Program-made: the position numbers and the translations under genes
The notes under the pieces: generated by a model
What the model was told of the DNA's origin: nothing
The model's database searches: none
What the model saw: the letters and a program-made list of their open reading frames with translations, nothing else
In this document: positions 1-64,000 of the stretch, in pieces
Position numbering within the stretch: position 1 is the stretch's first letter
How the letters are laid out: each line of letters starts with the position of its first letter
NCBI RefSeq assembly: GCF_002263515.1
Contig: NZ_CP022752.1
Location: 2,480,001-2,544,000 of the forward strand
DNA: 64,000 bases
Direction of reading: 5' to 3'
Origin: Actinopolyspora erythraea
GTDB lineage: Bacteria; Actinomycetota; Actinomycetes; Mycobacteriales; Pseudonocardiaceae

Positions 1-137
1 GCACCGAGGGCGAGCACACCGAGACCGGCCCACAGCCAACCGCGGTGCTCGCGCACGCCTTGCCAGACCAGCCAGGCACCACCGATTTCGCACAGCGCCG
101 CCACCACGAACAGGGCAATGGAGCGAAGGATCGTCAC
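1..137 (-). CDS. YnfA/UPF0060 family small membrane protein (partial)
   Basis: The reading frame runs off the left edge, so only about 45 N-terminal residues are present. They are hydrophobic and contain [12 protein letters not shown], matching the ALCEI-G-LPWLW signature of YnfA-type four-helix inner-membrane proteins. The GTG start (135-137) overlaps the TGA of the upstream MerT-like gene as GTGA, so translation is probably coupled. It is the last visible gene of a minus-strand operon that includes a MerR regulator. YnfA proteins are SMR-like and of uncertain substrate. The metal-type context suggests, but does not prove, a transport or resistance role. Confidence 0.75.
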
Positions 138-472
138 GGCCGTGACCGTAGCCGTACGGCATCCGGGCGCTGTTCGTCGGCCCGCCTGCTCCGGCAGGAG
201 CAGCCCACCGCTGAGTCCCCGGGCTGGTCACATCCGCACCGCCGCGTACGGGACCGGTGTGCTCCCCACGTCACGACCGCCGACACCGCCAGCGCCGCGG
301 CCACGGCGGGAAGCCCGGCCACCAGCCCGGTCGCGAGGGCGCCACCGAGCAACCCGGCGGCGATGAGTGTGGGCAGGAGACAGCAGGCCAGACACGCCGC
401 CGCGGCCAGTCCGGTCAAACCGGCCGGAGTTCGGCTCCGGCGAGCGGAGCGTTCAGCAACAGGGCCGGTCAT
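134..472 (-). CDS. MerT-like small cysteine-rich membrane protein
   Basis: A 112-aa protein. The start ATG is preceded by GAGGAGG seven bases upstream and lies 20 bp inside the end of merR. Residues about 18-43 and 50-70 form two hydrophobic helices. The first carries C27, C30 and C31 followed by LLP, resembling the Cys-Cys-Leu-x-Pro segment of the first helix of MerT-type mercuric transporters. The hydrophilic tail adds C79, C81, C91 and C93 (CGC and CSC), a possible metal-handing site. It sits between merR and ynfA. Inference: uptake or export of a thiophilic metal. Usual MerT proteins have three helices, so this may be a distinct short family. Confidence 0.6.
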
Positions 473-905
473 GGCGGTCCTCCTCGGCGAGGTCGTCGAA
501 CGGCAGTGGGCACTCCGGGCTGGTGGCGCAGGAACCGAGGTCCTCACAGCCGGACTCGACAGCTTCGAGCAGAGCGGCGCGGACGGCCCGCAGGTCGGCG
601 ATGCGGGCCTCGACTTCCGTCAACTTGGCCTGGGCACGCTGGCGCAGTCCCGGCTCGGAGCGGCCGGTGTGGCGCAGTCGTCCCGCCTCCAGCAGGTCCG
701 CGACCTCGTCGAGGGTGAAGCCCAGCCGTTGCGCGGCCTTGATTACCCGCAGCGTGGTCACCGCCGTCCTCGGATAGAGCCGATGGCCGCCCAGGCTGCG
801 TTCGGGCTCGGCCAGCAGGCCGCGCCGCTCGTAGTAGCGCAGGGTCTGCGGATTCACCCCGGCGGCTTCGGCGAGCTGCCCGCTGCGCAGTCTCGTCGTA
901 CTCAT
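453..905 (-). CDS. MerR-family metal-type transcriptional regulator
   Basis: A 150-aa regulator. The N-terminal winged helix (residues about 5-70) shows the family pattern LAEAAGVNPQTLRYYERRGL, followed by a long dimerisation helix (about 85-118). The C-terminal loop has C120, C126, C132 and a terminal Cys pair (149-150), consistent with thiol-based metal sensing. The Cys at the start of the dimer helix used by Hg-type MerR is not evident. The start was chosen because GGAGGG lies a few bases upstream. The ATG overlaps the stop of a 23-aa micro-ORF as ATGA, so synthesis of the regulator is probably coupled to that peptide. A MerR-type operator lies ahead of the operon at 1538-1569. Expected role: activates its own operon on metal binding. 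Confidence 0.85.
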   Translation of the reverse strand: MSTTRLRSGQLAEAAGVNPQTLRYYERRGLLAEPERSLGGHRLYPRTAVTTLRVIKAAQRLGFTLDEVADLLEAGRLRHTGRSEPGLRQRAQAKLTEVEARIADLRAVRAALLEAVESGCEDLGSCATSPECPLPFDDLAEEDRHDRPCC

Positions 906-973
906 CGGGTTCCCTCCGGTGCTGTTACCGCACGCGGACCGCAGCAGGCGCACCCGGTGACCTCGTCGGTCAT
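902..973 (-). CDS. 23-aa Cys micropeptide between membrane gene and merR
   Basis: A tiny ORF beginning MTDEVTGCACCGPRAV and ending in GTR. Its ATG overlaps the TGA of the upstream membrane gene (ATGA), and its TGA overlaps the ATG of merR (ATGA). A strong ribosome site (GGAAGGGGG) lies about nine bases upstream. The C-A-C-C cluster at residues 8-11 is the only conspicuous motif. It could be a metal-binding peptide, a translational coupler for merR, or a leader. The double four-base overlap and good ribosome site argue for translation. No homologue is recalled. Confidence 0.5.
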   Translation of the reverse strand: MTDEVTGCACCGPRAVTAPEGTR

Positions 974-1495
974 CGTTGAGGCCCCCTTCCGGTTCCATTA
1001 CTACTCCGCCGAGGCGCACGATGCCGGTCGAGCGCGAGTCCCAACGTGACCCCGTAGACCAGGTGCGGCACCAACGTCGCCACGGCGATGCGTGGCGTCA
1101 CGGCGGTCCCGAACAAGCCCCACCCCAGGTAGGGCAGCCACACCACCCCATCAGAGCCCACAGCAGCGAGCCGTACCCCACCGCGAGCCCCACCGACACC
1201 CGGCGAACCAGCCCGGCCAGCACTGTCGCGGCCACGGCCCGTAGCTCAGGTGCACCAGCACCGCCAGCCCCATCAGTGCCGGTTGTGGCAGTGCTCCCAC
1301 GGTCCGGGCCACCAGCGCCAACGGGACGGGGCTCGGCATCGGCGCCAACCCCGTGGCCGTGCCGAAGAGCATCACCACGCTCATGAGCACCGTCGCGGCC
1401 ACTCCCCAACCTGCCCCGGCCGCCAGCCGATCCCGATCGAGCCCGGCACCACCCACCCGAGCTGATCCGTCCGACTCCACCGTCATCGACAGCAC
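970..1495 (-). pseudogene. Multi-helix membrane protein broken by two single-G losses
   Basis: Three consecutive frames encode pieces of one hydrophobic protein. Frame one starts at GTG 1495 or, better, ATG 1486 (GAGAGG eight bases upstream) and runs to HLSYGPW. Frame two continues VLAGLVRRVSVG to LLWALMG. Frame three gives VVWLPYLGWGLFG to the stop at 970. Adding one G near 1230-1234 and one G in the G-run at 1146-1149 restores a protein of about 170 residues with four or so helices. It may belong to the DUF6789-like group of small integral membrane proteins, but I am not certain. It is the first gene behind the MerR-type operator. Both lesions are homopolymer-type, so sequencing error is as likely as real decay. 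Confidence 0.65.
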
Positions 1496-1537
1496 CTCTC
1501 AGCCACTCCATCGCCCCACGGCGATCTCGTGCCGTCG

Positions 1538-1569
1538 ACGGTAAGCCCGTACCCAGGTACAGGATGCAA
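1538..1569 (-). promoter_or_regulatory. MerR-type promoter/operator
   Basis: On the minus strand: TTGCAT (1564-1569) as -35, and TACCGT (1538-1543) as -10 with a 20-bp spacer (TTACCG if 19 bp). A GTACC-TG-GGTAC inverted repeat (1549-1560) is centred between them. An over-long 19-20 bp spacer filled by a dyad is the hallmark of promoters remodelled by MerR-family activators. It points at the operon 1495 to 1, which encodes a MerR. Confidence 0.75.
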
Positions 1570-1784
1570 GCGCTGCGCCGATGTTCGCGCTGTCGGATCG
1601 CGCTCACCACACGAGGGCAGCGGCACCATCACCCGATGGGCGACTCGTGTGCCGTGTCTTCGCCCATTGCCCGAATCCCCAAGAGCTCATCGTCGAAGGC
1701 ACCGGTGAGGATCTGGCCGTCGCGTTCCTCCGAGGACAACGGCACGCACGGCCCAGTCCTGCCCGACCACCACGGGGCCAGAGG

Positions 1785-2240
1785 TCACTGAGCCGCTCCC
1801 GGCCCGGGGTGTTCGGTGTGCAGGGCCTGGTCGAGAGCCTCGAGCGCGCCGGAGGCCGCCTCCAGGGCCTCGCTCTGCTCCGGCGTGAGCCGGGTCATCG
1901 CCGCTCGGACGGTCCCGGACCACACGGTGTTGATGGAGTCCTTCGCGGCCAGCGACTTCTCGGTCGGGGTCAACCGGGTCACGCGCCGGTCGACCGGATC
2001 GCGCTCGCGGGCGACGAGCCCGCGTTCCACCAGGTTGCGCACCGCCGCGCTGGCATTGCTCTGCTGCATGCCCAGCTGCCTGGCCAGCTCGGTGACCGTG
2101 ATGTTCGGCGACGCCTGGATGTGCTTGATCACGGCGAGCTCGCTGGTCGGCAACGGCTCGATGCCGGCCACGTCGGGGACCAGCCGGTGAATCGTCCAGG
2201 CCAGGTCCCGCAGCACGTCCGCCAACTCGCGCTGTCCCAT
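1785..2240 (-). CDS. MarR-family transcriptional regulator
   Basis: A 151-aa winged-helix regulator. The start was chosen at MGQREL because GGGAGGG lies ten bases upstream; an in-frame start 12 codons earlier has no such site. Residues about 50-100 carry the MarR fold signature: VTELARQLGMQQSNASAAV recognition region and the wing ERDPVDRRVTRL. It is divergent from a Bcr/CflA drug exporter across a 103-bp, strikingly AT-rich gap. The arrangement is typical of a repressor that is released by the exporter's substrate. The ligand is unknown. Confidence 0.88.
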   Translation of the reverse strand: MGQRELADVLRDLAWTIHRLVPDVAGIEPLPTSELAVIKHIQASPNITVTELARQLGMQQSNASAAVRNLVERGLVARERDPVDRRVTRLTPTEKSLAAKDSINTVWSGTVRAAMTRLTPEQSEALEAASGALEALDQALHTEHPGPGAAQ

Positions 2241-2276
2241 CGAAATACCACCCTCCCGGTTCACCCGAAGCGACAT

Positions 2277-2335
2277 TCAAATATAATACTATATATATAT
2301 TCATAAGTAAAATTGAGATCACTTCCCCGAAAAGA
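2277..2335. promoter_or_regulatory. AT-rich divergent promoter with candidate MarR operator
   Basis: The bases just upstream of marR are almost entirely A/T in a roughly 70% GC genome. They include AATATA (2280-2285) and TATATT (2296-2301) as inverted arms, and an alternating TA run. MarR operators are short AT-rich dyads, so this is the likely binding site controlling both divergent genes. AGAGG ahead of ATG 2344 is the exporter's ribosome site. Confidence 0.55.
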
Positions 2336-2343
2336 GGATCTGG

Positions 2344-3600
2344 ATGTCCGACACCCCCGGAGACACCACGCGCTCCCCCCGTGCTCTCAGCGGGATCCTG
2401 ATCGTGGTCCTGGCACTGCTCACCGCCGTGGCCCCGTTGGCGACCGACATGTACCTCCCGGCCTTTCCGGCCATGGCCGGTGAACTGGGCACCACGGCCG
2501 CCGGTGTCCAACTGACCCTGACCGCCTTCCTCCTCGGCCTCGGTATCGGCCAGTTGTTCATCGGAGCTCTCTCGGACACCGTGGGCCGACGGAGACCGAT
2601 CCTCATCGGTTCGCTCGTGTGCCTGGTGGCCGGCATCGGCTGCGCACTGGCCCCGAACATCGGAGTGCTCGTGGTGGCCCGCTTCGTGCAGGGACTGGGC
2701 GGCGCGGCCGGAGTCGTGCTCGCCAGGGCCATCATCTCCGACTCCGCGAAGGGGGCCGTCGCCGCCAAGCTCCAGGGGGCACTGATCATCATCAGCGTCA
2801 TCGCCCCGGTCGCCGCTCCCCTGGCCGGTGGCACGATCATCGCCAACTTCGGATGGCGGCCGGTGTTCTGGGTCCTGGCGGCGCTGACCCTGGTCATGGT
2901 CCTCGGCACACTGACCCACGTCAGGGAGACACTCCCCGAGTCCGCTCGCACCGGAGACGGACTGACCGCGATGCTCGGCGGAGCCCGCGCGGTGTTGACC
3001 AACCGCGGCTACGCGGGATACCTGCTCACCTTCTGCTTCTCGTTCGCCGGGCTGTTCGCCTACATATCCGCCTCCCCGTTCGTGATCCAGAACGTGATGG
3101 GAATGTCGACCAGTGCCTACACCATCGTGTTCAGCTTCAACGCGCTGCTCGTGCTGATCACCAGCAGTGTGGCTTCGGCCCTGGCGGGGCGTGTCGCCTA
3201 CCGCAGCATGATCACGGCCGGCCTGACGGCAGCCGTGCTGGCCAGTGCGGTGCTGGTGGTGGCCGTGTTCGGCGGGGTGCCCACGGTGCCCGTGCTGGTG
3301 TCGTTCGCCTGTTTCCAGGGGGCGCTGGGATTCGTCCTGTCCAACACCACTGTCCTGGCCCTGGCGGAGGCGGGCTGCCACGCCGGCACCGGATCGGCGT
3401 TCCTCGGCTGCCTGCAGTTCGTCCTCGCCGCCGCGGTCTCGCCGCTGGTCGGGATCATGGGTGAGGACACGGCCGTGCCGATGGGGATTGCCGTGATCGT
3501 CTCGATCCTGCTGGCCGTGCTCGCTTTCAGCGTTCTCACCAGCGGGAAACCGGCGTCGCGGGACGCGAGCGCCGAGCACGAGACCGCCGGTGCCAGCTGA
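2344..3600 (+). CDS. Bcr/CflA-family multidrug exporter (MFS, DHA1)
   Basis: A 418-aa, 12-helix major facilitator. Motif A between helices 2 and 3 reads GALSDTVGRRRP. The first helix contains TDMYLPAFPAMA, the proton-coupling TDxYLPA signature of Bcr/CflA drug:H+ antiporters. Helix 5 has the antiporter motif VIAPVAAPLAGG. The protein sits in the cytoplasmic membrane and likely exports small toxic compounds. The gene is divergent from marR, which is the probable repressor. It is followed by a hairpin and the convergent gatD gene. Substrate cannot be told from sequence. Confidence 0.88.
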   Translation: MSDTPGDTTRSPRALSGILIVVLALLTAVAPLATDMYLPAFPAMAGELGTTAAGVQLTLTAFLLGLGIGQLFIGALSDTVGRRRPILIGSLVCLVAGIGCALAPNIGVLVVARFVQGLGGAAGVVLARAIISDSAKGAVAAKLQGALIIISVIAPVAAPLAGGTIIANFGWRPVFWVLAALTLVMVLGTLTHVRETLPESARTGDGLTAMLGGARAVLTNRGYAGYLLTFCFSFAGLFAYISASPFVIQNVMGMSTSAYTIVFSFNALLVLITSSVASALAGRVAYRSMITAGLTAAVLASAVLVVAVFGGVPTVPVLVSFACFQGALGFVLSNTTVLALAEAGCHAGTGSAFLGCLQFVLAAAVSPLVGIMGEDTAVPMGIAVIVSILLAVLAFSVLTSGKPASRDASAEHETAGAS

Positions 3601-3627
3601 CCCCTACCCCACTCCCCGACTCGACGG

Positions 3628-3647
3628 CACGGGCCAGGCCGCCCGTG
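3628..3647. terminator. Hairpin between convergent MFS and gatD genes
   Basis: Perfect 7-bp stem CACGGGC / GCCCGTG with a 6-base loop, in the 67-bp gap between two convergent stops. No U-tract follows, as is common in high-GC actinobacteria. It could serve both strands. Confidence 0.5.
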
Positions 3648-3667
3648 GTGGCGGGGGTACGGGAACC

Positions 3668-4384
3668 TCATCCAGCGGCTTTGACGCGTTCGCTACGCAG
3701 CTCGGTGAGCTCCGGGAAGGGAGGAAGTTCGCTCAACGACTCCCCCACCGCCCAGGACAGCATCGTGTCGGCCAGCAGCGGGTTGCGCGCCAGGGCCGGA
3801 CCGTGCAGGTAGGTGCACACGATTCGCTCGCTGACGGCCCCCTCGGTCTCGTCGGCTCCGTTACCGACGCCGTGCAGCACCCGCCCCAGCGGGCGGGCGG
3901 CAGGCCCCACCCTGCTCCTGCCGAGATGGTTCTCGAAACCGGTGAGCAGCCCGAGCTCGTGTTCCTCCGAGCGGGTGCTGAGTTCCCCGATGGCCCGCCG
4001 CTCGCCGGGCTCGGTGGAGATGTCGATGAGCCCCAGACCGCGGTGGGTGACCCCGTCGCCGGTGGTGAAACTGGTTCCCAACACCTGCAGCCCGCCGCAG
4101 ACGCCGAGCACGACCGCGCCGGCGTCCACGGCGCGCCGCAACCCGTCACCACGCGCCAGGAAGTTCACCGCCGCCTGTTGGGCGACGTCCTCTCCCCCGC
4201 CCAGCAGGTATATGTCGCAGGAGTCCGGCAGGGTCTCCGCCGAGGAGAGCACGGTGACGATCTCGGCGCGATGACCTCGCCAGCGCAGCCGTTGCGCCAG
4301 CACCAGCGCATTGCCCCGGTCCCCGTAGGTCCCCAGCAGGTCGGGAACCACGAGCGCGATGCGGATCGCCGAATCGTCAGTCAA
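3668..4384 (-). CDS. gatD: Lipid II isoglutaminyl synthase, glutaminase subunit GatD
   Basis: A 238-aa class-I glutamine amidotransferase of the CobB/CobQ-like type. It supplies ammonia to MurT to amidate the alpha-carboxyl of D-Glu in the lipid II stem peptide. The nucleophile is C96 in GVCGGLQVLG and the catalytic His is H194 in TYLHGPALARNP, close to the positions known for the staphylococcal enzyme. Length is normal. The ATG overlaps the murT stop (ATGA, 4381-4384), so the two subunits are translationally coupled. The soluble complex acts at the inner face of the membrane. Confidence 0.92.
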   Translation of the reverse strand: MTDDSAIRIALVVPDLLGTYGDRGNALVLAQRLRWRGHRAEIVTVLSSAETLPDSCDIYLLGGGEDVAQQAAVNFLARGDGLRRAVDAGAVVLGVCGGLQVLGTSFTTGDGVTHRGLGLIDISTEPGERRAIGELSTRSEEHELGLLTGFENHLGRSRVGPAARPLGRVLHGVGNGADETEGAVSERIVCTYLHGPALARNPLLADTMLSWAVGESLSELPPFPELTELRSERVKAAG

Positions 4385-5739
4385 TGTTGTTGCCTCTTCG
4401 CGAACAGATCCCGGAAAGCGGTGTAGTTTGCGATGATCTCGACCGGTCCGGCCGAGTGCTCGATGGTGGCACTGTGCAGCGCCTGCTGCACGCTGGAAGC
4501 GGTTTCGCAGTTCACCTCGGCGTAGCGCAGCCGCACCGCCAGGTCCAACGCTCGTTCGCCGGTGACCAGGACGGTCCGGCCCGCCAACCGCTCGAACTCG
4601 ATGTCCCAGAGCCAGGAGACGTCGTGACCGTCGGCCTGCCTGCTGTTGACGACCAGGATCAGCGGGCGCTCGTTCTCCGCGACCAGGTCGAGCATCTCGA
4701 GCCAGCTGGCGGGGTTCTTGGCCAGCAGCAGGCGCACGTCGCGCCCGGCCATGGTGGTGTGCCCGTAGCGCCCGCTGGCGTCCCGCAACCGCTGGATGCG
4801 TTCGAGCGACTCGTTCCGGGGCAGGTCCAGCTCGGTGGAGGCTGCGAGCGCGAAGGTGGCGTTGACCCGGTTGACCTGCCCCGGCAACGGCAGGGATAGC
4901 CGTTCGACCCCGCCGTCCGGGGCGACCAGGCCGTTCGAGTCGACCGTCCAGTCAGCAGCGGGTCTGCGCAGTCCGCACGCACACTCCCAGTCCCCCTCCA
5001 GCTCGCCGAGGAAGGCGCCGCACCTGGGGCAGTTGAGCGCGTCGTGCTTCCAGCGGCACCCGCCGGAAACCCAGGTCACATGGGGATGGTCGATCGCGGC
5101 CGAGACGATGTTGGGATCGTCGGCGTTGGCGACCACCTTCGCCGCGGGGGCCTGCCGCAACGCGCGGCGCAGACTGGCCTCGACGCTGCGGATCTCACCG
5201 ACCCGGTCGAGCTGGTCCCGGCTCAGGTTCAGCAGCAGGATCACCGAGGGTTGGAACCGGTCGGTCAGCTGCGCCAGGTGCAGCTCGTCGACCTCCAGCG
5301 CCGCGTACGGTGCGGCGGGCTCGGACATCAACGCCGCGACGTGCCCGTCGAGCATGTTGGCCCCGGTGGCGTTGCTGACCGAATCCCCTCCCGCGCGCAG
5401 CGCCTGGGCGACCATGTGCGTGGTGGTGGTCTTGCCGTTGGTTCCGGTGACGACCACGATCCGCTTGTCCGCCACCAGCCGGTCCAGCAGATCCGGCCGC
5501 AGCGCCATGGCCACCCTGCCGCCGATGATGCCGCCGCTTCCCAGCCGCAACCGTTTCGAGGTCGTGGTGGCCAGTCTTCCCGCCATGAGAGCCATACCGG
5601 TGCGCAGCCGGGAAGGGAGGGATTCCGTGTCGGTGCGGCGTGCCGCCACCACCCGCCACCGCTGCCCGGGATCCGGTGGGGAGGAGGTGCTCTCCTGATC
5701 GGGCCCCGTCAGTTCACCCCGGCGGGTCGTGTTCGTCAT
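4381..5739 (-). CDS. murT: Lipid II isoglutaminyl synthase, ligase subunit MurT
   Basis: A 452-aa Mur-ligase-like protein. The ATP site GTNGKTTTTH is at residues 99-108. A zinc ribbon (C237-x2-C240 and C253-x-C255, with C228 nearby) is inserted in the central domain, a feature that separates MurT from MurC-F. The C-terminal DUF1727 domain binds GatD. The first 45 or so residues are polar and probably disordered, so an internal start is possible. AGGAAAGGA precedes the chosen ATG, which also overlaps the stop of the upstream 84-aa membrane gene by four bases. Confidence 0.92.
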   Translation of the reverse strand: MTNTTRRGELTGPDQESTSSPPDPGQRWRVVAARRTDTESLPSRLRTGMALMAGRLATTTSKRLRLGSGGIIGGRVAMALRPDLLDRLVADKRIVVVTGTNGKTTTTHMVAQALRAGGDSVSNATGANMLDGHVAALMSEPAAPYAALEVDELHLAQLTDRFQPSVILLLNLSRDQLDRVGEIRSVEASLRRALRQAPAAKVVANADDPNIVSAAIDHPHVTWVSGGCRWKHDALNCPRCGAFLGELEGDWECACGLRRPAADWTVDSNGLVAPDGGVERLSLPLPGQVNRVNATFALAASTELDLPRNESLERIQRLRDASGRYGHTTMAGRDVRLLLAKNPASWLEMLDLVAENERPLILVVNSRQADGHDVSWLWDIEFERLAGRTVLVTGERALDLAVRLRYAEVNCETASSVQQALHSATIEHSAGPVEIIANYTAFRDLFAKRQQH

Positions 5740-5990
5740 CGACCGGTCCTTTCCTCGACGCGGCGCACTGTGGTGCGGTGGTTCGACCGACGCGGCGGGC
5801 TTCGTGGCTGCCTCTCACTGTCGTCGTCATCTCGTTCGTTCGCCACTGATCGCGTGACGAACCGGCGTACGGCGGAGACCCCCGCCAGGGTCGTCCCGAT
5901 CACCACGGCGGCGATTCCGACCCATTCCCGTGGCAGTGCGACAGCCGTTCGTGCGGTCTCGACGACGAAAGGCAGCTGTTCTGCGAGCAT
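5736..5990 (-). CDS. Small single-helix membrane protein ahead of murT
   Basis: An 84-aa protein with one helix (residues about 22-42, WVGIAAVVIGTTLAGVSAV) and a charged, Arg-rich C-terminal half. Its TGA overlaps the murT ATG (ATGA), which puts it first in a murT-gatD operon and suggests co-translation. No good ribosome site is seen ahead of ATG 5990. I do not recognise a family. A role in holding MurT/GatD at the membrane is a guess from position only. Confidence 0.5.
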   Translation of the reverse strand: MLAEQLPFVVETARTAVALPREWVGIAAVVIGTTLAGVSAVRRFVTRSVANERDDDDSERQPRSPPRRSNHRTTVRRVEERTGR

Positions 5991-6468
5991 GGTTCATCGT
6001 GTCCGTTCAGCGCACTTCAGCGTCCTCACCAGCCGATCGGAATCGGAGCCGTGAATGCCCGCTCCTGATCCGAGCCGACCCGCGATTCGTATCGATCAAT
6101 CATCGAACGCCCCTGGCCACAGTTTACGTGGCGCCGTCGGAACCGGAAGCCGGATAATTTCCTCTCACACACTCTCCCACGAAAGAGTGACACTTCGACG
6201 CGAAGCCACCGCACGTAACCAAAACGAAAAATCAACGAAAATTTATTCGTATTCGACAAGGCGGCACGCGACCGCTGACACACACGGAAAACACCACACT
6301 CACACCCGGTAGCGGAAACAAGGAATCGATCGGCAACGCACACGAGCACCCGAATGGTAACCACTTGACGGCGCCGAACGGCTGCAACACGCTGAAACCG
6401 TCACCGAGGAAATCCACCGGATAACCGCTGTGCTCATCACGAGCGCATCCGCGCCCCGAGAGGTACCG
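5991..6468. other. Gene-poor, relatively AT-rich spacer
   Basis: A 478-bp stretch without a convincing gene and with lower GC than its surroundings. It must hold promoters for the murT operon (leftward) and the 33-aa peptide gene (rightward). A CACTCT / AGAGTG inverted repeat with an 8-base loop lies at 6170-6189. A 112-aa minus-strand frame here has no family resemblance and a poor codon pattern. Confidence 0.5.
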
Positions 6469-6570
6469 ATGGAAATGATCGTGCTTTTCCTGCTGTCCGG
6501 TTTCGTGCTACTCGGGATCACGTGGACGGTGTGGGACATCCACGTCGACCGGCGTAAGAAAGGGAGATAG
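6469..6570 (+). CDS. 33-aa single-helix membrane peptide
   Basis: A short ORF with GAGAGG six bases before the ATG. Residues about 2-22 are a continuous hydrophobic helix (MIVLFLLSGFVLLGITWTVW), followed by a positively charged tail DRRKKGR. This fits a small inner-membrane peptide with the positive end in the cytoplasm. It ends 18 bp before the convergent VOC gene. No family is recognised. The ribosome site, topology and clean stop make a real gene likely despite the length. Confidence 0.55.
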   Translation: MEMIVLFLLSGFVLLGITWTVWDIHVDRRKKGR

Positions 6571-6588
6571 CCCCGCGCCGGGCGTGGA

Positions 6589-7035
6589 TCACGTCGGGGG
6601 AGGATCGGCGAACCTCCCCCGCAGCATCCCGGTCGCCTGACCGACCTCGATGAGGTATCCGTCCGGATCACGCAGGTAACAGCGCAGCTCGGCCTCGCGG
6701 TCAAGCGGAGGAGTCAGGAACTCCGCGCCCTTCTCACTCCACTCGCGGTAGACCGACCAGATGTCGGCGACGCGTATGTTCAGAAAACACGAGACCGGGT
6801 CCCCCGGCTCCGGTGGCCGCAGCGTCGTCGCGGGTTTGTCGGGCGTGGGAGCTCCGCCGGGATTCATGATCAGCCAGCTGTTGGCGACCCGCAGCGTGCA
6901 CGGATTCCCCTCCAGGACGACTCGACCACCGATCACGTCCCGGTAGAAAGCGCGGGAACGGCTCACGTCGCCGACCGTGAGAAAGAAACTCAGCAGTATC
7001 CCCTCGTCGGGCGCCGGGAAGTCCGACAGGCTCAT
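6589..7035 (-). CDS. VOC/glyoxalase-superfamily protein
   Basis: A 148-aa protein of two beta-alpha-beta-beta-beta units. The N-terminal unit has LSFFLTVGDVSRSRAFYRDVIGG. The C-terminal unit ends LRCYLRDPDGYLIEVGQATG, with the typical E of the metal site (LIEVG). The exact chemistry is unclear: glyoxalase, fosfomycin-type or dioxygenase. The start at MSLSD is preferred because GAGGTG lies five bases before it; the GTG two codons upstream has none. It is the last of three same-strand genes after a ring-cleaving dioxygenase-like gene and a DUF5996 gene. Confidence 0.8.
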   Translation of the reverse strand: MSLSDFPAPDEGILLSFFLTVGDVSRSRAFYRDVIGGRVVLEGNPCTLRVANSWLIMNPGGAPTPDKPATTLRPPEPGDPVSCFLNIRVADIWSVYREWSEKGAEFLTPPLDREAELRCYLRDPDGYLIEVGQATGMLRGRFADPPPT

Positions 7036-7092
7036 GACCACCTCATTCGTTTCGCGAACTCGGCCGAGCTAGGTCATCGCGCGAAAACGCGG

Positions 7093-8037
7093 TCACCGCG
7101 GGGACGCCCGGCGCGCGGGCTCGTCCTCCAGCGCCGCGCGGTCCCAGTCGCCCAGCTCGGCAGCGGCTTCGTAGGTCGTACGCAGGAAGTCAGCCAGCGT
7201 CCGTTCGGGGTCGCGCGCGGTCCGGACGTGTTCGTAGGCGAGCAGGAACTCCCCGTGCTCGTAGTAGGCCGCTTCCGGAAGCACCGGGTACGCGGCGAAG
7301 CCCGGTGGTTCCGGGTACGCGTAGGAGTAGAAGGCGCCCTCCTGCCCACCACCCGGCCAGAAACCACAGCTGCTGAGCTCGTGCGAATAGCCCTCGACCA
7401 TGACCCAGTCCCCGCAGTTGGGAGCACCCCCGGGATGCCGGGGCGCCTCACGCCCGGAGAACCTGGTCACGGCCAGGTCCATGGCTCCCCAGAACAGGTG
7501 CACCGGGCTGACCTTGCCGATGAAGCGGGACCGGAAGTCGCCGAAGACCCGATGCGCGCACAGCAGCTGCCGCCAGAACAGCCACACCTTGTCCGGGTCG
7601 TAGGAGGCGTGCTCGGTGTCGGTGTCGAACGGGACGGCGCGCACCACCTCGTTCGGGGTCTTGCTCACCGAGGGACGTATCCCCAACTCGTCCAGCGCCG
7701 TCATCGTCTCGCGGTAGAAGTCGGCGACCGTCTTGGGCTCCAGCACGACCTCGCGCCGTCCACCGTCACTGGAGCGGATCAGCAACCGGTGGTCCTGGAA
7801 GTCGAACTCGATGTCGAAGAGATCTCCCCGGTAAGGGATCGCGGCGGTGCTCAGGCCACGGGCTGAGAGGTAGAGCGGCACCTGCCACCAGTGGTTGATC
7901 ATCGGTTCGCAGGCGAGTTTGATCTTGCCGACCAGCTGCAGCCACATGTGCAACGTGTCCCGGGTGTCGCTCCAGTCCTCGACCCGCAGGGCGGGCCATC
8001 GCAGCGTTCGGCCCGTCGTTGTGCTCGTGTCCGTCAT
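7093..8037 (-). CDS. DUF5996 family protein
   Basis: A 314-aa soluble protein beginning MTDTSTTT, with GGGGAG just upstream. It matches what I recall of DUF5996: an N-terminal block with WPxLxVxxWxDTRDTLHMWLQLVGKIKL, a central FDFxxHxLxIxxSDG block, and a C-terminal YSHELSSCGFWPGG stretch followed by YSYAYPEPPGF. Conserved Trp, His and Cys residues suggest an enzyme, but no function is established to my knowledge. It lies 44 bp downstream of a dioxygenase gene and 57 bp upstream of a VOC gene on the same strand, so all three are probably co-transcribed. Confidence 0.8.
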   Translation of the reverse strand: MTDTSTTTGRTLRWPALRVEDWSDTRDTLHMWLQLVGKIKLACEPMINHWWQVPLYLSARGLSTAAIPYRGDLFDIEFDFQDHRLLIRSSDGGRREVVLEPKTVADFYRETMTALDELGIRPSVSKTPNEVVRAVPFDTDTEHASYDPDKVWLFWRQLLCAHRVFGDFRSRFIGKVSPVHLFWGAMDLAVTRFSGREAPRHPGGAPNCGDWVMVEGYSHELSSCGFWPGGGQEGAFYSYAYPEPPGFAAYPVLPEAAYYEHGEFLLAYEHVRTARDPERTLADFLRTTYEAAAELGDWDRAALEDEPARRASPR

Positions 8038-8081
8038 CGACTCCCCTGAGAACGGATCCCCGGCGCGGTGCGGTTCGTCGT

Positions 8082-9074
8082 TCACCTCGTGCGTTCCGCC
8101 GGAGGCGGAGTGAAAGTGATCTCCTCGTCCGGGGAGGGGACCCGGAGCGTGGGCAGCACCTGCTCGATCTCGGCACGGGACGGTTCCAACCAGGGGGGCA
8201 GCTTCAGCGCCCTCCCCAGCTCCATCAACGGCTCGTCCACTGTGAACCCCGGTGGGTCGGTGGCGATCTCGAACAGCACTCCACCGGGCTCGCGGAAGTA
8301 GATGGAGTGGAAGTACCGGCGGTCCAGCACCGGGGTGACGTCCAGGCCCTGGTCCAGCAGGGTGTTGCGCCAGTCGACCTGCTCGGCGTCGTCGTGAGCA
8401 CGCCATGCGATGTGGTGGACCGTCCCAGCGGCGACCATTCCCAGCGGCGCTTCCGGGCTGCACAGCACGTCCACCATGGCCCCGGAACCGCCGTCTCCCG
8501 TGGCGAACCGGAACCGCGCCCCGGACTCCTCGACGAGCCGGAACCCCATGGTTTCGGTCAACAGTTCGGCGGTGTGCTCATGCCCTATTTCCGTCACGGT
8601 GACCGAGTGAAGTCCTCTGATGGCGTAGTCCGGCGGGATGGGGCCGTCCTCCCAGGGAGCACGGGAGTCGGCCTCGGGGTGGCCGACCAGCTCGACCAGC
8701 AGCCCGTCCGGATCGGCGACCGTCAGGGTCTCCTCGCTGGACCGGGTGGTGGGGGTGCCGACGTTGACCTCGATACCGTCGAGATGCCGCTGCCACCATC
8801 CCAGCGAGTGCTGCGGCACGGAGAAGGCGACGGTGGTGGTCTGCCCCGCGCCGCGCCGGCCCCGCGGCGCGCCCGGCCACGGGAAGAAGGTGATCAGCGT
8901 ACCCGGCTGCCCCGACTCCCCACCGAAGTACAGGTGGTAGGTGTCCGGGGCGTCGAAGTTGACGGTTCGCTTGACCAGGCGCAGCCCCAGTGCGGTGCGG
9001 TAGAAGTCCACGTTACGCTGCGGATCCGTGGCGATCGCGGTCACGTGGTGCAATCCGCTGGGCGTACTCGGCAT
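8082..9074 (-). CDS. Ring-cleaving (extradiol-type) dioxygenase, VOC family
   Basis: A 330-aa two-domain VOC protein resembling MhqO/MhqA-type hydroquinone dioxygenases. Probable Fe(II) ligands are the His pair at 9-10 (GLHHVTAIA), the His pair at 220-221 (TVHHIAW) and E269 (GGVLFEIATD). Start MPSTPSG is preceded by GGAGG. In Firmicutes such enzymes detoxify quinones and are MarR-controlled; here the substrate is inferred only. It is the first of three same-strand genes with DUF5996 and VOC downstream. Confidence 0.85.
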   Translation of the reverse strand: MPSTPSGLHHVTAIATDPQRNVDFYRTALGLRLVKRTVNFDAPDTYHLYFGGESGQPGTLITFFPWPGAPRGRRGAGQTTTVAFSVPQHSLGWWQRHLDGIEVNVGTPTTRSSEETLTVADPDGLLVELVGHPEADSRAPWEDGPIPPDYAIRGLHSVTVTEIGHEHTAELLTETMGFRLVEESGARFRFATGDGGSGAMVDVLCSPEAPLGMVAAGTVHHIAWRAHDDAEQVDWRNTLLDQGLDVTPVLDRRYFHSIYFREPGGVLFEIATDPPGFTVDEPLMELGRALKLPPWLEPSRAEIEQVLPTLRVPSPDEEITFTPPPAERTR

Positions 9075-9210
9075 GGTTTCCGCCTCCCTCGCTGGAGGCC
9101 CGCCGCGGCCGTCGGACTCCAGCGGCGGGGTGGCTGTGACTGCCAGTCCCATCCTCCGGTATCTCCGCCCGTCTCGCAGCGCACAACGGGGTTTCCGAAG
9201 CCACGCCGCG

Positions 9211-10149
9211 TCACCGCCCCGCCTGCCGGGCCTCCCGCTGCGGCACCACCGTGTAGTAGGGATCCCGGGCGGACGCCCTTCCGGCCTCGAACACACCGTA
9301 GCGGGTGGCCGCCGAGGCGGCCGTGCCGCAGAGCCCCGCCAGCACGGCCGCGCTCCCGCTGCGGCGGGCCAACAACGCGCCGACGGCGCACCCGGCGGCC
9401 AATACCCTGGCCGCGCGTAGCACGGTTCCCGCCCTGCCCGTCCGGTAGACCTCGGCGATCCTGCCCGCCCGGTGTTCCAGCGCCCGGCTCGCCACGAGCT
9501 CGCCGAGCGAACCCACCACGGCCATGCGCCGCGCCGGTCCGGCCTCCGCGCGTGGTGCCAGCATCGTCCCCACGCTTCCGGCCGCCCCCACCGAGCTGAA
9601 GGCGAACACGAAGGGGAGCTCACGGCGCGTCTCGTGCCAACCGGGCACCGCCGTGTCGGCGAGCAGCACGGCGGTGTAGGTCGTCATCGCCGGCCCCAGC
9701 ACCCCGGCGCACCCGGCCGCCACGTCGGCGAGGGGGCGGGCGAAACCGGTGAGTTCGGAAACCGCGACGGCACCGCTGAGTGCGGAGAACGGGGCGAGTA
9801 TCCAGGACCCCACGCTCAGCGGCGAGGTGGGTTTGAACACGCGCAGCATGTTCAGGAACCGCCGGGGACGGCCGAGGTCGTGAACGAGCGCCAGCACGCT
9901 GGCACTCGAACCGCCCGCCGCGCAGAGTCGCCCGACCCGGCACAACCGGGGTTGGCCCCGGAGCTGGGCGAGGACCGCCATCACCGCCGAACCCCCCGCC
10001 ATACCTCCCAGGTAGAGGTAGGCGGGCACGTCGGGAACCTTCCAGGTCGGTTCCTTGATGATCGGCCTGCCGTAGTACGAGCGGAACGACTCGCGCCCCT
10101 CGGGGGCACCGCCGGAAGGGGGTCCGCCGCTCGGTGCGTTCCCGGTCAA
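9211..10149 (-). CDS. NrfD/PsrC-type membrane anchor subunit of formate dehydrogenase
   Basis: A 312-aa polytopic protein of the NrfD/PsrC family, which holds an iron-sulfur subunit at the membrane and exchanges electrons with quinone. Helix-rich segments start at residue about 45 (YLYLGGMAGGSAVMAVLA). The motif ALVHDLGRPRRFLNMLRVFKPTSPLSVGSW is characteristic of the family. The ATG overlaps the stop of the Fe-S subunit by four bases (10146-10149). As the third gene after fdhA and fdhB it probably replaces the cytochrome b subunit of classical Fdh-N. A 136-bp gap separates it from the next gene downstream. Confidence 0.88.
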   Translation of the reverse strand: MTGNAPSGGPPSGGAPEGRESFRSYYGRPIIKEPTWKVPDVPAYLYLGGMAGGSAVMAVLAQLRGQPRLCRVGRLCAAGGSSASVLALVHDLGRPRRFLNMLRVFKPTSPLSVGSWILAPFSALSGAVAVSELTGFARPLADVAAGCAGVLGPAMTTYTAVLLADTAVPGWHETRRELPFVFAFSSVGAAGSVGTMLAPRAEAGPARRMAVVGSLGELVASRALEHRAGRIAEVYRTGRAGTVLRAARVLAAGCAVGALLARRSGSAAVLAGLCGTAASAATRYGVFEAGRASARDPYYTVVPQREARQAGR

Positions 10150-11153
10150 CGGCGACCTCCCAGGAAGCAGGACGCGATGGTCACCGCCGCGGTCGTCGCC
10201 GCCGCCAGGGCGTAGGCGGCCATCGCGGGCAGGTCCCTGGTGGTGACCACCGGGTCGGGTGGCAGCCCGTAGACCTCGGGCTCGTCCAGCAGCAGGAAGA
10301 ACGCGCCGTCACCTCCCACCCCGTCGGTGGGATCGTGCCCGTAGAGCCTGGCTTCGGTGATCCCCTGCTCGTGCAGCTGGTCGAGGCGCTGTTCGGCCCG
10401 CTGCCGCAGCTGGTCGAGCGGCCCGTACTGGATGGACTCGGTGGGACAGGCGGTGGCGCACGCCGGGGCCAGTCCCGAGCCGAGCCGGTCCTGGCACAGC
10501 GTGCACTTGAACGCCCCGCCGTCGCGGGGATGGATGTCGATCACCCCGTAGGGGCAGGCCGGGACGCAGTAGCCGCACCCGTTGCACACCTCGTCCTGGA
10601 CCACCACGGTGCCGTGCTCGGTGCGGATCAACGCCCCCGTCGGGCACACGTCCAGGCAGGCGGCGTGCGTGCAGTGCTTGCAGACGTCGGAGGACATCAG
10701 CCAGCGCACCTCGGTCGCCCCGGACCCGTCCGCCCCCTCCGTGGACTCCTGCGGTGTTCCCACGCCCGGCATCCCGAGGTCCACCCGGGAACGGGTCGAG
10801 GGGTCGATGCGCTGCTCGACGAACGCCACGTGGCGCCAGGTGGTGGCTCCGAGGTCGGTGGTGTTGTCGTAGGACATCCCGGTCAGGTCCAGCCCGTCCT
10901 CGTCGAGCAGGTTCCACTCCTTGCAGGCGACCTCGCAGGCCTTGCACCCGATGCACACGCTGGTGTCGGTGAAGAACCCGACCCGCTCCGGGTGCGAGGC
11001 CGGATAGCCCGCCTCGGAGCTGGGATCGGCCAGCGGACCGCTGAGCCGGTTGCCTTCCCTGGCCTCCCCTGGTTCCGCCCGGCCGTGCGCGCTGCTCCGC
11101 ATCGAACGTTCGAGCCCGAAGAGGGGGTGTTCGGACGACGCGTCAGGACTCAT
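10146..11153 (-). CDS. fdhB: 4Fe-4S ferredoxin-type subunit of formate dehydrogenase
   Basis: A 335-aa electron-transfer subunit with four Cys groups, as in FdnH/FdoH-type proteins. The first is CIGCKACEVACKEW (residues 67-80), followed by CKHCTHAACLDVCP, CNGCGYCVPACPYG and CTLCQDRLGSG with ACATACP. Each is expected to bind a [4Fe-4S] cluster carrying electrons from the FdhA active site to the NrfD anchor. A hydrophobic helix lies near the C-terminus (AYALAAATTAAVTIASCFLGG), as in Fdh-N beta subunits. The ATG at 11153 overlaps the fdhA stop by 11 bp. An upstream in-frame start would only add overlapping shadow sequence. Confidence 0.92.
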   Translation of the reverse strand: MSPDASSEHPLFGLERSMRSSAHGRAEPGEAREGNRLSGPLADPSSEAGYPASHPERVGFFTDTSVCIGCKACEVACKEWNLLDEDGLDLTGMSYDNTTDLGATTWRHVAFVEQRIDPSTRSRVDLGMPGVGTPQESTEGADGSGATEVRWLMSSDVCKHCTHAACLDVCPTGALIRTEHGTVVVQDEVCNGCGYCVPACPYGVIDIHPRDGGAFKCTLCQDRLGSGLAPACATACPTESIQYGPLDQLRQRAEQRLDQLHEQGITEARLYGHDPTDGVGGDGAFFLLLDEPEVYGLPPDPVVTTRDLPAMAAYALAAATTAAVTIASCFLGGRR

Positions 11154-14100
11154 CCCCGCCTCCCTCGGCCGTACCCGTGCCGCTCTCCGGCGCCCCGTCA
11201 TCCGGCGTGGGAGCGTCGCCGCCGGTGTGCTCGGTGATGCCCGCGCGGGCGCGGTAGGTGGCGACCAACCTGTTCAGCGCCGGCCCGCGGGGCCGTCTGC
11301 CGGGACGGATGTCGCAGGTGCCCGCCTTGGTCTCCATGATGTGCACGGTGGGGTCCAGCGCGACCCCGAGCAACTCGTTGGCGGCGTCCCCCGTGGTCAA
11401 CCCGTTGGGCCCCCAGTGCCACGGGATGCCGATCTGGTGCAGCGTCCTGCCGTTCGAACGCAGTGGGCGAATGCGCTGCGTGATCAGCACGCGTCCCTCG
11501 ATCGCGCCGCGAGCGGTGATCACCGTGGCCCAGCCGAGGTGGCGCAGCGCCCGTTCGGCGGCCAGTTCGGGGGAGATCTCGAAGAACATCGCGGGGGCCA
11601 ACTCCGCCAGGTGCGGCAACCACCGACTCATCCCGCCGGCGGTGTGGTGCTCGGTGAGCCGGAAGGTGGTGAACACGTAGGGAAACACCTCCGCTCCCGG
11701 TTCGGCACCACTGGGTTGGTACCGGTTCTCCGGCCGGTGGTACAGCTGGCGCGCCGGGTTGCGCTGCGTGGTGTGCAGCGTGTTGCTCAACGGTGACTCC
11801 TGCGGCTCGTAGTGGGTGGGCAGCGGGCCGTCGCGCAGCCCGGCCGGCGCGTACAGCCAGCCGAGCCCGTCGCCCTGCATGACGAACGGGTCGGTGCCGC
11901 GCAGCGCCTCGGGACCGCGTGCCTCGGCGGCCGGTTCGTAGTCGGGAGGTTTGGTCGCCTCGAAGTCGGGCACGTCGTGGCCGGTCCAGCGCTGCTGTCG
12001 CTCGTCCCACCAGACGTGGGCTTTGCGCTCGCTCCACGGCCTGCCCGCCGGGTCGGCGGCGGCGCGGTTGTACAGGATTCGCCGGTTGGCGGGCCAGGCC
12101 CAGCCCCACTCGGGGGCGACCCAGGACTGCCGCTGCCCCGGTTCCCGGCGCGCGGCCCGGTTGACCTCCTCGGCGTAGACCCCGCAGTAGATCCAGCACC
12201 CCGAACGCGTGGAGCCGTCGGAGCGCAGCAGGGTGTAGGAGGACAGCGCCCGGCCGTTCGCGTCGGTGCCGTTTATCTCGCGGAGCACGGCGTCGGCGCT
12301 CGGTTCCTCGATGGCCCCCTCCGTGGGGTAGTCCCAGGTCAGTTCCAGCACGGGGCGGTCACGTTCGCGCTGGTCCGCGTCGCGTTCGAGCCGCCGGGCC
12401 GCGAGCTTGGACTTGATCCGCAGTCCCAGGTGGTAGAAGAACCACAGGTCGCTGCGCTGGTCGTCGGCGGGCTCGACCGCCTTGTGGTGCCACTGCAGCA
12501 TGCGCTGGGTGTTGGTGAAGGTGCCGTCCTTCTCGGTGTGCGCGGCGGCGGGCAGGAAGAACACCTCGGTGCCGATCTCGGTGGGGCTCGTCTCACCGTT
12601 GTCCACCTCCGGCCCGTCCTTCCAGAACGTGGCCGTCTCGATCATGTTCAGGTCGCGCACCACCAGCCAGTCCAGATTGGCCAGCCCCGTGCGCTGCTGG
12701 TGCGCGTTGGCCGTGCCCACCGCGGGGTTCTCGCCGATGACGAAGTAGCCGCGCACCCTGCCCTCGATCTGGTCGATCACGGTGCGGAAGCTGCCGTGGT
12801 CACCGGTGAGCCTGGGCAGGTGATCGAACCGGAAGTCGTTCTCGGCGGTGGCGTACTCGCCCCACCAGGCCTTGAGCAGGCTGACGACGTAGTCGCGCAT
12901 GTTGGCCCAGTACCCCTTGTCGGCGGCGTTGGTGGCCACGAAGTCGTCCAGCGAGAGATCCGGGTGCGCCGACGGCATCGGGATGTAGCCGGGCAGCAGG
13001 TCGAACAGGGTGGGGATGTCGGTCGAGCCCTGGATGCTGGCGTGGCCCCGCAGCGCGAGAATCCCGCCGCCGGGTCTGCCGATGTTGCCGAGCAGCAGCT
13101 GCAGGATGGAGGCGGCCCGGATGTACTGCACCCCCACCGTGTGATGGGTCCAGCCCACGGCGTAGGCGAAGGCGGTGGTGCGCTGCCTGCCCGAGTTGGC
13201 GACCAGCGCCTCGGCGACCTCGTGGAACCGCCACCGCTCGATCCCGCACAGCTGCTCCACGAGTTCCGGGGTGTAGCGGGCGAAGTGGCGCTTGAGGATC
13301 TGGAACACGCAGCGTGGATGGGTCAGGCTCGGATCGGTCTCGGGCTCGGCGCGAGGCGTCGACTCCCCCGCCGCGGCCGCTCGGTCGTGCTCGGATGCGC
13401 CGAGGACGTCGTTCCACTGGTCGCGCTCGCCAGCCGCCGGGTTGACCCGGGCACCCTGGTAGGACCAGCTGGCCGGATCGTAGGCGTCGCCGGTGAACCC
13501 GGAGAACACGCCGTCCAGGTCCTCGGTGTCGGCGAAGGACTCGTCGACGATCGTGGCCGCGTTGGTGTAGTTGACCACGTACTCGTGGAAGTGGTGCCCG
13601 CCCCGCAGCACGTGGTTGATCAGCCCGCCGAGGAAGGCGATGTCGCTGCCCGCGCGCAGCGGGACGAACGTGTCGGCCATCGCCGAGGTCCGGGTGAACC
13701 GGGGATCGACGTGGATGATCTTCGCACCGCGCCGCTTGGCCTCCATCACCCACTGGAACCCGACCGGGTGAGCTTCGGCCATGTTGGAGCCCTGGATGAC
13801 CACGCAGTCGGAGTTGCTCAGGTCCTGCTGGAAGGTTGTGGCCCCACCGCGGCCGAAGGAGGTTCCCAGACCGGGAACCGTGGAGGAGTGTCAAATGCGG
13901 GCCTGGTTCTCGATCTGGAGGGCGCCGAGGGCGGTGTAGAGCTTCTTCATGAGGTAGTTTTCCTCATTGTCCAGCGTGGCCCCGCCCAGACTCGCGATTC
14001 CCATGGTGCGGCGCAGCCGCGTACCGTCCGAATCGGTCTCCTGCCAGGTCTCGTCGCGGGTGCGGATCACCCGGTCAGCGATCATGTCGACCGCGGTGTC

Positions 14101-14451
14101 GAGGTCGAGCTCCTCCCACTCGGTGCCGTGCGGCCGTCGGTAGGCGACCCTGCGCTGCCTGTCGGGCGAGGTCACCAGGGATCGACTGGCCGACCCCTTC
14201 GGGCAGAGCCTGCCCCGGCTCACCGGCGAGTCGGGATCGCCCTCGATCTGGGTGACGGCACCGTCGCGCACGAACACGCGTTGCGCACAGCCCACGGCGC
14301 AGTAGGGGCACACCGAACCGACCACCGCGTCGGCGTCCTCGGTGCGGGCGTGCTCGCGGTCGGTGGCGGCCGAACGGGCCGCCTGACCACGACCGAGCGG
14401 ATCGGACCCCAGCAACTGGCGCAGCACCGGCCAGCGCAACCACTCCCGCAT
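11143..14451 (-). CDS. fdhA: Selenocysteine-containing formate dehydrogenase catalytic subunit
   Basis: Read through an in-frame TGA at 13891-13893, this is a 1102-aa molybdopterin oxidoreductase with Sec at residue 187. The bases around it encode NQARI-U-HSSTVPGLGTSFGRGG, the exact context of the Mo/W-ligand Sec in Fdh-N/O enzymes. The N-terminal [4Fe-4S] site is C48-x2-C51-x3-C55-x27-C83. Downstream VIQGSNMAEAHPVGFQW and the C-terminal DPTVHIMETKAGTCDIRPG belong to the pterin-binding domains. It oxidises formate to CO2. A GGUCU-loop hairpin follows the UGA, and selA, selB, selC and selD lie within about 14 kb. No Tat signal is evident, so the active site may face the cytoplasm. Standard gene callers will split it into a 186-aa and an 886-aa piece. 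Confidence 0.93.
13861..13893 (-). promoter_or_regulatory. Sec UGA codon with bacterial SECIS-like hairpin
   Basis: On the minus strand the UGA (13893-13891) is followed after 11 bases by a perfect stem GGTTCCC / GGGAACC around the loop GGTCT (13879-13861). The apical GGUCU loop is the element recognised by SelB in the E. coli fdhF and fdnG SECIS, and the distance fits. The hairpin lies within the coding sequence, as expected for bacteria. Confidence 0.88.
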
Positions 14452-14701
14452 CGCCGATCACCAACTCTCGAGGCGTCGCCGCCGATGCTGCGCCCGCCGG
14501 TGCGGTGGCGCAACCGCGAGCGGCCCTTCCCGTACCGCCGGCGACGCTCCGCTCACACGGATACGTGAGGAGCAGTCCCACTTCACCGGATGTGTCGAAC
14601 CCGGCACACGCGGAGCGCGTGGTGCGATAGATTCCCACCGGGCAAGTGATCATGCCGCAGGGCAAGAGCATCGCACGATCGAGTGAAACCCAGGGGGAAG
14701 C

Positions 14702-15262
14702 GTGGCCGAAGAGGAAAGCGGACAGCCGAACACGGGCGGATCGAGTGAAACGGGCACCGACGGTCAGCCCGGGATGGACGCCGCGGACCGGGCCGCGCTG
14801 GACGCCGAGATGCAGGACGTGGCCGGCAGCGCGCTGTTCACCGGTCCCGCCGGGCTCGCCAAGGAGATGGCCGACATCGCCCGCATCGCCGACCGCGCCA
14901 ACACCAAGGCCGAACTGGCCCAGGCCATCAGCGACAACACCCGCATGGTCGTCGACCCCGACGAGGTCGACGCGCTCGCGGGGTTCTTCGAGGAGAAGGC
15001 CAGTGAACTGGAAGATCGTTGGTTGAAGATTTCTGAACTGGCAAACATTCCTCCACCGGGTACCGATCCGGTCAGCACGGGCGCCGCGTCGATCCACGGC
15101 CAAGTCGCTTCAGGCGACGACCGGTCGTACATACCCAACTACCTGAAACTCGCGCAGGTGTTCAACGACACCGCCGCGAGCCTGCGCTCCAGCGCCAGGC
15201 AGACCCGCACCGACGACGCCAACGCAGCCGACAGCTTCGACCGGGGGATCCAGAATGCGTAA
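14702..15262 (+). CDS. Acidic helical protein of a type VII secretion-associated group
   Basis: A 186-aa protein with no signal peptide or membrane segment. A disordered acidic N-terminus (about 25 residues) leads into predicted helices rich in Ala and Glu, with DEVDALAGFFEEKASELEDRWLKI at about residues 87-110 and FNDTAASLRSSARQT near the end. This resembles PE/WXG100-like helical partners encoded beside PPE-like proteins and EspG in Pseudonocardiales. The GTG start has GGGGGAAG just upstream. Its stop overlaps the start of the lipoprotein gene by 8 bp. The role as an ESX substrate or partner is inferred from neighbours. Confidence 0.6.
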   Translation: MAEEESGQPNTGGSSETGTDGQPGMDAADRAALDAEMQDVAGSALFTGPAGLAKEMADIARIADRANTKAELAQAISDNTRMVVDPDEVDALAGFFEEKASELEDRWLKISELANIPPPGTDPVSTGAASIHGQVASGDDRSYIPNYLKLAQVFNDTAASLRSSARQTRTDDANAADSFDRGIQNA

Positions 15263-15836
15263 CACCGTCACCACCGGAATCTCCCTGGCAGCCGGACTGC
15301 TGCTGCTCGCCGGATGCAGCGGTGGTGGCCAGACCGGCCAAGCGGCGCAGGACACCACCGACACCGGCACAAGCGCCCCCAGCAGCACCTCCGGGGTGAG
15401 CTTGCCGGAGCGCACCGCACCCGCCAAGTCCCTCGACCTCGCAGACCCCTGCACCATCATCACGAAGCAACAACAGAACAACCTGGGGGCCAGCCAACCA
15501 CCAGAAAAAACCAGCATCAACGAAAAAATAGGGTGCAAATACCAAAAAGGGGACTCGGGAGCCAAAGATGGATGGTTTGTCTTTATCTCAGTAGATCCCA
15601 AAAGAACAGCAGAAGAATTTGTCAGCAAACGCCCCACCGGGCAAGAAATAAATATTTCCGGATATCCGGCCTACAAACTGAAAAATTTCCCCAACTGTCA
15701 GATTGTCGTTGACATCGCAAACTCCGGATCGCTTTTCATTAATGGGGGAATCAGGTTTCAGGAGAGCCGGCCGGATCCCTGTCCGATCTTCACCGAGTTC
15801 GCCGAGACCGCTGTCGAGAACCTATCTGAAGCATGA
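15255..15836 (+). CDS. DUF3558 lipoprotein, copy 1
   Basis: A 193-aa exported lipoprotein. The signal peptide MRNTVTTGISLAAGLLLLAGC has its lipobox Cys at residue 21. A Thr/Ser-rich linker follows, then a DUF3558 domain starting LDLADPCTIIT with further Cys (about residues 62, 94, 147 and 175) likely forming disulfides. Copy 2 follows directly, and the first 200 bp of the two are nearly identical. Bases about 15465-15760 are unusually AT-rich for this genome (AAA, AAT and ATA codons), unlike the 5' part. Context is a type VII secretion group; function is unknown. Confidence 0.85.
   Translation: MRNTVTTGISLAAGLLLLAGCSGGGQTGQAAQDTTDTGTSAPSSTSGVSLPERTAPAKSLDLADPCTIITKQQQNNLGASQPPEKTSINEKIGCKYQKGDSGAKDGWFVFISVDPKRTAEEFVSKRPTGQEINISGYPAYKLKNFPNCQIVVDIANSGSLFINGGIRFQESRPDPCPIFTEFAETAVENLSEA
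15258..15463 (+). repeat. Direct repeat, copy A (5' part of DUF3558 gene 1)
   Basis: About 206 bp nearly identical in sequence to 15971-16174. It covers signal peptide, linker (GQTGQAAQDTTDTGTS) and the LPERTAPAKSLDLADPC block. Identity falls sharply after this point. Confidence 0.75.
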
Positions 15837-15898
15837 GACGCACTGGAAGCAGGAGACAGGCTAAGAGGTTCCCCATTCCGTCCGCCGAGGGGGAAGCA

Positions 15899-16546
15899 GT
15901 GGCAGCCGGAGCAACGGAACCGGTCAACGCGGACGGCACACGACTACACGGGAAGCCGCAGCCGGTATCGCGTAACACCGTCGCCACGGGGGTCTCCCTG
16001 GCAGCGGGACTGCTGCTCGCCGGATGCGGTGGTGGTCAGACCGGCCAAGCGGCGCAGGACACCACCGACACCGGCACGAGCAGCAGCACCAGCAGCGCAC
16101 CCGGAGCGGGCCTGCCGGAGCGCACCGCACCCGCCAAATCCCTCGACCTCGCAGACCCCTGCGCCATCATCACGCGACAACAAGCAACCGAACTCGGAGT
16201 CAACCAGCCGTTGGAAAATGCTAATTCCAATGGAAAGGAGGGATGTCGGTACCAAAAAGGGAACCCCGGCACCGAGAGTGGTTGGTACGTATTCGTCGCC
16301 GCAGACACAAAACGGACCGCACAAGAGTTCTCTTCACGAAGCCCAGGAGGTCAAATCACAAACATAGCTGGCTATCATGCATATCAAGTCGATGACGGCG
16401 GCGCATGCATGATCGCAGTTGATGTTTCTAACCAGGGGTCAATTTTCATCAACGGCATAACGCGACTTCAAGAAAATCGCACTGCCGCTTGCCCAATCTC
16501 TACCGAGTTCGCCGAAGCCGCGATCAAGAACCTGCCCGAAGCCTGA
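15899..16546 (+). CDS. DUF3558 lipoprotein, copy 2
   Basis: A 215-aa paralogue of the preceding gene. GTG 15899 is the best start because GAGGGGGAAG lies directly upstream. An ATG at 15833 that overlaps the previous stop is the alternative. In copy 1 the signal peptide begins at ATG-CGT; here the matching bases read TCG-CGT, so the original start is lost and about 24 extra residues precede the signal sequence. The lipobox Cys is residue 43 (LLLAGC). The DUF3558 domain starts LDLADPCAIIT. The 3' half is again AT-richer. Whether the longer N-terminus still permits export is uncertain. Confidence 0.8.
   Translation: MAAGATEPVNADGTRLHGKPQPVSRNTVATGVSLAAGLLLAGCGGGQTGQAAQDTTDTGTSSSTSSAPGAGLPERTAPAKSLDLADPCAIITRQQATELGVNQPLENANSNGKEGCRYQKGNPGTESGWYVFVAADTKRTAQEFSSRSPGGQITNIAGYHAYQVDDGGACMIAVDVSNQGSIFINGITRLQENRTAACPISTEFAEAAIKNLPEA
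15971..16174 (+). repeat. Direct repeat, copy B (5' part of DUF3558 gene 2)
   Basis: Second copy of the roughly 205-bp tandem duplication (see 15258-15463). It carries several silent differences and a small linker indel. Copy spacing is about 713 bp. Confidence 0.75.
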
Positions 16547-16559
16547 GGAGAACCGATTC

Positions 16560-17825
16560 ATGGGGGACAGACGCACGCTGCCGCCGTCCAACCTCGACGG
16601 GGCACAGTTGGAACAGATGCGCTCCTGGGTCAACAGCGGCAAGGGCGCCGAGGCGCTCCACGAGAAGAGCCGCCGCTGGCGCACCGAGGAGCAGTACATG
16701 CGCGACCTGGCCACCGAGGTCAAGGACAGGTTGAAGAAGGCCGGGGCCGTGAACCAGTCGCGGGGCCAGGAAGCCATGCACAACGCCATGTCACCGGTGG
16801 TGCTGTGGACCGAGGTCGCGGCTGACAACGCCGCCGCCGAGGCGGTGCGGCTGGAGGAGCAGGGTCAGGCCTTCAGCAGGGTGCACTCCTCCATCCCCGC
16901 CTCCTCCGAGGAGAAGCCCGTTCCGGAGGAGAACGTCCTCGGGCGGGCCTGGGCCGGTCTCACCGGCGGCAAGACCGACAACGAGCAGGCGCTGGCGCAC
17001 AACGAGAAGCTGCGGCAGGACGCGGTCACGGCGTTCAAGGCCTACGACGGCGCCTCGCGGACCACCGTCAGCGCCACCCCCACCTTCACGGCTCCCCCGC
17101 CGGGCGGCGTCGAAACCGGGGTGCGCTCCGGATCGAATCCCGAGGTCGGGGGCTTCGCTTCGGGCTCGGGCGGCGCCGGTGGCCCCGCCACCACCCGCAG
17201 CTCCTGGTCCGGTTCGCTCGACGCCCCGGCCGGAACCGGCACCGCCGGTGCTGGGACCGCGGGCACCGGCACAGCCGGGCAGTCGACGGTCGGGGCCGGT
17301 TCGGGCAGCAACCAGCCCGCGGGCAGTCATTCCGCGTGGCAGCGCCCGCCGGAAGGCGGTTCCTCCGGCCCCCGGCCGGGCCAGTCCGGCACTCCGGGCG
17401 GCGGCGCCGGAGGTGGCTCGGGCACCGGCCGCTCCCCTGGCGGTCCCGGTGTCGCGGGCGGAACGGGACGTGCTCCCGGCGGCCGGGTCCCGGTACGCGG
17501 CCTCGGCTCGCTGGCGGGCGGCTCGGGCGGTGGAACCGGTTCCGGAGCGGGCGGCCGGGGTTCCACCGGGCTCGGTGGCCGTTCCCTCGGCCCCGGTGGG
17601 CAGTCCGGGGTCGCTCGCCCGTCCACCGCTTCCGCCGCGACGGGCGGCGCGACCACCTCGGGCGCCGGGAACGCTCGCGGCGGCATGGCGGGCGCTCCGC
17701 GCGGCGGCGCCCAGCGGGGTGAGGAGGACGAGGAGCACGAGACGCCAAGCTACCTCGTCGGTGACTACGGCTACTTCGACGGTGACCTGCCGCGCGTGGC
17801 CCCGCCGGTCATCGGTGAGGACTGA
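16560..17825 (+). CDS. PPE-like type VII secretion substrate with Gly-rich tail
   Basis: A 421-aa protein. Residues about 10-160 are helical with a PPE-like arrangement (LEQMRSWVNSGKGAEALHEKS, then WRTEEQYMRDLATEVKDRLKKAG, then SPVVLWTEVAADNAAAE). Residues about 180-395 are a low-complexity Gly/Ser/Pro/Thr tail. The last 30 residues (YLVGDYGYFDGDLPRVAPPVIGED) are acidic and ordered-looking. It follows the DUF3558 genes and precedes an EspG-type chaperone gene, the usual order for ESX substrates in this group. GAGGAG lies about ten bases before the ATG. No ESX core gene (EccB-E) is in the window. Confidence 0.75.
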   Translation: MGDRRTLPPSNLDGAQLEQMRSWVNSGKGAEALHEKSRRWRTEEQYMRDLATEVKDRLKKAGAVNQSRGQEAMHNAMSPVVLWTEVAADNAAAEAVRLEEQGQAFSRVHSSIPASSEEKPVPEENVLGRAWAGLTGGKTDNEQALAHNEKLRQDAVTAFKAYDGASRTTVSATPTFTAPPPGGVETGVRSGSNPEVGGFASGSGGAGGPATTRSSWSGSLDAPAGTGTAGAGTAGTGTAGQSTVGAGSGSNQPAGSHSAWQRPPEGGSSGPRPGQSGTPGGGAGGGSGTGRSPGGPGVAGGTGRAPGGRVPVRGLGSLAGGSGGGTGSGAGGRGSTGLGGRSLGPGGQSGVARPSTASAATGGATTSGAGNARGGMAGAPRGGAQRGEEDEEHETPSYLVGDYGYFDGDLPRVAPPVIGED

Positions 17826-17993
17826 TCGGAGTCTCGCGGCGGGGTTGGCGAGCTGCTCGTTCGGGAACCTCCCGCCCGCTCACTTTCGAGCGCGAAGTCT
17901 TCGGGCAGCGATGCTCGGACAGCGTCTCGGATCGGATCCAACAGCGTGTCGCGGCGCCGGGCGTCCTCCCGGCGCCGCCGTTCGGGGGCAAGG

Positions 17994-18776
17994 GTGAACA
18001 TCGAACTTTCCGAACAGGCGTTCCACCTCGCCTGGCAGCACTTCCGGCTCGGCACGAAACCGCTCTCGCTGAACGTCCTGCCCGAAGGGCTCACCGAGTC
18101 GGAGCGGCGCGACGTCGAGCAGCGGAGCTGGGAGGAGTTGCGCCGGCTCGGCTTCGGTGACCGGGACGCCGAGGACGCCGTCTCCGGGGTGTTCTTCCCG
18201 CTGGACCGCTACCGGGACTCCTTCGACCTGGTGTACCGCTACCTGTCCGAGGAAGGGGAGCATCGCCGGACGGCGTTGGCCGCGAACGGCCCGGCCAGTT
18301 CGGCGCTGGCCGTCCGCGAGGGCGGTGTGGTGCGGTTGCGGCAGTTGGGCGCCGACGACGCCCCGCACCGGGCTGTGGTGGGGGTGCTTCCCGAGTTGAC
18401 CCCCGGCCCGGGGAAGGCGGTCTCGGTGCCCAGTGACCAGCTCGACGCGGCGGCGGCCGAGGCCGGGGACTCCGGCCGGGCGATGCGCGAGGCGCTGCTG
18501 CGGCGAGGGGTGCGTCGTGACGACGCGGGCACTCTCGTGGAGATGGCGGGCGGTGAACGCGTGGGCTACGCCCAGTTCGGAGCCGCGCGGATGGACCGGC
18601 GCGGCAACCGTTCCAGGGCACCGATGGTGACCAACTGCTTCGCCACCCCCAACGGGTGGTACCTGATGGAGGAAATCACCCGCAGTGGGCGGGCGTGGAC
18701 CACCTTCGCCCCGATCGACCGGAACCGGCTGTCGGAGCGGGTGCGCGACCTGGCTCGGAGCATCGGGCCGGAGTGA
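17994..18776 (+). CDS. EspG-family ESX secretion-associated protein
   Basis: A 260-aa protein of the EspG family, the cytosolic chaperones that bind PE-PPE pairs before type VII export. It begins VNIELSEQAFHLAWQHFRLG and contains FFPLDRYRDSFDLVYRY, then a C-terminal TNCFATPNGWYLMEEI block typical of the family. GTG 17994 is chosen because the 16 codons before it are Arg-rich shadow and GGGGG lies just upstream. A 168-bp gap follows the PPE-like gene, and a strong hairpin follows its stop. Confidence 0.82.
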   Translation: MNIELSEQAFHLAWQHFRLGTKPLSLNVLPEGLTESERRDVEQRSWEELRRLGFGDRDAEDAVSGVFFPLDRYRDSFDLVYRYLSEEGEHRRTALAANGPASSALAVREGGVVRLRQLGADDAPHRAVVGVLPELTPGPGKAVSVPSDQLDAAAAEAGDSGRAMREALLRRGVRRDDAGTLVEMAGGERVGYAQFGAARMDRRGNRSRAPMVTNCFATPNGWYLMEEITRSGRAWTTFAPIDRNRLSERVRDLARSIGPE

Positions 18777-18811
18777 TCCGTCGAGCTCCTCCGCTCGACT
18801 CCCGACACGAG

Positions 18812-18846
18812 CCCGGCCCGGAACCCCGGGGCGACTCCGGGCCGGG
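18812..18846. terminator. Bidirectional hairpin after espG
   Basis: Perfect 11-bp stem CCCGGCCCGGA / TCCGGGCCGGG with a 13-base loop, in the 102-bp gap between the convergent espG and 76-aa genes. Confidence 0.7.
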
Positions 18847-18878
18847 AGGCCCGACGTCGAGTGAGTGGGAACCAACGC

Positions 18879-19109
18879 TCAAGGCTTCTTGGCGACCGCC
18901 TGTTCGGACAGGTTGACGGCGGCTTCCTGCAGGCCGGCACCGTGGAGTTCGTCCAACCAGAACAGCGTGTCCAGCAGCTGCCGCAGCTGGTCGCTGTCCA
19001 CTCGCAGCACGCTCTCGTCCTGCCGGATCTCCAGTTCGTGCAAGCCCGCCATGCTCAGGTACACCGCTGCCGTACCGCTGCCCGCTTCGACCAACCACTG
19101 TGCGCGCAT
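18879..19109 (-). CDS. 76-aa conserved-looking protein divergent from XRE gene
   Basis: A 76-aa soluble protein beginning MRAQWLVEAGSGTAAVYLSMAG, with GGGAGGG five bases before the ATG, so the start is secure. The middle alternates acidic and hydrophobic residues (QDESVLRVDSDQLRQLLDTLFWLDELHG) and looks like a small alpha/beta fold. It is divergent from an XRE/DUF397 pair, a common setting for small partner proteins in actinobacteria. Family not recognised. Confidence 0.65.
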   Translation of the reverse strand: MRAQWLVEAGSGTAAVYLSMAGLHELEIRQDESVLRVDSDQLRQLLDTLFWLDELHGAGLQEAAVNLSEQAVAKKP

Positions 19110-19273
19110 CTGCCCTCCCGAAGGCGACGACTGCCGAATCGATCACGTCGGCAGGAAGGTTCGGCGGCTCCCCCGCGGTCACGCAACGACACTTTCGTGT
19201 GATCTCACTTCCTTGACCAGTGGGAAACCGGTCAGGGTGCGAACGAACAGTGACCAGCGAGGAAGGGTCGAGC

Positions 19274-20140
19274 ATGGAACGACGCAGCGGAATCCCGGCA
19301 CGGGTCAGACGGGTCTCCGGCGAGTTGCGGGAACTGCGGGACCGCAACGGGCTCAGCGCCGCCGAGGTGTCCCGGTCGCTGGGGATCTCGATGAGCAAGC
19401 TCAGCCGGATGGAGACGGGAACCCGCGGGCTGGCCGCCGACGACGTGGCGGCGCTGCTGGGGCTCTACCGCGTGCCCGCCCAGCGGCGCGAGGATCTCCT
19501 CGCGCTGGTGCGCAACGGCACCGACCGCAACTGGTGGCAGGTGCAGCACGCCGCGCTGCCCGCGATGTGGCAGGACCTGATGCGGTTCGAGGCCGAGACC
19601 ACCGCGATCCACAGCTGGGAGTCACAAGCGATTCCGGGACTGCTGCAGACGGACGAGTACGCCGAGGCGGTCATCCGGGGCACCACCCACGACCTGCCGG
19701 AGCGCGAGGTCGAACGGCTGGTCCGGGCCCGCGTCGGCAGGCAGACCGTGCTGCTCGGCAGCCGCGCACCACGCTTGGAGGTGCTGCTGGACGAACCGGT
19801 GCTGCACCGCCCCACCACCGACCCCGGGGTGATGCGGCGACAGCTGCTGCGCCTGGCGGAGAGCAACCTGCGGCCGAACGTCACCGTCCGGGTGGTCCCG
19901 CAGCGAGCGGGGATCCATCCCGGCATGGAGGGGCCGTTCGTGCTGCTGGACTTCCCGAAGCAACCCAACCTGGTCTACCTGGAGCACCGGGGCAACAGCG
20001 CGTTCCTGGAGCAGCCCGAGCACGTCGCCGCCGCGGAACGCTCCCTGTGGCGGTTGCGCGAACTCGCGCTCACCCCGGATGATTCCAGCGAGATCATCAC
20101 GCGCCTGGCCGAGGAACCGGCCGAGCACGAGAGGGAGTGA
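19274..20140 (+). CDS. XRE-type HTH regulator with DUF5753 domain
   Basis: A 288-aa regulator. The Cro/C1-type helix-turn-helix (LSAAEVSRSLGISMSKLSRMETG) lies near residues 28-50. The DUF5753 domain spans about 90-275, with PGLLQTDEYAEAVIRG and VLLDEPVLHRP as landmarks. The ATG has GGAAGG eight bases upstream. A DUF397 gene follows 4 bp after the stop, and a 76-aa gene is divergent. Such XRE/DUF397 pairs are abundant in streptomycete relatives and affect development or antibiotic output. The specific target here is unknown. Confidence 0.88.
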   Translation: MERRSGIPARVRRVSGELRELRDRNGLSAAEVSRSLGISMSKLSRMETGTRGLAADDVAALLGLYRVPAQRREDLLALVRNGTDRNWWQVQHAALPAMWQDLMRFEAETTAIHSWESQAIPGLLQTDEYAEAVIRGTTHDLPEREVERLVRARVGRQTVLLGSRAPRLEVLLDEPVLHRPTTDPGVMRRQLLRLAESNLRPNVTVRVVPQRAGIHPGMEGPFVLLDFPKQPNLVYLEHRGNSAFLEQPEHVAAAERSLWRLRELALTPDDSSEIITRLAEEPAEHERE

Positions 20141-20144
20141 GCCC

Positions 20145-20336
20145 GTGGCATCCGTGAAGCACTGGCGCAAGAGCAGCCGAAGCACCAGCCAGGCGAACTG
20201 CGTGGAGGTCGCCGCCACCGAGCACGGGGTCGCCGCGCGGGACTCCAAGCGCCCGCACGGCGGCTCGCTGCTGTTCTCCCGCGCCCGGTGGAACGACTTC
20301 CTGCGCAGTCTCGCCCAGGAGCGCGCCGGGAACTGA
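20145..20336 (+). CDS. DUF397 domain protein
   Basis: A 63-aa protein starting at GTG, with GAGGGAG seven bases upstream. It shows the DUF397 signature: HWRKSSRSTSQANCVEVA, then VAARDSKRPHGGSLLFSRARWNDFL. It is directly downstream of the DUF5753 regulator and probably acts with it as a small interacting partner, as in known XRE/DUF397 pairs. Confidence 0.9.
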   Translation: MASVKHWRKSSRSTSQANCVEVAATEHGVAARDSKRPHGGSLLFSRARWNDFLRSLAQERAGN

Positions 20337-20344
20337 ACCGGCGG

Positions 20345-20409
20345 TTTCGCGAGAAAATCACGCCGCTCCGTGCCACAGCGCCCCACGGCGTGGCGATCTC
20401 GCGAGAAAT
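20345..20409. terminator. Imperfect inverted repeat between DUF397 and MFS genes
   Basis: The arms at 20345-20365 and 20386-20409 share TTT, CGCGAGA and CACGCCG in inverted order, with small bulges. It lies between two convergent stops and is therefore a likely transcript end. It could also be an operator, because CTCGCGAG is itself palindromic. Confidence 0.45.
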
Positions 20410-20463
20410 CGACACCCCGACCGCGAGCACCACACCGGCACGGCGGTCACTGAACGAGCGGGA

Positions 20464-22149
20464 TCACTGCTCGGTGACAGCCGTGTTGGACCTCCCGGTG
20501 GCGCTGTCCGGTTGCTCGGCCGCACTCCGCTCGGTCCCCGAGGAGGACCGCACCTCGGTGGTGCCGGTCTTTCCGGGCAGGAAGAACCACGCCACCAGCG
20601 CGGCCACCGCGATCAGCCCCGCCGAGGCCAGGTACGCGGTCTGCGAGGCGTTCATCCAGGCCACCGAAACCTCGTGGGCGAGCCGCTGTCCCCGCTCGCC
20701 CAACGACTCGGCCACCATCATGCCGCCGGGCAGCGAGTCCTCGGCGGTCTGCCGCAGCTGCTCGGGCAACCCGGTCAGCGAGTCCGAGATCCGCGCCGCG
20801 TAGCTGCCGCCCAGTACGCTTCCCAGCACCGCGACACCCAGCGAGGCCCCCACCTCGCGGGTGACGTCGTTGGTGGCCGAACCCATCCCCGCGCGCTCGC
20901 GGGGCACGTTCGCCATGAGCTGGTCGGTGGCGGGCGCCATCGCCAACGACATGCCCGCCGCCGTGCACGACAGCGGCAGCAGGATCTGCCAGTAGCCGGA
21001 TTCCACCCCCAGCGTGCTCAACCCGACCATGCCCAGCGCGGCCAGCAGCAACCCAGCGGTGATGGTGTTGCGCGGACCGAACCTGCCCACGATCCTGGAG
21101 ACCTGCGGCGCGATGAGCATCATCATCACCGACATCGGCAGCATCGCCGTGGAGGCCGTCAGCGGCGAGTAGCCGAACACGAGCTGCAGGGTCTGGCTCA
21201 ACGCGAAGAACACGCCGATCATCGCGAAGAACACCAGCGTCAACGCCACCGCCGAAGCGGAGAAGCCACGGTTGCGGAACAACCGGACGTCCAGCATCGG
21301 ATCGGCCACCCGGCGCTCCCAGAGCGTGAACAGGGCCAGCAGCACCAGCCCCACCGCGACCAGCGACAGCGTGCGCGGTGCCAGCCAACCGACGTACTGC
21401 GCCTCGATCAACGCGTAGACGGCGATCGTGATCCCCGCCGTGGAAAGCAGCGCCCCCAGCAGGTCCAGCCCGCCGTGTCCCCCTTCGGTGCCGGTGTGCG
21501 AGGGGATGTAGCGGACACCGGCGATCACACCGACGACCACCACCGGCACGTTGATCACGAAGACCGACTCCCAGGAGAAGTACTGCAGCAGCACTCCCGC
21601 GATGACCGGTCCGGCCGCACTGCCCGCTCCGGAGACGGCGGCCCAGATCCCGACCGCCTTGGTGCGCTCTCCGCTGGGGAAGACGCTGGTCAGGATGGAC
21701 AGTGTCACCGGCATGATCATGGCGCCGCCCACGCCGAGCAGTGCCCGCGCGGCGATCATCTCGGAACTGGACCCGACGAAGAGCCACACGTAGACCGAGA
21801 CCAGGCCGAACAGCACCATGCCCGCCTGCAGCATCCACTTGCGCCCGTAACGGTCGGCCACCGAGGAGGTGGTGAACAGCAGACCGGCGAACACCAGCGC
21901 GTAGGCGTCGGAGAACCACTGCTGCGCCGAGGTGGAGGCCCCTAGCGCCCGGGACAACTGGGGTAACGCGACGCTGAGCGAGGTGTTGGCGAGCATCGTG
22001 GCCGACAACGCCAGGCACAGCACCAGCAGGGTGGCCCATCTGCGGCGGTAGACCGTCACGTCGATGCCCTCGGCCAGGGCACCCTCTTCCCCCGTGGTGG
22101 GTGTCATCGCAGCACCCGCCGCCCCTTGGCGGGCGTCACCGTCGGACAT
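20464..22149 (-). CDS. EmrB/QacA-type 14-helix drug exporter (MFS, DHA2)
   Basis: A 561-aa MFS exporter. After a polar N-terminus, helix 1 is RWATLLVLCLALSATMLANTSLSVALPQL, the DHA2 family pattern. Motif A reads VADRYGRKWML, and motif C in helix 5 is SGAGSAAGPVIAGVL. The hydrophobic profile fits 14 helices. The start MSDGDARQ is supported by AAGGAG seven bases upstream; the longer alternative begins inside the operator. It is divergent from a TetR gene with a perfect 16-bp palindrome between them, so TetR repression is expected. Confidence 0.88.
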   Translation of the reverse strand: MSDGDARQGAAGAAMTPTTGEEGALAEGIDVTVYRRRWATLLVLCLALSATMLANTSLSVALPQLSRALGASTSAQQWFSDAYALVFAGLLFTTSSVADRYGRKWMLQAGMVLFGLVSVYVWLFVGSSSEMIAARALLGVGGAMIMPVTLSILTSVFPSGERTKAVGIWAAVSGAGSAAGPVIAGVLLQYFSWESVFVINVPVVVVGVIAGVRYIPSHTGTEGGHGGLDLLGALLSTAGITIAVYALIEAQYVGWLAPRTLSLVAVGLVLLALFTLWERRVADPMLDVRLFRNRGFSASAVALTLVFFAMIGVFFALSQTLQLVFGYSPLTASTAMLPMSVMMMLIAPQVSRIVGRFGPRNTITAGLLLAALGMVGLSTLGVESGYWQILLPLSCTAAGMSLAMAPATDQLMANVPRERAGMGSATNDVTREVGASLGVAVLGSVLGGSYAARISDSLTGLPEQLRQTAEDSLPGGMMVAESLGERGQRLAHEVSVAWMNASQTAYLASAGLIAVAALVAWFFLPGKTGTTEVRSSSGTERSAAEQPDSATGRSNTAVTEQ

Positions 22150-22178
22150 GCGTGGCTCCTTTCCCCACGCCCCAGAAT

Positions 22179-22194
22179 ATGGCAGTACTGCCAT
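22179..22194. promoter_or_regulatory. 16-bp perfect palindrome, candidate TetR operator
   Basis: ATGGCAGTACTGCCAT is fully self-complementary. It lies 29 bp from the exporter start and 61 bp from tetR, in the shared divergent promoter region. Length and placement are typical of TetR-family operators. Confidence 0.75.
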
Positions 22195-22255
22195 TTGTCA
22201 TCGGTGACAACAGGCACAGTTGACGCCGAACCACGGGTTCGAGGAACCTGAGGCC

Positions 22256-22909
22256 ATGACCAGCGTCGCGGTGGACCCGACCGACGAAACGGAGGGGCAG
22301 GGCAGGCGAGCCGTCAAAGCGGCCAGGACCCGTGCGGGCATCGAGGCCGCCGCCCTGCGACTGTTTCGCGAGCAGGGGTTCGAGGCCACCACAGTGGAAC
22401 AGATAGCCCGCGAGGCGGAGATCGCCCCCAGGACGTTCTTCCGCTACTTCCCCAGCAAGGACGCGGTGCTGTTCGGAGACCTCGGCAACGAGCTCGAGTA
22501 CGTGCGCGAGGCGCTGAACGCGCGTGGTTCCGGGGAGCACCCCATGCGCGCGTTGGCCACGTCGATGCTCGACGCGGCCGAGCGCATGGAGTCCGACCGG
22601 GAACAACACCTGATGCGCGCCGAACTGCTGCAGGTGCTGGAATCCACCGGTCAGTACGAGATGTACCTGATGCGGCAACGCTGGATGCAGGACATGACCG
22701 AGCTGGTGGCCGAGCACATCGGAACCGATGCCAGCTGCGACCCGCGTCCCGGCGCCTGGTCGATGACCATGATCTCCTGCTTCGGTTCGGCGATGCACGC
22801 CTGGCTGACGCGGCGGGACGGCACGCCCCTGCGGGAGATCCTCGTGGAGGTGCTCGACAGCGCGTGCGACGGGCTCTCCCAGGCGGCCCTGAAGGCCCAC
22901 GAGAGCTGA
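22256..22909 (+). CDS. TetR-family transcriptional regulator
   Basis: A 217-aa regulator. The HTH region near residues 20-66 reads ARTRAGIEAAALRLFREQGFEATTVEQIAREAEIAPRTFFRYFPSKDAVLF in pieces, the standard TetR_N pattern. The C-terminal ligand domain is unspecific. ATG 22256 is preferred over the TTG 36 bp upstream because GAGGAA lies nine bases before it. It is divergent from the DHA2 exporter and is the obvious repressor of it. Confidence 0.9.
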   Translation: MTSVAVDPTDETEGQGRRAVKAARTRAGIEAAALRLFREQGFEATTVEQIAREAEIAPRTFFRYFPSKDAVLFGDLGNELEYVREALNARGSGEHPMRALATSMLDAAERMESDREQHLMRAELLQVLESTGQYEMYLMRQRWMQDMTELVAEHIGTDASCDPRPGAWSMTMISCFGSAMHAWLTRRDGTPLREILVEVLDSACDGLSQAALKAHES

Positions 22910-22980
22910 AGGAGCCGGTCCCGGGCGGTTCTCGGTGCTCTCGGAGCGCACCGCGCGTGCGGCGGCGGGAGCTCGTGTCC

Positions 22981-24003
22981 TCAGCGGACCGTGACGGCGT
23001 GCTCTTCCGCGCTGATCAGCCTGCCGATCACCGGGGCGTTCGGCAGTTCTCCCGCGACCAGCAGCCCACCCGAGGTCTGCGCGTCGGCGAGCAGCAGCGC
23101 TTCGTGTTCGTCCACTCGGGACAGTTCGGTGTGCTCGCTCACCCAGCGCAGGTTGCGACGCGTCCCCCCGCTGACGTAACCGTCGCGAACCGCCTCGCGC
23201 GCTCCGTCCAGGTAGGGAACGGCGTTCGAGTCCAGCACCGCGGAAACACCGCTGGCGCGGGTCAGTTCGAGCAGGTGCCCGAGCAGCCCGAAGCCCGTGA
23301 CGTCGGTGGCGCACCCGGCTCCCACCGCCAGAGCCTGCCGGGCCGCCGACTCGTTGAGGGTGGTCATCGCCTCGACCGCCTGCGGGAAGACCTCTCCGGT
23401 GGCCTTGTGCCGCGTGTTGAGCACCCCGATTCCCAGCGGCTTGGTCAGCGACAGCGGTGCCCCCGCCGTGCCGGCGTCCGCACGCAGCAGCCGATCGGCC
23501 GAGGCGGTTCCGGTCACGGCCATGCCGTACTTCGGCTCGGGATCGTCGAGGCTGTGCCCACCGGCGACCGGACACCCCGCCAGTTCCGCGACATCGGCGC
23601 CGCCGCGCAGCACCCGCTGCGCCAGCTCCATCGGCAGCAGGTCTCGTGGCCACCCCAGCAGGTTCAGCGCCAGCAGGGGACGTGCCCCCATGGCGTAGAC
23701 GTCGGACAGCGCGTTGGTGGCGGCGATCCGGCCCCAGTCGTAGGGATCGTCGACCACGGGGGTGAAGAAGTCCGTGGTGGCCACGATCGCGGTGTCGCCG
23801 TGCAGCCGGATCACTGCCGCGTCGTCCCCCGCGTTGAGTCCCACCAACATCTCGTGGGCGGAGCGGTCGCCGTTCGCGGCGATCCCCGAGCCCGTCACGA
23901 TGGAGTCGAGTTCGCCCGGGGGGATCTTGCACGCACAACCGCCACCGTGCGCGTACCGCGTCAGGCGGTAGGTTTCGGTGGTGGCGGTCCCGACATCGGT
24001 CAT
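22981..24003 (-). CDS. selD: Selenide, water dikinase (selenophosphate synthetase)
   Basis: A 340-aa enzyme making selenophosphate from selenide and ATP, the Se donor for SelA. The catalytic region near residues 18-29 reads YAHGGGCACKIPP, with C23 and C25 plus K26, so it is a Cys rather than Sec version. The ATP/Mg loop GLNAGDDAAV and the motifs TTDFFTPVVDDPYDWGRIAATNALSDVYAMG and TDVTGFGLLGHL are all present. The gene diverges from selC (tRNA-Sec) with a 61-bp gap. Confidence 0.95.
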   Translation of the reverse strand: MTDVGTATTETYRLTRYAHGGGCACKIPPGELDSIVTGSGIAANGDRSAHEMLVGLNAGDDAAVIRLHGDTAIVATTDFFTPVVDDPYDWGRIAATNALSDVYAMGARPLLALNLLGWPRDLLPMELAQRVLRGGADVAELAGCPVAGGHSLDDPEPKYGMAVTGTASADRLLRADAGTAGAPLSLTKPLGIGVLNTRHKATGEVFPQAVEAMTTLNESAARQALAVGAGCATDVTGFGLLGHLLELTRASGVSAVLDSNAVPYLDGAREAVRDGYVSGGTRRNLRWVSEHTELSRVDEHEALLLADAQTSGGLLVAGELPNAPVIGRLISAEEHAVTVR

Positions 24004-24064
24004 GCCCCGAAGCTAGTCCACCAGGCGAACGAGGGCGTGGCGCAACACGCGGGACGACGGCACT

Positions 24065-24160
24065 GGAGGCGTAAGGGTGCCTGGTGGCCCCCGCGGTCTT
24101 CAAAACCGACGTGGCCGAGCAACTCGGTCAGGCGGGTTCGATTCCCGTCCGCCTCCGCCA
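24065..24160 (+). tRNA. selC: tRNA-Sec (anticodon UCA)
   Basis: The acceptor strands GGAGGCG and CGCCTCC pair, and the gene ends GCCA, so CCA is encoded. The anticodon loop is CTTCAAA with UCA at 24100-24102. A long variable arm (around TGGCCGAGCAACTCGGTCA) and a T-arm GGTTCGATTCC follow. The length of about 96 nt is typical of bacterial tRNA-Sec, and selD, selA and selB are adjacent. The minus-strand DUF1992 reading frame overlaps its 3' two thirds. Confidence 0.95.
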
Positions 24161-24681
24161 CGCACCAGCCTGCGCCACCAGGCACGCGCCCGGCCGGAAC
24201 GACGCCCCCCTGCCACTCCGGGGTCGGCGCTCTCGCCCGCGTCGGCGCGCCCGCCCGACGGCGACGCGGCCTCGGCTTCGGCGGCACGGCGCTCGCGCCA
24301 CCGGCGTACGGTCTCCTCGACATCGACCGGGGCGACCTTGACGCGCGGACCGCTGGGGGCCCGCAGCCAATCGGCGATGCGCAGGTTGAGCTCACCGACC
24401 AGCTCACGCACCGCGTCCTCGGAACGCAGCTCGGCCACGGTGTCCGGAAGCCGGTCGATCTCCTTGCGCAACTGCACGGCGGGCGGCAGCAGTGCCTCGG
24501 TGGACAGCCCCTCCCGTTCGACGTACTTCTTGACCCAGGAAAGCTCGTCCTCGTTGCCCAGCTCGGGCAACGGCTTGCCGGTACCGGGCAGGTCGTCGAA
24601 CTCCCCGCGCTCCCTGGCCGTGCGGACCTGGCGGTCGATCCAGGTCTCGAAGTCCATCCCCGGCGGTTTCCGTTCGGCCAT
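24100..24681 (-). CDS. DUF1992 (DnaJ-homologue subfamily C member 28-like) protein
   Basis: A 193-aa protein. The DUF1992 core near residues 8-80 is clear: FETWIDRQVRTARERGEFDDLPGTGKPLP followed by WVKKYVEREGLSTEALLPPAVQLRKE. The C-terminal 60 residues are low-complexity and Arg/Gly-rich. The last 20 or so (GGRESNPPDRVARPRRF) are antisense to tRNA-Sec, and the TGA stop is the complement of the UCA anticodon. The true gene may once have ended earlier. The start at ATG 24681 is the usual family N-terminus. Function unknown. Confidence 0.8.
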   Translation of the reverse strand: MAERKPPGMDFETWIDRQVRTARERGEFDDLPGTGKPLPELGNEDELSWVKKYVEREGLSTEALLPPAVQLRKEIDRLPDTVAELRSEDAVRELVGELNLRIADWLRAPSGPRVKVAPVDVEETVRRWRERRAAEAEAASPSGGRADAGESADPGVAGGRRSGRARAWWRRLVRGGGGRESNPPDRVARPRRF

Positions 24682-24760
24682 GACTCGATTGTGCACCGGT
24701 ACGTCCTCGCGGATCATCCGTCGAGTTGGTGGGGTCTGGATGGTTTTGGTTGTGGATTTA

Positions 24761-24801
24761 TTTCGATCAACACTGAAAACACAGAGTGTTTCAATCGGAA
24801 A
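24761..24801. promoter_or_regulatory. AT-rich inverted repeat upstream of selA
   Basis: Arms AACACT (24769-24774) and AGTGTT (24785-24790) flank GAAAACACAG. The similarity extends imperfectly outward to TTTCGAT and AATCGGAAA. It is an island of low GC between DUF1992 and selA. It could be an operator or a transcript hairpin for either divergent gene. Confidence 0.45.
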
Positions 24802-24865
24802 ATACATCCGACGTGCCAGCGCACGAAGCCGAACGAACGCTCCCCCGCTGCGTATCGTCACGAAC

Positions 24866-26191
24866 GTGGACGAACGGCGGAACATCCCGGCCACGGACCG
24901 GGTGCTCGACGAGCCCTGGCTCGCCGCGGCCGTCGAACGCTTCGGACGAGAGCGGGTGAAGCGGGCCGTCCACACCGCCCAGCGGCGCGCCCGGGCCCGC
25001 GAGATACCCGCCGAGCAGGTGACCGAGGAAGCGGCGGCGAACCTGCCCGCCTCGGTCGGCGGGCTGCGCCCGGTGCTCAACGCCACCGGGGTGCTGCTGC
25101 ACACCAACCTGGGCCGGGCTCCCCTGTCGGAGGCCGCGGTGCTGGCCCTGCGGGAGGCAGCCGGCACCTGCGACGTCGAGCTGGACCTGCACACCGGTGC
25201 GCGCGGTCGTCGCGGGGCGAGCGTCACGCGCGGCCTGCTCGACGCGGTCCCCGAGGCCGGGAGCGCACACGTGGTGGGCAACGGCGCGGCGGCACTCACC
25301 CTGGCCGCCACCGCCCTGGCCGGTGACCGCGAGATCGTGCTGGCGCGCGGTGAGATGGTCGAGATCGGCGCCGGCTTCCGCATCCCCGACCTGCTGTGCT
25401 CCACCGGCGCGCGACTGCGCGAAGTCGGCACGACCAACCGTGTCGAGCTCGCCGACTACCGGGCGGCGGTCGGGGCGGAAACCGGGTTCGTGCTCAAGGT
25501 GCACCCGTCGAACTTCGTGATCAGCGGGTTCACCTCCTCGGTCGAACCGGGCGAGCTCGGCGGCCTGGACGTGCCGCTGGTCGTCGACATCGGATCCGGA
25601 CTGCTGGAACCGCACCCCGGGCTGCCGGACGAACCCGACGCGCGCACCACGCTGCGCGCCGGGGCCGACCTGGTCGTGGCCAGCTGTGACAAGCTGCTCG
25701 GCGGGCCGCAGGCCGGGCTGCTGCTCGGCAGGGCGGCCATCATCGACACGCTCCGGAGGCATCCGCTGGCCCGTGCGCTGCGCCCCGACAAGCTCACCCT
25801 GGCCGCGCTGCACGCGACCCTGAACGGACCTCCCACGCCGACCGCGCGTGCGCTGGACCGCTCCCACCGGGAACTGCGCGCCCGCGCCGAACGGATCGCG
25901 GAGTCGGCGCGTGCGGCCGGGGTCGCCGCCACGGCCGTGGACACCGTCGCGAGCATCGGAGGCGGCGGAGCGCCGGGCGTGGAACCGGACAGCGCCGCCG
26001 TGGCCCTGCCCGAGCCGTACTCGGCGCGCCTGCGCGGGAGCACTCCACCGGTGCTGACCCGGGTGGAGACCGGTCGCTGCCTGGTCGACCTGTTCGCGCT
26101 GGGGCCGGAGCAGGACGCGGAACTTACCGGAGCGATCCTCCGGAGCGCGGAGCGGGCTGACCCCACGCCGAGGAGGGCTCCGTGCGAGTGA
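24866..26191 (+). CDS. selA: L-seryl-tRNA(Sec) selenium transferase
   Basis: A 441-aa PLP enzyme converting Ser-tRNA-Sec to Sec-tRNA-Sec with selenophosphate. The PLP lysine is K276 in ASCDKLLGGPQAG. Other landmarks are LNATGVLLHTNLGRAPLS (residues 71-88), GNGAAALTLA and KVHPSNFVISGFT. GTG 24866 gives the normal family N-terminus, although no clear ribosome site is seen, so the message may be leaderless. The stop lies 10 bp inside selB, implying coupling. Confidence 0.95.
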   Translation: MDERRNIPATDRVLDEPWLAAAVERFGRERVKRAVHTAQRRARAREIPAEQVTEEAAANLPASVGGLRPVLNATGVLLHTNLGRAPLSEAAVLALREAAGTCDVELDLHTGARGRRGASVTRGLLDAVPEAGSAHVVGNGAAALTLAATALAGDREIVLARGEMVEIGAGFRIPDLLCSTGARLREVGTTNRVELADYRAAVGAETGFVLKVHPSNFVISGFTSSVEPGELGGLDVPLVVDIGSGLLEPHPGLPDEPDARTTLRAGADLVVASCDKLLGGPQAGLLLGRAAIIDTLRRHPLARALRPDKLTLAALHATLNGPPTPTARALDRSHRELRARAERIAESARAAGVAATAVDTVASIGGGGAPGVEPDSAAVALPEPYSARLRGSTPPVLTRVETGRCLVDLFALGPEQDAELTGAILRSAERADPTPRRAPCE

Positions 26192-27966
26192 TCGCCACGG
26201 CGGGACACGTGGACCACGGCAAGTCCACGCTGATCCACGCGTTGACCGGGATCCAGCCGGACAGGTGGACCGAGGAGCGGCGTCGCGGGCTGACCATCGA
26301 CCTGGGCTTCGCCTGGCGGGAACTGCCCGGTGGGGAACGCATGGCGTTCGTCGACGTACCCGGCCACCAGCGGTTCGTGCGCAACATGCTGGCCGGGGTC
26401 GGCGAGGTCACTGGAGTGCTGTTCGTGGTGGCCGCCGACGAGGGGTGGATGCCGCAGTCCGACGAACACCTGCGGGCACTGCACGCGCTGCGCGTGCGGC
26501 ACGGGGTGCTGACCGTCACCCGCAGCGACCTGGCCGACCCGCTGCCCGCCCTGCACCAGGCCCGACGACGGTTGTCCGAGAGTTCCCTGGCCGGAGTCCC
26601 CGAGGTGGTGGTCAGCGGTTCCACCGGTGCCGGGCTCGGTGAGCTCACCGCTGCGCTCGACGATCTAGCGCGTCGGATGCCGACACCGGATCCCGACGCC
26701 GACGTGCGGCTCTGGCTGGACCGCTCCTTCGGCGTCCACGGCGCGGGAACCGTGGTGACCGCGACGCTGTCGGCGGGAACCTTGACCCGCGGCGACGAAC
26801 TGGTGGTGGCCCGCACCGGGCGGCGCGTGACGATCCGCGGGCTGCAGAGCCTCGGCGAGGAGCGGGAAGCTGTCGGAGCTCCCGCGAGGGCTGCGCTGAA
26901 CCTGCGCGGGATTCGCTCCGAGGAGCTCGACCGCGGCGACGCCCTGCTGACCCCGGGCGCCTGGCGGCTCACCGAGTGCGTGGACGTGCTACTGCGGGAC
27001 AGCCGGGCCACCGAGCTGCCCCGCGAACTCGGCATGCACATCGGCGCGGCCGCCACCCCGGTGCGGGTGCGACCGCTGGGGCACGAGGTCGCCCGGTTGT
27101 CCCTGCATCGGGCGCTGCCGCTGCGGATCGGTGACACCGCCCTGCTGCGGGACGCGGGGCGCCACCTCGTGCCCACGGGAGTTCGCGTCCTCGACGTGTG
27201 CCCACCGGCACTGCGCCGTCGCGGGGCGGCCGCCGCCCGCGCCGCGGAGCTGCGGCGGAACCGGGACCGCCCCGCCGGTGCGGTGCTGCTCGAACGGCGC
27301 GGCGTGATGCGCGCCCCGGAACTGCGCGCGGCGGGCGTCCGCACTCCCCCGTGGGCGTTGCGGAGCGGGGACTGGCTGCTGGCACCGGACGCCCGGGAGG
27401 ACTACGCCGCGCGACTGGTCGAACTCCTCGACCGGAGCCACCGGGAACACCCGATGGACGACGGGATCACCGAACGGGCGGCGCTGCGACGGCTGGGCCT
27501 GCCCCACCCCTCGTTGCTGCCACTCGTGCTGGACTCACCGCGCACCACCGGTGTGACCGCGACCGGTGGCCGGCTGCGGCTGCGAGGGCCCGAGCTGAGC
27601 GAGCACGTGCGCGAGGGGGTGGCCGCGCTCCGGGAGCGGCTGGCCGAGCGCCCCTTCGAGGCTCCCACCGCCGGGGAGTTGCGCCGGTTGGAGCTGGACA
27701 CCGAACACCTCGGCGCGGCGAGCAGGGCCGGTGAACTGCTCAGGGTCGCCGAGGGAATCTACCTGCTGCCGGGGGCGTTGCGGCAGGCGCGGGACCTGCT
27801 GGCGCGGCTGCCGGAGCCGTTCACCCCGAGTCAGGCCCGCGAGGTGCTGGGAACGAGCCGCCGAGTGGCGGTCCCGCTGCTGGAGCGCCTCGCCCGTGAG
27901 GGCTACACCCGGAGGCTGCCGGACGGCACGCACCGAGTGCTGGCAGCTCCCCCACCGGAACGGTGA
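26182..27966 (+). CDS. selB: Selenocysteine-specific elongation factor
   Basis: A 594-aa GTPase that carries Sec-tRNA-Sec to UGA codons followed by a SECIS. The G1 motif is GHVDHGKST (residues 8-16), the G2 region is RRRGLTIDLGFA, the G3 motif is DVPGH, and a G4-equivalent TRSD is present. EF-Tu-like domains 2 and 3 are followed by about 230 residues of winged-helix repeats that read the SECIS (for example PFTPSQAREVLGTSRRVAVPLLERLAREG near the end). The GTG start overlaps selA. A likely user of the factor here is fdhA. Confidence 0.95.
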   Translation: MRVIATAGHVDHGKSTLIHALTGIQPDRWTEERRRGLTIDLGFAWRELPGGERMAFVDVPGHQRFVRNMLAGVGEVTGVLFVVAADEGWMPQSDEHLRALHALRVRHGVLTVTRSDLADPLPALHQARRRLSESSLAGVPEVVVSGSTGAGLGELTAALDDLARRMPTPDPDADVRLWLDRSFGVHGAGTVVTATLSAGTLTRGDELVVARTGRRVTIRGLQSLGEEREAVGAPARAALNLRGIRSEELDRGDALLTPGAWRLTECVDVLLRDSRATELPRELGMHIGAAATPVRVRPLGHEVARLSLHRALPLRIGDTALLRDAGRHLVPTGVRVLDVCPPALRRRGAAAARAAELRRNRDRPAGAVLLERRGVMRAPELRAAGVRTPPWALRSGDWLLAPDAREDYAARLVELLDRSHREHPMDDGITERAALRRLGLPHPSLLPLVLDSPRTTGVTATGGRLRLRGPELSEHVREGVAALRERLAERPFEAPTAGELRRLELDTEHLGAASRAGELLRVAEGIYLLPGALRQARDLLARLPEPFTPSQAREVLGTSRRVAVPLLERLAREGYTRRLPDGTHRVLAAPPPER

Positions 27967-28115
27967 GGTACCCCCGGTCCCCACCGGAGCCGGGCGGTGG
28001 TCACGAGTGGCGCGGGAAGGTTTGCCCGGTGTCACCGGTTGGGCACCCCGGCTAACAGGAGGGAGCGGCGGACGCGTGTCTCGGCTGACCCGCCGATCGG
28101 GGAGGAGGAAGCGCC

Positions 28116-29168
28116 ATGCCGCACAAGATCTGGGCGGGATCGCTCAAGTTCGGTCTGGTGACCATTCCCGTCGGGCTGTACAGCGCCACCGAGGACCACG
28201 GCCTCCACTTCAACCAGTACGAACGCGGGACCCACGACCGGGTGCGCTACCGCAGGATCAACGAGCGCACGGGCAGGGAGCTGGAGGGTGACGAGGTCGT
28301 CAGGGGCCGGGAGGTCGACGGCACGCTGGTCACGGTCGAGCAGTGGGAGCTCGACGAGGTCGCCCCGGAGCGTTCCCGGACGATCGAGATCGAGGAGTTC
28401 GTGGCCCTCTCCGAGATCGATCCGGTCCACTTCCAGAAGGCCTACTGGGTGGCTCCCGACGACCGGCGGAACGCGCGCGGCTACAGCCTGCTGCGCCGTG
28501 CGATGGCCGAAACCCAGCGGGTGGGGATAGCCAACTTCGTGTTCCGCGGCAAGGGGTACCTGAGCGCGCTGCGTCCGGAGAACGACGCGCTGGTGCTGCA
28601 CACGCTGTTCTTCCCGGACGAGATACGCGACCCCGCGTACGTGCTGGAGCACGCCCCCGGCGACGACTCCTACGACTCGCGGGAGCTGCGGACGGCCGGG
28701 GACCTCATCAGGACCATGAGCGCGCCGTGGCGACCGGACGAGCACGTCGACACCCACACCGCCCGCGTCGAACGGCTGCTCGCGGACAAGGCGGCCGGAC
28801 GCGCACCGCGTGGCGAGCCCGAGCGGCCCGCCGCCCCCGAGGTCGGAGAGCTGGCCGACGCGCTGCGCCGCAGCACCGAGCGGGCCCGCGCCGCCCGGGG
28901 GAGTTCCACCAGGGACTCCGACGTGCCCGGTGGCAGCGGGACCACCGCTGTCCCGGATCCGAGGCCGGTGTCCACGCTGAGTCGTGAAGAGTTGCGGCGC
29001 AGGGCACGCGAGCTGGGCATCCGGGGCAGGTCCAAGCTCAGCCGGGCCCAGCTGGAGCGGGCGATCACCGAATCGCCGGGTGTGCACCGGAACAGGCGAT
29101 CGGAGAGCGAGCCCACCGGGAAGAAGTCGCGAAGGAGCCCCCGGGACCAAGGAGGTGGATCATCCTGA
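28116..29168 (+). CDS. ku: Ku-type DNA end-binding protein
   Basis: A 350-aa prokaryotic Ku homodimer subunit for non-homologous end joining. It begins with the hallmark MPHKIWAGSLKFGLVTIPVGLYSATE and contains YWVAPDD and LRRAMAETQRVGIANFVFRGKGYL. The C-terminus has a SAP-like segment (LSREELRRRARELGIRGRSKLSRAQLERAI), then a basic tail, as in longer actinobacterial Ku proteins. A LigD-type polymerase gene lies 3.8 kb downstream on the other strand. No ligase domain was found in the window. Confidence 0.95.
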   Translation: MPHKIWAGSLKFGLVTIPVGLYSATEDHGLHFNQYERGTHDRVRYRRINERTGRELEGDEVVRGREVDGTLVTVEQWELDEVAPERSRTIEIEEFVALSEIDPVHFQKAYWVAPDDRRNARGYSLLRRAMAETQRVGIANFVFRGKGYLSALRPENDALVLHTLFFPDEIRDPAYVLEHAPGDDSYDSRELRTAGDLIRTMSAPWRPDEHVDTHTARVERLLADKAAGRAPRGEPERPAAPEVGELADALRRSTERARAARGSSTRDSDVPGGSGTTAVPDPRPVSTLSREELRRRARELGIRGRSKLSRAQLERAITESPGVHRNRRSESEPTGKKSRRSPRDQGGGSS

Positions 29169-29187
29169 GTCCGACAGATGCGTTAGC

Positions 29188-29208
29188 CTTGAGCGAAACC
29201 GACTCAGG
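29188..29208. promoter_or_regulatory. HAIR element (HspR-type operator) ahead of Clp gene
   Basis: CTTGAGC-N7-ACTCAGG differs from the HAIR consensus CTTGAGT-N7-ACTCAAG at two positions. It lies 73 bp before the Clp start. HspR represses dnaK, clpB and lon in streptomycetes and mycobacteria, so this gene is probably in the heat-shock regulon. Confidence 0.75.
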
Positions 29209-29280
29209 AATGCCGATCGGCGTCGCTCATGTTGCACGAGACGCGATCCGCAACGAAGCGTGCGAGCGAAAGAGGTAGTA

Positions 29281-31809
29281 ATGACCAACTTCTTCGGTTC
29301 CGGTGGGCCCGGTTCGAGTCCGTTCGACGACTTCCTCGCCCGGTTCCTGGGCGGCCAGGGCGGCACGCCACGACCGGTGCAGCGTGTCGACATCACCCGC
29401 CTGATGACCCACCAGGCCCAGGAACTGATGGCCGCCGCCGCGCGGTTCACGGCTGAGCGCGGAGGGCACGACCTGGACGCGCACCACCTGCTGTGGGCGG
29501 CCACCCAGACCGAGACGACGCGTTCGATGCTCGAACGGGCGGGTGCCGACCCGGCCGCGATCGCCCAGGGCATCGAACAACAGCTGCCGCAGACCGAGAG
29601 CACCGACCAGCCGCCCGCGCTGACCCCGGCGGCCAAGCGAGCGCTGCTGGACGCGCACCGGGTGGCCCGCGCCGTGGGCTCGTCCTACATCGGTCCGGAC
29701 CACCTCCTGCTGGCGCTGGCGGCCAACCAGGAGTCGACCGCGGGCCAGATCCTCGCCGCCGCCCACGTCACCCTGGAAGCCCTGCAGAGCGGCGCCTCGG
29801 CCCGGAGCGGCGGGCACCAGCAGTCCCCCGAGACCCAGCAGAGCAGCACGACCCCCACGCTGGACGAGTACGGGCAGGACCTGACCGCGCGAGCCCGCGA
29901 GGGCGGCCTCGACCCGGTCATCGGCCGGGACTCCGAGATCGAGCAGACAGTGGAGGTGCTCTCGCGCCGCACGAAGAACAACCCGGTCCTCATCGGCGAG
30001 GCGGGGGTCGGCAAGACCTCGGTCGTCGAGGGCATCGCCCAGCGCATCGTCGACGGCGAGGTTCCCGACGTGCTGTCGAACAAGCGAGTGGTGCAGCTCG
30101 ACGTCTCCGGCGTGGTCGCCGGCACGCGGTACCGGGGCGACTTCGAGGAGCGGATGAACAAGATCATCGAGGAGATCAGCCAGCACAGCGAGCAACTGAT
30201 CATCTTCATCGACGAGCTGCACACCGTGGTCGGCGCGGGCGGTTCGGAGGGAGCCGTGGACGCGGGCAACATGCTCAAGCCGAGGCTGGCTCGGGGTGAG
30301 CTGCACGTGGTCGGCGCCACGACGCTGGACGAGTACCGCAAGAACATCGAGAAGGACGCCGCGCTGGAACGCCGTTTCCAGCGGATCGACGTCGCCGAGC
30401 CCAGCGTCGAGGACACGGTCCAGATAATGCGGGGGCTTCGGGACCGCTACGAGGCGCACCACCAGGTGCGGTTCAGCGACGACGCGATCAGTTCCGCGGC
30501 GGAGCTCGCCGATCGCTACATCACGGACCGCTACCTGCCGGACAAGGCCATCGACCTGCTCGACCAGGCCGGAGCGCGCAAGCGGTTGCGCACTCGTACG
30601 CCCACGACCGACGTCCGGGAGCTGGAGGAGCAGGCCGAACAGCTCAGCCGGGACAAGGCGCAGGCGGTCAGCGACGAGAACTACGAGCAGGCCTCACAGC
30701 TGCGGGACGAGATCAACCAGGTCCAGGCGAGGATCCGGCAGCAGCGGCACAGCCCGGACGGCATCCCCGAGGTCGGCTCGGCCGACATCGCCGAGGTCGT
30801 GTCCAGGGCGACCGGTATTCCGGTCACCCAACTGACCGAGGAGGAGAAGGGCCGCCTGATGCGGCTGGAGGACCAGCTGCACCACCGGGTGATCGGGCAG
30901 GACGAGGCGGTGCACGCGGTCTCCCGCGCGGTACGCCGTTCGCGCACCGGCATGGGCGACCCGAACCGGCCCGTCGGAACCTTCCTGTTCCTCGGCCCGA
31001 CCGGTGTCGGCAAGACCGAGTTGGCGCGGGCACTGGCCGAGTCGCTGTTCGGGGACCAGGACCGGATGATCCGGCTGGACATGAGCGAGTACCAGGAGTC
31101 CCACACGGCCAGCCGGATGGTCGGGGCCCCTCCGGGATACGTCGGTTACGGCGAGGCGGGCCAGCTCACCGAGGAGGTACGCCGCAGGCCCTACTCCGTG
31201 GTGCTGCTCGACGAGATCGAGAAGGCGCACATCGATGTGTTCAACATCCTGCTGCAGGTCATGGAGGACGGCCGCCTCACCGACGGCCAGGGTCGAACGG
31301 TGGACTTCCGCAACACCGTGCTGATCATGACGAGCAACCTCGGTTCGGACATCATCTCGAACCGCTCCGGGGTGCTCGGGTTCAGCACCAGGGAGGAGGA
31401 ACAGACCACCGAGGCGGCGCGTGACCGGCTGATGGTCAGGTTGCGCGAGTCCTTCCGGCCGGAGTTCCTGAACCGCATCGACGAGATCGTGGTCTTCCGC
31501 AAGCTGGAGTCGGACCAGCTGCGGCGCATCACCGAGCTGCTGCTGGACGAGACCAGGAAACGGTTGCAGGCTCAGGGAATCGACATCACGTTCGACTCGG
31601 AGGCGGTGGACTGGCTGACCGAACACGGGCATCAACCGGACTTCGGTGCGCGACCGCTGCGGCGGACCATCCAGCGCGAGGTGGACGACTCGATATCCGA
31701 CCTGCTGCTGGACGGGGAACTCGCCCACGGTCAGCGCGTGGTGGTCAGCGCCGACCAGGACCAGCTCCGGTTCTCGGTGCAACCGCAACCGGCCGAAGCC
31801 TCCGTCTGA
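29281..31809 (+). CDS. Clp-family AAA+ unfoldase (ClpB/ClpC-like)
   Basis: An 842-aa Hsp100 protein. A short Gly/Phe-rich N-terminus ([25 protein letters not shown]) precedes two Clp-N repeats (about residues 37-170). AAA domain 1 has GEAGVGKT (239-246), and AAA domain 2 has GPTGVGKT (572-579) with the sensor region [10 protein letters not shown]. The middle has a short UVR-like helix pair (about 457-490) rather than the long ClpB coiled coil, so it is nearer ClpC in size. AAAGAGG precedes the ATG. The HAIR element indicates heat induction. It could act as a disaggregase or deliver substrates to ClpP. Confidence 0.9.
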
Positions 31810-31832
31810 GGCGGGAACGCACCGGCGAGCGA

Positions 31833-31868
31833 GGGGCGGCCGATCCCGGCTGGGGACCCGGCCGCCCC
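31833..31868. terminator. Strong hairpin after Clp gene
   Basis: Perfect 10-bp stem GGGGCGGCCG / CGGCCGCCCC with a 16-base loop between the convergent Clp and universal stress protein genes. Confidence 0.75.
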
Positions 31869-31894
31869 TGTTCTCGCGGTCCGGCGGGCGTTCC

Positions 31895-32782
31895 TCAGCG
31901 GGCCACGACGACGGGACAGGGCGCGTGGTGCAGCAGTGTCTGGCTGGTCGAGCCCAGCAGCAGCCCCGCGAGCCCACCCCTGCCCCGGGCTCCCACCACG
32001 ACGAGCCTGGCGCTGTTCGCCTGGTCCAGCAGCAGGCGTGCGGGTTTGCCGTAACCGACGAGTTCATGCACCGTCACGTCGGGGTAGTCCTCCCGCCAAC
32101 CGGCCAGCACCTCGGCGAGCAGGCGCTGTTCGTCGGCACGAACGGACTCCCAGGTCTCGTCGGCCTGCGCTCGGGTCCACAGCTCCCCCACCACCAGGTC
32201 GTGCCAGGCGTGCACCGCCACGAGTTCGGCCGATCGGGCGGAGGCCATGTCGAACGCCCACCGCAGCGCGAGCTCACCGGGGCCGGAACCGTCCACACCG
32301 ACGACGACGGGCAGGTCCTCGCGTTCGGCTCCCTCGTCGGGCTCACGGATCACCGCCACCGGGCACTGGCCGTGGTGCGTCAGCGCGATCGCCACCGATC
32401 CCAGCACCACGCCGCTGAAGCTGCCGAGACCACGACTGCCGACCACCACCAGCCTGGCGGTGGTGGACTCGTCCAGCAGCACGGTGCGGGCGGAGCCGGT
32501 GCGCACCACCGTTTCCACCACGAGTTCCGGAGCCGCGGCGGACGCGATCTCCCGCGCGTCGCGCAGCCAGTCGCTCACGAACTCCCGCGCCGTCTCGTTG
32601 GTGGAGTCGGGTGTGGCGGTTCCCAGCGTGTCGGGCACGTACCCCAACGCCGAGACATCCGCGTGCACCAGCCGCAACGGTGCCGAGCGGTGGGAAGCCT
32701 CCCGAGCCGCCCAACGCACGGCTTCGAAGGAGGTGGGAGAACCGTCGATTCCGACCAGAACCGGCTTCGCGGTGGTAGACAT
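31895..32782 (-). CDS. Universal stress protein, tandem two-domain
   Basis: A 295-aa protein with two USP domains. Domain 1 (about 5-140) begins VLVGIDGSPTSFEAVRWA. Domain 2 (about 155-292) begins VVVGVDGSGPGELALRWA. Both end in the ATP-binding G-x2-G-x9-G-S/T pattern (VVGSRGLGSFSGVVLGS and VVGARGRGGLAGLLLGS), so both probably bind ATP. GGAGTGAGAG precedes the ATG. Related tandem USPs are members of the mycobacterial DosR regulon. Here the gene is about 10 kb from the DosRS-like pair. Confidence 0.92.
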   Translation of the reverse strand: MSTTAKPVLVGIDGSPTSFEAVRWAAREASHRSAPLRLVHADVSALGYVPDTLGTATPDSTNETAREFVSDWLRDAREIASAAAPELVVETVVRTGSARTVLLDESTTARLVVVGSRGLGSFSGVVLGSVAIALTHHGQCPVAVIREPDEGAEREDLPVVVGVDGSGPGELALRWAFDMASARSAELVAVHAWHDLVVGELWTRAQADETWESVRADEQRLLAEVLAGWREDYPDVTVHELVGYGKPARLLLDQANSARLVVVGARGRGGLAGLLLGSTSQTLLHHAPCPVVVAR

Positions 32783-32932
32783 CTCTCACTCCGGTGATCG
32801 TGGAATCCCGTGGCCCGGCTCGGCCGACCACGCGAGCCGCGGGCGGACAACCGCCCGGCCCCAACCATGACACCCGCAGAACTCGGCCGCAGTGATTCGA
32901 CGCGTCGGCCCGCGGGCTCCGCGACCGGGTGC

Positions 32933-33835
32933 TCACACGGTTCGCGACAGCCGGCTCCGCGCGTCCTCGGGTGAGCGGACGTGGTCGGCGAACCGCTCCC
33001 ACGGGTCGCCGTGCGCGCGCAGCCGCGTGGGGACGTCGGCGACCGTGAAGGAGGCCGGGGTGACCGAATCCAGTTCCGACCACCACAGCGGGGTGGCGAC
33101 CGGAGCACCCCGCCGTGCCCGCACCGCGTAGGGGGCCACGGCGGTCTGGGCGTAACCGTTACGCAGGTAGTCCACGAAGACCCGCCCACCCCGCTCCTTC
33201 TTGCGCTGCTCGACGGTCAACACGCCGGGCTCGCGCGCCACCAGCAGCCGGGCGATCGCCAGGGCGAGTTCGTGCGACTGGTCGAACGAGAACTCCTCCC
33301 GTACCGGGGCGAGCACGTGAAACCCCCGGGACCCGGTGGTGGTCAGGAACGGAACCAGTCCGAGTTCGTCCAGGACCTCGCCGACCCGTCGCACGGCGGT
33401 GCGCAGCGCCGCGAGGTCCTCCACCGTCGGATCCAGATCGAACACCAGCCGGTCGGGAACAGCGGGGTGTTCCCGGGTGGACAGCCACGGGTGCGGAGTC
33501 AGGCAGGCCTGCCCCGCGAGGTAGAGCAGGGTCGGCGTGTCGTCGCAGACGACGAGGGTGTTGTGCCCACCGCTCTTCTTGGACACCCGGACCCGGGATA
33601 TCCAGTCGGGAAAGTGCTCTGGCACGTTGTGCTGCACGATGCGCCCACCGTCGATACCGTCCGGGAACCGCTGCATGACCACGGGACGCCCGCGCAGGTG
33701 AGGCAGCATCACCGGAGCGACTCCGCGGTAGTAGGACACGATCTCCTGCTTGGTGAGCCCGTCTGCGGGGAAGAGTACCTTCGTCGGACGGGGGACGGTG
33801 ACCGAACGGCCGTCGACGTCGAACGAGACGTTCAA
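32933..33835 (-). CDS. LigD-type NHEJ polymerase domain, stand-alone
   Basis: A 300-aa archaeo-eukaryotic primase-like polymerase of the LigD POL family. It begins with the DGRSVTVPRPTKVLFPADGLTKQEIVSYY block. Metal-binding Asp residues lie in VFDLDPTVED. The region TTTGSRGFHVLAPV and the C-terminal VRARRGAPVATPLWWSELD are typical. No ligase or nuclease domain is fused, so the ligase must be encoded elsewhere. It probably fills gaps at Ku-bound ends; ku lies about 4 kb upstream. Confidence 0.92.
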   Translation of the reverse strand: MNVSFDVDGRSVTVPRPTKVLFPADGLTKQEIVSYYRGVAPVMLPHLRGRPVVMQRFPDGIDGGRIVQHNVPEHFPDWISRVRVSKKSGGHNTLVVCDDTPTLLYLAGQACLTPHPWLSTREHPAVPDRLVFDLDPTVEDLAALRTAVRRVGEVLDELGLVPFLTTTGSRGFHVLAPVREEFSFDQSHELALAIARLLVAREPGVLTVEQRKKERGGRVFVDYLRNGYAQTAVAPYAVRARRGAPVATPLWWSELDSVTPASFTVADVPTRLRAHGDPWERFADHVRSPEDARSRLSRTV

Positions 33836-34353
33836 GGCTCACTCCTGTGCGGTCGGCGAGTACCGCCGGACCTTCGGATGTCGGGGCCTCCAGCGGAGCA
33901 CCGGGTCGAGTGGCCCGCGCCGCGGAGCCCGGCAACCGGTCGGTCGAAAGGCATTCGAGGGCTTGCGGCGGCGGGGTTCCCTCGAGGATGCGAGCGCGCA
34001 CCGGGCCACGCCACCCGAGCGCGGAGCGGGCGGCGGCACGCCACACCGAACTGTTCCGAACCACCCCGGATCACGGTGGGTACGATTCGGTTGGTGACCA
34101 TGAATGTGCGAGCATTCGAAGTATCACGCGAATGGACGTTGCGTTGCCGTGGCCCCGCCCGGTAGGCGCTGGCGCCCTGGCGGGATAATCCGTCCGGAGG
34201 ACGTACCGCTGTCGGTATCACCGTCATGTGCACCCGGTTGGAAGAAGCGGCGACTGGTTCGTTGGCCACGCCACCGCCACAGCGGGAAGATCCGGTTGGA
34301 CAACACGTGATCTTCCGGTTGCCGGCTACGACGCCGACGAGGGAAGGACCGAG
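33836..34353. other. Intergenic region with no recognised gene
   Basis: A 518-bp divergent spacer between the polymerase gene and a GHKL-like gene. CATTCG (34113-34118) and CGAATG (34129-34134) form inverted arms. Overlapping frames on both strands are Arg/Pro-rich shadows with no family signature. It probably holds two promoters. Confidence 0.45.
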
Positions 34354-34875
34354 GTGGATACCGAGATCGCGCAGACCGACGACCTTCGGCTCGTCGCGCT
34401 GCAGAGCGCCGTGAACTGCACCGACATGTTCGTCCGCTTCACGCTGAGCGAGTGGTCCCTGCGCCCGCTGACCGACGACGCCACAGCGGCGGCGACACGA
34501 CTCGTTTCCGCCGTCGTCGAGCACTCCGATTCGCAGTCCCCGGGATTCGTCTCGGTTCGGCTGCGGATCCACGGGAACAACCTGGTGATCGAGGTCGAGG
34601 ACGACCAGGGAGTGCTCCCCCCCGCCGTCTCGTCGAACCTCGCCGGAGTGCACACCGGTGTGGTCTCCCCGGAGGGACGCGGGCGGATCGTTTGGTGCGA
34701 GCTGGAACTACCGCAGGGAATGCGTGCCTCCGACGTGCCGCTGCCCCGACGGGACCCGAAACGTTCCCAGACCGCCGAGCAGTCGGACGATGTTCCCGAC
34801 GACGTCGATCCACAGGTGATGGAACGGCTGCTGTCCGGGCTGAGCAGGCGCGCTCCCGACTCGGACTCCCAGTAG
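34354..34875 (+). CDS. GHKL/anti-sigma-factor-like ATPase-fold protein
   Basis: A 173-aa protein started at GTG, with GGAAGGA seven bases upstream. Its middle matches the RsbW/HATPase_c layout: FTLSEWSLRPLTDDATAAATRLVSAVVEHSD, then VSVRLRIHGNNLVIEVEDDQGVLP. The N-box position that is normally ELVxNAVxH reads RLVSAVVEH, with Ser for the Mg-binding Asn, and the G2 loop is weak. It may have lost ATP binding and act only by protein contact. The last 40 residues are polar. Confidence 0.7.
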   Translation: MDTEIAQTDDLRLVALQSAVNCTDMFVRFTLSEWSLRPLTDDATAAATRLVSAVVEHSDSQSPGFVSVRLRIHGNNLVIEVEDDQGVLPPAVSSNLAGVHTGVVSPEGRGRIVWCELELPQGMRASDVPLPRRDPKRSQTAEQSDDVPDDVDPQVMERLLSGLSRRAPDSDSQ

Positions 34876-34938
34876 CTCCGTTCGGAGGTCCGGTGCGGAC
34901 CCCCTCGTCCCGGACCGGTTTCGGCGCGAACGAGGTGT

Positions 34939-35334
34939 GTGGCACGAGTGCTCGGTCACGACGAGGAGCGACCGTGGCGGGTCGCCGTCTACGGGACGCT
35001 GCGCAGCGGGTGCTCGGCGGGCGAGCTCATGGCGCCCTTGGTGACGGTGCGGGAGGACGACACCGTGCTCGCCGGTCGGCTGTACGACACCGGCCGGGGA
35101 TACCCGGCCTTTCTGCCCGGCGAACCGCCGGACGATGGGGCCCGGGGTGTCCCGGCCGAGGTCTACGTGCTCCGACAACCGGAGCGGGCGCTGCCGGTCC
35201 TGGACCGCTACGAGGGGCCGGACTACGCCCGCCGGGTGTTCACCCTCCGGGACGGCCGCCGGTGCTGGGTCTACGTCTGGACACGTCCGGTCACCGGCAT
35301 GGCCGAGTTGCCGTGGGGCTGGTGCCGCTTGTGA
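34939..35334 (+). CDS. Gamma-glutamylcyclotransferase-like (GGCT/AIG2) protein
   Basis: A 131-aa GGCT-fold protein beginning with GTG. The family motif YGTLRSG is at residues 18-24 (WRVAVYGTLRSG), and the acidic catalytic residue is in DRYEGPDYARR (residues about 88-98). The fold acts on gamma-glutamyl amines or related compounds; the substrate is unknown. It is convergent with the SDR-DUF2867 gene, with 28 bp between stops. Confidence 0.82.
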   Translation: MARVLGHDEERPWRVAVYGTLRSGCSAGELMAPLVTVREDDTVLAGRLYDTGRGYPAFLPGEPPDDGARGVPAEVYVLRQPERALPVLDRYEGPDYARRVFTLRDGRRCWVYVWTRPVTGMAELPWGWCRL

Positions 35335-35362
35335 CCGGTTCGTCGCGGCCGCGTCCCGCCCA

Positions 35363-36826
35363 CTACCGTCCGGACAGCTGTTCGGCTCTGCGGACGATGT
35401 TGCTCGCCATACCGCCGAAGACCACACCGTGGAACGGAGCCACCGCCCACCAGTAGGCATGGCCGGCCAGGCCCCGGGGCACGAACACCGCCCGCTGCCG
35501 GTAGACGGTTCTCGCGCGCGAGTCCGGACGCACCCCCAGTTCGAGCCAGGCGCGGCCGGGCAACCTCATCTCGGCACGGAGTCGCAGCAGTCTGCCCTCG
35601 TCGAGTTGTTCGACCCGCCACCAGTCCAGGGCGTCACCCGTCCGCAGCGTCCGCGCGTCGCGTCGGCCCCTGCGGAGGCCCACCCCGCCGACAAGGCGAT
35701 CGGCCCAGCCGCGTACCGCCCACGCCAGCGGCATGGAGTACCAGCCGTTGTGCCCACCGATGCTCTCGATCACCCGCCACACGGTTTCCGGCGCGGCCGA
35801 GGTGCGGCGGACTCGGACGTCGCGGTACGCGCTTCCACCGGCCCAACGGGGATCGGAGGGCAGCGGGTCCGAGGGTGCGCTCCCGGAGGCGTCGGACCAG
35901 CGGGTGTCGATCTGACCGGCGCGAACCCTGGCGAGGGCGAGCCGGACGGCCTGCTCGTACCCCAGCAGTCCCTGCTCCGGTGGGGCGATGTGGTCGTCGA
36001 TGTCGTGTTCGGTGCGGACCGCCTCGTGCACCAGCGAGTCGATCAGCGGAGCCCCGATCGATTTCGGCACCGGCGTCACGATGTTGATCCAGTACGAGCT
36101 CAACCGGGGCGAGAGCACCTCCACCGGCAGCATCACGCGGCGAGGCAGCCCCGCCACCGCCGCGTAGCGGCGCATCATCTGTTCGTAGGTGAGGACCTCG
36201 GGCCCACCCACGTCGAAAGTCCGGTTGAGCGGTTCCGGGATCTCCGCCGCGCGGACCAGGTAGTGCAGCAGGTCCCGGATCGCGATGGGCTGGACCCGGT
36301 TGCGTACCCATCGCGGCGTCACCATCACCGGCAGGCGCTCGGTCAGGTAGCGCAGCATCTCGAAGCTGGCCGATCCGGACCCCAGCACGACCGCCGCCTG
36401 CAGCACGACGGTCGGTACCGGACCAGCCAGGAAGATCTGCCCGACCTCGGTCCTCGAACCGAGGTGTTCGGAGAGTTCCCCCTGATCTGGAGGATGCAGA
36501 CCACCGAGGTAGACGATTCGGGAGACCCCGGCCTCCCCCGCCGCGCGACTCGTCTCCGATGCGGCGCGGCGATCCCGCTCGGCGAAACCGGGACCGGACA
36601 TCGAGTGCACCAGGTAGTAGAGGACATCCACCTCTTCGCAGGCGGCTCGCGTACTGTCCGGGTCCAGCACATCACCGCGAACGATCTCCACCTGGTCGGC
36701 CCAGGGAACGTCGCGGAGCTTGTCCGGATCCCGGGCGAGGCAGCGCACCCGGTGACCGTCGGCCAGCAGACGCGGCACGAGCCGACCACCGATGTAGCCC
36801 GTGGCACCGGTCACCAGACACAGCAT
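35363..36826 (-). CDS. SDR-family NAD(P)-binding protein fused to DUF2867
   Basis: A 487-aa two-domain protein. Residues 1 to about 300 are an atypical SDR with MLCLVTGATGYIGGRLVPRLL at the N-terminus (TGxxGxxG) and YYLVHSM. Residues about 335-487 are DUF2867, a START-like domain, with GGHNGWYSMPLAWAVRGWADRLVGGVGLRRGR and DALDWWRVE. The fusion is common in actinobacteria and may handle a hydrophobic substrate. The start gives the standard Rossmann N-terminus, although a ribosome site is not clear. Confidence 0.85.
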   Translation of the reverse strand: MLCLVTGATGYIGGRLVPRLLADGHRVRCLARDPDKLRDVPWADQVEIVRGDVLDPDSTRAACEEVDVLYYLVHSMSGPGFAERDRRAASETSRAAGEAGVSRIVYLGGLHPPDQGELSEHLGSRTEVGQIFLAGPVPTVVLQAAVVLGSGSASFEMLRYLTERLPVMVTPRWVRNRVQPIAIRDLLHYLVRAAEIPEPLNRTFDVGGPEVLTYEQMMRRYAAVAGLPRRVMLPVEVLSPRLSSYWINIVTPVPKSIGAPLIDSLVHEAVRTEHDIDDHIAPPEQGLLGYEQAVRLALARVRAGQIDTRWSDASGSAPSDPLPSDPRWAGGSAYRDVRVRRTSAAPETVWRVIESIGGHNGWYSMPLAWAVRGWADRLVGGVGLRRGRRDARTLRTGDALDWWRVEQLDEGRLLRLRAEMRLPGRAWLELGVRPDSRARTVYRQRAVFVPRGLAGHAYWWAVAPFHGVVFGGMASNIVRRAEQLSGR

Positions 36827-37002
36827 GCCGACATGGTGACAACCGGGGACGGCGGACGCACCTCCGGAACAGCCGCACGGAGCGCGGCGGGACTGTTGAA
36901 GCACCCCGCGACCGGGTACCCCCGAACCACGTCCGGCGTCGAGCCGAGTCACCACGGGACTCCCGGACAGCGGTGTCGCGACTGCTGCGAAAGGAAAGAG
37001 CG

Positions 37003-37872
37003 ATGACGAGAGTGGCGTTCCTGGGAACCGGGACCATGGGAGCCCCGATGGTGCGAAACCTGCTCGGCTCCGGCTTCGAAGTACACGTCTGGAACCGCAC
37101 CACCGCGAAGGCGGCGTCGTTGCGTGAGGACGGTGCCGTGCTGGCCGAGACCCCAGCGAGCGCGGCCGAGGGGGCCGACGTCCTGGTGACGATGCTGCTG
37201 GACGGTGACTCCACCGTGCGGGCCGCCGGTGAGGCGCTGAACTCGCTGCCACCGGACGCCGTCTGGTTGCAGATGGGCACCATCGGACTGTCGGGAATGT
37301 CCGAGGTAGTGTCCGCCTGCGACGGAGTGTCCCTGGTGGATGCTCCCGTGCTGGGGACACGGGCACCCGCCGAGCAAGGAACGCTGACGATCCTGGCGGC
37401 GGCCGTTCCGGAGGTCCGCCCCCGCGCCGAGGAAGTGTTCGACGCGGTGGGCCAGCGGACCATCTGGGTGTCCGAGGACGCGACCACGGCGGCCGGGACC
37501 AAACTGAAACTGGCCGCCAACAACTGGGTGCTCGAACTGACCAACGCGGTCGGGGAATCCCTGGCGTTGGCCCAGAACCTCGGACTGGACCCGAACCTCT
37601 TCCTCGAGGCGATCCGGGGGACCGCGACCGACTCCCCCTACGCGCACCTGAAGGGGTCGGCGATCCTGCGGGACGAACTCGCGCCGTCCTTCACGGTGAG
37701 CGCGGCCCACAAGGACGCGGCACTGGTCGCAGAGGCCGCGGGCGACTCGCTCCGACTGGATCTCGCCCGGGCGGCCAAGGAACGTTTCCGCAGGGCGGAA
37801 CAGGCGGGATACGCGGAAGCGGACATGGCCGCCGCCTACTTCGCCTCGTTCCCCGAGCGGCACGACGGGTGA
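37003..37872 (+). CDS. NAD(P)-dependent 3-hydroxyisobutyrate dehydrogenase-like enzyme
   Basis: A 289-aa beta-hydroxyacid dehydrogenase family protein. The Rossmann motif FLGTGTMGAPMVRNL is at residues 6-20. The substrate motif region reads LVDAPVLGTRAPAEQGTLTIL, with Thr where many have Ser-Gly-Gly. The catalytic Lys is in GTKLKLAANNW. AAGGAAAGAG precedes the ATG. Candidates include hydroxyisobutyrate, glyoxylate or succinic semialdehyde reduction, and imine reduction cannot be excluded. Confidence 0.85.
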   Translation: MTRVAFLGTGTMGAPMVRNLLGSGFEVHVWNRTTAKAASLREDGAVLAETPASAAEGADVLVTMLLDGDSTVRAAGEALNSLPPDAVWLQMGTIGLSGMSEVVSACDGVSLVDAPVLGTRAPAEQGTLTILAAAVPEVRPRAEEVFDAVGQRTIWVSEDATTAAGTKLKLAANNWVLELTNAVGESLALAQNLGLDPNLFLEAIRGTATDSPYAHLKGSAILRDELAPSFTVSAAHKDAALVAEAAGDSLRLDLARAAKERFRRAEQAGYAEADMAAAYFASFPERHDG

Positions 37873-38017
37873 CCCGTGGGGTCACGGGCCGGGCCGGAGC
37901 GAACTCCCCCGAGCGCGGCTCGGGAGGCTTGCGCGCCGGCCCACCGGGGCCCTTCTCGGTGCCGTGCCTGTTGCGCTGGAAAACCGCTCCTGCCGTCGCG
38001 CCCCCTCCCCGGCTGGT

Positions 38018-38278
38018 TCAGGTGCGGCTGCGCCAGTACCAGAAGGCCGACAGGCCCGCCGCCAGCACGACCGCGAGCAGCGCGGCTCCGAACTCGGCGA
38101 GCACGAGCAGCGTCACCGACAGCGCCAGCGCGACACCGGCCAGCACGAGCAACGGGGGAAACCTACGTCGAAGAGTTCTGGGTCTCCCCTCGGCCAGCCC
38201 CCGCGCCAGCTCGGGATCCTCCTGGGTCAGCCGGTTCTCGATCTCCTCCAGGCTGCGACGTTCGTAGTTGCCCAACAT
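38018..38278 (-). CDS. DUF3040 small membrane protein
   Basis: An 86-aa protein. It begins MLGNYERRSLEEIENRLTQEDPELARGL, the DUF3040 signature, and has two helices (LLVLAGVALALSVTLLVLAEF and LLAVVLAAGLSAFWYW). GGGAGG lies seven bases before the ATG. A second DUF3040 gene is at 54151-54417. Function unknown. Confidence 0.88.
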   Translation of the reverse strand: MLGNYERRSLEEIENRLTQEDPELARGLAEGRPRTLRRRFPPLLVLAGVALALSVTLLVLAEFGAALLAVVLAAGLSAFWYWRSRT

Positions 38279-38542
38279 CGCCGACCTCCCGTACGTGTGA
38301 CCTCCACGCTCCCCTCCTCCGGGACCAGTAGTGTCACACCGCACCGGGCCGACCGGCCAGCCCCCAGCGACACGAGGACAGCCGAAAATTCCCACCCTGA
38401 AACGGACGTTTCCGGTGCGCGCTTCTCGAAGAGGCCGCAGGAGCCTCCCACCCCCTCACCCACGATCGCCGAGGAGCGAGCACGGTGCGCGAGCGGACCG
38501 AGCACACGGTGCGGGTACGGGTACACCTCGAGCGGGGGCCGA

Positions 38543-38596
38543 ACCGCCTCTCCCTTCCAACCTCGGAAAACCGGGAAAGTGGAGGGGAGAGGCGGT
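38543..38596. terminator. Hairpin downstream of the cold-shock gene
   Basis: Perfect 12-bp arms ACCGCCTCTCCC and GGGAGAGGCGGT with a 30-base loop, 52 bp past the csp stop on the minus strand. Confidence 0.65.
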
Positions 38597-38647
38597 ACCG
38601 GCCAGGGACGGGGCGAGCGGACCGGAACCGGAACCGCGCAGCGGTGT

Positions 38648-39058
38648 TTACCGCTCGACCCAGCCGTGCTCCTCGGCCATCTTGAGCAGCCGTTGCCGTG
38701 CCTGCAGAATCTGCCCTCCCGTCAGGGACGGAACGGCACCCAGCAGAGCTTCGGTGATCTCCGCCGACAGTTCCTCGACGGAGAGGAGCTCCGAAGCATC
38801 GCCCGAACCACCGGACGCCCTCCCGGCGGTGCTGGCACCGCCGTAACGACCGCCACCGGCGAGGCGAACGTCCGAGGCCTTCAGCCCGCGTTCTCCGTCC
38901 TCGACGTTGAACTCGACCGTCGTGCCCGGGGAAATCAGCGCCTCGTCCACCAACAGGTCGTTGACGTGGACGAAGACGTCCTCACCACCAGTTTCCGGCG
39001 ACACGAACCCGTAGCCCCGGGAAGTGTCGAACCGGATGACCTCACCTTTGATACCCAT
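38648..39058 (-). CDS. Cold-shock domain protein with C-terminal extension
   Basis: A 136-aa protein. Residues 1-66 are a cold-shock domain with RNP-1 GYGFVSP and RNP-2 DVFVHVND, expected to bind single-stranded RNA or DNA. Residues about 75-136 form an acidic helical extension (ELLSVEELSAEITEALLG, then LQARQRLLKMAEEHGWVER), as in the longer CspB-like proteins of actinobacteria. A 280-bp upstream spacer may include a long 5' leader, a feature of regulated csp mRNAs. Confidence 0.92.
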   Translation of the reverse strand: MGIKGEVIRFDTSRGYGFVSPETGGEDVFVHVNDLLVDEALISPGTTVEFNVEDGERGLKASDVRLAGGGRYGGASTAGRASGGSGDASELLSVEELSAEITEALLGAVPSLTGGQILQARQRLLKMAEEHGWVER

Positions 39059-39338
39059 AACCCCGTTTCGTCAACTTCGAACACCCTCCTCGGAACGCGC
39101 GAAGACGCTTCCGAGTGGTGATGTCACCACGCGAGGAGCCCTCCGTGGGGACAACCACAGTCCTCACTGGTGGTCTCGACCGGATTCTCGTCGAGTTCGC
39201 GCCCCGAGCTCCGGTGTCGAACGCCGGACGGGGCTCGATTCCTCACCCGAGCACCGGTTTCCCGTGGCCCGCAATGTAGCAGCAGCCTGCCGATGCCACC
39301 GAAAACGGATCAACGCGCGCGACCCCTGGGGGATCCGC

Positions 39339-40277
39339 TCAGGACTCGAAGTCGAGCACGAGTCGTCCGCGGGTCCCGCCGCGTTCCAGGGTGCGGTGCG
39401 CCTCGTCGGCCCGTTCCGCGGGGAGGACGCGCGCCACCCGGGGAGTCAGCCTCCCGTTCTCGACCTTGACCCGCAGCTGGTCCAACGCGGCACTGTCCTC
39501 GGCCGCCTCAACCACGAGCACCCGATGCACCCGGATTCCGCGGCCGGGATCACCCCGCCAGCCACGCACGACGGCGAGGCCACCGCCGTCGCGGATGGCC
39601 GGGGCCACCGCCCCGTCGAGCACCGCGCCGTCGGCCACTCCCGCCACGCCCTCGGGAACCAGCTCACGGATCCGCTCGGCGACGTCGTCACCGCGCCGCA
39701 CCACGGCGTCCGCGCCGAGATCGCGCACCAGTTGCTCGTCGGAGGCGGAGGCATCGGCGATCACGTGCAGTCCACGATCCTTGGCCAGCTCGATGACATA
39801 ACCGCCGAACGCTCCGGCTGCACCGGTGACGGCCAGCGTCTCGCCCTCGGCGAGACCGAGCTGCTCGAGCGCGAGATGGGCGGTCAGCCCGTTCATCGGC
39901 AGGGTGGCCGCCGCGGCGAACCCGATTCCCCTCGGCACGGCCGCCACGGACGCCGCTGGGACCACGATCTCGTCCGCGTAGGCACCGCCCCGGGAGTCAA
40001 CGGGCACGACCACGGCCATAACACGGTCACCGGGCTGCCAGGTGGTCACGCCCGGACCGACCTCGCTGACCACCCCGGCCGCGTCCATGCCGGGGATGTA
40101 GGGCGGCTCCAGCCCTTCCGTGCGATGACCGCCGGCACGCAGCACGGTGTCGGTCGGGTTAACCGCCGCCGCGTGCACCCGGATCCGGACCTCGCCCTCC
40201 TCCGGCTTCGGCTGTGCGACATCCACGACCCGCAGTTGTTCGGGACCGCCGAACTCCGTAACTCCAATCGCTCGCAT
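39339..40277 (-). CDS. Quinone oxidoreductase-like zinc-independent MDR enzyme
   Basis: A 312-aa medium-chain dehydrogenase/reductase beginning MRAIGVTEFGGPEQLRVVD. The substrate domain has HAAAVNPTDTVLRAG and GMDAAGVVSEVG. The NADPH motif is AVTGAAGAFGGYVIELAK (residues about 141-158). Cys ligands of a structural zinc are absent, so it is of the QOR type. ATG 40277 fits the family length; upstream in-frame codons are not convincing. The physiological substrate is unknown. Confidence 0.86.
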   Translation of the reverse strand: MRAIGVTEFGGPEQLRVVDVAQPKPEEGEVRIRVHAAAVNPTDTVLRAGGHRTEGLEPPYIPGMDAAGVVSEVGPGVTTWQPGDRVMAVVVPVDSRGGAYADEIVVPAASVAAVPRGIGFAAAATLPMNGLTAHLALEQLGLAEGETLAVTGAAGAFGGYVIELAKDRGLHVIADASASDEQLVRDLGADAVVRRGDDVAERIRELVPEGVAGVADGAVLDGAVAPAIRDGGGLAVVRGWRGDPGRGIRVHRVLVVEAAEDSAALDQLRVKVENGRLTPRVARVLPAERADEAHRTLERGGTRGRLVLDFES

Positions 40278-40428
40278 GTCCCGCACAACCACACCGCGGC
40301 GGTGAATCTTCCATACCGCCCGGGGAAGTTCGAAAGCGACACTCCTCGTGCACGAGCCACGGCTCGTGGTGTGCGACCGAGGCGGCAGGGGACGACTTCG
40401 AGCGTTCCGCATTGACCAGCCGCTTGAC

Positions 40429-40471
40429 AGTGCCCGGCCCCGGTCCCGTGTCGGAACCGGGGCCGGGCACT
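40429..40471. terminator. 16-bp perfect hairpin after the siderophore-binding gene
   Basis: Arms at 40429-40444 and 40456-40471 are exact complements (AGTGCCCGGCCCCGGT and its complement) with an 11-base loop. It lies 37 bp beyond the minus-strand stop at 40508 and upstream of the MDR gene, which it isolates. Confidence 0.8.
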
Positions 40472-40507
40472 GGAAACCACCGGGGCGAACGGACCCGCCG
40501 GCTCCGC

Positions 40508-41515
40508 TCAGGAAGCGGCGACGTGCTTGGCGAAGGCCGGAGCGACCTGCTGCAGCGCGTACTCCATGCCCCCGGCGGAACCGCTGGAGAAGGCCTTGAC
40601 CACCTCGGGTTCGTCCAGGATCACGAGATTGCCTTCCTGGGCGGCGGGGATCCGGTTCAGCAGCGGGTCCTGGCGGAGTTCCTCCGGACTGCCGTTGATC
40701 GCGAACACCACCGTCAGGTCCGCGCTGAGCACCCGGAGGCGTTCCCGGGAGATGTTGACGTAGAAGCTGCCCGACCCGAGTTCGTCGATCTCGGGCTTGT
40801 TGTTCATCCCCAGTTCCCGCATGAACCGCACGCGGGAGTCCCCGGTGAGGTAGGCGCCGTACTTCCCCGAGTAGTAGCCGCCCACTCCGACCGTCCTGCC
40901 CTCCAGTTCGGGATACTGGTCGAGCGCTTCGGAGAACGTCCGCTCCACTTCGGCGATCCTGGCGCGTCCCCGCTCGTGTTTGCCCAGCGCCTGGGAGACG
41001 AGGGTCAGTTGCTGACGCCAGCTGGTGCCGTAGGGAACGGTCTCCGGCGGAGGTCCGACCGTCGGAGCGATCTTCGACAGCGTCTCGTGCTTCTCGCGGG
41101 AACCGTCCGAGCGGGTGTTCAGTATGAGGTCGGGGTCGAGGGAGGCGACCCTCTCGTAGTCGACCTCGTTCGTTCCCACCAGTTCGGGGGACTCGGTGTA
41201 CTCTCCGGCGGCCCAGGGGCCCACACCGTTGCCTCCGAAGTCGAGCCAGTCGCTGACACCGACCGGTTGGACTCCCAGGTCCAGCGCTGTCTCCGCGTCC
41301 GACCAGCCGAGTGCCACCACCCGTTGCGGCTTCTCCGGCACGGTCACGTCACCGAACTTCGTCGAGACGGTGACCGGGAAGGCCGAGGTCTCCGCGTCCT
41401 TTCCGGTGGAGTCGCCGGGCGACTCCCCTTGCCCGCACGCCGAAACGGCGGTGGCCAACAACAACACGCCAAGCAATCCGCCGAAGCGCCGCGCGCTTGC
41501 GAGTCTGCTCCGCAA
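40508..41515 (-). CDS. Iron-siderophore ABC transporter substrate-binding lipoprotein
   Basis: A 335-aa FecB/FepB-type (class III) binding protein. TTG 41515 is chosen because GGGAGG lies six bases upstream and it gives a normal signal peptide (RRFGGLLGVLLLATAVSAC) with lipobox Cys 27. The domain has PEKPQRVVALGWSDAETALDLGV and YERVASLDPDLIL, typical of siderophore binding. An IdeR/DtxR box lies 72 bp upstream, so it should be induced by iron starvation. No permease or ATPase gene is adjacent. Confidence 0.9.
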   Translation of the reverse strand: MRSRLASARRFGGLLGVLLLATAVSACGQGESPGDSTGKDAETSAFPVTVSTKFGDVTVPEKPQRVVALGWSDAETALDLGVQPVGVSDWLDFGGNGVGPWAAGEYTESPELVGTNEVDYERVASLDPDLILNTRSDGSREKHETLSKIAPTVGPPPETVPYGTSWRQQLTLVSQALGKHERGRARIAEVERTFSEALDQYPELEGRTVGVGGYYSGKYGAYLTGDSRVRFMRELGMNNKPEIDELGSGSFYVNISRERLRVLSADLTVVFAINGSPEELRQDPLLNRIPAAQEGNLVILDEPEVVKAFSSGSAGGMEYALQQVAPAFAKHVAAS

Positions 41516-41586
41516 CCCTGTCCTCCCGCTGTAGCGGCCACGGTGGTCGTGTGGACGGGCACCGCCCGACCACACCCACCCGATAC

Positions 41587-41605
41587 AAAGGTTAGCCTAA
41601 CCTAA
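41587..41605. promoter_or_regulatory. IdeR/DtxR iron box
   Basis: The minus strand reads TTAGGTTAGGCTAACCTTT, matching 17 of 19 positions of the consensus TTAGGTTAGSCTAACCTAA. It lies upstream of the iron-siderophore binding protein gene. Confidence 0.9.
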
Positions 41606-41773
41606 AGAAAAGGATCATGGGTGGTGGAGCCGACCACCCGCCGTGCCCGCCCCCGGATGCGTGGCGACAGGACGCCGGACGCCACGAGGCGCCCCCGACG
41701 GAGACTGGCGAAAGGGTCCGCTCATCGGCGAGAGGACCTCGCGGACCGGGACACCACGCGGGTCCTCGCCGAG

Positions 41774-41801
41774 GAGGCGGCCCCGGAGAACGAACCGCCT
41801 C
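41774..41801. terminator. Hairpin after whiB
   Basis: Stem GAGGCGG / CCGCCTC with a 14-base loop, immediately beyond the minus-strand whiB stop at 41805. Confidence 0.5.
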
Positions 41802-41804
41802 GGG

Positions 41805-42098
41805 TCACTGCCTCGGGGACGACGCCTGGGACTCGGTGGCCCGCACGGCACCGCGGGCACGACGGCCGGACCTGCGACGCTCCTCGGGAGTCATCCCGCC
41901 GAAGATTCCGAAGTCCAGTCCGTTACGCTGCGCGTAAGCGAGGCATTCGGAACTCACCGGGCACTTCGCACATATGGCCTTGGCCTGTTGCACCTGCTGC
42001 GCGCCCGGCCCCACCTCGGATACCGGGAAGAACAGTTCCGGATCCTCGTCGCGGCAGCTCGCGCGGTGCTGCCAGTCGGTATTCGTGTTGTCCATCAT
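41805..42098 (-). CDS. WhiB-family iron-sulfur transcription factor
   Basis: A 97-aa Wbl protein. The four cluster ligands are C15, C43, C46 and C52 (C-x27-C-x2-C-x5-C), followed by the GIFGGMTPEERR turn (family G[VI]WGG, here with Phe for Trp) and a basic C-terminus. AGGAGG precedes tandem ATG codons, so the start is 42098 or 42095. Wbl proteins sense redox or nitric oxide and partner with the primary sigma factor. Subtype not assigned. Confidence 0.92.
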   Translation of the reverse strand: MMDNTNTDWQHRASCRDEDPELFFPVSEVGPGAQQVQQAKAICAKCPVSSECLAYAQRNGLDFGIFGGMTPEERRRSGRRARGAVRATESQASSPRQ

Positions 42099-42754
42099 GT
42101 GGCGCCTCCTCTCTTCGCGGGCGCGGTCGTGTGCCTGCCTGGTTACTCGGGTTGGAAAGTCATGCGAAGCATGAACGGGTAGTGACTGTGAAAAGGCCGC
42201 ACGGACGCTACGCGTCGAGTCACGCCGACGTCACGAGGATGGCGACCAACCTCACCCGCAACGTCGTGGACACGGCGAAGGTTCCCTTCCGACCGGGTGC
42301 GTCGGCTCACAGCCCCGCTCGACAGCCGAAAAGCCGGAGGAAACGGTCGGCGCGCCAGGCATGTCCTCGCCGATTCGAAGATTCGCCGAAAAATGCGCGC
42401 GCCACAGCACCACGGAATACCGTGGTAACTCCCCTTCTGTTGTCGCCGCGTCCACCGTGACCGCCCCGCGGTCCCACCACGCGATCACGTGTGCCGGACC
42501 GAACCCCGGCACCACGGCCGGTTCTTCACGATAGCCACATTTCCCTTGTTTGACCAGCATCGACGTCGCGGCAAAGCCTTGACTGGATCCGATCGGCCCC
42601 GCAGAGTAGTACTCACGGCCGAGCCGTACTCAAAGCCTCAGCGGTCTACAAGGCAGGACTGCCACTGGTCCGTCCGAACCTGATCGACTGCATCATACAC
42701 ACCAACGCGCTCCGCCGTACACCCGTGATCGCCAATTCGATGGGGTGATTTCAC
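42099..42754. other. 656-bp spacer between whiB and dosR-like gene
   Basis: No convincing gene. A 102-aa minus-strand frame (42252-42560) has no ribosome site or family signature. GAGTA-G-TACTC (42604-42614) is a short dyad about 140 bp ahead of the response regulator gene. The length suggests complex control or a small RNA. Confidence 0.4.
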
Positions 42755-45231
<2,477 letters not shown>

Positions 45232-45249
45232 CGCCGCCCCAACCGTCGC

Positions 45250-45861
45250 TCAGCCCGTCGCGGTCGGCTCCGCCGCACTGCACTCGGCCCGCAGCACCCC
45301 GGGCACGCTCTCGGCCAGTACACGAGCGACGTGGCGGTCCTCTGGGCTGTCGAACTCGTCCACGATGACCGCGACGCCCTCCGAGACCCGGACGTTCCAC
45401 CTTCGCGGCCCGCCGATGAACGAGAGGCGGTAGCGGACGTCGCGGGCCAACAGGTCGTCGTCGCGGGCGAGGGTGCGCACCAGGTCCCGACCGGTGACCA
45501 TGCCGACGAGCCGACCGTCGTCGATCACGGCGACGCTGCGCACACGTTCCTCCAGCAGCACCCGGACCAGGTCCGTCACATCGGTTTCGGGATCGATGCC
45601 GGTGATCCGGGTCGAGACCAGCTCTCCCACCGTGTCGGGGGGAGACTGCCACTCCCGCTCCGAACCGGCGTAGCGGGGATCGCGCGGGAACCGGTCCCGG
45701 ACGAGGTCGAGCTCGGTCACCGTCCCGACCGGGTAGTCCTCCTCGTCCACCACGGGCAGTGCCGTGACTCCGTGCTCGACGAGCAACGCGGCGGCGGCCT
45801 TGACCGGGGTGCCCTGGTGCACCGCCACGAGAGCCTCGCTCATCAGGTCTCGTACTCGCAT
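45250..45861 (-). CDS. CBS-pair protein with BON-like tail
   Basis: A 203-aa protein. CBS 1 starts MRVRDLMSEALVAVHQGTPVKAAAALLVEHG, and CBS 2 lies near residues 75-130 (ITGIDPETDVTDLVRVLLEERVRSVAVID). The last 60 residues (VRVSEGVAVIVDEFDSPEDRHVARVLAESVPGV) resemble a BON domain. It recalls the hypoxic response protein Hrp1 but with an added tail. Four bases separate it from the upstream Rv1733c-like gene, so the two are coupled. It may bind adenine nucleotides. Confidence 0.85.
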   Translation of the reverse strand: MRVRDLMSEALVAVHQGTPVKAAAALLVEHGVTALPVVDEEDYPVGTVTELDLVRDRFPRDPRYAGSEREWQSPPDTVGELVSTRITGIDPETDVTDLVRVLLEERVRSVAVIDDGRLVGMVTGRDLVRTLARDDDLLARDVRYRLSFIGGPRRWNVRVSEGVAVIVDEFDSPEDRHVARVLAESVPGVLRAECSAAEPTATG

Positions 45862-45865
45862 CCCT

Positions 45866-46471
45866 TCACCCCTCGCCGCTGTCCCGGTAGCCACTCCAGT
45901 GACGTTCGAAGTGTTCCCACTCCCGCTGCCACGCACACCGACGCAGCCGGTCCAGACAGCGGTGGAACAGCCAGAAGCCGCCGACGGAGCCGAACAGCAC
46001 CGTCAACCACAGCGTCGCGGCGGCGGCGACGCCCTCCCGGACCGCCGCCGTGGTGGTCATCGGGGGTGGAACGGAGCGACCGCTGCGGTCTGTCCAGATG
46101 CGCACCCGGCTGCTCTCGGGGGCTCCCGCACGGGCGGCCACGGTCCCGGTGTGGACGGTGCCGTCCGGTCCGTGCCAGGTGGCGAGCACCTCGGACCTGG
46201 TTCGGGATCCGGCGCGCACCGCGGCAGGCGGTGGCCCGGCGTCGTCGAGCAGCGTGGCTGTGACCTGCCGCCGCTCCCGTTCCTGGTTACGTGCTATCCC
46301 GAGCTGCTCCTCGTGGACCTGCGCACCGGTCACCACCGCGAAGGGAGCGGTTACCAGGGGGAGCAGCAGGACGAGCGCCAGCATCCGCCCTTCCAACCGA
46401 TCGGAGGGACGGGCCAGCGGATTGCCCTCCGGCAGGAGCAACCGGCGTAACCGCAGCAGACACTCCCCCAT
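45866..46471 (-). CDS. Rv1733c-like two-helix membrane protein
   Basis: A 201-aa protein with an N-terminal cytoplasmic stretch, helix 1 near residues 30-50 (MLALVLLLPLVTAPFAVVTGAQV), an extracytoplasmic domain of about 90 residues, and helix 2 (AAAATLWLTVLFGSVGGFWLFH). Layout and the GAQVHEEQLGIARNQERERRQVTATLL block match Rv1733c, a DosR-regulated membrane protein of mycobacteria. It is the second gene of a USP / Rv1733c-like / CBS operon. Function unknown. Confidence 0.8.
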   Translation of the reverse strand: MGECLLRLRRLLLPEGNPLARPSDRLEGRMLALVLLLPLVTAPFAVVTGAQVHEEQLGIARNQERERRQVTATLLDDAGPPPAAVRAGSRTRSEVLATWHGPDGTVHTGTVAARAGAPESSRVRIWTDRSGRSVPPPMTTTAAVREGVAAAATLWLTVLFGSVGGFWLFHRCLDRLRRCAWQREWEHFERHWSGYRDSGEG

Positions 46472-46519
46472 CCGGTCACCGCCTCTCTCGGGACGTCCGC
46501 GAGCGCGGAGGAGTTCCGG

Positions 46520-47407
46520 TCATCGTTCCTCCTGCCGAGGCCGAACCACCAGTACCGGGCAGTGGGCGTGCTCGATCAGCGCCTGGCTGGTGGAACCGAG
46601 CAGCAGCCCCCGGAAACCACCCCGCCCCCGGCTTCCGAGCACCACGAGACGAGCCGCCTCGGAACCGCGCAGCAGTTCCCGCCGGGGGCGGTCCCGGCCG
46701 ACGACCCGTCGCACGCTCACGTCCGGGTACCGCTGCCGCCATCCGCCGAGGCGCTCGGCCAGCAACCGTTCCCCGCGCTCGGCGTACGACTCGTCGGCAC
46801 CGTTCTCGCCGGAGGTGTCGTATTCCACGTCGTTCCAGGAGTGCACCGCCACGAGTGAGGTGCGCCAGTGGTCCGCGTACTCGAACGCGATGCCGAGGGC
46901 GCGTTCACTCATGGGGCTTCCGTCGATGCCGACCAGGACCGGCCCCTCCTCGGGGAAACGGTCCTGCCCCGGACGGGGGCGTATCACCGCGACCGGACAG
47001 ACGGCCCGGCTGAGCACCGCTACCGCGGTGGACCCGACCAGCATTCCGGGAAAACCCTCCCGCCCGGAGGCTCCCAGCACGAGCAGCTCGGCGCGCTGCG
47101 TCTCGGCGAGCAGCGCGGGCACGGGGCGTCCTCGAACCCGGCGGGTGCGTACCGGCGGGCCGTCGGGTCCGCCGTGGGCGGCCGAGGCCGCGAAGGTGAG
47201 GATGTGTTCGACGTCGCGCGGCGTGTCCGCACCCTCGGATGCCTCCAGCCGAGTGTTTACCCCCACGGGGCGAAACACGTGCACGACGAGCAACCGGGCA
47301 CGGCGCCACGACGCCACCGACGCGGCCCAGCGCACCGCGTCGGTGGACGCTTCGGAGCCGTCGACCCCCACCACCACGGTGCGGGTGAGGTCACCGTCCT
47401 GGTTCAT
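46520..47407 (-). CDS. Universal stress protein, tandem two-domain
   Basis: A 295-aa USP. Domain 1 begins TVVVGVDGSEASTDAVRWAASVA and ends LGASGREGFPGMLVGSTA. Domain 2 begins VLVGIDGSPMSERALGIAFEYA and ends LGSRGRGGFRGLLLGSTSQALIEHAHCPVLVV. The ATG has GGGGGAAG just upstream. It heads a three-gene minus-strand operon (USP, Rv1733c-like, CBS) driven from the gap at 47408-47525, where a DosR-like half-site pair is seen. Confidence 0.92.
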   Translation of the reverse strand: MNQDGDLTRTVVVGVDGSEASTDAVRWAASVASWRRARLLVVHVFRPVGVNTRLEASEGADTPRDVEHILTFAASAAHGGPDGPPVRTRRVRGRPVPALLAETQRAELLVLGASGREGFPGMLVGSTAVAVLSRAVCPVAVIRPRPGQDRFPEEGPVLVGIDGSPMSERALGIAFEYADHWRTSLVAVHSWNDVEYDTSGENGADESYAERGERLLAERLGGWRQRYPDVSVRRVVGRDRPRRELLRGSEAARLVVLGSRGRGGFRGLLLGSTSQALIEHAHCPVLVVRPRQEER

Positions 47408-47489
47408 GCTTCCCCCATCCGGTCCGAGCATGACCGGCCGCCGGCCGCCGCGCACGGCGACTCCCGCGCGCGGCTCCGTGCCGTCACCC

Positions 47490-47507
47490 GGATGACTTTG
47501 TGCCCTG
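47490..47507. promoter_or_regulatory. Candidate DosR-type box
   Basis: The bases ATGACTTTGTGCCCT match the mycobacterial DosR core GGGACTTnnGnCCCT at most fixed positions, with about three mismatches. The site sits in the divergent gap between a USP operon and a flavin-binding protein gene. Suggestive only. Confidence 0.4.
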
Positions 47508-47525
47508 TGGGGCGGGCGGTAGGCG

Positions 47526-48002
47526 GTGGACAGTAGGGCTTACGAGTTCTTCGAAGAGCGCCACCGGGATGCGACGATGAACACACACCGTGAGCTGCGC
47601 CCCCTGACAACGCGGGAGAGCATCGTGCTGCTGTCCTCCGCCCAGGTGGGACGTGTGGTGTTCACCGACGAAGCCCTGCCCGCCATCAGACCCGTCAACT
47701 TCGTGGTGGACGGGTCGAGCGTGGTGATCCGCACCGGCAGGGAGGGCAGCCTGTCCAAGCTGAACGGGAACGTGGTTGCCTTCGAGGTCGATCACATCGA
47801 TTCGTCGACCCGTTCGGGGTGGAGCGTGATAGTCCACGGCCGTGCCGAGCGAGTCCGCGACATCGAGCAGCTGGTGACGCTGGCCGACCCGGCCAAGTCC
47901 TCCTGGGTTCCGCTGCGGGACTACTTCCTTCGGATCCCGTTCGACATGGTCACCGGACGCCGGTTGGCGCTGCCGAACGTGAACAGCGAGATCTCGAACT
48001 AG
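47526..48002 (+). CDS. Pyridoxamine 5'-phosphate oxidase-like flavin-binding protein
   Basis: A 158-aa split-barrel protein. ITS core is ELRPLTTRESIVLLSSAQVGRVVFTDEALPAIRPVNFVVDG, then GSLSKLNGNVVAFEVDHID and GWSVIVHGRAERV, the pattern of FMN- or F420-binding PNPOx-like proteins. GTG 47526 is uncertain; ATG 47577 would give a 141-aa protein with a normal family N-terminus. The neighbourhood of USPs suggests a redox role in hypoxia. The stop overlaps the convergent USP gene by four bases. Confidence 0.82.
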   Translation: MDSRAYEFFEERHRDATMNTHRELRPLTTRESIVLLSSAQVGRVVFTDEALPAIRPVNFVVDGSSVVIRTGREGSLSKLNGNVVAFEVDHIDSSTRSGWSVIVHGRAERVRDIEQLVTLADPAKSSWVPLRDYFLRIPFDMVTGRRLALPNVNSEISN

Positions 48003-48883
48003 CCGGACCGCTGCCCCGCGGTGTCGTTCTCGGGCCGAACCACGGCCAGTGGGCAGGGGGCGTGCACCGCCAGGGAGCGGCTGGTCGAGCCGAGCAACAT
48101 CCCCCGGAATCCTTCGGTCCCCCTGCTGCCGACCACCAGCAGCTGCCCCTCGGAGGCGACTTCCAGCAGGGTGCGCACGACGTGCCCCGGAAGGACGAGC
48201 CGCTCCACGGGGACGTCGGGGTGGTGTTCGGACCAGCCCGCGAGCCGTTCGGACAGCAGCGCCCGTTCGGAGTCCAGCACCGGCTCCGACGAACGGTGCC
48301 CCTGCGCGACGTGCACGGCGGTCAGCGAAACCCCTCGGGTGGCCGCCTCCCGGAACGCGAAGGCCACCGCCCGCGAGCTCGCGGGCGAGCCGTCGACGGC
48401 GACGAGGACGGGCAGCGAGTGTCGGGCAGAGGACTCCGGGAGCTCGTCGCGCACCACCACCGTGGGAACGCGGGAGTGCGCCACCAGCGCCATCGCCACG
48501 GACCCGATCAGCAGCCCGCTGAACCCGCCGAGGCCGCGGGAGCCGACCACGTTCATCAGGGCACCGCGGGACTCCCGCAGCAGCGCCACGGCCGGGGCGG
48601 TCTCGACGATGCGGGTTTCGAGCTCCGTGCCGGGCACGCCACCCCGCACGGCTTCGCTCGTGGTGTGCAGCGCCGAGCGGGCCTGGGTGCGCAGGCCGGT
48701 GCGCAGGGCGCGCGTGGGCACCAGGAACCGCGGGTAACCGCGTTCGGGCATGGCGTACCCGTGCACCAGACGCAGCACGGCCCCGTGGCGCCGTGCCGTC
48801 TCGGCCGCCCACAGCGCCGCTCGCAGCGCGGAGTCCGAGCCGTCGGTGCCCACGACGATCCTGCCGGAGGGTGAAGTCGCCAT
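47999..48883 (-). CDS. Universal stress protein, tandem two-domain
   Basis: A 294-aa USP. Domain 1 begins GRIVVGTDGSDSALRAALWAAETARRHG and ends VGSRGLGGFSGLLIGSVA. Domain 2 begins VLVAVDGSPASSRAVAFAFREA and ends VGSRGTEGFRGMLLGSTSRSL. Both domains keep the ATP-binding glycines. ATG 48883 gives a standard N-terminus; an in-frame start six codons upstream exists. It is transcribed alone, convergent with the PNPOx-like gene. Confidence 0.9.
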   Translation of the reverse strand: MATSPSGRIVVGTDGSDSALRAALWAAETARRHGAVLRLVHGYAMPERGYPRFLVPTRALRTGLRTQARSALHTTSEAVRGGVPGTELETRIVETAPAVALLRESRGALMNVVGSRGLGGFSGLLIGSVAMALVAHSRVPTVVVRDELPESSARHSLPVLVAVDGSPASSRAVAFAFREAATRGVSLTAVHVAQGHRSSEPVLDSERALLSERLAGWSEHHPDVPVERLVLPGHVVRTLLEVASEGQLLVVGSRGTEGFRGMLLGSTSRSLAVHAPCPLAVVRPENDTAGQRSG

Positions 48884-48985
48884 ACCCGGATGGTCGGGCA
48901 ACAGCGCGCAGATCGCTCGCGTCGAGCGTGCTCCTCCGAGACGTCCCGGGTGCTCGACACGGGGTGGCTCGACGCTCGAAAGGCG

Positions 48986-49016
48986 ACCGGGGGCGTCGCC
49001 GGTGACGCCCCCCGGT
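48986..49016. terminator. Hairpin after GH5 gene
   Basis: ACCGGGGGCGTC pairs with GACGCCCCCCGGT apart from one bulged C, around the loop GCCGGT. It lies 28 bp beyond the minus-strand GH5 stop. Confidence 0.65.
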
Positions 49017-49043
49017 GGTGCGACCTTCGGGAAGCGCGGCGGG

Positions 49044-50477
49044 TCAGCTGTCCCGGATGCGCACGCGCACCGGTTCGGTGCCGGTGGCCTCGACGGTCAC
49101 CGTCCGGGCGCCGGGTGGGGAGGTGACACGCCCGCCGCGCACCGAGACGGAGTAGCCCGTTTCGTAGTGCCGGTCCGAGACGTAGATCTCGGTCGGTGCC
49201 GGGATCGTCGGGTCGGGGCGGTAGGTGTACTCGAACTCCCCGGTGTCGGCGTCGAAGTCCATGGCCTCGGGAGTTCCCGCCGTGGCCCTCGGGTAGGTGC
49301 GGACCAGCAGGTCGCCGATCTCCGAACGGAACGGGTCCGCACCGGGCTCGGCACCGGAGACGCTGGTGTAGTGCCAGTACTGCCACCCCACGAACCGCTG
49401 GTCGGCCCGTTCGAGGGTGTGCGCCAGCACCCGCGGCTCGCTGTCGCCGAATTCGGTGACCATGGCCGGGACGTTCGCGCGTTCGACGAAGGCGTCGGCG
49501 TGCGACCAGGTCAGCTCGTGCTGGGCGGGGCACGCACCGAGCAGCTGCTCGGGCAGTCCCAGGTAGATGGCGGCCTGGCTGGCTATGCAGTAGTCGTGGA
49601 ACGAGAACGCCACCTGGTCGTCGGTGATCGGGGGCGTCAGGGGTGGTTCGGCCATGTGGGTGGGCATCAGCTGGTTCCAGGTGACGTTGGGTTCCCAGAA
49701 CACCGGCATTTCGGGGTCGGCCTCGCGGATCCGCGCGGTCAGCTTCTCGTGCACCGCCTGGTACTCGCGGTCGAAGACCGGGCATCCGGCCGGGAAGCAG
49801 GTCGGGAACGCGCTACCGGGCCACGGCTCGTTGAGCAGTTCGATGCCGAGCACGGCCGGTTCGTCGGAGACCCGTTCGGCCAGGGCCGCCAACGCGTCGC
49901 CGAGATGATCGACGGCACCGTGGGTGTTGTTCCAGAACTCGTCCCAGGCCTTGTTCATGCTGGGCATCAGGTAGTAGAGCGGGAAGCCCGGGTTCGGCTC
50001 CCACGGGAAGGGCTCGGTCTCCACCGCCCAGTCGGGGAAACCGTTGCCGCCCCAGGCCTCGCTGAGACCGTCCTGGTGGTTGTCGAGCAGGACGCGTATT
50101 CCCTCCTCCCCCAGTGTCTCGACCACCTGGGCGAGGCGATCGAGATAGGCCTCGTCGATGTCGCCGCGTCGTGGCATCAGCCCGTCGAACGACACCCCGA
50201 GCCGGACGGTGTTGAAGCCGTGCCGGGCGAGAAGTTCGGCGTCCTCGGCCGTCACGGTGAAACCGTCCCCCGGTTGGACGTACGGCGCGGTCTTGTCCAC
50301 GTTGTTCACACCGTGCAGCAGCACCGTGCGGTCGTGCTCGTCGAGCATCCACCGCCCCGAGATCCGCAGCCGGTCCGTGACTTCCGGTCCTTCGTCCGAT
50401 TCGGCGTGCACGGGAACCCCGCTCAGCAGTCCCGCCGCCGTGGCCACCGCGAGCAGTGCTCGCGCCGGTCGCCGCAT
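49044..50477 (-). CDS. Secreted GH5 endoglycoceramidase-like hydrolase
   Basis: A 477-aa glycoside hydrolase family 5 enzyme. Residues 1-25 form a signal peptide (RRPARALLAVATAAGLLSGVPVHA). The acid/base is E217 in ELLNEPWPG and the nucleophile is E342 in VTEFGDSE. RVLLDNHQDGLSEAWGGNGFPDW and HGVNNVDKTAPY are as in Rhodococcus endoglycoceramidase. A beta-rich domain follows residue 390. The likely substrate is a glycosphingolipid or another lipid glycoside outside the cell. GGGAGGG precedes the ATG. An AT-rich dyad lies 39 bp upstream. It is embedded among stress genes. Confidence 0.88.
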   Translation of the reverse strand: MRRPARALLAVATAAGLLSGVPVHAESDEGPEVTDRLRISGRWMLDEHDRTVLLHGVNNVDKTAPYVQPGDGFTVTAEDAELLARHGFNTVRLGVSFDGLMPRRGDIDEAYLDRLAQVVETLGEEGIRVLLDNHQDGLSEAWGGNGFPDWAVETEPFPWEPNPGFPLYYLMPSMNKAWDEFWNNTHGAVDHLGDALAALAERVSDEPAVLGIELLNEPWPGSAFPTCFPAGCPVFDREYQAVHEKLTARIREADPEMPVFWEPNVTWNQLMPTHMAEPPLTPPITDDQVAFSFHDYCIASQAAIYLGLPEQLLGACPAQHELTWSHADAFVERANVPAMVTEFGDSEPRVLAHTLERADQRFVGWQYWHYTSVSGAEPGADPFRSEIGDLLVRTYPRATAGTPEAMDFDADTGEFEYTYRPDPTIPAPTEIYVSDRHYETGYSVSVRGGRVTSPPGARTVTVEATGTEPVRVRIRDS

Positions 50478-50515
50478 GCTCCCTCCCGGAGTTTCGGTGT
50501 CAGTGGCGAACGAAA

Positions 50516-50538
50516 TTATATGAATTATTTTCATATAA
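50516..50538. promoter_or_regulatory. AT-rich 9-5-9 inverted repeat upstream of GH5 gene
   Basis: Perfect arms TTATATGAA and TTCATATAA flank TTATT. The site is 39 bp from the GH5 start and 265 bp from the divergent USP gene. Its AT content contrasts with the surroundings. Likely operator for a repressor not encoded nearby. Confidence 0.65.
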
Positions 50539-50802
50539 GGCGACGGGTTCTCGCCCGTTTCACCGGATCGGAGGTAGCGGGGCGCGATCGCGGGAATCAC
50601 CGGAAGAGCGGACGACGATCCCACTTTCCGGTCCGTGGCCAACCGCGCGGAACCGCCCGAGCGAAAGGCGGACCGACCGCCCCGGGCACGCACCACGCGC
50701 CGAGTCCGTCACACCCGACCGGTCACGACGGACGGTCCCCGCTCCGCACACCGAGCTGCGAACTCGGCACGACCGCGAGACCGTGGCACCGGAGGGGGCG
50801 CT

Positions 50803-51234
50803 ATGACGGGGAAAACAACCTCTCGGATCATCGTCGGTGTCGACGGTTCGGCCGCGTCGAAGGCGGCACTGCGGTGGGCGGTCCGGCAGGCCGAACTGAC
50901 CGGCGGTGACGTGACGACCGTGATCGCCTGGGACTACCCACCGATCTACGGCTGGGAGGTACCGGACAGCGCGGACCTCACCAAGGCCGCGACCCGGAAC
51001 CTGAACGAGGCGATCTCCGAAACCGTCACGAACACGTCCGTGACCATCCACCGGGAGGTGATCCACGACCACCCGGCCAGATCCCTGCTGGACACGGCGG
51101 AAGAATCCCAGAACGGACTGCTCGTGCTGGGCAACCGCGGCCACGGCGGGTTCCTCGGCGCCCTGTTGGGATCGGTCACCCAGCACTGCGTGGCGCACGC
51201 CCGCGTCCCGGTAGCGGTGGTCAGACCCGACTGA
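50803..51234 (+). CDS. Universal stress protein, single domain
   Basis: A 143-aa USP beginning MTGKTTSRIIVGVDGSAASKAALRWA and ending LGNRGHGGFLGALLGSVTQHCVAHARVPVAVVR, with ATP-binding glycines intact. GGAGGGGGC precedes the ATG. The His/Cys pair in QHCVAHA is shared with the next gene, so the two look like a tandem duplication. Upstream is the divergent GH5 gene. Confidence 0.92.
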   Translation: MTGKTTSRIIVGVDGSAASKAALRWAVRQAELTGGDVTTVIAWDYPPIYGWEVPDSADLTKAATRNLNEAISETVTNTSVTIHREVIHDHPARSLLDTAEESQNGLLVLGNRGHGGFLGALLGSVTQHCVAHARVPVAVVRPD

Positions 51235-51322
51235 CCGCTGGAGCACCCGGGAACGGGCCCGTGCCGGTTCGTCCGCACCCCGCCCCCTCGACATGCCATC
51301 CGGTGGCGACGGAGGGAGCGAG

Positions 51323-51760
51323 ATGAGTACCGAGCGGGAACGAGTGGTCGTCGGGGTGGACGGCTCGCCGGGGGCGTCGGAGGCGTTGGCCTGGGCGCTG
51401 CGCTACGCCTCCAACAGCGGTGCCGAGGTGACGGCGCTGATCGCCTGGGCACATCCCACCTACTACGGGCTGGGCGCTCCGATACTCGAGGAGGACATCG
51501 ACGAACAGGCCGAACAGCGGTTGTCGAAGGCGGTCACCGATGCCGTCAACCAGCTCGGAGTCGACGTCGACGTACAGCAGCGGGTGGCGCGGGGGCTGCC
51601 GGCTCGGGCACTGCTGGACGCGGCCGCGGATGCCGACCTGCTGGTCGTGGGCAGCCGGGGCCACGGCGGTTTCACCGGCGCGTTGCTGGGCTCGGTAAGC
51701 CAGCACTGCGTGCACCACGCACCCTGCCCCGTGGTGGTGGTGCGCGAACGCGGCGAATGA
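51323..51760 (+). CDS. Universal stress protein, single domain
   Basis: A 145-aa paralogue of the preceding gene (VVVGVDGSPGASEALAWALRYA to VGSRGHGGFTGALLGSVSQHCVHHAPCPVVVV). GGAGGGAGC lies just before the ATG, and the 88-bp gap may lack its own promoter. Ligand binding is expected from the conserved G-x2-G-x9-G-S motif. Confidence 0.92.
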   Translation: MSTERERVVVGVDGSPGASEALAWALRYASNSGAEVTALIAWAHPTYYGLGAPILEEDIDEQAEQRLSKAVTDAVNQLGVDVDVQQRVARGLPARALLDAAADADLLVVGSRGHGGFTGALLGSVSQHCVHHAPCPVVVVRERGE

Positions 51761-51929
51761 CACGAGTCACCGGGAACCGGGAGGCGGGGCCGGAAGGCAC
51801 GTGTTCTCGGGTGCCGCCGGAACGTCTCACCGCTCGTGGCCGAGGACCGGGAGTGCCCGTTCGGTGGTGAGGCGACATCATGGTCCCGGCAGCGGTCCTC
51901 GCTACGACGGGTTCGAAGGGTTGGCGACG

Positions 51930-52835
51930 ATGGACGCGGAGCGAACCGGCAAGGTGGTCGTGGGGTTCGACGAGCTCGAGCACTCGCGACAGACGGTACG
52001 GTGGGCGGCCTTCGAAGCCGCCAGCAGACAGCGTTGCCTGCTGATCGTCCGCGCGGTGCCGGTGCCGTTGGAACAGTTCACCCGCATACGGCTGCCCAGC
52101 GAGGCCGTGGAGTTCGAACCACTGCGCACCGAGTCCGAGAACGAGCTGACCTCGATGGTGGCCGAGTGCCACGAGGAGCTTCCGCAACTGGAGATCCACA
52201 CCTCGATCCGGATGGGCCACCCGGCCAAGATCCTCGGTGAGGCCTCCGAAAGGGCCGAACTGCTGGTGCTGGGACCACCCGAGCAGACCCAGCCCTGGCG
52301 CGTACTGCTCGGTTCGACCTCGGCCGAGCTGGTTCGCACCGCCGACCTCCCCGTGGTCGTGGTTCGCGGTGACCGGGAGAACGAGCGCATCACCACCACC
52401 CCGACGGAGTTCACCCGGGTGGTGGTCGGTGTCGACGGTTCGCGGGGCAGCGAGCGGGCGATCGAGTTCGCCTACGAGTTCGCCTCCCGGCACGGCGCGG
52501 AACTGGTGGCGCTGCTGGCCTGGAACGAGATCCGCAAGTTCGCCACCTCGGCCACCACGCGACGCAAGCTCAACTGGGAGGAGGTGCACCAGACCTGCCA
52601 GCGAGTGCTGTCGGAGTCGGTGGCCGGACAGCGCGATAAGTACCCGGACATCGTGCTGCGCAGCGAAGTGGTGACCAACGAGGGAGCGGCGGACGCGCTG
52701 TTCTCCGCCTCGGAGCAGGCCGATCTCCTGGTGGTCGGCAGTCACGGCAGGGGCCCCATCAGGTCGAGCCTGCTCGGTTCGGTCAGCCACGCCGTCGCCC
52801 ACTACGCGCAGTGCCCGGTGGCCGTGGTGCACTGA
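51930..52835 (+). CDS. Universal stress protein, tandem with degenerate first domain
   Basis: A 301-aa protein. Domain 2 is canonical (VVVGVDGSRGSERAIEFAYEFA to VGSHGRGPIRSSLLGSVSHAV). Domain 1 begins VVVGFDELEHSRQTVRWAAFEA, with Glu-Leu in place of Gly-Ser after Asp. Its C-terminal motif is LGPPEQTQPWRVLLGSTS, with the first two glycines lost, so this half probably does not bind ATP. It is the third of three USP genes on the plus strand. Confidence 0.88.
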   Translation: MDAERTGKVVVGFDELEHSRQTVRWAAFEAASRQRCLLIVRAVPVPLEQFTRIRLPSEAVEFEPLRTESENELTSMVAECHEELPQLEIHTSIRMGHPAKILGEASERAELLVLGPPEQTQPWRVLLGSTSAELVRTADLPVVVVRGDRENERITTTPTEFTRVVVGVDGSRGSERAIEFAYEFASRHGAELVALLAWNEIRKFATSATTRRKLNWEEVHQTCQRVLSESVAGQRDKYPDIVLRSEVVTNEGAADALFSASEQADLLVVGSHGRGPIRSSLLGSVSHAVAHYAQCPVAVVH

Positions 52836-52903
52836 CGGCCCCACGGCCCTCCCCGCGGCCGGGTCTCCGGCCTCCGCCGGGGTCCGAGCCCCTTCGATCG
52901 TGG

Positions 52904-53173
52904 CTAGCCGTGGAAGTAAGCGGGTTCCCCGGTGGCCTGTTCGACGTCGGCGATGGAGTCGTCCAGCAGCTGGTGCGCCAGCTGCGACAACGCGCGCGAG
53001 GCGGCGAGCTCGGCACCGATCCGCGGGACGTTGCTGTCCTGCGGGTTACGACGGGCCAACCCGTTGGCGCGGACCTCCGGTTGGTACCGCCGGTGCAACC
53101 TGGCCTCGGCGTGTGTCCGGTCTTCACGTTCGTCGATGTAAATCGTCACCGACCATTCCTCTGTGGCGATCAT
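52904..53173 (-). CDS. DUF1876 (Rv1738-like) protein
   Basis: An 89-aa protein starting MIATEEWSVTIYIDEREDRTHAEARLH, with GGAGG before the ATG. The middle ARRNPQDSNVPRIGAELAASRALSQLAHQLLD is the DUF1876 pattern. Its mycobacterial relative Rv1738 is among the most strongly DosR-induced genes and folds like ribosome hibernation factors. A role in translational shutdown under hypoxia is an inference from family and location. Confidence 0.88.
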   Translation of the reverse strand: MIATEEWSVTIYIDEREDRTHAEARLHRRYQPEVRANGLARRNPQDSNVPRIGAELAASRALSQLAHQLLDDSIADVEQATGEPAYFHG

Positions 53174-53395
53174 GATCCTGCCTCCGTGCGACCACGAGCA
53201 GTCGAAACCGATACGTTCGGTTCTGTTCCCGGTTTCCGTTCGGATACCGCCATCCGCCGGTCCTGTCGTCGTGGGGACGACAGCGGCCATCGTGCGCACG
53301 CCCGTAATGTCCGTCGGTGTTTCCATGGTGCGGTGGGCACCGTTTCCACCACAAGTGGTCGACTCTCCCCGAAGAACCGCCCAGAATCCCGAACA

Positions 53396-53830
53396 CTATT
53401 CACGTGCTATCGGAAGGCCCCGCAGCTGCGTGGCCAGCGCCCAGATCACCACCACGTCCACGGCGATGATCAGTACCGACCACAACGGCTGGAACGGGAT
53501 GAACAGGAAATTGCCGAGAGCGCTCACCGCGACGATCGCGATACCGGTCACGCGGGCCCAGTGTCGCCGCGACAGCAGCGCCGCGCCGGTGGCTCCGACC
53601 AGCAACCCCAGCGCCAGGTGCACCCATCCCCAAGCCGTGACGTTCGCACCGAAGAAGTAACCGCCCGCGACCACGTAGAAGGAACTCCCCAGCAACGCGG
53701 TGAGAGCCACCACTATGTGAAAAAGCCCGATGACCAGCATCAGAACGCCGGCGAACATCTCCACACCGCTCGCCACACCCACGTTGGAACGGTCGACCGG
53801 GGTTCCGGCGCCGTGTTCGGCGTGTGCCAT
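53396..53830 (-). CDS. Four-helix membrane protein (DUF7144-like)
   Basis: A 144-aa protein with four hydrophobic segments (GVEMFAGVLMLVIGLFHIVVALTAL, then AWGWVHLALGLLVGATGAAL, VTGIAIVAVSALGNFLFIPFQ and LWSVLIIAVDVVVIWALA). The pattern WGWVHLxLGLLV-G is common in small actinobacterial membrane proteins that I would place near DUF7144. GGGAGGG precedes the ATG. Function unknown; the neighbours suggest a stress link. Confidence 0.75.
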   Translation of the reverse strand: MAHAEHGAGTPVDRSNVGVASGVEMFAGVLMLVIGLFHIVVALTALLGSSFYVVAGGYFFGANVTAWGWVHLALGLLVGATGAALLSRRHWARVTGIAIVAVSALGNFLFIPFQPLWSVLIIAVDVVVIWALATQLRGLPIARE

Positions 53831-53972
53831 TTGCCCACCCTCCCCACCAAGCGGACCCAACGTTTGGAAATCGTTCCGCCGAGCGGATTCCCCTCGAGCA
53901 CCGACGGAGCACGCACAACGGAACTCGTCCGATCGACGGATTCAGCCTAGGCAGGACGCACCACTCCCCATA

Positions 53973-53987
53973 GGGCCCAAGGTCCCC
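53973..53987. promoter_or_regulatory. Candidate DosR-type palindrome
   Basis: GGGCCC-AA-GGTCCC is a near-perfect dyad (one mismatch) resembling GGGACC/GGTCCC-type DosR boxes. It lies between a divergent membrane protein gene and DUF3040. Confidence 0.45.
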
Positions 53988-54150
53988 GCACGGGCGAATC
54001 CTCGGTGGCGCGGATCGGGGGCGCAACCGGAGGCGAGGACGGTGTGTCGCGACCTCGCCAACCGGGAACGAATGACATAAGACCCTTCGGAAATCCCACC
54101 GCCGGGACCGATGCTGGCGGTAACAACGCTACGGCCTGGGGAGGTGGGCC

Positions 54151-54417
54151 ATGCTCGATCGACACGAACGGCGCAGGCTCGACGAGATCGAGCACCAGCT
54201 CAGCGGTGACGACCCCCACCTCGCCGAACTCATGACGGGTGAGGACTCCCTCGCGCCACGCAAACCGCGTTTCAGGCCACGTACGTGGATAATCGCGTTC
54301 TCCTACGCCTGTGCGCTGCTGTGCCTGCTGCTGGGTGAGGGAGCCGGTTTCTTTCTCGGGGTCGCGCTGGCAACCGTGATGCTCGGGCTGCACGACTGGA
54401 GGATGCGAGCCGTTTGA
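54151..54417 (+). CDS. DUF3040 small membrane protein
   Basis: An 88-aa protein starting MLDRHERRRLDEIEHQLSGDDPHLAELM, the DUF3040 motif, with GGGGAGG before the ATG. Two helices follow a basic stretch (IIAFSYACALLCLLLGEG and FFLGVALATVMLGLHDW). It is the second DUF3040 gene in the window (see 38018-38278). It converges on the lactate monooxygenase-like gene. Confidence 0.88.
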   Translation: MLDRHERRRLDEIEHQLSGDDPHLAELMTGEDSLAPRKPRFRPRTWIIAFSYACALLCLLLGEGAGFFLGVALATVMLGLHDWRMRAV

Positions 54418-54445
54418 CTACGCTCCCGTGGCCGGGGCCCGGGGA

Positions 54446-55738
54446 TCAGCCGTCCAGACGTGTCAGTGCCGCGGGTCCCAGCCCCGCGACGTCGGCGATT
54501 CCGGCCAGCGCCATGGTGATGTCGAGTTCGGCGCCGAGGTGTTCGAGCACACTTCGCACTCCTCGCGCGCCGGCCGTGGCGAGCCCGTAGGCGTAGGGTC
54601 TGCCGATCCCCACGGCGGTCGCGCCGAGAGCCAGCGCCTTGAACACGTCCGCCCCGGTCCGGACTCCGCTGTCGAACAGCACGGGTATCCGGCCGTCGAC
54701 CTCGGCCACGATTCCCGGCAGGGCCTCCAGCGCCCCCAGGGCCCCGTCGACCTGTCGGCCCCCGTGGTTGGACACCACCACGCCGTCCACCCCGGCGTCG
54801 AGCGCCCGACGGGCGTCCTCGGGCCGTTGCAGCCCTTTCAACACGATCGGCAGCTTGGTGCGCTGCCGGACGAAGTCGAGCTCGTGCCAGGTCAGCGAGG
54901 AGCGGGAGAACACGTCGAGGAAGGTCTCCACGGCGGCCCGGGGACAGGGTGAGCGCAGGTTGCCCAGCAGCGAACCGGGATGGTTACGGCTCATCGACCA
55001 CAGCGCCCGCAACGCCTGCGGGGTGGGCCGGGGCGCCGGGGAGCTCGCCGGGTGTTTCAGGCGTCGCCGCACCAGCGAGGCGAACACGGGGTCGGCGGTG
55101 TACTGTGCGATTCCCTGACCGTGCGCGAACGGCAGGAATCCCGCGTCGAGATCGCGGGGGCGCCAACCGAGCACGTGCGTGTCCAGCGTGACCACGATCG
55201 CCTCGCAGCCCGACCGCTCGGCCCTGTGGACCATGCTGGTGACGAGGTCGTCGTCACTGCTCCAGTAGAGCTGGAACCAGCGGGGAGCCTGCGGGGCCGC
55301 CTCGGCGACCCGCTCCATCGACCAGGACGCCTGCGTGGACAGCATCACGGGCACGCCGCTGTCGGCGGCGGCGCGGGCCACCGCCAGGTCCCCCTGCGGG
55401 TGGACGAGTTCCAGCACTCCGATGGGAGCCAGCAGCAGAGGGGTGGGGAGTTCACGACCGAACAGCTCGACCCCGAGCCTCCTGTTGGAGACGTCGCGGA
55501 GCATGCTGGGAACGATCCGGTACCGCTCGAACGCCGCCCTGTTGGCCGAGGCGGTGCTTTCCGTACCGGCCGAGCCCTGGAGGTAGTTCCACCCACGTCG
55601 CGACATCGCCGAGCGCGCGGCTCGGCGCAGCCGTTCCGGATCGACCGGCACCGCGGGTTTGCGGCCGTAGACCCCCTCGCGGTAGATGCGCGTCTGGATC
55701 GCGCGACCGATGTTGCCGATGTCGTCCGCCAGTGACAT
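54446..55738 (-). CDS. FMN-dependent alpha-hydroxy acid oxidase (lactate 2-monooxygenase-like)
   Basis: A 430-aa TIM-barrel flavoenzyme. The catalytic His is H325 in VVVSNHGGRQVDG, and K301 (LPIVLKGL) contacts FMN. The N-terminal NYLQGSAGTESTASANRAAFERYRIVPSMLRDVSNR block is typical of lactate 2-monooxygenases. The enzyme should oxidise L-lactate or a related 2-hydroxy acid. The upstream exporter gene is on the same strand, 182 bp away. Exact substrate unproven. Confidence 0.88.
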   Translation of the reverse strand: MSLADDIGNIGRAIQTRIYREGVYGRKPAVPVDPERLRRAARSAMSRRGWNYLQGSAGTESTASANRAAFERYRIVPSMLRDVSNRRLGVELFGRELPTPLLLAPIGVLELVHPQGDLAVARAAADSGVPVMLSTQASWSMERVAEAAPQAPRWFQLYWSSDDDLVTSMVHRAERSGCEAIVVTLDTHVLGWRPRDLDAGFLPFAHGQGIAQYTADPVFASLVRRRLKHPASSPAPRPTPQALRALWSMSRNHPGSLLGNLRSPCPRAAVETFLDVFSRSSLTWHELDFVRQRTKLPIVLKGLQRPEDARRALDAGVDGVVVSNHGGRQVDGALGALEALPGIVAEVDGRIPVLFDSGVRTGADVFKALALGATAVGIGRPYAYGLATAGARGVRSVLEHLGAELDITMALAGIADVAGLGPAALTRLDG

Positions 55739-55920
55739 GCGCTTCCCTCAAAGCCGTTCGGCCGGTCGAGCTCCGGTTGTCGTCCAGGACGGTAGCCGCA
55801 CGGTCGCCGCCGTGGACAGTGGCGACGAGCCACGGCACCGTCCGGCGGAGACCGGGACGGTGCCCGCCGACGCCGCCCCTCGCTCCCCGACGCGCCCGGC
55901 TCGACCCACCGAAACCGGGA

Positions 55921-57195
55921 TCACGCCGTGGCTTCACCCGTCGCTTCAGCGGAACGACGGCCGCCCGCCATGGTTACGGCGGTCAGCGCGATCAGTGCGA
56001 TCAACACGCCGCCGGTCATGGCCATGGCCAACGCCGAGGCATCGTTGCCGAGCAGGCCGACGACCGGGGCGGTGAGCGCCCCCAGTCCGAACTGCCCCGC
56101 CCCCAGCAACGCGGCTGCCGTGCCTCCGGAGTCCCCGTGCCGGGACAGTGCGAGCGCGGGGGCGTTCGGGAGCACGAAGCCGACTGATCCCAGCACGAAC
56201 AGCAGGGGCACGAAGAAACCGGCGATTCCGCCGAGACCGGCGAGGGTGAACACGGTAAGCACGACGCCGGAGAGCGTGGCCGTGCTCAGGGCACCGAACA
56301 CGATCTGCTGCGAGTTGAACCTGCGCAGCAGTACGACGTTGAACTGCGTGGCTCCGATGATCACAAGGGCGCCGAGCCCGAAGACCAGGCCGAACTGTTG
56401 CTGGCTGAGTCCGAACTGCTCCTGCAGCACGAACGAGGCACCGGAGATGTAGGAGAACAGCGCCGACATGCCGAGCGCCGCCACCACCACCATCACCATG
56501 AACTGGCCGTCGGTGACCAGTTCCCGGTAGGAACGCATCACCGGCTTCATCCCGCCCTTGTGCCTGCGCTCCGGCGGGAGGCTCTCGCGCAGCGCGAGCG
56601 AGGCCAGCACCAGCAGCAGGAGACCGAGCACGGCCAGCACGGCGAACACGCCCCGCCAGGAGAGCTGAAGCAGGATGATGCCGCCCAGGGTCGGGGCGAG
56701 GATCGGTGCCGCTCCGTTGACCAGCATCAGCCTGGACAACGTCGTGGCGGCGGTACGTCCGGTGAACAGATCGCTGACCGAGGCCAGCGCGACGACCATT
56801 CCCGCGGCGCCGCCCGCTCCCTGCAGCACGCGAAGAATCCCCAGCACCAGGATGTTCGGGGCGAGCAGGCAGAGTAACGACGCTACGACGTGCACCGAGA
56901 TCCCGACGATCAGTGGGGTCCTGCGTCCCACCGCGTCGGAGAACGGCCCCATGACGAGCTGCCCCAGTCCGAGGCCGAGCAGTGTTCCGGTCAGGGTCAG
57001 CTGGGTCTGCGAGGAGCTGGCCCCCAGGCTGTCGCCGATGGCGGGCAGCGCGGGCAGGTACATGTCTATGGTCAGCGGCACCAGGGCGACCAGGGCGCCC
57101 AGTACGAGAATGATCCGGGTTCTGGCCCACCCGGTGGGTTCACTCACACCCGCCTGGTTCGGGGTGGAAGTGCTGTGCTCGGCGACTCGTTCCAT
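55921..57195 (-). CDS. Bcr/CflA-family drug exporter (MFS, DHA1)
   Basis: A 424-aa exporter starting MERVAEHSTST, with GGAAGG before the ATG. It contains TIDMYLPALPAIG (helix 1), motif A GPFSDAVGRRTP and helix 5 APILAPTLGG. It is similar to the exporter at 2344-3600 but has no adjacent regulator gene. Alternating GTGAAG/CTTCAC sites upstream suggest control by an unlinked repressor. Confidence 0.88.
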   Translation of the reverse strand: MERVAEHSTSTPNQAGVSEPTGWARTRIILVLGALVALVPLTIDMYLPALPAIGDSLGASSSQTQLTLTGTLLGLGLGQLVMGPFSDAVGRRTPLIVGISVHVVASLLCLLAPNILVLGILRVLQGAGGAAGMVVALASVSDLFTGRTAATTLSRLMLVNGAAPILAPTLGGIILLQLSWRGVFAVLAVLGLLLLVLASLALRESLPPERRHKGGMKPVMRSYRELVTDGQFMVMVVVAALGMSALFSYISGASFVLQEQFGLSQQQFGLVFGLGALVIIGATQFNVVLLRRFNSQQIVFGALSTATLSGVVLTVFTLAGLGGIAGFFVPLLFVLGSVGFVLPNAPALALSRHGDSGGTAAALLGAGQFGLGALTAPVVGLLGNDASALAMAMTGGVLIALIALTAVTMAGGRRSAEATGEATA

Positions 57196-57215
57196 CACGA
57201 CCTTCCGTACGGGAT

Positions 57216-57256
57216 GTGAAGATGACAGGACTGCCAACTTCACAGCGAACGTGAAG
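57216..57256. promoter_or_regulatory. Alternating GTGAAG / CTTCAC / GTGAAG sites upstream of exporter
   Basis: GTGAAG at 57216-57221 and 57251-57256 with CTTCAC at 57238-57243. The second and third form a dyad with a 7-base spacer. All lie within 61 bp of the exporter start. Candidate operator array. Confidence 0.5.
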
Positions 57257-58015
57257 GATGTTTTATTCCCGGGATAGGGAAACGTGCCCCGTTTTCCGCA
57301 CCCGCACACCCGTGAGATGGAACACCACCCTGGAAAAGCGACCGAGAACGCGGACAGTCCCCGAAAGGTGCGCGCTCGGAGACGCTCGGTGACGTTTTTC
57401 GGAACCACTCGGTTTCCCAATTTCCCCCGAACGCCCCAACACCGGCACGGACTTCGACGACCTTCGAAAGCGAGCACCCCAGCCGCCCGCGCCGCATCTC
57501 CCGGAAGAACGAGCCGATTCGCTTCCGCCTCCCGCTGGGAAGGATTCCCGCGCACGAACATTTCACGAGAGCACGAAACGCCGCCCGAAAAGAATTCGAA
57601 AAGCACCCGGCCGAACACGTCTTCGCAGAGCGGCGACCCGGCCGACGCCGCTCGGCATACCGCGGAGCAGGATCGTCGCGGCGAGCGCGGCCAGTGGGTA
57701 GGGACTGGCCCCCGCTCTTCGACCGGCCGAGCACGAACTCCCTCGGCGAGGTCAACGTGGACACCTCGCGACTGGTCACCGACGGGGCGCTGTTCGCGCC
57801 CCACCAGGAGGTCTCGACGGCGGCGCCCCCTCGCCGGTCCGTGTCGCCGACTTCCGGTTCGGGCGCCCCGAACCATTCGCAACCGCGCCACCGGCCGAGG
57901 TCCGACCGCGCGGAACAGGTTCCCGCCGCCACGCGGTGGCTAGATGCTCGCGGATGCCCGCGGGCTGGGCTAACGTTCTCGCGGGGGTAGTCACCGGCGG
58001 GAAACCGGAGTTGAC
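57257..58015. other. 759-bp region without a recognised gene
   Basis: Frames on both strands are Arg/Ser/Pro-rich and match no family. The left end is AT-richer and probably carries the exporter promoter. The right end carries the SDR promoter. I see no repeat or RNA signature. Confidence 0.45.
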
Positions 58016-58723
58016 GTGCGATTGCGGAACAAGAACGCCCTGGTCGTCGGAGCCAGCGGAACGCTGGGCGGCAAGCTCGCGCACAAGCTGCACGAGGCGG
58101 GGATGAACACCTACCTGGCAGGACGCGACCGGGATGCGCTGGCGGCCGTATCGAGCGAACTCGGCGGCGCAGCGCACTCGACCTTCGAGGCCATCGACAC
58201 CGATTCCTGCCGTCGAGTGGTCGAGACGGCGGCCGACTCGCTGGCGGGACTGGACCTCGTGCTCGTCGCCACCGGGGTGGCGGCCTTCGGTCCCACCGCG
58301 AACACCGAGGACGCGGTGACCGAACACCTGCTGACGGTCAACACGCTCGCCCCGGTGGTGCTCGGTCGGGCGTCGCTGCCGCACCTGGAACAGCGCGGCG
58401 GAACCCTCGCGGTGCTCTCGGCGATACTGGCCGACCACCCCACCGCGGGGATGGCGGACTACTCCGCCAGCAAGGCCGCCCTGTCGGCGTGGCTGACCGC
58501 GACCCGCCGGGAGGCGCGCCGCCGCGGTGTGGACGTGTTCGACATCCGGCCACCGCACGTGGCCACCGGACTGGCCGAGCGTGCCCTGAGCGGAACACCA
58601 CCCCGCACACCGCCGGCCGCCGACACCGACGAAGTGGTGGAGACCATCGTCTCCGGCATACGCGACAGCGCGCACGAACTGCGCTACGACCTCGACGAGC
58701 AACAGCTTCGACTGGTCTTCTGA
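58016..58723 (+). CDS. Short-chain dehydrogenase/reductase
   Basis: A 235-aa SDR started at GTG, with CCGGAG five bases upstream. The cofactor motif VVGASGTLGGKLA is near residues 10-22, the catalytic Ser is in VLSAIL, and the catalytic Tyr/Lys are in YSASK. The R-rich first beta strand region (LAGRDRDAL) suggests NADPH. No operon partner; substrate unknown. Confidence 0.88.
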   Translation: MRLRNKNALVVGASGTLGGKLAHKLHEAGMNTYLAGRDRDALAAVSSELGGAAHSTFEAIDTDSCRRVVETAADSLAGLDLVLVATGVAAFGPTANTEDAVTEHLLTVNTLAPVVLGRASLPHLEQRGGTLAVLSAILADHPTAGMADYSASKAALSAWLTATRREARRRGVDVFDIRPPHVATGLAERALSGTPPRTPPAADTDEVVETIVSGIRDSAHELRYDLDEQQLRLVF

Positions 58724-58878
58724 AAGTACGACCACTCCCCCGAGGGCGGTGCCCCACCGGGTCGGACGCCCACGAGGGCGCCCGACCTTCCGGGCCGGGG
58801 CATCGGGGAAGCCGGGACTTCGCCAGGCTCGTACCCGCCACTTCGGCGGTTCCGGCACCGCTGTTAGAGTGTCCGGCG

Positions 58879-58926
58879 ATGGGTATCGAAGCAACTGCTC
58901 TCTTCTACGTGAGGCCCCGCCGCTGA
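58879..58926 (+). CDS. Erm leader peptide (15 aa)
   Basis: Encodes MGIEATALFYVRPRR. The Arg-x-Arg near the end (RPR) fits the +x+ motif at which macrolide-bound ribosomes stall, as in ermD-type leaders. A -10-like TTAGAGT at 58864-58870 and -35-like TTCGGC at 58842-58847 place the message start just ahead of the ATG, so it may be leaderless. Its stop codon lies in the loop of the first hairpin of the attenuator. Confidence 0.7.
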   Translation: MGIEATALFYVRPRR

Positions 58927-59028
58927 CGGCGGGGAGCTGACCTCACTTTCCGCAGCTCCGCCGCGCACCGGAGTCATCGCCGGTGCGGCCTTTCCGGCTG
59001 CCCGGCTCCGTTTCCAACTCCGCGGAGC
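58915..59028 (+). promoter_or_regulatory. erm attenuator: mutually exclusive hairpins
   Basis: Stem 1:2 is CCCCGCCG / CGGCGGGG (58915-58934, perfect 8 bp). Segment 2 can instead pair with segment 3 (58928-58939 with CAGCTCCGCC at 58953-58962). A third hairpin is CGCACCGG / CCGGTGCG (58964-58987). GCTCCG (59005-59010) can mask the GGAG ribosome site (CGGAGC, 59023-59028). Ribosome stalling in the leader would break 1:2 and re-fold the rest. Confidence 0.65.
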
Positions 59029-59034
59029 ATACCC

Positions 59035-59886
59035 ATGTCTCACTCCCATCCTGGCGGGCCGCACGAGCTCGGCCAGAACTTCCTCGTCGATCATTCGACG
59101 ATCAGCGCGATCGAGGGTCTCGTCGCTGAAACGAGCGGTCCGATCGTGGAACTCGCCGCCGGCGACGGTGCCGTCACAGTTCCGCTGGCCCGGTCCGGCC
59201 GTCCGGTCACCGCGGTGGAGCTCGACCCCCGCAGCGCACGACGTCTGCGGCGACGCACGCCGGAGCACGTCGCTGTCGTCAACGAGGACCTCCTGCGGTT
59301 TCCGCTGCCCCGGACCCCGCACGTGCTGGTCGGCAACCTGCCGTTCCACCTCACCACCGCGTTGCTCAAGCGCCTGCTGGACGCGCACGGCTGGCGAACC
59401 GCGATCCTGCTGGTGCAGTGGGAGGTCGCCCGCAGACGGGCGGGCGTCGGCGGCGCCACGATGCTCACCGCACAGTGGTGGCCCTGGTACGAGTTCGGGC
59501 TGCGACAACGCGTACCCGCGCACTCCTTCCGCCCCGTGCCCTCCGTCGACGGCGGCCTGCTCGTCGTGACCCGCCGGGAACGTCCCCTGGTCACCGAGGG
59601 CGAGCGGTACCAGCGTTTCGTCAGGGACGTCTACACCGGCCGGGGGCGGGGGCTGGAGGAGATCCTGTTCCGCACCGGACGGATCCACCGCTCAGCCCTG
59701 CGGCGATGGCTGCACGAGGAGCAGGTGTCGCCACGGGCCCTCCCCAAGGAGCTCACCGCGGCGCAGTGGGCCTCGCTGTGGCGACAGGTACAGAGCAACA
59801 CCACGGTCCCGCCGCGTCGTCGGCCGCGCAAGACCACGAGTTCCGCGGCGAGTGGGCGAGGTGGGAACCGAGGAGCCGGGCGGTGA
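59035..59886 (+). CDS. erm: 23S rRNA (adenine-N6)-methyltransferase, Erm family
   Basis: A 283-aa SAM enzyme expected to methylate A2058 of 23S rRNA and give MLS resistance. HELGQNFLVDHSTI (residues 10-23) is the family start motif. SAM motif I is VELAAGDGAVTVPLA (38-52), motif II has ELDPR, and catalytic motif IV is NLPFHLT (101-107). A basic Arg-rich tail follows residue 260, as in Erm proteins of actinomycetes. GGAG is seven bases before the ATG. A leader peptide and attenuator precede it, so it is probably drug-inducible. Confidence 0.92.
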   Translation: MSHSHPGGPHELGQNFLVDHSTISAIEGLVAETSGPIVELAAGDGAVTVPLARSGRPVTAVELDPRSARRLRRRTPEHVAVVNEDLLRFPLPRTPHVLVGNLPFHLTTALLKRLLDAHGWRTAILLVQWEVARRRAGVGGATMLTAQWWPWYEFGLRQRVPAHSFRPVPSVDGGLLVVTRRERPLVTEGERYQRFVRDVYTGRGRGLEEILFRTGRIHRSALRRWLHEEQVSPRALPKELTAAQWASLWRQVQSNTTVPPRRRPRKTTSSAASGRGGNRGAGR

Positions 59887-60228
59887 CCGTCCCCGCTCAC
59901 CACCGACCGTGACCGGGACCGCCGGATCCGGATCCCGGAGACGAAACGCCGCGTGCGGAATGTCCCCGGAATCCGGTCCCGGCGCACCGGCCGCCACGCC
60001 CAGCGACCGAGCTCCGGAGCACCGGCACCTTCCTCGGTGTGCGGTCTCCTACCCTGGCCGGTCAGCCGGCGGCCGAGCTCGGCCGTGTCTCCCGGCACGA
60101 CGCGCGGCCGCCGGACGGGGACGCCCACCCGGTACTTCCGCGTCGGTGTCGGGCGGAGGCGGCACCGGGACCGCCCGGAAGCTGTGGTCCTCCCGGCGCG
60201 GGACGGTGCCGCCCCGACGAAGGAGGGC
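59887..60228. other. Intergenic, no gene recognised
   Basis: A 342-bp stretch between the convergent erm and GNAT genes. Long overlapping frames here are GC-driven shadows. No terminator with a clean perfect stem was identified. Confidence 0.45.
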
Positions 60229-60669
60229 TCAGGCCGAACCCGAGCTACCTCGGTACGAGGCCCGCCGCTCCAAGTACCTCGCGTTCGGTTCGGCGAACCC
60301 GAAGTCCCGGTATAACTCGTGCGCGTCGTCGGTGTGCAGCATCCACTTGAAGTCCTTGCCCGGACCGTTGTCGATCATCTCGTGCACCAGTCCCCTGCCG
60401 AGCCCCCGGCCGCGGTGCGCGGTCTCGATGTAGACGTCGGCGAGGTAGGCCATGGCGACGCCGTCTGAGAACGCCCGGGCGAAACCGACGGTGTGGCCGT
60501 GCGGGTCATAGCATCCCACCACGCGCCAGGCGTGGCGGACCTGCCGGCGGAAGTCGTCGAACTCGCGCCAGCGGCCCCAGTAGGCCTCGGTGGACAGGAA
60601 ACGCCAGACGGCGCCGAGATCCAGCCGGTTCGGGTCGTCGTCGAACTCGTAAGGGTGATACAGCGACAC
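60229..60669 (-). CDS. GNAT-family N-acetyltransferase
   Basis: A 146-aa acetyltransferase. The acetyl-CoA motif is TAHRGRGLGRGLVHEMID (R/Q-x2-G-x-G/A), preceded by the beta strand AYLADVYIE and followed by LYRDFGFAEP. The GTG start gives a normal family N-terminus, but no clear ribosome site is seen. Resistance or metabolic role cannot be told. It is unlinked to the erm transcription unit. Confidence 0.85.
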   Translation of the reverse strand: MSLYHPYEFDDDPNRLDLGAVWRFLSTEAYWGRWREFDDFRRQVRHAWRVVGCYDPHGHTVGFARAFSDGVAMAYLADVYIETAHRGRGLGRGLVHEMIDNGPGKDFKWMLHTDDAHELYRDFGFAEPNARYLERRASYRGSSGSA

Positions 60670-60816
60670 GGCCCGAGCGAAGCAGACCCGGGCGGGACCC
60701 CGCCACCGCTTTTCCGCACGGCCCCGGGACCCACGAGCTCGCCCCGACCCGACGGGAGGCCGGGGCGCCGTCGGGTCCGGTGTTCGGGCTCGCGCCGCGG
60801 CCGCGCCCTGTGCGGC

Positions 60817-61038
60817 TCAGTCGAACCGTCCACCGCGCAGGGCGGTGGTGAAGGCCGACCAGACGGCGGGGGTCAGTGTCAGCACCGGACCGGCCTGACC
60901 TAACTTGCTGTCACGAACCCCGATCACGTGCCGGCCGGAACCGACCTCGACGCAGCCATTGGCCCTGCTGTAACTGGACTTGTACCAGTTCTCGACTGCC
61001 GCACGACTCGTACTGATGTGCTGACCGTTCATCGCCAT
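60817..61038 (-). CDS. DUF397 domain protein
   Basis: A 73-aa protein with NWYKSSYSRANGCVEVGSGRHVIGVRDSKLGQAGPVL and WSAFTTALRGG, the DUF397 pattern. ATG 61038 overlaps the upstream TGA by one base (TGATG) and has AAGGAG five bases before it. A GTG one codon upstream is less well placed. Probably the partner of the XRE regulator upstream. Confidence 0.9.
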   Translation of the reverse strand: MAMNGQHISTSRAAVENWYKSSYSRANGCVEVGSGRHVIGVRDSKLGQAGPVLTLTPAVWSAFTTALRGGRFD

Positions 61039-61916
61039 CACAGCTCCTTCGCTATACGGCTGATCAATGCTGGGGTTTCCTCAGGCTGACAAGCCTGCGC
61101 CTGCAAGCGCCTCATCGCCGCACGATAAACGGCTATCTCCTCGGGTTGCTCGTAGTAGTAACCCTTGACACGTGTGTCCACGTAGACGGTTCCGGGGTCG
61201 TTCTCCAACTCGGGCGGAAAGGCCAGATATATGAAAGCGCCTTCTATACCGGTGTGAGCTCCGACGGACATCGGCAGTACCTGCACAGTGATGTGGGGCT
61301 CTTCCACGAGGTGCAACAGATGACGGAGTTGTTCACGTGCCACGTCAACGCCTCCGACAGGGGTACGCAACGCGGACTCGTGGATGACCGACCACAGCAG
61401 TGGAGGTTGTCCGGCGCGTCCGAGTACTTCTCGCTGTCTAGCCAACCGAAGCTCGACACGGCGTTGAACCTCCTCTTCCGGAATCTCCGGTTCAACACCT
61501 CGTATGACTGCCTCGGTGTACGGCTTCGTCTGCATCAGCCCGGAAACGACCTGTGCGTCGAAGCTTTCGATCGATGCGGCGCACGACTCCAGCCCGAGGA
61601 AGAGCTTGAAGTACTCGGGCAGCACTTCGCTGGTGAAATCGAAGTTGATCCACCAGTCCTTTCCCTTCTTCGCCCGCGCTCGAAGCTGTTGGAAGAACTC
61701 GGAACGCTCCGGCACACCGTAGAGATCCAGCAACTTGTCCAACTGCAGTGGCCCCGGCAACGAACGACCGTTCTCAATGTGGCCGATGCCCTGCTCACTC
61801 CCACGTACGGCTCGCCCTGCGTCCGCTCGTGAGAGATCGGCAAGTTCACGCAATTTCCGCAGCTCGAAAGCGATCCAACGCTTCAGGACCGTGGGGCTGC
61901 TCGGAGAGCTCGACAC
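61038..61916 (-). CDS. XRE-type HTH regulator with DUF5753 domain
   Basis: A 292-aa regulator started at GTG, with AGGAGGAAG upstream. The HTH lies near residues 20-50 (LRELADLSRADAGRAVRGSEQGIGHIENGR). The DUF5753 domain follows, with VVSGLMQTKPYTEAVIRG and VIHESALRTPVGG. It is coupled to the DUF397 gene (one-base overlap). It is divergent from the genes leading into the graspetide cluster, with a 16-bp palindrome in the shared gap, so it may be the cluster's regulator. Confidence 0.88.
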   Translation of the reverse strand: MSSSPSSPTVLKRWIAFELRKLRELADLSRADAGRAVRGSEQGIGHIENGRSLPGPLQLDKLLDLYGVPERSEFFQQLRARAKKGKDWWINFDFTSEVLPEYFKLFLGLESCAASIESFDAQVVSGLMQTKPYTEAVIRGVEPEIPEEEVQRRVELRLARQREVLGRAGQPPLLWSVIHESALRTPVGGVDVAREQLRHLLHLVEEPHITVQVLPMSVGAHTGIEGAFIYLAFPPELENDPGTVYVDTRVKGYYYEQPEEIAVYRAAMRRLQAQACQPEETPALISRIAKEL

Positions 61917-62040
61917 GTCTTCCTCCTGATCATTGGTGCTGCGGCTTCAGTGGATCACATGCCACCCGGTTCGGGACACGGGCAGCAACAGCCTTCGGTG
62001 GACAGCACACAACAAAAGATCACTCGAACGATGGACTGTT

Positions 62041-62056
62041 TTTGAGCATGCTCAAA
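62041..62056. promoter_or_regulatory. 16-bp perfect palindrome between XRE gene and graspetide genes
   Basis: TTTGAGCATGCTCAAA is fully self-complementary. It is 125 bp from the XRE start and 102 bp from the 62158 gene. It is a good candidate operator for the divergent region. Confidence 0.6.
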
Positions 62057-62157
62057 TGTAGTCTGCTCACTAAGCGTTCGGCTGGCCCGAGTTCACTTTG
62101 GGCAACCGAACGCCTGTCAAGCGCTACCGTCCACACCAACCACCGAAGGGAAACGCG

Positions 62158-62622
62158 ATGACCGCCCTGCCACCGGCTCCGGTGCCCTGTCTGCTGACCG
62201 CGCTCGGCCTGCGGCTGACGGTGCACGGCATCGCGGGGACGGCGGCAGCGGCCGAGGAGCTGCACGAACTCGGCTTCACCGAGGTGCGCTGGTGCCCGGC
62301 TCCCAGCGGCGGGAACACCACTGCCCCGTACGCCTTCGTCCGCGTGGACGGGCTGGTCCATCTCGCCTGGTTCCGGCCGTGGCACCACGTCGAATCCCGC
62401 GAACCCACCGCGTGCGGCCGACCGTTCCGCCCGTTCGGACGCGGCGTACTGCCGCTGCCGTCGAGCCACGACGTGAACGGCAGCTGCCCGGTATGTCTCG
62501 ATCTCTGGAGGCGATTCCACGATGAACCGCTCGAACCACCCTCCCCCGAAGCGGGGGCACACCACGCTGCCGCGTCGCCGTTCCGGCCGTCACCTGCTGT
62601 TCCGGGGCGAGCTGAGCCCTGA
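62158..62622 (+). CDS. 154-aa protein at head of graspetide cluster
   Basis: A soluble protein starting MTALPPAPVPCLLTALGLRLTVHG, with GAAGGG upstream. A central VRWCPAPSGGNTTAPYAFVRVDGLVHLAWFRPWHHVES region and a CPVCLDLWRRF motif near residues 117-127 are notable; with C78 the CxxC could bind zinc. The last 30 residues are low-complexity and overlap the next ORF by 100 bp. Family not recognised. Same strand and spacing suggest co-transcription with tgmA and tgmB. Confidence 0.6.
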   Translation: MTALPPAPVPCLLTALGLRLTVHGIAGTAAAAEELHELGFTEVRWCPAPSGGNTTAPYAFVRVDGLVHLAWFRPWHHVESREPTACGRPFRPFGRGVLPLPSSHDVNGSCPVCLDLWRRFHDEPLEPPSPEAGAHHAAASPFRPSPAVPGRAEP

Positions 62623-62791
62623 CCGGCGCGGTCCCGACACGGTCCGGGTCGGCGAGATCCCTGCCCTCGCTTTGGGACACGCCGTGCGTACTCCACACCT
62701 CGACCAGCGGCTGCCGCGGCGTGTGCTCATCGGCCTACGCGAGCTCCCGGTTCGCTCTCACGGCAGGACGCCGCCTCCCCGCTGCCGCTGA
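62522..62791 (+). CDS. 89-aa basic hypothetical protein overlapping previous gene
   Basis: An Arg/Pro-rich small protein starting MNRSNHPPPKRGHTTLPRRR, with RHLLFRGELSPDRRGPDTVRVGEIPALALGHAVRTPHL in the middle. GGAGG lies ten bases before the ATG. It overlaps the preceding ORF by 101 bp in another frame, so only one of the two 3'/5' ends may be real. No family recognised. Confidence 0.4.
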   Translation: MNRSNHPPPKRGHTTLPRRRSGRHLLFRGELSPDRRGPDTVRVGEIPALALGHAVRTPHLDQRLPRRVLIGLRELPVRSHGRTPPPRCR

Positions 62792-62859
62792 GAGCGCGAC
62801 CGGATGTCCCGACTTCCAGCCGACGATGAACACCGATCCCCCGGAAAGGACGAACCACG

Positions 62860-63153
62860 ATGACGACGATTCCGGAGATCAACCCCTGGATCCCCAACAT
62901 GTTCCCGACCGCCGCGGCCAATCCCGCCAAGTCCGCGGACCGGCCGAGCGGCGCGGAGCTGCGCCCGTTCGGTCTGACCGGGCTGGTAGAGCTCGACGAG
63001 CGGGAGCTCGCCGATCCCGACCAGCCGCACTACGACCCGGCACGGCAACTCAACGTCTCCCCCGAGGGCACCACCTCGGCCGAGCACCTGCTGCGCGCCG
63101 CCACCAGGCAGGACACCCGTTACGACAGCCAGTGGTTCGTGGACAGGGACTGA
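62860..63153 (+). CDS. tgmA: ATP-grasp-modified RiPP precursor (graspetide precursor)
   Basis: A 97-aa precursor. The leader contains LRPFGLTGLVELDE (residues about 34-47) and HYDPARQLNVSPEG (about 57-70). These are the PFGL and YDPxxQ marks of precursors recognised by TgmB-type ATP-grasp ligases. The C-terminal core after that (TTSAEHLLRAATRQDTRYDS to the stop) has Thr, Ser, Lys-free but Glu/Asp-rich sites able to form ester links between Thr/Ser hydroxyls and acidic side chains. GGAAAGGA precedes the ATG. The ligase gene starts 2 bp after the stop. Confidence 0.85.
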   Translation: MTTIPEINPWIPNMFPTAAANPAKSADRPSGAELRPFGLTGLVELDERELADPDQPHYDPARQLNVSPEGTTSAEHLLRAATRQDTRYDSQWFVDRD

Positions 63154-63154
63154 C

Positions 63155-64000
63155 ATGACCGCGAACGCCGCGACGGTGGCGGTGATAACGCGGGAGCACG
63201 ACGTCACCGCCGACCTGGTGGTCGCCGAGCTGCACCGGCGCGAGGTACCGGTGTTCCGGTTCGACCTGTCCGGTTTCCCGGAAGGGCTGACACAACGCGT
63301 CCGGCTCACCGGGCGCGACCCTCGCTGGCACGGCTCGATCCGGGACGTCCACCGACGGCTGGAGCTGACCGACCTGCGGGCGGTGTGGCTGCGCAAACCC
63401 TCCGGATTCGCACCACACCCCGCGATGACCGCCACGGAACGGCAGTGGGCGGCCGCCGAGGCCCGCGCGGGCCTCGGCGGTCTGCTCACCTCACTGTCCG
63501 GCGCGCGCTGGATCAACCACCCGCACGCCAACGCCGCCGCCGAGGACAAACCGCACCAGCTCCGGGCCGCCGTGGCCTGCGGGCTACCGGTACCGGACAC
63601 CCTGCTGACCAACGATCCGGAGGCCGCCCGCGAGTTCTGCGCCGAGCACCGCGAAACCGGTGTGATCCACAAACCGCTGCGCGGCGGCCCCGGCACCGAG
63701 GACGGACGACACGTCGCGCTGTGGGCACGTCCGGTCACCCCGGAACTGGTCACCGACGGAGTCGCACGCACCACCCACCTGTTCCAGGAACGCGTGCCCT
63801 GCGCCTACCCGGTACGGCTGACCGTGGTGGACGACCGGATGTTCGCGGTGCGGCTGGACCCGCCCGAGCACGGCCGAGCGGTGGACTGGCGCGCCCATCC
63901 GTCCGAGTCGCTCCGCTACACACCGGTCGAGGTCCCCGCTGGCGTCGCCGATGCCACCCGAGGGATGCTCAACCACTTCGGACTGCGCTTCGCCGCCGCC
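63155..64000 (+). CDS. tgmB: ATP-grasp ribosomal peptide maturase (partial)
   Basis: The first 282 codons of a TgmB/MvdD-like ATP-grasp ligase, cut by the window end (family length is about 310-330). It opens TVAVITREHDVTADLVVAELHRREVPVFRFDLSGFP. VWLRKPSGFAPHP and the ATP-binding lysine region GVIHKPLRGGPGTEDGRH are present, as is LFQERVPCAYPVRLTVVDDRMFAVRLDP. It should activate Asp/Glu side chains of TgmA for macrocyclic ester or amide formation. A methyltransferase (TgmC) often follows, beyond this window. Confidence 0.88.
   Translation, partial: MTANAATVAVITREHDVTADLVVAELHRREVPVFRFDLSGFPEGLTQRVRLTGRDPRWHGSIRDVHRRLELTDLRAVWLRKPSGFAPHPAMTATERQWAAAEARAGLGGLLTSLSGARWINHPHANAAAEDKPHQLRAAVACGLPVPDTLLTNDPEAAREFCAEHRETGVIHKPLRGGPGTEDGRHVALWARPVTPELVTDGVARTTHLFQERVPCAYPVRLTVVDDRMFAVRLDPPEHGRAVDWRAHPSESLRYTPVEVPAGVADATRGMLNHFGLRFAAA

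What the first reader, a model, noticed from the sequence alone, without database searches (positions are those of the whole stretch)
11143..14451. Selenoprotein FdhA hidden by an in-frame UGA
Two ORFs join across a UGA in the exact Sec context of formate dehydrogenase. Automatic annotation would call a pseudogene or two fragments.
Basis: partly seen in the sequence, partly recalled or inferred. Interest (0 to 1): 0.75.

Follow-up and report, generated by a model that had tools for sequence, protein, structure and literature searches.

The report
Selenocysteine formate dehydrogenase, ordinary actinobacterial type
A stop codon inside a formate-oxidising enzyme gene is almost certainly read as the rare amino acid selenocysteine, and the genes for making and inserting that amino acid lie a few kilobases away; this is a real but well-known arrangement in actinobacteria.

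Summary
On the minus strand, 14451-11143 is one 1102-codon fdhA gene with a single in-frame TGA at 13891-13893. The joined ORF alone proves little (15 comparable TGA-split pairs in the window, this one included). Independent evidence is strong: residue 187 aligns with X in the solved formate dehydrogenases 1kqf and 1h0h; a hairpin with loop GGUCU follows after an 11-nt spacer, its six inner pairs formed in 75 of 75 TGA relatives; 75 of 80 relatives carry TGA there, 2 TAG, 3 Cys codons; selD, tRNA-Sec(UCA), selA and selB lie at 22981-27966; selB goes with this fdhA (62 of 78 genomes with a match, 7 of 43 without). Selection is purifying on both sides of the TGA. It is an fdhABC set for an NrfD-anchored formate dehydrogenase. 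NCBI has a family model for it (NF041513, 1922 bits, cut-off 1400), and selenium-dependent formate removal has been shown in the actinobacterium Actinomycetospora (PMC7176365). The selenoprotein reading is supported, the claim about annotation only in part; the finding is ordinary. Se incorporation itself is not shown.

The parts
11143..14451 (-). fdhA: formate dehydrogenase catalytic (alpha) subunit, 1102 residues with Sec at 187
   Evidence: (NF041513 1922.5 bits, cut-off 1400; TIGR01553 910.3, cut-off 814.2)
13891..13893 (-). in-frame TGA = Sec codon (residue 187, motif QARI-U-HSSTVPGL)
13861..13879 (-). SECIS hairpin GGTTCCC-GGTCT-GGGAACC after an 11-nt spacer; loop at 13868-13872
10146..11201 (-). 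fdhB: iron-sulphur (beta) subunit ORF; likely start ATG at 11153, overlapping the end of fdhA (start inferred from the sequence)
   Evidence: Fer4_11
9211..10149 (-). fdhC: NrfD-type membrane subunit (start codon not checked)
   Evidence: PF03916, 44 bits, cut-off 25.8, residues 36-163 only
22981..24003 (-). selD, selenophosphate synthetase, with Cys in GGGCACK (no TGA, so not itself a selenoprotein)
24065..24160 (+). selC: tRNA-Sec, anticodon UCA
   Evidence: (RF01852 78.1 bits)
24866..26191 (+). selA (start GTG 24866 inferred; the ORF is listed as 24077-26191)
   Evidence: (TIGR00474 383.8 bits, cut-off 267.9)
26182..27966 (+). selB, Sec-specific elongation factor
   Evidence: (TIGR00475 263.5 bits, cut-off 242.25)

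Best explanation
The gene is the catalytic subunit of a molybdenum- (or tungsten-) and selenium-dependent formate dehydrogenase. During translation the ribosome meets UGA at codon 187; the hairpin just downstream binds SelB, which brings Sec-tRNA(UCA) made by SelA from selenophosphate supplied by SelD, and Sec is inserted instead of termination. Sec187, followed by the conserved His188, ligates the bis-MGD metal centre and oxidises formate to CO2; electrons pass through the Fe-S cluster of FdhA and those of FdhB to the NrfD-type membrane subunit and the quinone pool. Shown here: gene, homology, conserved hairpin, presence of the sel genes and of fdhD. Inferred from the known families: Sec incorporation, catalysis, electron route and membrane side.
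For: Two family models over cut-off with the TGA read through. Residue 187 aligns with X in 1kqf_A and 1h0h_A within a matching motif (QARI-U-HSSTV; QARV-X-HGPTV; QARI-X-HSATV; that X is Sec there is recalled). 75 of 80 relatives have TGA, 2 TAG, 3 Cys codons. The inner six pairs form in 75 of 75 TGA and 2 of 2 TAG relatives, loops GGTCT 56, AGTCT 13, AGTTT 6 of the 75; each of the 3 Cys relatives forms 4 of 6. The loop codon ends in T in 76 of 76 TGA sequences (window included), against GGT in 481 of 6232 downstream Gly codons of the TGA relatives. Pair 18-30 of the stem has two-sided changes in 15 of 39 sequences. tRNA-Sec, selA, selB and selD in the window; one selD and one fdhD over cut-off in the genome. 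Of 121 genomes of the order, selB is over cut-off in 62 of 78 with an fdhA match and 7 of 43 without (cross-read); among the 29 relatives whose codon was read, 15 of 18 TGA, 8 of 8 TAG and 0 of 3 Cys. dN/dS 0.14-0.22 before and 0.27-0.34 after the TGA, three relatives.
Against: The 47-nt stretch does not fold better than shuffles (z -0.61; 46 of 200 at least as good), and no Rfam family matches it at the gathering score. In the covariation test (40 of the 76 TGA sequences given) only one pair has two-sided changes; that measure and the number of pair types are not exceptional (265 and 92 of 500 shuffles reach them), the columns are also coding, and the outermost pair is unformed in 22 of 39. 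16 of 78 genomes with an fdhA match (13 unplaced-codon or TGA drafts and near-misses, 3 Cys-type) show no selB over cut-off, and 7 have selB without this fdhA. A crude hydropathy scan finds only two strong membrane stretches in the NrfD-type subunit and one in FdhB. No expression or selenium data for this organism.
Confidence: 0.97

Rival explanations
1. The TGA is a true stop: a pseudogene or sequencing error, with only fragments made.
For: A. mzabensis P0002 is stored as an 884-aa protein starting after this position. Long ORF pairs across a TGA are common at this GC (15 in the window, this one included).
Against: TGA in 75 of 80 relatives from other species' assemblies and in a 98-99% identical copy in a same-genus genome (L096); purifying selection on both sides; conserved hairpin; catalytic residue aligned; sel genes present.
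Confidence: 0.02
2. UGA is read through without SECIS and SelB, inserting Trp or another ordinary residue.
For: Readthrough of UGA occurs in bacteria generally (recalled).
Against: Hairpin and T-ending loop codon kept in the TGA sequences and weakened in 3 of 3 Cys relatives. In the loci read the position is Cys when it is not a stop codon. The three Cys genomes sampled lack selB over cut-off.
Confidence: 0.01
3. Sec is inserted, but the main role is different (CO2 reduction, or another substrate of the DMSO reductase superfamily).
For: Family membership alone does not fix direction or substrate.
Against: Over the cut-off of the FDH-N equivalog TIGR01553 (910.3 against 814.2) and of NF041513; fdhD present. 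Selenite made formate accumulation almost negligible in Actinomycetospora, which encodes three Sec-FDHs (PMC7176365, passages read).
Confidence: 0.05

Closest known systems
NF041513 formate_DH_Act (NCBIfam model, description 'formate dehydrogenase')
   Same: Matches residues 5-1068 at 1922.5 bits, cut-off 1400; gene order fdhA, 4Fe-4S protein, nrfD as in the TGA-type relative on pYA7-1a
   Different: No difference found with these tools
Actinomycetospora chiangmaiensis FDH1/FDH2 (PMC7176365, passages and abstract read)
   Same: Sec-containing membrane-bound FdhA of 1078 and 1089 aa; selA and selB listed with FDH1; selenium-dependent formate removal
   Different: That genome has three Sec-FDHs; here one full match of this family, the other matches (at most 75 bits) having no stop inside
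E. coli formate dehydrogenase N (FdnGHI; 1kqf)
   Same: FDH-N alpha equivalog over cut-off; nonstandard residue at the same place; enterobacterial fdnG (Salmonella, L138) also has TGA and an AGTCT sequence in the hairpin loop region
   Different: No twin-arginine pattern in the first 60 residues; membrane subunit NrfD-type where FdnI is a cytochrome b (recalled); FdhB below the TIGR01582 cut-off (177.6 against 334.7)

Membership tests
Formate dehydrogenase alpha subunit (FDH-N type) | Score over curated cut-off of TIGR01553 | tested here: met
   910.3 against 814.2
Formate dehydrogenase alpha subunit (FDH-N type) | Mo-pterin Fe4S4, molybdopterin and dinucleotide-binding domains | tested here: met
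   PF04879, PF00384, PF01568
Formate dehydrogenase alpha subunit (FDH-N type) | Sec or Cys metal ligand followed by His (role recalled) | tested here: met
   U187-H188 aligned with X-H of 1kqf and 1h0h
E. coli FdnGHI complex | Cytochrome b gamma subunit (recalled) | tested here: not met
   third gene matches NrfD, PF03916
E. coli FdnGHI complex | Tat export signal on alpha (recalled) | tested here: not met
   no RR-x-hydrophobic pattern in residues 1-60 (simple pattern, start codon as)
E. coli FdnGHI complex | FdhB over TIGR01582 cut-off | tested here: not met
   177.6 against 334.7
Bacterial selenoprotein | In-frame UGA followed closely by a SECIS hairpin with G and U in the loop (loop rule recalled) | tested here: met
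   stability not above shuffles
Bacterial selenoprotein | selA, selB, selC, selD in the genome | tested here: met
Bacterial selenoprotein | Sec present in the protein | not testable with these tools
   needs 75Se labelling or mass spectrometry
NF041513 formate_DH_Act | Score over curated cut-off | tested here: met
   1922.5 against 1400

The most novel reading that the evidence does not exclude
This genome keeps the whole Sec machinery (SelA, SelB, SelC, SelD) for a single selenoprotein, a formate dehydrogenase without a recognisable Tat signal whose active site may face the cytoplasm and which feeds the membrane through an NrfD-type subunit, unlike the periplasmic FDH-N. A hairpin model built on this gene family finds only this site in the genome (73.7 bits; the next two 18.4 and 15.2), but the model includes the window, is biased to FdhA, and only 150 of 8312 candidates were scored, so other selenoproteins are not excluded.
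Probability: 0.35. Interest if true: 0.3.

Novelty: new member of a known kind. Interest (0 to 1): 0.12.

Why it matters
It gives the correct gene model for an enzyme whose nearest named homologue is stored without its N-terminal part, and it predicts that this organism's formate oxidation by this enzyme depends on selenium. It does not change understanding of the Sec system.

Tried and rejected
Joined ORF as evidence in itself: rejected, 15 TGA-split pairs of that size in the window, this one included. Hairpin stability as evidence: rejected, z -0.61. A second tRNA-Sec at G000:C1:1279145 (50.8 bits, over cut-off): ARAGORN calls a tRNA-Gly there; the family's cut-off is also passed in 5 of 14 control genomes. 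Rows with two TGAs in relatives as possible double-Sec proteins: in the four such loci read (L105, L110, L117, L122) the only stop inside the aligned range is at position 187; the other stop was not placed, and the rows without a locus were not checked. Stop counts are not Sec counts: the row of G049 says 1 TGA, yet its position 187 is TGC (L100). SelD as a second selenoprotein: it has Cys. No structure prediction or fold search was run, since solved relatives match by sequence. Three Cys relatives (L056, L068, L079) were not tested for selB genome-wide.

Full report
Observation. The minus-strand ORF 14451-13891 ends in TGA (13891-13893) and the frame continues open to 11143. The coordinates are correct. 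Long open stretches divided by one stop are frequent in this 69.5% GC window (20 pairs, 15 with TGA, this one included), so other evidence is needed.

Homology. The read-through product (1102 residues) scores 1922.5 bits against NCBIfam NF041513 (cut-off 1400) and 910.3 against TIGR01553, FDH-N alpha (cut-off 814.2). It has the three expected Pfam domains. In the PDB comparison residue 187 falls on X of 1h0h_A and 1kqf_A, followed by His; in 9qm0, titled selenocysteine-containing, the aligned letter is C. That X is Sec in the first two, and that they come from Desulfovibrio gigas and E. coli, is recalled. The downstream genes are an Fe-S subunit, below the TIGR01582 cut-off, and an NrfD-type subunit matched over residues 36-163 of 312.

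Conservation. A second sample, the 29 relatives for which one search gave loci (of 77 genomes besides the window's own with a match), gives 18 TGA, 8 TAG and 3 TGC. dN/dS is 0.22, 0.14 and 0.20 before and 0.27, 0.34 and 0.34 after the TGA against L001, L002 and L005.

Co-occurrence with selB. I read against each other by hand; both list 121 genomes under the same handles. selB is over cut-off in 62 of 78 genomes with an fdhA match (E up to 1e-200) and in 7 of 43 without. Among the 29 whose codon was read: 15 of 18 TGA, 8 of 8 TAG, 0 of 3 Cys. The three TGA genomes without it are drafts of 220, 400 and 550 contigs. Among the 48 genomes whose codon was not read, 10 have no selB over cut-off; four of these score 231.9 to 238.5 bits, just under 242.25. 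The 7 genomes with selB and no fdhA match were not followed.

SECIS. The hairpin lies at 13861-13879, after an 11-nt spacer. The six inner pairs form in 75 of 75 TGA relatives and 2 of 2 TAG relatives, and 4 of 6 form in each of the 3 Cys relatives. The loop codon is GGT (57) or AGT (19) in 76 TGA sequences, window included, though only 481 of 6232 downstream Gly codons are GGT. The covariation test (40 sequences chosen of the 76, 39 distinct) gave 15 two-sided changes, all at one pair; no shuffle of 500 reached that or the covariation score, but 265 and 92 reached the number of changed pairs and of pair types; the outermost pair is unformed in 22 of 39. Folding energy is not exceptional, and Rfam at gathering scores lists only the tRNA. 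A model from the 40 sequences finds this site at 73.7 bits and nothing above 18.4 elsewhere in the genome; the window is in the model, and 150 of 8312 candidates were scored.

Machinery. selD (minus) and tRNA-Sec, selA, selB (plus) lie at 22981-27966. The tRNA has anticodon UCA. SelD has Cys in GGGCACK. fdhD is elsewhere in the genome. Linkage is common in relatives: of 53 TGA loci at least 23 kb long, 39 have selA, selB or selD in the fetched stretch. The organism is probably an Actinopolyspora, inferred from the closest named hits; no tool names it.

Known status. PMC7176365 (passages and abstract) describes three Sec-FDHs in Actinomycetospora and selenium-dependent formate removal. PMC5029168 (passages) calls FdhA and SelD the most widespread bacterial selenoproteins; PMC1794560 (passages) says that one or the other is in every selenoproteome it studied. 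A search for Actinopolyspora with selenocysteine listed one paper, PMC5029168. Annotation: the A. mzabensis homologue is an 884-aa record (DNA not fetched), while a TGA-type relative is listed as a single CDS in the RefSeq plasmid record (that table never flags joined or pseudo genes).

Verdict. A very well supported Sec-encoding fdhA, of a known kind; Se incorporation itself is untested.

Noticed in passing
L142, L137 (Arthrobacter sp. YA7-1 plasmid pYA7-1a, NZ_CP110115.1, about 26-40 kb): A plasmid typed as conjugative carries a whole Sec module: TGA-type fdhA with hairpin, a 4Fe-4S gene, nrfD, selD, tRNA-Sec(UCA), selA, selB, next to a Tn3-family transposase and a recombinase. A possible vehicle for Sec-trait transfers to Arthrobacter such as those listed in PMC5029168 (passages). 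One paper search (selenocysteine, conjugative plasmid, selB, formate dehydrogenase) listed none.
   Followed up: partly
L066, L067 (Blastococcus, Geodermatophilus); L103, L106, L107, L113, L115, L120, L121, L124 (unnamed, all in one family, f16): FdhA has TAG in place of TGA at the Sec position; in the genomes of L066 and L067 the best tRNA-Sec match has anticodon CUA and ARAGORN calls it tRNA-Pyl. Known for Geodermatophilaceae (PMC5330540, passages read).
   Followed up: yes
L018, L125 (Saccharomonospora halophila 8): PMC5029168 Table 1 (passage) lists this organism as having orphan SelD, but it has a TGA-type fdhA with the hairpin and a tRNA-Sec. No selA passed the cut-off, perhaps a gap in a draft, so the orphan status looks doubtful.
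   Followed up: partly
G011, G031, G033, G044, G089, G100, G111: Seven genomes of the order have selB over cut-off but no match to this fdhA at E 1e-200: other selenoproteins, divergent fdhA or assembly gaps.
   Followed up: no
window 28116-29168 (+): Ku protein for non-homologous end joining (TIGR02772, 263 bits) just after selB.
   Followed up: no
window 14702-18776 (+): ESX-like genes beside fdhA: a weak PE-family match (20.5 bits, cut-off 22), a DUF3558 protein, an EspG-family protein.
   Followed up: no
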